The position numbers and the translations under genes are program-made. The notes under the pieces are model-generated. The model was not told the DNA's origin and made no database searches. It saw only the letters and a list, made by a program, of their open reading frames with translations. From a virus, in IMG/VR virus record IMGVR_UViG_3300009074_000040, positions 1 to 21,682 of that record: a stretch of 21,682 nt of DNA. The stretch is one strand, 5' to 3'. This document shows positions 1-21,682 of the stretch, piece after piece (position 1 is the first letter of the stretch; the number at the start of each line of letters is the position of its first letter).

Positions 1-48
1 CTAGGTCTAGGTCTTGGTCTAGGTCTATGTCTGGGTCTAGGTCTGGGT
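1..48. repeat. Hexanucleotide tandem repeat (CTNGGT)8
   Basis: Eight head-to-tail hexamers of the form CTaGGT fill the first 48 bases and probably continue beyond the left edge. Variation is almost confined to the third base of the unit (A, T or G), with one GGT to TGT change. Read in plus frame 1 those changes are synonymous and give a Leu-Gly repeat that runs to a TGA at 67-69. On the minus strand the CCN-AGA frame is also synonymous (Pro-Arg), but that frame has no start codon between the repeat and a stop at 78-80. The repeat could be the C-terminal end of a plus-strand gene lying to the left, or a non-coding slippage tract. Confidence 0.8.
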
Positions 49-117
49 AAAAGTGGAGTAAAATTATGAAAGACTAACTAAACGTGTAATGAGTAAATAA
101 CGAATGCAAGTTAAGCT

Positions 118-233
118 TACCCCGCTGCCTGCTTTGTTAATACCGCGCCCCTTAATTGGGGCTTTGTGGTGCAAATATTTAATTAACCATTAACTAAGAG
201 GCACCACGGACGGGTAAGTAAAGCAGAGGGGCC
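118..233 (+). ncRNA. Candidate structured RNA (multi-helix junction)
   Basis: No convincing gene is seen between 70 and 400. This stretch can form several nested perfect helices. An outer stem pairs 129-135 (CTGCTTT) with 220-226 (AAAGCAG). It may extend through 120-123 (CCCC) pairing with 228-231 (GGGG). Inside are two hairpins: 147-151 with 158-162 (GCCCC/GGGGC, 6-nt loop) and 166-172 with 201-207 (GTGGTGC/GCACCAC, 28-nt AT-rich loop). Together they make a three-way junction of about 115 nt. The first hairpin followed by TTT could alternatively be a weak plus-strand terminator. Strand is uncertain because stems fold on either strand; plus is chosen because a plus-strand ORF with a strong ribosome site follows at 401. 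No known RNA family was recognised. Confidence 0.3.
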
Positions 234-244
234 AACTGTAATGT

Positions 245-348
245 ATAGCCGAAACTCCTTGGCAGTTAATGTGCTGCAACCATGTTAACACGAACAGTTG
301 ATATGCCATATGCAAAGCCGGCGGTTTAAATTCCGCTCATAGCCGAAA
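245..348. repeat. Direct repeat pair ATAGCCGAAA (245-254 and 339-348)
   Basis: The 10-mer ATAGCCGAAA occurs at 245-254 and again at 339-348, 94 bases apart, in gene-poor leader sequence. Between and beside them are small inverted repeats: CAACTG 233-238 with CAGTTG 295-300, GCGG 321-324 with CCGC 333-336, and CCTGA 350-354 with TCAGG 370-374. This suggests the whole 118-375 stretch is transcribed and folded, or holds protein-binding sites. No function can be assigned. Confidence 0.35.
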
Positions 349-400
349 ACCTGAGACGGTGGCGAAATATCAGGATTAACTTAACTAATAGAGGTGATTT

Positions 401-526
401 ATGCACTACGATGAACAGCGCGAAGAATTGGCGATTAAGGAAGATTTCAAGCCTTGTTTAATCTTGGCTAATTACTGCTGCTTGAATGTTCTCATCATTT
501 TTTCACCACCACGACTAACAACATAG
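401..526 (+). CDS. Small plus-strand ORF, 41 aa, hypothetical
   Basis: The ATG at 401 is preceded by GAGGTGA at 391-397, a near-perfect ribosome site, and this is the main reason to list the ORF. The first 18 residues are charged and look like a normal protein start (MHYDEQREELAIKEDFKP). The rest is Cys- and Leu-rich and is read from the strand antisense to the 3' end of the holin gene, with a 55-base overlap. It may be a true small gene, or the surviving start of a longer early gene whose body was lost when two modules were joined here. Its direction is opposite to the late operon, so the two transcription units converge. Function unknown. Confidence 0.3.
   Translation: MHYDEQREELAIKEDFKPCLILANYCCLNVLIIFSPPRLTT
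441..465. terminator. Hairpin between convergent genes
   Basis: Inverted repeat AAGATT (441-446) and AATCTT (460-465), with a short inner CAAG/CTTG-like pairing, begins 6 bases beyond the holin stop codon. It sits where the minus-strand late operon ends and the plus-strand ORF from 401 is being read. The position suits a transcription terminator or bumper hairpin, but the stem is AT-rich and there is no long T run on either side. Support is weak. Confidence 0.3.
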
Positions 527-864
527 CCGCCTAAACCAATCTGTAACAAAATCCATGCATCATCTGCCAGCCTAAACGTAAGCAAGCCAAACGAGTCACA
601 CACGACTAAAGCCAAAAAGGTTAGCATTGTTATTGGTCGCCAGTTTCTTTGCATCCAGCTTTCACCTGTGGCCTCTGCTGTGATTATTTTAGTCTTACTG
701 TCGAGTATCTTTGTTTCATACTCTAAAACCTTAGTGTGAAGCTCGTTTTCAAGCTTTGCTAATGCATTTGAAAGGATCAGCTTTTCTTCAGTGCTGGTGT
801 GTAGGTCATCAACTAACTTTGCTGCTGGTGCGAATATCTCACCTATAAAGCTGAGTATGTTCAT
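472..864 (-). CDS. Holin, 3TM superfamily (GTA_holin_3TM type), 130 aa
   Basis: This is a small inner-membrane protein at the end of the lysis cassette. An amphipathic charged N-terminal half (about residues 15-65, coiled-coil-like, Glu/Lys-rich) is followed by a W-M-Q-R-N-W-R-P-x-T motif around residues 69-78. Two hydrophobic segments come next (about 77-95 and 103-118), then a short basic tail. That layout and the NWRP motif are typical of the 3TM phage holins found beside endolysins. The SD GGGAG lies at the end of the endolysin gene and the spacing between the two genes is one base. With another holin-like gene at 1213-1494, it may act as pinholin, antiholin or second holin. The family assignment is from recognised sequence pattern; the exact role is inferred. 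Confidence 0.75.
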   Translation of the reverse strand: MNILSFIGEIFAPAAKLVDDLHTSTEEKLILSNALAKLENELHTKVLEYETKILDSKTKIITAEATGESWMQRNWRPITMLTFLALVVCDSFGLLTFRLADDAWILLQIGLGGYVVSRGGEKMMRTFKQQ

Positions 865-865
865 G

Positions 866-1213
866 TTATTTACTCCCGTTATGTTCTAGTGAGTAATGAT
901 TTCCATCACCTTTAGGGAATCTGCCACCCCATCTGCAAAGCGGGTGCAATGACTCCCAATAGACCCCGAATGGCTCATGCTCTTTATCTGTTTTGAATAA
1001 CTCGCCATCTTTAAATATATTTAAATCAGCAGCTAACTTTAATTTGTGGCATGAATTTTTATGGCCATACCCTATATCTTCGCCTATATGGCCATGCATT
1101 CTAGGGTCGCGGAACCAATCGCCACCCCTAATCTCATGATCGCGTTCGTGTATGAAAAACATAAGCTTACATAGTAGACGGCTAAATAGCTCTTGCTTTT
1201 GGCCTAGGGTCAC
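866..1213 (-). CDS. Endolysin, M15-family L,D-/D,D-peptidase, 115 aa
   Basis: This is a single-domain zinc peptidase that cuts peptidoglycan peptide stems to lyse the host. Zinc-ligand motifs are visible: S54-C-H56 followed by A-A-D63 (the SxHxxxxAxD block), and W95-G-G-R-F, then D103-G-N-H106. These match the M15 (VanY/CwlK-like) phage endolysin family, and the full domain fits in 115 residues without a cell-wall-binding domain, as expected for a Gram-negative host. There is no signal peptide, so release through a holin is expected. Translation appears to start at GTG 1213, which shares a base with the TAG stop of the holin gene (TAGTG). The N-terminal helix (QKQELFSRLLCKL) belongs to the family, which supports this start over the internal Met18. 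Confidence 0.88.
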   Translation of the reverse strand: MTLGQKQELFSRLLCKLMFFIHERDHEIRGGDWFRDPRMHGHIGEDIGYGHKNSCHKLKLAADLNIFKDGELFKTDKEHEPFGVYWESLHPLCRWGGRFPKGDGNHYSLEHNGSK

Positions 1214-1494
1214 TACTCTTTATCCCCGCGCTTAACCTCTAGCCTTTTAAAATAAATATCACACGCATTTTTTATGACTAACGAGGCCACCCCAATTGCA
1301 GGTATGTATGCTAGCCAGTCTGGTGCAATTGCTGCGCATTGCTCTATTATTTCGTGATTAGTGTTTTTTGAGATAGTTTGCACCGTACCGCCACCAACTC
1401 CAGCACCTACGCCAAAGTACATAATAAGCTTACTTGTTAGCGGGTTTCCACTGTCACTAATCGCTTTTAGTCCGCTTGTTAATAGATCTCTCAT
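1213..1494 (-). CDS. Putative holin, 93 aa
   Basis: This is a small membrane protein just upstream of the endolysin. From the chosen start there are two hydrophobic stretches: around 23-36 (Gly-rich, YFGVGAGVGGGT) and around 58-75 (DWLAYIPAIGVASLVIKNAC). A charged tail (KRLEVKRGDKE) follows. Two TM segments, charged C-terminus and direct coupling to an endolysin fit a class II holin. The ORF is open further upstream to 1533, but ATG 1494 is preferred: it overlaps the stop of the preceding gene as ATGA and has AAAGG six bases ahead. The longer start would give a 13-residue polar extension and a 43-base overlap; a dual start (holin/antiholin) cannot be excluded. Confidence 0.65.
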   Translation of the reverse strand: MRDLLTSGLKAISDSGNPLTSKLIMYFGVGAGVGGGTVQTISKNTNHEIIEQCAAIAPDWLAYIPAIGVASLVIKNACDIYFKRLEVKRGDKE

Positions 1495-1937
1495 GCTCTG
1501 CCTTTCTTCTGTAAATGTGCTTGATTGTTCCATATATTGACCACCCCAGAAAAATTATACCGGCTAAGTTTATTATTAAATCCATTATCTACCCTTAAGC
1601 ACCCGATTAATATTAGACTTAAGGCTAATATTATTTGAATCTCGTTGTAGCTATTACTCAAAAAAGTATCACTGTATCTGTAAAGTTGATAATCAATTGA
1701 TACAAAAAGGTGAAAGGTAGAGTAAACAACCATGGCTGTCGATAATTGGATTATAGCAAAATAGCAAAAGGGTATAAATATTAACCCATAAATAACATGA
1801 TTAATTACCGCGCTATGGTAATCGAATAAGGTTAATTGATAGGCAACGCAAAAAGAATACGCCAAGAAAGTAGGGCGTATTTTTTCATTTACTAGGGACG
1901 CTACCGCAAAAGCAAGCAGTAGCAATAAGTCCGTCAC
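1491..1937 (-). CDS. Four-TM membrane protein of the lysis cassette, unknown function, 148 aa
   Basis: The start is a GTG at 1937 that overlaps the TGA of the preceding Lys-rich micro-gene by four bases. About four hydrophobic segments are visible, near residues 4-17, 23-38, 45-79 (long, probably two passes) and 99-114. A soluble, Asn- and Lys-containing C-terminus of about 34 residues follows. No family was recognised. Its place, translationally coupled to the holin and endolysin and downstream of a dedicated promoter, suggests a role in lysis timing, spanin-like membrane disruption, or superinfection exclusion. These roles are inferred from position only. It has no lipobox and no obvious Rz-like periplasmic coiled coil. 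Confidence 0.6.
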   Translation of the reverse strand: MTDLLLLLAFAVASLVNEKIRPTFLAYSFCVAYQLTLFDYHSAVINHVIYGLIFIPFCYFAIIQLSTAMVVYSTFHLFVSIDYQLYRYSDTFLSNSYNEIQIILALSLILIGCLRVDNGFNNKLSRYNFSGVVNIWNNQAHLQKKGRA

Positions 1938-2032
1938 TTGGCTTTTGTTTTCTTCTTTGGCTTCACAACTTTCTGTGCAACCTTGTTTGTGGTTTCTTCG
2001 TCTTTCTCTTTGCCTTTGGTTTTATTTCCCAT
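1934..2032 (-). CDS. Lys-rich micro-protein, 32 aa
   Basis: ATG at 2032 has a GAGAG ribosome site seven bases upstream and follows the extended -10 promoter at 2063-2071, so it is the first gene of the lysis transcript. The 32 residues are almost all charged or polar, with 13 lysines, an acidic patch around residues 9-13 and a KPKKKTKAK tail. There is no hydrophobic segment and no recognised family. The stop overlaps the next gene's GTG start (GTGA). It may be a coupling leader for the membrane gene or a small nucleic-acid- or membrane-surface-binding peptide; no function is proposed firmly. Confidence 0.55.
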   Translation of the reverse strand: MGNKTKGKEKDEETTNKVAQKVVKPKKKTKAK

Positions 2033-2062
2033 CTTTAAACTCTCTTTAGTTGATTAATCTTA

Positions 2063-2071
2063 ATTATATCA
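2063..2071 (-). promoter_or_regulatory. Extended -10 promoter for the lysis cassette
   Basis: Read on the minus strand this is TGATATAAT, a perfect extended -10 (TGn followed by TATAAT). It lies in the 76-base gap between the secreted protein gene and the 32-aa micro-gene, about 30 bases upstream of the ATG at 2032. No good -35 hexamer is seen 16-18 bases further up, which is usual for extended -10 promoters. Transcription would start near 2055. It would give the lysis genes expression separate from the long tail transcript. Confidence 0.55.
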
Positions 2072-2108
2072 CAGCTTATGAGACTGCGTTTATTGAGCAT
2101 GATGCAAG

Positions 2109-2846
2109 TTAATTGATTGTGTATTTAAGGTTTAACACCTCTACCGAGTATTCGATCTCATAGTCTTCTGGCTTGTTAAAGTCTTTTGCCCAATACATTC
2201 CAAAATAATTAATATGGCGCTCTGTATAACTCATTGTTTGGTATTCTGCATCGCTCACCCTAACGCCATTAACTTTAAGTGATGCCCAGCCTCGATCATG
2301 TATATCAAAGCTGATGTCGTAATACTGCCCCGCCGTTATTTTATATTCACCGCGCATAACTTCAAGTCCGTGCGTATGGTTATAGTCGTCAGGGTCATCA
2401 GGGTCAAAGTTCCACGGCTTAAACTGCCAAGAGTTTTCCCAATGCTGTAAATACAATTGATCAGCAAAGCGCCTTATTTTTATAGTGGTTAGCGGGTGAT
2501 TTCCATTTGTATCAAGTGGGTCAAGCTTCGCCCAATCCTGAAATATAATAAGCCATTCTGGAGCGCTTTCACTTTGATGAATCTTGAATGTAAAAGAATA
2601 ATTTCTTTTGTTTTGCAGGTTGAATGAGCCTTTTTCAATTTCTATACCCACCTTTCTGCACCCGCTATTATTCAGGTTAAGGCATCCTGAATTACCATGA
2701 GCTGTCAACTTCCAGCTATCCGGTGCTAAGTCTTCAATATAGCCGTTAAAGTAGGTGCTTACGCGCTGAGTGCTAGAGCCTTTGTAAATGTAATCAAGGG
2801 CGCTAACACTGAATGACATTACCATCAATAATAAAAACTTAATCAC
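2109..2846 (-). CDS. Secreted polysaccharide-lyase-like (jelly-roll) protein, 245 aa
   Basis: The start is GTG at 2846, sharing one base with the preceding TAG and placed after GGAGG at ideal spacing. The N-terminus is a clear Sec signal peptide: Lys3, hydrophobic core 4-14, and a V-S-A cleavage site after residue 16. The mature part is beta-rich with a C55/C63 pair likely to form a disulfide. It has the element order of ConA/jelly-roll polysaccharide lyases: a strand ending WLIIFQDW, a basic loop KIRRF, GEYKITAGQYYDISFDI, WASLKVNGVRV and a late NYFGMYWA strand. An Asp-rich loop (FDPDDPDDYNH) could bind calcium. The lyase relationship is by overall pattern, not by proven catalytic residues; a carbohydrate-binding lectin is the main alternative. 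A signal peptide is unusual for a phage late gene and implies export from the infected cell before lysis. Confidence 0.5.
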   Translation of the reverse strand: MIKFLLLMVMSFSVSALDYIYKGSSTQRVSTYFNGYIEDLAPDSWKLTAHGNSGCLNLNNSGCRKVGIEIEKGSFNLQNKRNYSFTFKIHQSESAPEWLIIFQDWAKLDPLDTNGNHPLTTIKIRRFADQLYLQHWENSWQFKPWNFDPDDPDDYNHTHGLEVMRGEYKITAGQYYDISFDIHDRGWASLKVNGVRVSDAEYQTMSYTERHINYFGMYWAKDFNKPEDYEIEYSVEVLNLKYTIN

Positions 2847-3271
2847 TATAGTGCCTCCATAACCTGATATGCGTAATCTATGTCTTCTGTGGTTGTGCCA
2901 GTGTCTTTTGTTAGTGTGAAAGACAAGCAGTTTATTTCTTTAAGCAATCTGGCAGAGTTCAGAACTGATGTACTGCCATCTGCAACACCAAAAACAGTTG
3001 CGCTCGCTGGTGCAGATGGGGTGGCATCAGTTAGTGACTCTCCGCTAAACAAGTCAACCCCATCGACCGTCAGCGTCATACCCGCTTCAGTTGTTGCCGT
3101 TCCAGTCGTCAAGTAAGTAAGCTTCAAATACTGATTAGCCCCAGCAGTTGCAGTTAATATATCACCGCTTGCCCCCAATGCTATTTGGTTGCTATTAAAT
3201 GCGACTGGCTTAAGTATGCCTCCAGCCGTTTGAACCACTATCTCGCCACATGGGCCGTATGTTTGAGCCAT
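2846..3271 (-). CDS. Hypothetical virion/tail-associated protein, 141 aa
   Basis: This protein has no signal peptide and no TM segment. It is Ala/Thr/Gly-rich and probably all beta, with alternating hydrophobic strands such as QYLKLTYLTT, MTLTVDGVDLFSG and LSFTLTKDTG. Its composition matches the small accessory tail or decoration proteins common in this region of siphophage genomes. It lies between the second fibre gene and the secreted protein gene, overlapping the latter by one base. Its place after the fibres would fit a fibre cap, chaperone or head/tail decoration. No family was recognised and the role is inferred from position. Confidence 0.6.
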   Translation of the reverse strand: MAQTYGPCGEIVVQTAGGILKPVAFNSNQIALGASGDILTATAGANQYLKLTYLTTGTATTEAGMTLTVDGVDLFSGESLTDATPSAPASATVFGVADGSTSVLNSARLLKEINCLSFTLTKDTGTTTEDIDYAYQVMEAL

Positions 3272-3281
3272 TATTTACCCC

Positions 3282-4037
3282 TTAACTTAAATATGTTATT
3301 TCGTCAGCGCTTAACACAAAATCATAAAACCTAAGACCTTGCATGTTAACTGTGAAGTCCCCGGACGTTGTTACGCTTCCAGTTAAATCCATGTCCGCTG
3401 TAATTCCTGTCGCTATAGTATCTGTAGCAGCAAGTATGCCGCCTATGTATAAATTAATTAAGCCTTCAGAATACGTCAAAACAAGAGATTGAAGCGCTGA
3501 TGATGTGGCGCTTGTTGATGATGTCGCCTTGTATTGCAGTAAATCACTACCAAGCAAAACCGCCTCCCAATTGCCACTTGAGTTAGTCCCTACGCTAAGC
3601 AGATCTCCAGATAAGCCAGGCACTATAAATACGTTTTGACTTGACGCCGCTTCCGCATAGGAACCGATACTCAAAACAACAGAAAACCCATCGCTTAAAA
3701 GAGGTACATTATCAGCAACCTGAATATTATAGTAGGTGTCATCAACGGTTATTAACCATCCTTCGGCTTCTTCCCTTGGCGCGTCCACTAATGCAGTTTG
3801 AGCATTCCCGTATATATCGATATATGCAGCAGTTGTTGGGCGCTCAATTGTTAGCGTGTTTTTTAGGACGCTAACTAGATTATTTTTACGGTATAGCCAG
3901 CTTAACGGGTTGTCTATTAACGCCTTTCTTACGCTGTTGAATCCAGCCCCGTCTGCCCCGTTAGTCCCCGGGGAACCATCTGGGCCTGAAGGGCTTATTA
4001 CCACCTGTGTAGGTGTATCTGTTGCTGTAACTGGCAT
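3282..4037 (-). CDS. Tail fibre with collagen-like start and LamG-like end, 251 aa
   Basis: Residues 18-32 are five Gly-X-Y triplets (GPD GSP GTN GAD GAG), a short collagen-like trimerising stretch as in phage fibres. The C-terminal two thirds is beta-rich and ends with a LamG/ConA-like signature: a strand LVLTYSEGLINLYIGGILAAT, then MQGLRFYDFVLSADEITYL, the usual last strand and helix of such lectin domains. This suggests a receptor- or glycan-binding side fibre. The start codon shares one base with the stop of the larger fibre gene (TAATG). The domain order repeats that of the preceding gene, so the two are likely paralogues or share exchanged modules. Confidence 0.65.
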   Translation of the reverse strand: MPVTATDTPTQVVISPSGPDGSPGTNGADGAGFNSVRKALIDNPLSWLYRKNNLVSVLKNTLTIERPTTAAYIDIYGNAQTALVDAPREEAEGWLITVDDTYYNIQVADNVPLLSDGFSVVLSIGSYAEAASSQNVFIVPGLSGDLLSVGTNSSGNWEAVLLGSDLLQYKATSSTSATSSALQSLVLTYSEGLINLYIGGILAATDTIATGITADMDLTGSVTTSGDFTVNMQGLRFYDFVLSADEITYLS

Positions 4038-5683
4038 TATTTAGCCCCCATTAAATACTGAATATTTGGCTCAGAAAGAGCTAAGTTGTAAAACATACAC
4101 CTTGAAAGGTAGCCGTCTAAGTAATTATTAGCACCATTATAACCTAAGTAAGCATTAGCGCCTATCGTGGTGGTGCTTCCCATCGCCTGAGTACTTGCCA
4201 GTCTTTGCTGGTTGTATATTTTTAGTTCCGCCCCATCATAAACAAGGGCAACGCCAGTAAAATCAAATGTTTGATATGTAGCTGTATTGGCCCCATTGGT
4301 CAACGTCATTATTTTATTTGTGTAGGTTAACGAAAACTCATCTGTAGAAGATAATCCATTGCTAAACACTGTTTTTGTGTCGGCATCGTCCGGTATGCCA
4401 ACAACCGAGAATAAAAAAGTCCACGGCAGATTTGGCGCTGGAAAATTAGTTGCGTAATCCATGCTTACATTGTCAGCGGATCTAGTTTTTACAGCTGTTG
4501 GCGACTCGATATAACTAGATATATCTCCGGTTTCAACTTGGACATTTGATATGTATAGCTGAGCTGTCAAGCCTTCACTTGTTGCTTTCAAAGTTAAAGT
4601 GTCGCCTGCCCCAGCCTTAACCACAACAGAAAGCCTTGCAAATCCCGATACTGATGGCTGACTCATTGCAACTTCAACTCCGTCACCTAACGACGCTGTA
4701 AGGCTGTTAAGAGATCCTGCCGCTATCCATGCATAGATAGACACAGTGTAATCAACTCCGGCAGTTAAGGTTCCTGTATCTGATTTTAATGTGATGGTTG
4801 GCAATGAAACAAAGTTAACTCTGATGTTTTCGTACAGCAAACCAAACGGACTCAGCCCTTCGTAAGCTGATATAGTTCCATCCGTTACCGTCCAGTTTTT
4901 TAAATCGTTACTGTGCAGGCATAGATTTTGCTTTTCTTCTTCTATTAAGAACCCGTTTTGATTTTCTCGCATTACCAGAACTTCATAATTAGCTGATTTA
5001 GCCAATCCGCTTGTTCTTATGTAGTCAGTTAATTCTGTATCCTGAACCTGGATGCCAAACAGCCCAACCCTTGTCCCTGAATCGCCTCTAGGGTTTATAG
5101 ATATTAACGCTCCACCGCTAGCGTTTGGCGCTTTGATTACTCTCCTTTCCCAGTCGCTGGTGATGCTCCCTATCTCATATCTGGAGGTTCCAACAGCGAC
5201 ATCTAAACTTTCAACCGTGCCAGAGATAGACTTAATCCAAAAAGACAAAATTATGTAAGAGTCAGCAGCCCAGCCGCTTTGGTTTTGGGCTATAACGGGG
5301 TTTAGTATTGATGGGCTTCTGGTGTCAACATTCAAGTTTAACTCGCTGGCATTACTGCCGCCCAAAGGATCGGATATTGCGCCTACAACTGAAAACCTAC
5401 CTAAGCCAAAAGCATCCCACTGAGTATAGTTCTCTGAGTAAGTTACGTAATTTGTTGTTAATGGCGTATCTGTCCATTTAAGGCGGGAGTACCGATCAGT
5501 GTAAGACCCCTTGCCGGTGCGCGAAAATGTTATAAAGGCATTCTTTGAAAGCTTGTTTTGATGAAGCGCGTCAAGTATAGGACTGTCAACTGCTAGATCA
5601 TCAACATCTGCTATGCCGCTGCCGTTAATTCCATTCTGTCCGCTCTCGCCTTTATCGCCTGAGAACAAGGTAAATATACTCAT
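4037..5683 (-). CDS. Tail fibre: collagen-like start, two jelly-roll modules, LamG-like end, 548 aa
   Basis: Residues 9-23 are five Gly-X-Y triplets (GDK GES GQN GIN GSG). A conserved linker (VDSPILDALHQNKL) follows. Two repeated carbohydrate-binding-type beta-sandwich modules come next, roughly 75-235 and 250-405. Each begins with an N-x-x-x-x-S-x-x-x-x-W pattern (NYVTYSENYTQWDAF; NLCLHSNDLKNWTV) and ends with QV-x-(D/E)-T-(E/G)-x-(T/S)-x-YI (DTELTDYI; ETGDISSYI). These are the hallmarks of phage fibre/spike CBM-like domains. Residues about 415-548 form a LamG/ConA-like domain with a terminal GYLSRCMFYNLALSE motif. The role is host-surface binding. It overlaps the upstream BppU-like gene by four bases. 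Confidence 0.72.
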   Translation of the reverse strand: MSIFTLFSGDKGESGQNGINGSGIADVDDLAVDSPILDALHQNKLSKNAFITFSRTGKGSYTDRYSRLKWTDTPLTTNYVTYSENYTQWDAFGLGRFSVVGAISDPLGGSNASELNLNVDTRSPSILNPVIAQNQSGWAADSYIILSFWIKSISGTVESLDVAVGTSRYEIGSITSDWERRVIKAPNASGGALISINPRGDSGTRVGLFGIQVQDTELTDYIRTSGLAKSANYEVLVMRENQNGFLIEEEKQNLCLHSNDLKNWTVTDGTISAYEGLSPFGLLYENIRVNFVSLPTITLKSDTGTLTAGVDYTVSIYAWIAAGSLNSLTASLGDGVEVAMSQPSVSGFARLSVVVKAGAGDTLTLKATSEGLTAQLYISNVQVETGDISSYIESPTAVKTRSADNVSMDYATNFPAPNLPWTFLFSVVGIPDDADTKTVFSNGLSSTDEFSLTYTNKIMTLTNGANTATYQTFDFTGVALVYDGAELKIYNQQRLASTQAMGSTTTIGANAYLGYNGANNYLDGYLSRCMFYNLALSEPNIQYLMGAK

Positions 5684-6045
5684 CGTATGCCGCTCTGCTC
5701 AATTGTGACATTCATGCCAGCAACCGATCTTGTGGTGCCGTCAGAAAATGTAAGCCTTATTTTTGAAACATAACCCTTGAGCGCTGGCGAGCCTTCAACT
5801 ATAGGTAATAGAGATTGGCTTTCGGTTTTAGTTAGAGAAAAAACCCCGCTACCCGTCAATGGCTCAGTTATGCCGCCCGTCATGCTTATTACTTTAACCA
5901 ACTCAGTTATTCCTTCAAGCAATTGCATTTCAGCAGTTGCGCCGGTCAAGTCAATACCAACCCCGTCGTCATCTGAATATTGCCAATTTATTGTTATTGT
6001 GTCGCCAGCTGTATAACAGGCATTTGCAAACTCTACACAAGCCAT
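5680..6045 (-). CDS. BppU-N-like baseplate/fibre linker protein, 121 aa
   Basis: This is a small beta-sandwich protein: DTITINWQYSDDDG, then DLTGATAEMQLLEG, an acidic hairpin, GSGVFSLTKTESQSLL and finally KIRLTFSDGTTRSVAGMNVTIE. This strand pattern is seen in N-terminal domains of BppU-like baseplate proteins and in stand-alone small tail proteins that link fibres to the tail tip. Its location directly between the hub gene and two fibre genes supports a connector role. A good AAGGGG ribosome site precedes the ATG. The fold call is by pattern; the linker function is inferred from neighbours. Confidence 0.6.
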   Translation of the reverse strand: MACVEFANACYTAGDTITINWQYSDDDGVGIDLTGATAEMQLLEGITELVKVISMTGGITEPLTGSGVFSLTKTESQSLLPIVEGSPALKGYVSKIRLTFSDGTTRSVAGMNVTIEQSGIR

Positions 6046-6066
6046 TAGTAAACCCCTTTTTGTTTA

Positions 6067-8400
6067 TTATACATGATCGCCATTTCCGTTTATATATCTC
6101 AATGTTGTATCGCCGTAAAACGTAACAGTAGCCCCGCTATCAACAACACCGCTACCAGCAGCGCCACCAAATGCGTTATTATTAGCGCCGTCAATGCCAA
6201 ATGGCCCAACCTCACTAGCAGCAGCCCCAGCGTCACCATTATCAGTGAAAGCGCCAGCCTGAACAACACCACCAGACCCGCCAAGCCCAGCAGACCTACC
6301 AGAGCCACCAGCACCGCCATTGCCAGCCGTCGAGCTGTTTAGCGGCGTTGTTAACGTAGCACTAAACCCACCAGCACCGCCACTAGGCGCGCGCAAATAA
6401 CCATCAGCAGTTGGGTGGTTTACATTTCCAGTTGGGCCGCTAAAATAAATGTTAGTTGTCACCCCTTCAGCGTCATAAACTACCCCTCCGTCAGCGCCGT
6501 TTGTTGGCTCTGTTCTTATCCAGTCTGGCACCTCGAACTCATAGAAACCACCGCCACCAGTGCCACCTTTACCACCTGCAGCCTGTAGGTCTGCGCCATT
6601 TATCAAAATAATATTGATAACGCTACCCGCAGCAAAAGCGCCAGCTCGTATGGCTGGAAGTGAGTTGCCAGTAGTTCCTGTGGTGGTGCCATCAAAAATA
6701 AATGTAACCTCCACAACGCCGGGAGGCGCGCCAGCATATTCGTTGTATAGATTTATGTAGTTGAGTATATTCCCTGATATCACAAATTCTGAGCCTGTCT
6801 CAAAGTTTGGCAAATATGCGAGCGCTGATATTTTGTACTCTCTACCGTCACCTGTATAACTTGGCCTTATTGATGTAACTTGCGCTCTTGAAGTTGCCAC
6901 CGGAAGGCCAGCAAAATCAACTGTTGAAAGGTCTTGTATATCAACAACGTCGCCAACATCAAAACTCAGCTTCCTTTCTTGGGTCGTCCAAGTGAAGCTG
7001 AAAGGGTTAGAGTATCTATTAACCCACCTATTAACTAAAAGGTTGGCACTGTCAGTATCCAGCACTACAGAAGGGTCAAACTTTTTTGTTTTAGCTTCAC
7101 CAAACTGATCCGCAGTTTCAAGTTCGGTTTGTGCAAATAGCGAGGCTTTTTTATAGCTTTCAATGTCATCATCATCAGTGAGTTTTCGTTTGTCGTAGAA
7201 AACCAAAGCCCTTGTTGCTCTTAATGCCTCCTCACTTTTTCTACTTATACTTTCAAAGTCTATCTGATTGCCTTCTATCAAAGATGCCGTTGACTCTTGC
7301 CATGTGCTAATTGCGGATATCTTGATTAACCTAGAGACCGGATCAAACCACATATCTATCATAAAGTAAGATAGTATTTTTTCCATCACGTCGGCAGTGT
7401 CTTCTGACTCAATCCATATCGTGTTTATTTTTGAGTTTGGATGCCACGTTGCAACCTCTGCCGCCCATTCTGATAATGGTATATATGAAGCGTCAACACC
7501 TATGTCTATAAGTATCCTAGACAGCAGGCTGTCAATTACCTCATCGTCAGAAACTTCGCATACAAATATTTCATCCCCTAGAGAATGCTCATCCTTATCT
7601 GTAAAGGAAAGCGTGTTGGTATAATTAATCGGAGTTCCGCGTGACTGCACAGTTATATTTGCGGTTCCTGTGCCTATGTCGCTTACTGATGTTATTTTCA
7701 TCAGCTCATCGCCTATACGTATTGCTTGAGCTGCTTGATAATCAACATTAGGATCAACATTGAATGTTGTTTGCGAGTCGGTTATGTCATTTATTAAAAA
7801 CCCCTCAAGAGGAAGCGGCCAAACAGTCTCGCCTATATTAACCCTCGCAAGTTCATCCTTAAACTTTATTGTCCATTCACCATTTTTACCGGCATCAAAT
7901 GAATCTATTATAAAGTGCCTAACTTGCGCTCCATTTAATAAATCAATAGTTCCATCAATTTCTGTACGGTAATTTTTAATCCTTAGCGCTCTATTTGTGA
8001 AGTTATTTCTAGCCGCCATTTTTGCCAAGTAACCGCCTTGAGATTTGATCTCATCAGTTACACCTGGCGCGTTTGGGTTTGGATCTTTACCTGTCATATC
8101 AAACAGCTTTATTGAGCCAGTGCCTCTACTAGATAAGCCTCTACCGCTATTTAGCTTGGCTGGGTTTTCAGATATTGATTTTACTAGCCTTAGTATTCCG
8201 TTTTCTGGAAGCATTGGTGCACTGGCTTGTGTGAATTTGTAGGTTGTTATCCCATCGCTAGATTGATCGCAACTAAGAGGCGTGCCGAACCCTGGCAACC
8301 CGCCTATTGTGCATTCACCTCCAACACTTGGCAAATCAATCTCAATTATTGTGAAATGCGTTTGATTGAATAACCCCTTCGATTGCTCAAATGTACTCAT
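6067..8400 (-). CDS. Tail hub / tip protein with polyglycine-rich C-terminal tip, 777 aa
   Basis: Residues 1 to about 545 look like a siphophage tail-hub/tip protein. They include a beta-rich start, the central segment IGDELMKITSVSD, the DTADVMEKILSYFMIDMWFDPVSRLIKI block (a hub-type domain), and a late LSFDVGDVVDIQDLSTVDFAGLP strand pair typical of phage tail proteins of this class. From about residue 609 to 777 it becomes Gly/Ala/Ser/Asn-rich, with motifs GGKGGTGGGG, PSGGAGG, GNGGAGGSG, GLGGSGG and GGAAGSG separated by short beta-like stretches. That is the arrangement of polyglycine-II-type adhesin tips. It therefore probably forms the hub at the tail end and carries a receptor-binding tip. 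It overlaps the preceding gene by four bases (ATGA). Confidence 0.68.
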   Translation of the reverse strand: MSTFEQSKGLFNQTHFTIIEIDLPSVGGECTIGGLPGFGTPLSCDQSSDGITTYKFTQASAPMLPENGILRLVKSISENPAKLNSGRGLSSRGTGSIKLFDMTGKDPNPNAPGVTDEIKSQGGYLAKMAARNNFTNRALRIKNYRTEIDGTIDLLNGAQVRHFIIDSFDAGKNGEWTIKFKDELARVNIGETVWPLPLEGFLINDITDSQTTFNVDPNVDYQAAQAIRIGDELMKITSVSDIGTGTANITVQSRGTPINYTNTLSFTDKDEHSLGDEIFVCEVSDDEVIDSLLSRILIDIGVDASYIPLSEWAAEVATWHPNSKINTIWIESEDTADVMEKILSYFMIDMWFDPVSRLIKISAISTWQESTASLIEGNQIDFESISRKSEEALRATRALVFYDKRKLTDDDDIESYKKASLFAQTELETADQFGEAKTKKFDPSVVLDTDSANLLVNRWVNRYSNPFSFTWTTQERKLSFDVGDVVDIQDLSTVDFAGLPVATSRAQVTSIRPSYTGDGREYKISALAYLPNFETGSEFVISGNILNYINLYNEYAGAPPGVVEVTFIFDGTTTGTTGNSLPAIRAGAFAAGSVINIILINGADLQAAGGKGGTGGGGFYEFEVPDWIRTEPTNGADGGVVYDAEGVTTNIYFSGPTGNVNHPTADGYLRAPSGGAGGFSATLTTPLNSSTAGNGGAGGSGRSAGLGGSGGVVQAGAFTDNGDAGAAASEVGPFGIDGANNNAFGGAAGSGVVDSGATVTFYGDTTLRYINGNGDHV

Positions 8401-9158
8401 AAGCCTGTAAACACCTTAAAGCTAATAGACACGTTGTTAAGCAACCTAGTTTGCGCACCTGCGCTTGTGCTTGTGTTAGTTGCATCAAAGCAAAGGTATG
8501 CACTTTGATTTTGCGTAACCTCACCAGTTAAGTCCTGCTCAACTATAAAGAAATAATTGTTTACGCTAAAATCTAAGAAATCCTGCCATTCAGATTCAGT
8601 AAATAATTTTGTCATATTTGGCAGGGTAAGCGTTCCTGATGGCGCTATTTTTTTTGTCAGAACCGCAGTCGGGGCGGCTAAGTTGCTAAGCGTACTTTTT
8701 GTTTTAATGTTGCGGTTTAAAAACTGCCTATTATAGCCTGCATTCTCGCCACCATTTGGAACCTGCATATATTCACCAGCAGCGATAAACCTAACAGATG
8801 GAAGTTTATCACCAGCAGCATTGTATAATTTAACTCTTAGATTTGAAAAAGACTTAGCATCAAAAGTGATCATTACACAATTATCTCTGACTATGTAGTT
8901 AGCTGATACGGCAGTTGAGCCATCCGCAACCCTAACATAACTTAACCCATCACCTAGCCCACTTATATTAATACCTGCAACTGCAACATAACTTATATTG
9001 CTGCGAGCGCCAAATTCAAAGCGCAAAGTATTGTTATCAGTGCCAGTGTAAGAAGTTGAGAAATCGGGATCAGTAACATTAGCCGCGCTGTCCAGCGAGC
9101 CGCCAGTGGTTACCGATGGCGTAGACCCTAAAAGAACATTGGTTTTACTAATTCTCAT
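8397..9158 (-). CDS. Probable distal tail protein, 253 aa
   Basis: This protein is encoded directly after the tape measure and directly before the hub, the usual slot of the distal tail protein (Dit) or lambda M/L-like tip proteins. The sequence is beta-rich and soluble. Residues 1-75 (LGSTPSVTTGGSLDSAANVTDPDFSTSY...RFEFGARSNISYVAVAGINIS) resemble a galactose-binding/discoidin-like sandwich, and the C-terminal half has a strand-rich PSGTLTLPNMTKLFTESEWQDFLDF segment. Start and stop overlap both neighbours by four bases, giving tight co-translation. No specific family was recognised; the assignment rests on gene order and fold pattern. Confidence 0.55.
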   Translation of the reverse strand: MRISKTNVLLGSTPSVTTGGSLDSAANVTDPDFSTSYTGTDNNTLRFEFGARSNISYVAVAGINISGLGDGLSYVRVADGSTAVSANYIVRDNCVMITFDAKSFSNLRVKLYNAAGDKLPSVRFIAAGEYMQVPNGGENAGYNRQFLNRNIKTKSTLSNLAAPTAVLTKKIAPSGTLTLPNMTKLFTESEWQDFLDFSVNNYFFIVEQDLTGEVTQNQSAYLCFDATNTSTSAGAQTRLLNNVSISFKVFTGL

Positions 9159-10699
9159 CCTCTGCCGTTCCTCATACTGTCATTCATAACGCCCATTAAT
9201 GCATCAATCAACTGGTCACCGGTTTCTGTATCGAATCTTATCACGTTTGCTGTGTTGCTTTCTTCACTTCTAAAATCCAAGCCGATTTCGGATTGTTCTG
9301 GGCTAAATGATTCTTGAGCGGTTTCGGCTGCTGCTGCTGAAGGTGCGGATATTGAGCCGCCGCCCTTACCAGAGCTTTGCAGTGATGCCAGTTGAGCCAA
9401 TCCAGTTGCCGCTGTAAGAGCTACGAACGGTATTGCGGCAGGCATTCCCAATTTAGAGATGGTTTTCATTATTCCAGCCGCAGTATCAGCAACTATAAGC
9501 CCAGCATTTATGGCCTTGTTATCATCAAGAAATGCTTCGTTTATTTTACCAATTGCTGAGAATGAAGCTTGCGCGCCGCTAATCTTCTCTCTGTATTTCT
9601 TTTTATCCGCATCTGTCTCAGTTCTTGCCCCGACAACCGTTAAGCCCTCAACCTTTTTCAGCTGCTCATCTACTACCCCGGTGATTTTCTTCATCTTTTT
9701 GTCGATTTCTTCTGGGTCTAGACCTAGCGCCTTTAATATGGGGCTGTCATCACCGAATAAATCAACCATCTTCGACGCGACATCAAGGCCAACCTTCTCT
9801 AGGGTGCTTGGTAATGTATTTGCATCATTCACCAAATCAAATATCGCAGAGCCTAGAATATCACCGACACCAGTAAATTGCTTGCCAAGCAGGATAAACA
9901 CCTTTGAGCTAACGTTAACTAGGTTGGCAATTAGCGCGGTTGCTGTGATTATTTCTTGGCTAAATTCAGCTGATATTTTAGCGCCAGCGTTAGTGGCTTC
10001 AGCCCCGAGAACGTTAAATGCCTCACCGACATTTGTTAGCTTTTGAAGGTCAAGTTCCGTTAAGGTTTGCTCTATATTGAAAAACTCGTCTGACAATTCG
10101 CGCATAGCAGCGCCGCCATTAGTTAATAGAGGTAAAAGGTCTGTCGTATCACTGGCTAACCCTTCCAAAGCAAAAGACATTTGCTGTCCAGTTATGCCGC
10201 CACGCTCCATCTCATCAACCAATGTTTGAAGTATGCTGCTTGATGATAAGCCCTCTAAGCTTTGGGCCATCTTGGTTGCCTGCTCTGCACTGAGTCCCAT
10301 TACATCTGCAAAATCCTGAAACCCACCACCGCCCGTGGCTAAAAACTCACCTATCTTTTCCTGAGTGTCCTTTCCTATATCGCCTAGTTTCTCTAGGGAT
10401 ATCCCAACCGAATTGGCTGCAAAAACTTGAGCTTGCATGTTTTCCACGGTTTCATTGCTTCTCTGTGAGGCAACAAGAAGCTCTTTCGCATATATAGCAG
10501 ACTGTCTAGCAACCGCCCCAAATGCTACAGCTAAAGCACCAGCAGCCGCGACGCCTGCCTTTCCCATACTTACTAATGAGCTATCAGTTTTTTTAACTTG
10601 GCCCTCAACTCCATCTAAGCTTCTCTCAACCTTAGACAGTTTTGCATCAAGCTTGGCTGTCTTTGCATCAAGCTCAATTATTAACTGCTCAGTAGACAT
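9155..10699 (-). CDS. Tail tape-measure protein, 514 aa
   Basis: This is the helical ruler that sets tail length and chaperones DNA exit. The N-terminal 45 residues are a heptad-rich coiled coil (LDAKTAKLDAKLSKVERSL). Next comes an Ala/Gly-rich hydrophobic segment at 48-64, then long helical regions with further hydrophobic stretches (around 250-275 and 420-445). The Ser/Ala-rich C-terminus is SAPSAAAAETAQESF and beyond. The gene follows the G/GT-type chaperone pair and overlaps the second chaperone ORF by 19 bases. At the usual 0.15 nm per residue, 514 residues predict a tail of roughly 75-80 nm, short for a siphophage. The protein is at the small end for its family and carries no visible peptidase insertion. 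Confidence 0.85.
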   Translation of the reverse strand: MSTEQLIIELDAKTAKLDAKLSKVERSLDGVEGQVKKTDSSLVSMGKAGVAAAGALAVAFGAVARQSAIYAKELLVASQRSNETVENMQAQVFAANSVGISLEKLGDIGKDTQEKIGEFLATGGGGFQDFADVMGLSAEQATKMAQSLEGLSSSSILQTLVDEMERGGITGQQMSFALEGLASDTTDLLPLLTNGGAAMRELSDEFFNIEQTLTELDLQKLTNVGEAFNVLGAEATNAGAKISAEFSQEIITATALIANLVNVSSKVFILLGKQFTGVGDILGSAIFDLVNDANTLPSTLEKVGLDVASKMVDLFGDDSPILKALGLDPEEIDKKMKKITGVVDEQLKKVEGLTVVGARTETDADKKKYREKISGAQASFSAIGKINEAFLDDNKAINAGLIVADTAAGIMKTISKLGMPAAIPFVALTAATGLAQLASLQSSGKGGGSISAPSAAAAETAQESFSPEQSEIGLDFRSEESNTANVIRFDTETGDQLIDALMGVMNDSMRNGRG

Positions 10700-10917
10700 T
10701 CAGGCGCTCCGTTTTGCTTTCTTTGGTGGTACAGTGCTAATGATATATCTGCACTTTTAGGCTCTATTTCTAATATGTGAGCGGTTTCTATAAAATCCAT
10801 AGCCCAAGCCTCAGATGGTGAAACTCCCGACTTTACCAATGATTTCCACCAGCTAAAATGATCGAAGTCATAAATGTCAGAACTAGATTTTAGCCTTGCC
10901 CTTCCTCTGAGGGGCAT
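10681..10917 (-). CDS. Tail assembly chaperone, -1 frameshift extension (T part of GT)
   Basis: This ORF overlaps the upstream chaperone gene out of frame and is open beyond its first ATG back to the slippery site at 10923-10929. A -1 slip there joins it to the first 131 residues of the upstream protein, giving a GT-like product of about 211 residues. The second part (SSDIYDFDHFSWWKSLVKSGVSPSEAWAMDFIETAHI...) is Trp-rich and resembles the tape-measure-binding extensions found in this slot. No clear ribosome site stands before ATG 10917, which argues against independent initiation. It overlaps the tape-measure start by 19 bases. Confidence 0.75.
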   Translation of the reverse strand: MPLRGRARLKSSSDIYDFDHFSWWKSLVKSGVSPSEAWAMDFIETAHILEIEPKSADISLALYHQRKQNGAPECLLSS

Positions 10918-11315
10918 AAAAGCTTTTTTGCTTTGATGGCTTCGTCCTCATACATTTGATCAATGTCAATTAACATTAAATATAAAACATACGTGTAAGG
11001 CTGCGCATATGCAGAGTCATCAGATACAGGCCGCCAGCCAACACGATCACAAGCGTCTGCAATCTCACCAAGAGATAATGCAGAGTTGCACTGCTTAGCT
11101 AATACCCATAAGAGGATGGCCCCGTCAACGTCATCGATATGCTTACCAATAGCAGCCATCAAATCTAGTACAGAACCTTCACCGTTTTGGCGAACAACCC
11201 CCATTACACCTTGCAATGTAGACCATAAGCCACGGCCAGTTTCGCGTTTAAACTCACGCTTAGCTGCCCAGGTTATTTTGTACTCATAGTCTTTGTAGCA
11301 TAGTTGAAATTTCAT
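10890..11315 (-). CDS. Tail assembly chaperone (G-like), 141 aa
   Basis: This is a small helical soluble protein between tail tube and tape measure, the position of lambda gpG and its analogues, which bind the tape measure during tail assembly. Recognisable features are a short beta start (MKFQLCYKDYEYKI) and helices with FKRETGRGLWSTL, IDDVDGAILLWVLAKQCN and LGEIADACDRVGW, then an acidic/basic tail IKAKKLL. ATG 11315 is preferred over the upstream GTG at 11345, which lies inside the tube gene. The gene carries the frameshift signal near its end; most ribosomes should stop at 10890 and give the 141-residue form. Confidence 0.78.
   Translation of the reverse strand: MKFQLCYKDYEYKITWAAKREFKRETGRGLWSTLQGVMGVVRQNGEGSVLDLMAAIGKHIDDVDGAILLWVLAKQCNSALSLGEIADACDRVGWRPVSDDSAYAQPYTYVLYLMLIDIDQMYEDEAIKAKKLLCPSEEGQG
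10897..10929 (-). promoter_or_regulatory. Programmed -1 frameshift signal (A AAA AAG plus stem-loop)
   Basis: On the minus strand the zero-frame codons GCA AAA AAG contain the heptamer A AAA AAG at 10929-10923, the same sequence as the E. coli dnaX slippery site. Six bases after it a small hairpin can form: TGCCC (10916-10912) with GGGCA (10901-10897). A Shine-Dalgarno-like GAGG lies about 16 bases upstream, somewhat further than the optimum for stimulation. A -1 slip enters exactly the frame of the second chaperone ORF (next codons GCT TTT ATG). All parts are seen directly; actual use and efficiency are inferred. Confidence 0.8.
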
Positions 11316-11316
11316 A

Positions 11317-11727
11317 TTAGGCTGGTGGTGTGTAAACGTAAGCACCCGAAGTGCTGATAGTCAGTGACATTTGAGGAATGCCGTTTAATGGCGCTGCATC
11401 ACTACGGCCTGAAATAGACCATGTATCACATTGCCAAGATTCGCCACCGGTGCCAGTCTCAACAATGCCTGCTATTTGAGTGCCGTTCTCAATCGCGTTT
11501 TTAAGCGTTAATTGATCAGCCTCTGCTAGTAATGTAAATGAGCCTGCAAAAGTGATTTGCTTGCCTGCAACAAAGCCGGCTAGGTACTCAATATAACCGC
11601 CTGATGCCTTGTTAGTAATTTCAACGGGTGCGCCGTTCATTGTCATAGTGCCGTCAAGTTGACCAGAGACAACAACCTCAGAGCCACTAGCGCCCATTTT
11701 TAATACGTAATCGTTTGAACCTGCCAT
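11317..11727 (-). CDS. Major tail tube protein, TP901-1/Phage_tail_2 type, 136 aa
   Basis: This is the tube subunit of the non-contractile tail. The pattern MAGSNDYVLKMG, then MTMNGAPVEITNKASGGYIEYLAG, KQITFAGSFTL, LKNAIENGTQIAGIVE and a final SISGRSD/MSLTISTSGAY follows the TP901-1-type tail tube family: N-terminal strand, ITNKxSGG loop, long central helix, closing strands. The length of 136 residues is usual. A GAGG ribosome site precedes the start. The gene lies between tail terminator and chaperone, the standard order. Only one tube gene is present, and no sheath gene, which supports siphovirus morphology. Confidence 0.85.
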   Translation of the reverse strand: MAGSNDYVLKMGASGSEVVVSGQLDGTMTMNGAPVEITNKASGGYIEYLAGFVAGKQITFAGSFTLLAEADQLTLKNAIENGTQIAGIVETGTGGESWQCDTWSISGRSDAAPLNGIPQMSLTISTSGAYVYTPPA

Positions 11728-11741
11728 TTTGAAGCCTCTTT

Positions 11742-12161
11742 TTAAATAATTGTTAAGTAGTCAATTGATATATCACGCTTAAACCAAGACTCGTTTTCTG
11801 AGCCTGAATTAACCGTTGATTCTAAAATGCATACAGTTTGTGCATTATACACTGTCACGCTGTTATATTGAAACCCTGCCAGTATATCATCTATAATTTG
11901 TAGCTGGTCATTGTCATAGTTACCGCTGTTCAGTTTAATAAATACCGTGACCTGAAATATTCCACGCTGCTCTTGCCCTGCATTTAACTCTTTACCGGTT
12001 GAATCACTGGTTGCTGGGATAAAATAAGCGGCAATGTATTTGCTCTTGCTGGTCGGGTCAAAGTCGTTATTCTCAAAAGCAATGTCAGCCGATGTAATAC
12101 CAGTTATTGGAGTGGCAAGTAGCTGTGTAATCAATGCTTGTTTTGTGTCTAAATAACTCAT
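11742..12161 (-). CDS. Tail terminator protein (DUF4128-like), 139 aa
   Basis: This is an alpha/beta protein that caps the growing tail tube and joins it to the head. The N-terminal helix (DTKQALITQLLATP), FENNDFDP, the strand YIAAYFIPA, EQRGIFQVTVFIKLNSG, a helix QLQIIDDILAGF and final ESWFKRDISIDYL follow the gpU-like/DUF4128 terminator pattern. Its place between the tail-completion gene (four-base ATGA overlap) and the tube gene agrees. Length is typical. Confidence 0.75.
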   Translation of the reverse strand: MSYLDTKQALITQLLATPITGITSADIAFENNDFDPTSKSKYIAAYFIPATSDSTGKELNAGQEQRGIFQVTVFIKLNSGNYDNDQLQIIDDILAGFQYNSVTVYNAQTVCILESTVNSGSENESWFKRDISIDYLTII

Positions 12162-12616
12162 AATTGCCTTATCTTTTTAGCCATTGCTTTTAGTGTTTTA
12201 CGTACCCATCCGTCAGGTGCAACTTGCTTGCTGAACCCACCAGTTGAACGCACCTCATAGCTTTTTGACTTCTTAACCCATGTGCCTTTTTTGACTGGAT
12301 TGGGATAGCCACCATATTCAAGCGTCTCAATGTATGGCAAATTATTGGTGAAGAATATTTTTTGATTCATCACTCTTTTTGGCATCTGCCTAATTGACCG
12401 TATCGCACCAAGGCCCTTGCTCTTACTGGTGGTTGAATTACCCGAAGCTGCACCGATGGTTAAAAACCAGTTATTACGCGCCCTGCCTTCATCAACCGGC
12501 GTACCTAAAACAACATTGTAAAGCCCTTGAAGGTACACGCCCCTAACATCATCATTAGCTGCTAGGTATCTTTTCTCAATGGCCAGGTCAACGTTTTTAC
12601 GCCCTTTAAGTGGCAT
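12158..12616 (-). CDS. Tail completion / neck protein, HK97 gp10-like, 152 aa
   Basis: This is a basic protein at the head-tail joint. The motifs TPVDEGRARNNWF near residues 40-52, FFTNNLPYIETLEYGGYP and a C-terminal APDGWVRKTLKAMAKKI mark the HK97-gp10/lambda-gpZ-like minor tail protein family. ATG 12616 is chosen because it shares a base with the upstream stop (TAATG) and has AGGG seven bases ahead. An ATG at 12631 would add five residues read within the previous gene. The order adaptor, head closure, this gene and tail terminator is the standard siphophage neck module. Confidence 0.78.
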   Translation of the reverse strand: MPLKGRKNVDLAIEKRYLAANDDVRGVYLQGLYNVVLGTPVDEGRARNNWFLTIGAASGNSTTSKSKGLGAIRSIRQMPKRVMNQKIFFTNNLPYIETLEYGGYPNPVKKGTWVKKSKSYEVRSTGGFSKQVAPDGWVRKTLKAMAKKIRQL

Positions 12617-12981
12617 TACTGCGCCCTGCATTGTGTTATGTATGCTAACGGTTCAGCAGATGGCGCTTTTATATCCACATTGATTACAATGTATTCAGCG
12701 CCAGCTTGCCTGATAATATCATTCTGGTTTATCTCATTATCTGAATCACTAACCAGTTGACGGTCACCAACTCTGATATTCACATCAGTCAGCCCTTGCT
12801 GGTACGATTTAAAAATTGCATTAGGCAATAATATAATTGTTTCAGTTGTTGATGGTGCTAATGGCGTGCCGCCTTGCGTCTTTCTAACCAGGTAGATTTT
12901 AGCATCAGCGGGAGAGCCAACCGCAATAGCAGCCTTGGCAAGTCCAGCTTTTACTTTAGCTTGTATACTTGCAGCACTCAT
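12616..12981 (-). CDS. Head closure protein, 121 aa
   Basis: This is a small beta-rich protein with an N-terminal amphipathic helix (SIQAKVKAGLAKAAIAVG). The strands IYLVRK and ETIILLPNAIFKSY follow, then a polar loop, DRQLVSDSDNEINQNDIIRQAGAEYIVINVDIKAPSAEPLAYITQCR. This SH3-like or stopper-type layout, with a closing YI/QCR strand, is typical of head-closure proteins in neck modules. It overlaps both neighbours by a single base. Assignment is from fold pattern and gene order. Confidence 0.65.
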   Translation of the reverse strand: MSAASIQAKVKAGLAKAAIAVGSPADAKIYLVRKTQGGTPLAPSTTETIILLPNAIFKSYQQGLTDVNIRVGDRQLVSDSDNEINQNDIIRQAGAEYIVINVDIKAPSAEPLAYITQCRAQ

Positions 12982-13781
12982 TACACGCGCACCATCATAT
13001 TATTTGAGCCGTTGTTTCTCATCAATGAATCGAGATATGCGTCGGCCTTATCGGTTCTGACTTGAGTCCAACCGCCACCACTAAAATATGTTTCAGAATA
13101 AACACCGTCAACATTAAAGCTGGCTAGGTTTTGCACCTCGCCTGATACTAACAAACTTGATTCATTAGCTTGTAGGGCCAATTCCATTTGGGCTTTTTTA
13201 AGGCTTTGCGGTATGGCATCAGATGCAACATTAAACCCATTAGAGCAAACACCCCTGCGCGGGTATGGCAAATCTTGCTCGGCGCTAACACGACTACCTT
13301 TTAATTCTTGCTCTTTGCTGAACAAGTAATCCATAGCGAGCACCAACAACGCTTCTCTATCAGGCTGTGTGGCTGGTAAATCAATATTGCGAACATTCGC
13401 ATAGCTATTAAACTCTGCATCGGTAGCGAAGCTGTTAGCACCATCAATAATACTTCCATCTTCAATGACCAACTGAGTACCAATAGCAACTACAATTTTT
13501 TCAGAATTACCTAACGCTTGACTGGTAATGTCAGTACCGTTAACGCTTGCGCCGTCAATATAAGTGACGGTAGCAAACACTTTTCCGGTTTCAGCGGTTG
13601 CAGACAAGTCTAAGCTAAGTTCTGTTGCGCTGCTTACAACAACCAATGTTGGATTGCTTGCTTTGCTATAAGTCTCCGCACCAAAGGTAACTAGAATGTC
13701 AGTAGCTTGCGTTAAATCAATGCCGGTAAATACAAATACGACTTTATTGTCTTTATTGGGTATTACTAAATTTTGTGGCAT
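12981..13781 (-). CDS. Head-tail adaptor (DnaT-like family) with extra N-terminal beta domain, 266 aa
   Basis: Residues about 105-235 match the DnaT-like/head-tail adaptor family seen beneath portals: VIEDGSIIDGANSFATDAEFNSYANVRN, REALLVLAMDYLF, LPYPRRGV and IPQSLKKAQMELALQAN in the usual order. The family name is historical and does not imply DNA replication here. The first about 102 residues form a separate beta domain (NKDNKVVFVFTGIDLTQATDILVTF...KVFATVTYIDG) resembling an Ig-like or BppU-like sandwich. That domain is not part of the usual 150-190-residue adaptor, making this a fusion. The extra domain may decorate the neck or bind the adjacent virion protein. Confidence 0.72.
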   Translation of the reverse strand: MPQNLVIPNKDNKVVFVFTGIDLTQATDILVTFGAETYSKASNPTLVVVSSATELSLDLSATAETGKVFATVTYIDGASVNGTDITSQALGNSEKIVVAIGTQLVIEDGSIIDGANSFATDAEFNSYANVRNIDLPATQPDREALLVLAMDYLFSKEQELKGSRVSAEQDLPYPRRGVCSNGFNVASDAIPQSLKKAQMELALQANESSLLVSGEVQNLASFNVDGVYSETYFSGGGWTQVRTDKADAYLDSLMRNNGSNNMMVRV

Positions 13782-13785
13782 TGCT

Positions 13786-14337
13786 TTAGTTCTCGTTAAA
13801 AATTAATGAATAAACACCGAGCGCGGTGCCCGACCCGCCCAACTTTGAAAATGATAAATAATAAGTACCAGCGACTAATCCTCGCCTACCTTGCGCACCA
13901 GCAAAAACAGTTGACCTTTGCGCCGTTGCGGATGCCGATAAGGCATTTAAAGTTTCAACCGCAGTTTGACCCACATCTGGGGTAAAGCCCCCGCCTGTTG
14001 TGATAGATACTTGTTGGGTGTAATCAGTGACGGTGCTTTGAATGTTATTTTTGTATGCTGGAACACCTGTATCATAAATGCCTGTTTCCGCACCTTGAGC
14101 GCTTCGGTAAGCCTCAAAAGTTATTCCGCTTTGATGAGTCTCTAAGCTTTGCGCTATCAATTCAAAATTTATTGGACTTTCAAATCTTAAAACGACTGGT
14201 GCGCCATCATCCACGGTTAACGGTAAGCTTATTCTAAATTGAGTGCCTAAAAAATACCCTGGGTCACCTTGCTCAACTTTAAGCCGCCTTTTGGCCCGTA
14301 TTTCTGATGTCATCAAGTCAATAGGTAAGTATGGCAT
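13786..14337 (-). CDS. Virion-associated protein between capsid and adaptor, 183 aa
   Basis: This protein is beta-rich and soluble: SEIRAKRRLKVEQGDPGYFLGTQFRISLPLTV, PVVLRFESPINFELIAQSLETHQSGITFEAYRS and a Gly-rich second half ending AGTYYLSFSKLGGSGTALGVYSLIF. The layout suggests two beta sandwiches, compatible with a head decoration or head-fibre protein. It lies directly between the capsid-linked 51-aa gene (one-base overlap) and the adaptor. No family was recognised with confidence; the structural role is inferred from position and composition. Confidence 0.55.
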   Translation of the reverse strand: MPYLPIDLMTSEIRAKRRLKVEQGDPGYFLGTQFRISLPLTVDDGAPVVLRFESPINFELIAQSLETHQSGITFEAYRSAQGAETGIYDTGVPAYKNNIQSTVTDYTQQVSITTGGGFTPDVGQTAVETLNALSASATAQRSTVFAGAQGRRGLVAGTYYLSFSKLGGSGTALGVYSLIFNEN

Positions 14338-14492
14338 TAGGCTTTCTTGCTTTTGCGCTTAGCTTTTGGCTTTGCAGGTTCATCTAATTTAGGGGAAGGA
14401 TCAAACTTGGCATCTATAACTTTGAAGCCTTGCTTGTTTAGCTCTTTTTTTTCTTCAATGCTGATTGGCATTTTAACGTATTTAATTTGCAT
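14337..14492 (-). CDS. Small basic protein after the capsid gene, 51 aa
   Basis: ATG 14492 has AGAGG five bases upstream and begins after the terminator hairpin. An earlier ATG at 14531 would start inside the hairpin and is rejected. The protein has a short beta start (MQIKYVKMPIS), a helix (IEEKKELNKQGF), the segment KVIDAKFDPSP and a strongly basic tail with eight Lys/Arg in the last twelve residues. Small proteins of this type sit after the capsid gene in many siphophages, but their role is not settled; capsid-interior binding or DNA contact is possible. Its stop overlaps the next start (TAATG). Confidence 0.65.
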   Translation of the reverse strand: MQIKYVKMPISIEEKKELNKQGFKVIDAKFDPSPKLDEPAKPKAKRKSKKA

Positions 14493-14506
14493 ATTAACCT
14501 CTGGAT

Positions 14507-14527
14507 AAAAGGGGTCTTTCGACCCCT
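14507..14527 (-). terminator. Rho-independent terminator with GAAA tetraloop after the capsid gene
   Basis: On the minus strand AGGGGTC-GAAA-GACCCCT forms a 7-bp G/C-rich stem capped by a GNRA tetraloop and followed by TTTTAT. It begins 8 bases after the major capsid stop codon. The genes downstream have no separate promoter that was recognised, so partial read-through is likely. This would leave capsid, scaffold and portal messages in excess over neck and tail messages. Confidence 0.75.
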
Positions 14528-14534
14528 GCATTAA

Positions 14535-15503
14535 TTATACGTCTGCGCTACCTACTAGCAAAGTGCCAAGCGTGTGCTTGTTCTCTGTAACTGCTTTATC
14601 CCAGTTAGTGCCTGTGAATAACTCAGCGTCGGTAGGTGATGCGCCACCGTTCGCAACGTCCCAGCCATAACCTTTAAGCTTAACGCCAAAGGTATAGTCA
14701 GCCTGCCAAGTGGTCTCTATACGCTGGTTGCCGTTCGTGGTTTCCATGTTAGAAACAATATCACTTGAGTTGTCAACGATAATACCACCTGAAGTAACAG
14801 ACAATACCTTGTCTTTGTTTGGCGTACCGGCTTCATACAAAGCAGGGATATCAGAAATAACAACCAACTTACCGAGAATGTCCACAACTTGAACATTGGT
14901 AGATAAGAATAAACGATTGCCATTGGTGATAGCCTCAGCAACTAAGCGATGGTAAACGTCGCCAGTCATAACATCAGCGGCAAGGATCGAACTCATATCA
15001 CCGAACTTACGATGTGAGTTATTTAATCCGCCCTGAGTAACACCGGCAGAGCCAGATACATCGTTAACCAGAGCTGCTACATTCTCAACAGCCGCAACCG
15101 CACAACCTACAGCAGTGTTAAGCTGGTCAGCTAGTAAGGCATCAGCAAAGCCACTAGCAATGGCAGTAATTGCCGCACCTGGGTTTTGTTGTAAGTAAGT
15201 CATTTGAGCAGGCTCAAAGATTACAGGGCCGAAACCACCAGCCACTTTAACGCCAACCATTTCACCTTGAGTTAGTGCTGTTGCTGCTTGCGTAGCGTTA
15301 GCTGCATAACGGTCAACTCGACGCTGTGCGCTTGCTATTTGATTAAAGAAAGATTCTTTTGAGAAATCACCGCGAAAAGTTGCAGCGTTAAGCAAAATTG
15401 AACCACCAGAAGCCGCATTAAACATGTCAATCTTCTGCCCTAGCAACTCGATTGTATTACCTACAATCTCATCGTTGTAAACCTGCATATTAGTTAAAGC
15501 CAT
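14535..15503 (-). CDS. Major capsid protein, 322 aa
   Basis: This protein builds the icosahedral head. The start MALTNMQVYNDEIVGNTIELLGQKIDMFNAASGG and the middle section ITNGNRLFLSTNVQVVDILGKLVVISDIP resemble phage major capsid proteins of the HK97 fold that lack a delta domain. That agrees with a separate scaffold gene just upstream (gap four bases). Length is typical, at about 300-350. It is Ala/Gly/Val-rich with no Cys-linked or catalytic motif. The gene ends in a strong terminator hairpin, as often seen after highly expressed capsid genes. Confidence 0.85.
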   Translation of the reverse strand: MALTNMQVYNDEIVGNTIELLGQKIDMFNAASGGSILLNAATFRGDFSKESFFNQIASAQRRVDRYAANATQAATALTQGEMVGVKVAGGFGPVIFEPAQMTYLQQNPGAAITAIASGFADALLADQLNTAVGCAVAAVENVAALVNDVSGSAGVTQGGLNNSHRKFGDMSSILAADVMTGDVYHRLVAEAITNGNRLFLSTNVQVVDILGKLVVISDIPALYEAGTPNKDKVLSVTSGGIIVDNSSDIVSNMETTNGNQRIETTWQADYTFGVKLKGYGWDVANGGASPTDAELFTGTNWDKAVTENKHTLGTLLVGSADV

Positions 15504-15507
15504 TGTT

Positions 15508-16125
15508 TTAAGTTCCTAATCTAGTATTAATATCGTGTGCCCGTTTCTCTTCCGGCGTCATGTTGTTACCTGAGCCTGAAACGTTTTTAGTGCCTGTAGA
15601 GTCACCTCTGGCGTTGTCGGGCGCTAAGCGCACCGCTTTCCCGTGGTCAGTGTCAGACCACTCTTTAATTGCATCGCTTAGCGGTTTATCCCCAATGACG
15701 ACTTTGCCGTCTACTAGTTGCGCTTGCTGCCTAAAGTACGATGTGACGTACTCGCTATGCAGTGGATTAACACGCGCCTCAGTCAATGCCTCTGAAAGGC
15801 TTGAACCGATTAACATGCTGCGCTCTTTTTGCTCAAATAAACCAACCTTTTCTGATAGCTCGTTTATTTGTTTTGTGTATTTGTCAGTAGTTAAAGCCAA
15901 TGCTTCATCATAATTCTGCTTTGATTCCAATTCCTTTTGCTGCTGCAAGGCCTCCAATGCCGCCAGCTTTTCAACAGCCGATTGGTTTTCGCTGGCTACT
16001 GTTTTGGTCTTAGAGAGCTTTTCTTCAAGTTCGGTTTTCTTGTTTATTAGCCCGCTTGCCAATGCGTTGATTTGATCGATAGCATCATCTGCGGTTAAAT
16101 CTATTTTATCTAGTCCGTTTAACAT
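15508..16125 (-). CDS. Capsid scaffolding protein, 205 aa
   Basis: This protein directs procapsid assembly and is later expelled. Residues about 28-105 are a long charged coiled coil (KKTELEEKLSKTK...LEALQQQKELESK...INELSEKVGLFEQKE). A small folded stretch follows (NPLHSEYVTSYFRQQAQLVDGKVVIGDKPL). After it come a Gly/Ser/Asn linker at about 172-188 and a basic terminal helix (TPEEKRAHDINTRLG) typical of capsid-binding tails of scaffolds. It lies immediately before the capsid gene. An AAGGG ribosome site precedes ATG 16125. Confidence 0.82.
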   Translation of the reverse strand: MLNGLDKIDLTADDAIDQINALASGLINKKTELEEKLSKTKTVASENQSAVEKLAALEALQQQKELESKQNYDEALALTTDKYTKQINELSEKVGLFEQKERSMLIGSSLSEALTEARVNPLHSEYVTSYFRQQAQLVDGKVVIGDKPLSDAIKEWSDTDHGKAVRLAPDNARGDSTGTKNVSGSGNNMTPEEKRAHDINTRLGT

Positions 16126-16147
16126 GTTAAACCCTTGGGGTAAGTTG

Positions 16148-16160
16148 AGCGCTTAGCGCT
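16148..16160. promoter_or_regulatory. Operator-like palindromic repeat AGCGCT-T-AGCGCT
   Basis: Two copies of the self-complementary hexamer AGCGCT separated by one base lie between the scaffold start and the candidate promoter at 16176. The site would fall in the 5' leader of the scaffold-capsid message, or upstream of the plus-strand cassette. It could be a repressor site or a small hairpin. Confidence 0.35.
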
Positions 16161-16175
16161 AATATTTAGTTTACT

Positions 16176-16184
16176 ATTTTATCA
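16176..16184 (-). promoter_or_regulatory. Candidate extended -10 promoter for the scaffold-capsid genes
   Basis: Read on the minus strand the site is TGATAAAAT, differing by one base from the lysis-cassette promoter core at 2063-2071. It is about 50 bases upstream of the scaffold ATG, in the only sizeable minus-strand intergenic gap of the head module. No clear -35 is present. A promoter is expected here because the minor head gene and scaffold gene are separated by the opposite-strand cassette. Confidence 0.35.
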
Positions 16185-16185
16185 T

Positions 16186-16231
16186 TATGGGCTAGGCTCT
16201 TACATATGGGCGATTTGCCTATGCTTATGGG
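16186..16231 (+). repeat. Three direct repeats of TATGGG about 20 bp apart
   Basis: TATGGG occurs at 16186-16191, 16205-16210 and 16226-16231, with start-to-start distances of 19 and 21 bases, close to two helical turns. The first two copies continue as TATGGGC. All lie between the candidate scaffold promoter and the first gene of the plus-strand cassette, and the third copy supplies the GGGG ribosome site of that gene. Same-face spacing suggests binding by an oligomeric regulator. Confidence 0.45.
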
Positions 16232-16238
16232 GTAGAAA

Positions 16239-16403
16239 ATGAAGTGTAAATTCACAGAGATAATCCACGGCAAAGGCTGGACGGTGTGGGATGCCTGCAA
16301 GCATTGGGGTATTCGGTATGACGTATGGCGCAGGAAGTGCCGTAATACTAAGTTAGAGGCTCAGCTATTGAGCATGTGTAAAGGTTTGGAGGATAGAAAA
16401 TGA
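16239..16403 (+). CDS. Basic Trp-rich small protein, 54 aa (moron cassette gene 1)
   Basis: ATG 16239 follows GGGG six bases upstream; the TGA at 16401-16403 overlaps the next gene's start as ATGA. The protein is basic and contains four Trp and four Cys. The segment GWTVWDACKHWGIRYDVWRRKC (about residues 13-34) has the spacing of a helix-turn-helix: a helix with WDACKHWGI, a turn, and a helix with DVWRRK. A small DNA-binding regulator, perhaps of the repeats upstream, is a reasonable guess. No named family is claimed. The opposite strand has no competing gene with a ribosome site here. Confidence 0.6.
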   Translation: MKCKFTEIIHGKGWTVWDACKHWGIRYDVWRRKCRNTKLEAQLLSMCKGLEDRK

Positions 16404-16777
16404 ATAGTTTTGAATTGAGATGCCCGCCAAAGGATATTTGTTTCCAAGAGTGGGGTTTTGATTGGAGCGAGGAGGAAGAGTTAGCGGTGTTCGAATTTAT
16501 AGTTTCTATTGGGCTTGATTTCGACTTACCATTTAAATCTAAAAACCCTCTAGACTTACAAATAGACCTTGGTATTTTTGAGGACGGCTCAGAAAAAAAC
16601 CCATCTTTAACTATCAACATGTCGGATTTCATTCTTTATGAAATTGAAAACGTTGATAACATTGGCGGCGATTTATCAAAATTAAAAGCGATAAGGAGTG
16701 AGTTGGCTATGCTAGTTGATAAGATAGACTCAAACATAGTAAGGCTTGATGAAGAATGGGGGGATCCAAACGAATAG
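16400..16777 (+). CDS. Highly acidic protein, 125 aa (moron cassette gene 2)
   Basis: The gene has a near-perfect GGAGG at 16388-16392, seven bases before the ATG, and is translationally coupled to gene 1 (ATGA). Of 125 residues, 29 are Asp/Glu and about 10 are Lys/Arg, giving a net charge near -19. Acidic residues are spread along the chain: WSEEEELAVFEFI, LDFDLPF, LQIDLGIFEDGSE and LVDKID...RLDEEWGDPNE. The last third is helical. Small, very acidic phage proteins are often inhibitors that mimic DNA (anti-restriction or anti-CRISPR), but no known inhibitor was recognised, so this is a hypothesis. It could also be a simple protein-protein adaptor. Confidence 0.65.
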   Translation: MNSFELRCPPKDICFQEWGFDWSEEEELAVFEFIVSIGLDFDLPFKSKNPLDLQIDLGIFEDGSEKNPSLTINMSDFILYEIENVDNIGGDLSKLKAIRSELAMLVDKIDSNIVRLDEEWGDPNE

Positions 16778-16904
16778 TTTAATGATCGTATTAATATCAA
16801 TATTTGTATTTTTATTAATGCGCGAAGTTTTATGTTGGTATTTTAAAATAAATGCGAGGCTTGATGTTAGTAAAAAGATACTTGCTGAGCTAGAAAAATG
16901 GTAA
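16749..16904 (+). CDS. Single-TM small membrane protein, 51 aa (moron cassette gene 3)
   Basis: The gene overlaps gene 2 by 29 bases. ATG 16749 has AAGG four bases ahead. An internal ATG at 16782 would give 40 residues but has no ribosome site nearby. The first about 11 residues are polar. A hydrophobic segment follows (LMIVLISIFVFLLM), then REVLCWYFKINARLDVSKKILAELEKW, a W/Y-anchored helix with an amphipathic tail. The layout is a one-pass membrane protein with a cytoplasmic coiled tail, as seen in exclusion and anti-holin peptides. No family name is claimed. Confidence 0.5.
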   Translation: MKNGGIQTNSLMIVLISIFVFLLMREVLCWYFKINARLDVSKKILAELEKW

Positions 16905-17002
16905 AGGATGGATCTATTAAACCATACCGCATTATTAAGACAACAAAGCGGTACACGCAAAAAAGCCATTACAAGTTATTGGAATTCCTAGCCAAAAACT
17001 AA
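16898..17002 (+). CDS. Basic 34-aa peptide (moron cassette gene 4)
   Basis: ATG 16898 overlaps the stop of gene 3 by seven bases, and the TAA ends four bases into the 3' end of the convergent minor head gene. The peptide is basic, with Lys/Arg/His making up about a third (SIKPYRIIKTTKRYTQKSHYKL), and ends in a short amphipathic helix LLEFLAKN. The ribosome site is weak (GAG eight bases upstream), so coupling to gene 3 is likely. Its short length means chance occurrence cannot be excluded; the exact packing between neighbours is the main support. Confidence 0.4.
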   Translation: MVKDGSIKPYRIIKTTKRYTQKSHYKLLEFLAKN

Positions 17003-18099
17003 CCACCCCCAGACCTATCAAAAGCTAGCTGTAGCGACTGCTTTTCTCGCAATACATCAAGCGGTATCGGCTGAAACAATTCATCTAGTGTGAGCTTTTT
17101 GAATCTATCAGCCGTTAACCCGCCATCGAGAAACAACTTGCCGCGCTCCTTGCCTAGTACGTCCATAACAAAAGCCCTTCCCTTTGCGCCTTGCTCGCCT
17201 TGCTCTTTTAGCCATCCGTAGTAAGTGGTATCAGCATTAACTTGTTGTCCGCCCTCAACGCCTCGTGACGCCCTTGTATTTACGCTATCGTCTAATCTAT
17301 AACGTTCATCAAGCACTGGGGCTGTGGAGCTTCTACAGTTAGGATGCGCGGGAGGGTATTGCTTATTCTTGTCGCTATTCTTAAATATCTTTCCGTCTAA
17401 GCCTTTACACGTTGAGCTTGTGCGGCTATCTAATGTCGATATCCACTCGTACCCTTTAACCAAGTCGTCGTTATCGTCAAACGTTGCTTGCCTAGCTAAA
17501 TTACTTGTGTGGTTGGTAGCCGTTCTGACCATTGTTTTAATTGAGCTACGCACCTGGTTATCTAAGTAGCCGCCTTTGCCAGCAATATCTTGCGTAATCT
17601 GGTTATTGGTACGGCCTAAAATAAAGCCTGTCCGAATAATATCCTCAACCTTTTTAATTTGGTTAGCTTCCCAGCCTTTAACAAAAGAACCCAACATTGC
17701 TACGCCATTGCCATCAGGGAACACCAAAGGCGTGCTATTAACTGCTGCTGCTATTTGTCCAGCGCTAGGCACTGTCAAACTTACCGCTGTAGATTCAACT
17801 GCTGAGTTTAAACTAGCAACCTGCCAATTGGCCTCATCACCGCCAAACTCCTTGAGCTGTTTCATTAGGATATCGCTGGTGTATTCACCATAAACAGCTA
17901 TAGAAGCCTTGCGATAATCGGCCAGCATTCTGTTAATGCGTCTAATGTCTTTTGTCTCAGTCGGGAAATCTATCAGCGCAAGTTTTAATTCGCGCTGCAG
18001 TCTTTTCAGGTAAGGATCGAATAGGTTAGCCAAATATCCCGCATAACGTTGAACATATACAGCATGACGTGATGCTTGCTGTATGGTTAGGTCGGTCAT
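16999..18099 (-). CDS. Minor head protein, MuF / SPP1 gp7 type, 366 aa
   Basis: This protein is carried in the procapsid with the portal and helps head morphogenesis or DNA entry. The C-terminal core of the Phage_Mu_F family is visible at residues about 217-257: YEWISTLDSRTSSTC, then CxGLDGKIF and PPAHPNCRS, with paired Cys and His likely to bind metal. The helical N-terminal 200 residues are usual. No toxin or ADP-ribosyltransferase domain is fused, since the protein ends about 110 residues after the core. The start overlaps the portal stop by four bases (ATGA). Confidence 0.88.
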   Translation of the reverse strand: MTDLTIQQASRHAVYVQRYAGYLANLFDPYLKRLQRELKLALIDFPTETKDIRRINRMLADYRKASIAVYGEYTSDILMKQLKEFGGDEANWQVASLNSAVESTAVSLTVPSAGQIAAAVNSTPLVFPDGNGVAMLGSFVKGWEANQIKKVEDIIRTGFILGRTNNQITQDIAGKGGYLDNQVRSSIKTMVRTATNHTSNLARQATFDDNDDLVKGYEWISTLDSRTSSTCKGLDGKIFKNSDKNKQYPPAHPNCRSSTAPVLDERYRLDDSVNTRASRGVEGGQQVNADTTYYGWLKEQGEQGAKGRAFVMDVLGKERGKLFLDGGLTADRFKKLTLDELFQPIPLDVLREKQSLQLAFDRSGGG

Positions 18100-19529
18100 T
18101 CTGGCAATTCACCCATGCCAGTATTAGCATTACCAATCAACGCCTGTTCATCTTCTGCGGTGCGCTCAGTGCTGGCTATCTCACCACGTTGTAAATTCTC
18201 GTAGAAAGTATCGTAACTGATAGCGCCCGATTGCCATGTAGCAAGTAAGGCCGTTAAGTCTTGGGCGCTCATACCAGTTGGATTGTAATCAGTGTTTAGT
18301 GAATAAACGGCCTCTTCTGAGCTTCCCATCCACATAATAGCGAAGTTGATTGCCTTGGTTAGCGCCTCGCTTACTGTGATAGCCACGTTAGCGGTTGTTG
18401 AGTTTTGTGCAACTTGGTCTAGGCTTTTCGCTTCCGCGCTCTCTGCGCCACTCTGACGAGGTTTTAACGCTTCCGCACCTAATGCCGCCATTCGCTGCTC
18501 ATCGTCTTGTAGAGATATGCGTAATGCGTCACTGTTGCCGTCTGGTTGTAATATTCCAAACGTTGCATCGCTGGAAACATTCGACCATTTGACGCCGTTA
18601 CCCATGAGCATGTTTTGCCCTTGTTGCGCACCTGTTTCGTACCAGATAATAAATGAGCTAAAATGGTTTTTACTGTTGTAATCAGCACTAACCTGGTAAT
18701 GATGAAAATTCATATCAACTAGGTCATTCAATACGCTTTTATTCTCTGCGCCAACTTCGATAAAGTAAAACGGTATTTCGTCCGACATGTTGCCGTTGAT
18801 GATAACAGGCATTACTTCCTCGACTAATGCGCCACCATCATTGTATAGCGACTGGTGATATACGCCGTCGATTAGCTCTAATACCCTGTACTGGTCTTCG
18901 CATTCAACCTTAAAGCCTTTACGCTTTGTAACCTGCTCTTTTAGGACGACCAAAGACAACTTCTCGACATTGTTGATTACTTCATAATCCCAATTAATAA
19001 TTGACTCGTATTTATAATGCAGGATTTTAGGACGTAGATTACTCATCTCAACGTCTAGCTGGCTAGCGCCTTGCGGCGTTGATGGTCTTGCGACTAACAA
19101 ACCAGAGCGGGGCGCAATGAATGCCTCGGTTGATGCCTTTTTAGCTAATGACCTAAGCGTATTACCCTTGCTGTCTGCGTTTTCTTTTAAGTAATCAACG
19201 ATTGCAGGTAATTCGCAAACAGCCTCTTTAGAGAATATTAAACCTACCAAACCGTCTGCCGTTCTGCCAGTTGCACCATAAAAAGAGGCTAGCGCTTTAT
19301 ACTTGGTATAAGCTGCTTGACCCTCAAGTGTTAAACCTGATTGCTGATTAATAATGGTCATGCCGTTCTGGTCGTCGTATGACGTATCGCAGCACATTGA
19401 TGCTAATGGTGGTAAGAACTTAACGCCTGCGCGTTTGACTTCACGCTCACCGGCCACCGCTGCGCGGTTACGCTCAACGTCTGGTAGGTAGTGAGTGTAT
19501 TCTTCTCTAGGTTCTGTTACTTGGGTCAT
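18096..19529 (-). CDS. Portal protein, DUF4055 family, 477 aa
   Basis: This is the dodecameric ring at the head vertex through which DNA is packaged. The motifs YTKYKALASFYGATGRTADGLVGLIFSKEA (about residues 74-103), APRSGLLVARPS, ILHYKYESIINWDYEV, the central helix DLVDMNFHHYQVSADYNSKNHFSS and the late ESAEAKSLDQVAQNSTTANVA wing/stem segment identify the DUF4055 portal-like family. Length is typical. It sits between TerL and the MuF-type gene, the standard order. An AAGG ribosome site lies eight bases before ATG 19529. Confidence 0.85.
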   Translation of the reverse strand: MTQVTEPREEYTHYLPDVERNRAAVAGEREVKRAGVKFLPPLASMCCDTSYDDQNGMTIINQQSGLTLEGQAAYTKYKALASFYGATGRTADGLVGLIFSKEAVCELPAIVDYLKENADSKGNTLRSLAKKASTEAFIAPRSGLLVARPSTPQGASQLDVEMSNLRPKILHYKYESIINWDYEVINNVEKLSLVVLKEQVTKRKGFKVECEDQYRVLELIDGVYHQSLYNDGGALVEEVMPVIINGNMSDEIPFYFIEVGAENKSVLNDLVDMNFHHYQVSADYNSKNHFSSFIIWYETGAQQGQNMLMGNGVKWSNVSSDATFGILQPDGNSDALRISLQDDEQRMAALGAEALKPRQSGAESAEAKSLDQVAQNSTTANVAITVSEALTKAINFAIMWMGSSEEAVYSLNTDYNPTGMSAQDLTALLATWQSGAISYDTFYENLQRGEIASTERTAEDEQALIGNANTGMGELPE

Positions 19530-19580
19530 TATTAAGCCTTTGGATTATAAGTTTATCGGCTTAACCGAATTATTTTGACA

Positions 19581-20822
19581 TTATACTATCATTCGTGTTG
19601 CGTTGGTAGCTGGCTTGGTAACTGGGTATTTATAGTGTATTAGATAGCCGCTTGCGTCGTTTGTGTGGTCGTTTCCTGCTGATTTATCTGGCTCGCCTGC
19701 GTTATTATATACTTGCTGCTCTAAGTTTGCAGCATGTGTTGCGCATCGCTTGACGTTTACAAAGTGCAGTTGTTTAGTAAAGCTATTATTCATTGCCAAT
19801 ATTCTATCTTTAACAAATGGGTTCTTGTTCTTTGCAAACACTTGAAAACCTGCCTGCCTTAACAATTGGATTGATGATTCTGAAGCACCTTGCGCGTTTC
19901 TGTTTTTGCCGCTTGCATCTGGATATATGTTTATTTGACATTGCTGATACCTCTCTTGTATTGAGTTGATCATGCTTGGCGTATCATACCCGCCTGTTAT
20001 CTCGTCAATGTCATAACATATCCCTTTCCTGATAACCGCAATAACTGCGCTCATATTGCAGACGTTGAAATCCATACCTATATGAAGTGACTCGCGCCCA
20101 TCCCATGTTGCATCAGTATTATTTCCCACTCTGTCAAATTCAGTGTAAACAGTTCCACTCGTAAGGTTTACAAACTCGCCCTGGATATAAGCGTTTATTA
20201 GTTCGCCAGGGTAAGTTTCTTTTAGCGTATCAATGTAATCATCAGGTAAGTATTTCTCATTTTCGTATGTTGAAGCCTGCACCATTGAATAAGATTTAGT
20301 AGGGTCTTTTTTAAACTTAGAATATACGAACAGAAAACCCTCTGGGGTAGTTGTTACTCCAATACCGTTCTCTACTCCATCAATTTTAAGTCTTAGTCTT
20401 GCTACTATCTTATTCCATGCTTTGCTTGCTTTATCTTTATTTAGAACGTCAATTTCATCAACTAGCGCTCTTGATATTTTAAAGCCAACTATTGATTGCG
20501 GGTTATCCATAGACCGACAGATAACAGTGCCATAATAAAACCCATTCCTATAAACATGCACCTCTTTGTTGGCCTCGCGCACAATAACGGTATAGCCAAG
20601 CATGTGGGCGGCCTCTTCAAATGTAGGATAAAATATATCTCTCATTGAAGGAAAGCTTATTCCAAAGTACCCCTGCTTTGTACCTGGATGCTTGCCGAAG
20701 AAATTAAGCAGGTCAATGCATCCAATAAATGTTTTTCCTGAGCCGAACCCGCCAACATAAGCCCTATATTTTGTATTCAGCCCGTTCAGGAATATATTTT
20801 GAGGGGCGCTAAGGATTGGCAT
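19581..20822 (-). CDS. Terminase large subunit, 413 aa
   Basis: This is the packaging motor ATPase and nuclease. Walker A GGFGSGKT is at residues 24-31 and Walker B ALVDEID at 119-125 (D122, E123). The C-terminal RNase-H-like nuclease has its Asp residues in GMDFN (about 250), YPDASG (about 300) and the terminal NDHTNDASGY (D385 and D389). At 413 residues it is compact but complete. The start lies inside the TerS gene with a 14-base overlap, implying coupled translation. A 51-base gap with a weak hairpin (TCGG/CCGA) separates it from the portal gene. Confidence 0.92.
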   Translation of the reverse strand: MPILSAPQNIFLNGLNTKYRAYVGGFGSGKTFIGCIDLLNFFGKHPGTKQGYFGISFPSMRDIFYPTFEEAAHMLGYTVIVREANKEVHVYRNGFYYGTVICRSMDNPQSIVGFKISRALVDEIDVLNKDKASKAWNKIVARLRLKIDGVENGIGVTTTPEGFLFVYSKFKKDPTKSYSMVQASTYENEKYLPDDYIDTLKETYPGELINAYIQGEFVNLTSGTVYTEFDRVGNNTDATWDGRESLHIGMDFNVCNMSAVIAVIRKGICYDIDEITGGYDTPSMINSIQERYQQCQINIYPDASGKNRNAQGASESSIQLLRQAGFQVFAKNKNPFVKDRILAMNNSFTKQLHFVNVKRCATHAANLEQQVYNNAGEPDKSAGNDHTNDASGYLIHYKYPVTKPATNATRMIV

Positions 20823-21279
20823 TTGTTGTCTTTATTTCACCTACTGGATCTGATACTTCAAAGTTGATTGTTAGTGGCTGCGCTTCTCCGCCGTCTTTAT
20901 TGTCTTCTTTTGGTTTGTAGCGCTTAGCTGCTAACCTTTCTGCATCCCACTCTATCGCCCTTATCTGCTCTTTGACGAGAGTAACCCACACATTACCGTT
21001 TACGCCTTCTGGTAATTCTTTAATATCATTAAATGCTTCACTTATTAACTCATGTCTTTCTTCCGCCTTTAGGTGCGTTCTAAATTGAAGTGCCTGTGCA
21101 TATTGGTATGAAAACTCAGCGTTTTTTGATAGCCAAGTATTAACAGTTGCCCTAGGTGGCATGTTATCCATTGAGCATATCTTGTGTACAGATAAGCCTG
21201 ACATTATAGACTCGCATAAGTCATCAGCTATTTTTTGAGTGAACTTAGTTGGTCTACCGACGGTCTTTGGCTTAGCCAT
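20809..21279 (-). CDS. Terminase small subunit, Sf6-gp1-like, 156 aa
   Basis: This subunit recognises the packaging site on phage DNA and regulates TerL. The N-terminal VGRPTKFTQKIADDLCESIMSGLSVHKICSMDNMPPRATVNTWL segment is the helix-turn-helix DNA-binding domain of the family. It is followed by an oligomerisation helix pair (HLKAEERHELISEAF; WVTLVKEQIRAIEWDAERL) ending AAKRYKPK, where family members have a similar A-x-x-x-x-P-K/Y motif. The C-terminal about 35 residues are acidic and flexible, typical for TerL contact. An AGGGG ribosome site precedes ATG 21279. Confidence 0.88.
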   Translation of the reverse strand: MAKPKTVGRPTKFTQKIADDLCESIMSGLSVHKICSMDNMPPRATVNTWLSKNAEFSYQYAQALQFRTHLKAEERHELISEAFNDIKELPEGVNGNVWVTLVKEQIRAIEWDAERLAAKRYKPKEDNKDGGEAQPLTINFEVSDPVGEIKTTNANP

Positions 21280-21298
21280 GTAATCCCCTTTAGAGATT

Positions 21299-21318
21299 AA
21301 CCGCCTTTTACAGCGGTT
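21299..21318. terminator. Hairpin in the gap before the terminase genes
   Basis: AACCGC (21299-21304) and GCGGTT (21313-21318) pair across an 8-base loop just after the stop codon of the upstream structural gene. On the minus strand no T run follows, so it would be a poor intrinsic terminator. It may be an attenuator or a TerS-binding feature near the packaging genes. Confidence 0.3.
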
Positions 21319-21325
21319 TTAGTTG

Positions 21326-21682
21326 TTATGCAGTGACGGTAGCGTTTACTGTTCCGTTAGCGTTAAATGTGATTGTTAAATCATTATTAACAAGGTCTAC
21401 CGCTGTGGTGCCATCAGTAGTTAAATCAATTGCGTGGTAGCTTCTATTGCCTGCAGTTGAGTTAATAATTAATACGGTTTTACCTGTTGTTGGATTGCCC
21501 GCTGCTTTTAACATGCTTACATCAGTAAAGTCTAATGATGATACGCCAGCCGCTACCGTTCCAATTGCCCAGGTAACACCAGCTAGCGCATTTCCGCCTG
21601 CTGTGTAGTTGCCACCAGCAGCCACTTCTGTGAATGACGCTAATGTTGGATCAACAGTTGTTTTTAATACAGCCGCATAAGC
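21326..21682 (-). CDS. Phage structural protein, 5' end beyond the window (118 aa visible)
   Basis: The reading frame is open to the right edge of the window (first visible residues AYAAVLKTTVDPTLASF), so the true start lies outside. An internal GTG at 21625 could be mistaken for a start but is not needed. The visible part is a small Gly/Thr/Ala-rich beta protein with TEVAAGGNYTAGGNALAGVTW, repeating strand patterns and a final LTITFNANGTVNATVTA strand. The pattern resembles small phage structural proteins that carry a T-E-x-x-x-G-G-x-Y-x-x-G-G segment. Being transcribed just before the terminase genes, it may be a virion decoration or tail-linked protein. Exact role not recognised. Confidence 0.65.
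   Translation of the reverse strand, partial: AYAAVLKTTVDPTLASFTEVAAGGNYTAGGNALAGVTWAIGTVAAGVSSLDFTDVSMLKAAGNPTTGKTVLIINSTAGNRSYHAIDLTTDGTTAVDLVNNDLTITFNANGTVNATVTA

Follow-up and report, generated by a model that had tools for sequence, protein, structure and literature searches.

The gene P0001, located between the fibre and lysis genes of IMG/VR virus record IMGVR_UViG_3300009074_000040, encodes a predicted exported protein whose modelled fold and distant homology point to the jelly-roll polysaccharide lyases. The whole stretch of DNA analysed, 21,682 nucleotides long, is referred to here as the window. The protein belongs to a small, unnamed family that is absent from Pfam, PHROGs and NCBIfam and is common to bacterial exopolysaccharide clusters and several viral contigs. 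On balance, we favour the interpretation that it is an exported lyase-like enzyme acting on a uronate exopolysaccharide made by the host, in the periplasm and/or after its release at lysis. The coordinates of the gene, of the relevant parts of its product and of the neighbouring genes are given in Table 1.

The genes of this region follow the order fibres, lyase-like gene, membrane proteins, M15-type endolysin and 3-TM holin, which bears out the placement between fibres and lysis genes given in a preliminary description of the sequence. The lyase-like gene starts with GTG and, within the sequence TAGTG, its start overlaps the stop codon of the upstream fibre-tip-like gene, so the two are probably co-translated. 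The neighbouring LamG tail proteins were tested for a relation to the lyase-like family, and none was found (P 0.68). The product of the fibre gene matches the NCBIfam model NF048003 GTA_spike_fiber with an E value of 1.5e-19. About 350 bases by the holin (positions 120–470) hold no clear gene and gave no tRNA or Rfam match. An array of GGTCTA/GGTCTG-type repeats (period 12/30, about 15 copies) is present at positions 1–60 of the window and at L001:8799-8974; it encodes a 77-aa RS-repeat ORF on one strand, and the window ends inside it.

Table 1. Location of the lyase-like gene, the notable parts of its product and the surrounding genes within the window
Feature	Position	Strand	Remarks
Lyase-like gene P0001	2109..2846	minus	245 aa; basis: ORF, relatives, fold
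Sec signal peptide (predicted), residues 1-16 (MIKFLLLMVMSFSVSA)	2799..2846	minus	basis: sequence and hydropathy
Cys55-Cys63 pair	2658..2684	minus	invariant; probable disulfide
Arg64-Lys65	2652..2657	minus	aligns with the R-x-E region of PF14099 lyases
Gln103-Asp104-Trp105	2532..2540	minus	corresponds to the Q-x-H motif of jelly-roll lyases, Trp for His
Asp-rich loop DPDDPDD, residues 148-154	2385..2405	minus	pLDDT < 50
Gly216-Met217-Tyr218	2193..2201	minus	corresponds to the G-x-Y motif carrying the catalytic Tyr of jelly-roll lyases
Ribosome-binding site GGAGG	2854..2858 (2858-2854)	minus	7-nt spacer to the GTG start
Upstream fibre-tip-like gene	2846..3271	minus	141 aa; stop overlapped by the lyase-like start
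Tail protein, collagen-like start and LamG_3 domain	3282..4037	minus	context
Fibre protein, head-spike-fibre domain NF048003 and LamG-like end	4037..5683	minus	context
M15-type endolysin	866..1213	minus	context
Holin, GTA_holin_3TM / phrog_3427, 3-TM	472..864	minus	context

A second IMG/VR contig, 3300009426_000032, matches the window at 99.99% over the 8.8 kb examined. The large terminase shares 64% identity with its counterparts in Pseudoalteromonas phages HS1, HS5 and H105/1, close relatives of the holin were found in Paraglaciecola genomes, and on sequence grounds an Alteromonadales-type host is likely. A PF14099 protein encoded near the holin of L065 was considered as a prophage gene and rejected, as the gene is chromosomal. 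Related phages have the tail genes in common, whereas the content of the slot between fibres and lysis genes differs: it holds a large structural protein in H105/1 and HS1, a 647-aa protein in L009 and other small genes in L061-L063. In L004 it encodes a signal-bearing protein of 335 aa (L004:5530-6537), composed of a Sec-type signal and a domain matching the middle of the 769-aa tail protein of Pseudoalteromonas phage XCL1123; this is possibly an exported tailspike. Related proteins of the slot region are also encoded at L063:4385-4870 (minus strand) and L062:16305-16694; one has a signal-like N-terminus and lies on the opposite strand, and the other lacks a signal.

The N-terminus of the lyase-like protein, MIKFLLLMVMSFSVSA followed by LD, comprises a short basic n-region, a hydrophobic core and a V-S-A cleavage motif, and looks like a signal cleaved after Ala16. 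Its hydropathy ranks second among the N-termini encoded by the 27 window genes, behind a membrane protein, while the maximum for the chain after the signal (0.29) is one of the lowest. A hydrophobic N-terminus combined with low hydropathy of the remainder is the pattern of an exported soluble protein, so the product looks exported, as do its relatives by the same evidence. The Sec signal proposed in the preliminary description thus stood up; of the term “secreted” used there, export could be retained, but a Sec signal delivers a protein to the periplasm and not outside the cell. The anticipated cysteine pair was also found: the protein has exactly two cysteines, C55 and C63, both invariant in 10 of 10 family members, which probably form a disulfide. 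The Asp-rich loop DPDDPDD is real in the window protein, yet it is poorly modelled and not conserved across the family.

When the single protein was searched against Pfam, PHROGs, NCBIfam, PDB, phage and plasmid collections and genome contigs, no match was obtained; hmmscan against Pfam likewise gave none at E values up to 10, for either the window protein or its L076 relative. A six-frame search of 395 related genomes revealed one clear relative (36% identical, E 4e-32), which was then used as the seed for further searches; these identified six copies in five bacterial genomes. Matches occurred in 7 of 397 family-level genomes (two of them by weak short matches alone), whereas among the order-level genomes (n=395) only G239 had a family member and among the class-level genomes (n=369) none was found. 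Three further viral contigs carry the family. L127 also encodes NinB, NinG and structural proteins, and its lyase-like gene adjoins a fibre-tip gene that has relatives in the sister phages L004 and L063 (41–49 bits). In L128 the family gene lies beside an integrase gene, while L141 is a 328-kb contig with phage-like genes and some bacterial-type genes. The latter include PilY1-like and CheW-like genes, and nucleotide-sugar dehydrogenase-like and lipoprotein protease-like genes are located near its lyase-like gene (L141:13583-14383 and 4131-5219).

The resulting set of ten sequences (the window protein, three viral and six bacterial copies) has ten invariant positions: G35, C55, C63, F85, Q103, D104, P118, Y202, G216 and Y218. 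As relatives with these residues occur in five bacterial genomes and in three viral contigs besides the window, the observation is beyond chance. All ten members look exported when their N-termini are judged by eye and by hydropathy; two of the exopolysaccharide-cluster copies and two of the four viral copies have lipobox-type signals, and the remainder have Sec-type N-termini. The ten-member tree does not resolve where the viral copies belong and therefore points to no particular source of the phage gene. In a literature search of open papers, the family was not found to be reported.

AlphaFold2 applied to the single sequence gave a pLDDT of 37.6 and uninformative structure matches, whereas an alignment of the four viral sequences yielded an all-beta jelly roll (pLDDT 68.4, pTM 0.70) with poor stretches at residues 109–115 and 141–159. 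In the VIA-align ranking, PL20 glucuronan lyase came first, followed by PL7, PL18, PL36, ulvan lyase and PL13. Against this model of moderate confidence, the PL20 lyase 2zzj gave Z 18.1 and rmsd 3.3 over 203 residues, in agreement with a jelly roll, and the PL7, PL18, PL36 and PL13 lyases gave Z of about 15–17. The top Foldseek matches were alginate, glucuronan and ulvan lyases (E 2e-9 to 2e-8), with ConA-like lectin and sugar-binding domains among the weaker ones. A ten-sequence profile compared by HHalign with members of PF14099 (Polysacc_lyase) gave P values of 1.6e-7 and 2.4e-7 (probability about 94%) with matching motif order, against 0.1–0.8 for controls (shuffled, reversed and LamG); a profile restricted to the four viral sequences still gave 8.8e-6. 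Members of PF14099 themselves have PDB matches to heparinase I and the glucuronan lyase 2zzj. The profile HMM did not reach the curated PF14099 cut-off of 29.9 bits, and phmmer/profile searches found no sequence match of the protein to PL20 2zzj. The lyase-like jelly-roll layout suggested in the preliminary description is therefore retained, and the predicted jelly-roll lyase fold and ancestry are well supported by the model and the profile comparisons.

Several active-site features of these lyases are recognizable in the family. Gly216-x-Tyr218, the G-x-Y motif of PL7 and PL13, is invariant in the ten members and is the motif in which Tyr200 of the T. reesei glucuronan lyase sits, and position 65 is Lys or Arg in 10 of 10 members. 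The Q-x-H motif with its catalytic His, known from PL7 and PL13, reads QDW in the window protein; the canonical His is replaced by Trp in eight of the ten sequences, and only the relatives L138 and L139 have QDH. The catalytic set of PL20 consists of Arg51, His53, Glu55, Gln91, Tyr200 and Asp206 (PMC7601620). Gln103 and Tyr218 correspond to this set by motif, and a basic residue lies close to the Arg; at the place of the PL20 R-x-H-x-E the family has neither a conserved His nor a conserved Glu, and Asn224 may match Asp206. The window protein and most of its relatives thus lack the His of QxH (PL7, PL13) or RxH (PL20). The structural and active-site comparison proposed earlier upheld the lyase fold, the Gln, the Tyr and the basic residue, but not the canonical His. 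From the sequence and the model taken together, lyase activity of the window protein seems likely, and its catalysis plausible.

Among known enzymes, the PL20 endo-beta-1,4-glucuronan lyase of Trichoderma reesei (2zzj) is the best fold match and has the Gln and G-x-Tyr motifs in the same order as the phage protein, but identity is 14% and R-x-H-x-E (Arg51, His53, Glu55) is not kept in the latter. The PL7, PL18 and PL36 alginate lyases and the PL13 heparinase I likewise have the jelly-roll fold with Gln and G-x-Y motifs; they differ in having His where the phage QxH has Trp, are 8–15% identical and give no family HMM match.

The bacterial copies fall in the family holding Paraglaciecola genome G001 (Alteromonadaceae). 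Three of the six lie in exopolysaccharide clusters (G239, G490 and G423; loci L135-L137), and the other three are outside such clusters. The cluster of G239 encodes Wzz and glycosyltransferases, that of G490 glycosyltransferases, a flippase and two sulfotransferases, and that of G423 Wzz, glycosyltransferases, a flippase and a capsule synthesis protein. These three relatives share with the phage copy 29–32% identity, the invariant Cys pair, predicted export and the motifs Q-D-W, G-N-x-P, Y-x-T and G-x-Y. A gene for a GH88-type unsaturated glucuronyl hydrolase is located near the family copy in G239 and G490; in G490 the two are part of one run of closely spaced genes, and the hydrolase matches a solved GH88 protein with E 1e-77. 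The G239 and G490 copies are predicted lipoproteins with this GH88-type partner, whereas the phage copy has a Sec-type N-terminus and lacks a partner enzyme.

Unsaturated glucuronyl hydrolases have as their substrates the unsaturated products that lyases release. Since they need such products, the linkage of two relatives to a hydrolase counts for a lyase role. Of the proteins encoded in the cluster, those of this family are the strongest candidates for the lyase, although G239 also encodes a 650-aa protein without family assignment. A link of the family to uronate-containing exopolysaccharides is probable, and the polymer is perhaps sulfated. The location of the closest bacterial relatives, two of them with a glucuronyl hydrolase, lends weight to the earlier proposal that the protein acts on the cell’s own exopolysaccharide.

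Degrading enzymes are usual inside exopolysaccharide operons. A precedent for an exported lyase in this role is AlgL, the periplasmic alginate lyase encoded in the Pseudomonas aeruginosa alginate operon, which clears the periplasm of polymer (PMC8829089). It differs from the phage protein in its alpha-helical fold and in being bacterial. The GH32 levan enzymes of Bacillus phages SP10, phiNIT1 and SPG24, for which action on host biofilm polymer was proposed (PMC4595243), resemble the window protein in being phage-encoded with a host polymer as the proposed target; they belong to another enzyme class, and a signal peptide is not reported there.

Because of the missing His, the main rival to an exported lyase is a protein that only binds: a non-catalytic, lectin-like exported protein of lyase fold, attached to host exopolysaccharide or surface glycans and, for example, masking receptors or holding polymer. 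The Trp of the QDW motif would suit such a protein, as would the lectin and sugar-binding domains among the weaker fold matches. We nevertheless consider it unlikely, as Gln103 and Tyr218 are invariant, position 65 is basic in all members, two relatives keep QDH, two are linked to a hydrolase that needs an upstream lyase, and the structural ranking is headed by lyases. Most known phage depolymerases are components of the tail and attack the coat from outside. The window gene directly follows the fibre genes and overlaps the fibre-tip-like stop, which could fit a virion-bound tail protein with an uncleaved N-terminus, acting as a small fibre tip or depolymerase. Such a depolymerase would have an N-terminal virion attachment domain and no export signal; the window protein, of 245 aa, has a signal-like N-terminus, a single jelly-roll domain and no attachment domain. 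The Sec or lipoprotein signals of the bacterial and other viral members and an invariant Cys pair suited to an oxidising compartment also make a virion location quite improbable.

We give equally little credence to a factor of superinfection exclusion, an exported enzyme stripping or altering a glycan receptor so that other phages or progeny fail to adsorb to infected cells or debris. The export signal, the lipoprotein forms in two other viral contigs and the other exported or glycan-active-looking proteins in the sister-phage slot are consistent with it, but late expression is suggested by the gene's placement between late tail genes and lysis genes, and relatives are located in polymer-synthesis clusters. 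The surface change blocking re-adsorption that the preliminary description had envisaged gained no specific support. Marine bacterial jelly-roll lyases degrade algal polymers, and a secreted lyase could, as an auxiliary metabolic gene product, digest environmental (algal) uronate polysaccharide and feed the infected host. Viral PL6 alginate-lyase genes, which are on record (PMC12285232), speak for this option. It is nonetheless highly improbable here: the bacterial copies most closely related to it belong to polymer-synthesis clusters and not to polysaccharide-utilisation loci, little would be gained within a single lytic cycle, and no uptake genes are nearby.

The exported lyase-like enzyme that we favour would be made late, together with the tail genes, cross the inner membrane by Sec and gather in the periplasm in folded, disulfide-bonded form. 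Acting there, and around the cell once holin and endolysin have lysed it, the enzyme would cleave a host-made uronic-acid-containing polysaccharide by beta-elimination. Polymer would thereby be cleared from the envelope and the capsule or slime around the burst cell loosened, so that progeny could spread more easily. A wider proposal, which we advance tentatively, is that several unrelated phages each took up an exported lyase related to exopolysaccharide-cluster enzymes and use it from inside the cell, where it would contribute to the lysis programme by cutting the host's nascent or surface polymer from the periplasm; the slot that separates the fibre genes from the lysis genes would then be a swap site for such exported glycan-active proteins.

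Jelly-roll polysaccharide lyases and phage genes for glycan-active proteins are already known; what is new is an unnamed family found in exopolysaccharide clusters and several viral contigs, in exported form. If the favoured interpretation is true, an exported lyase attacks the coat from inside or at burst, which would provide a testable account of how progeny escape from slime-coated marine bacteria.
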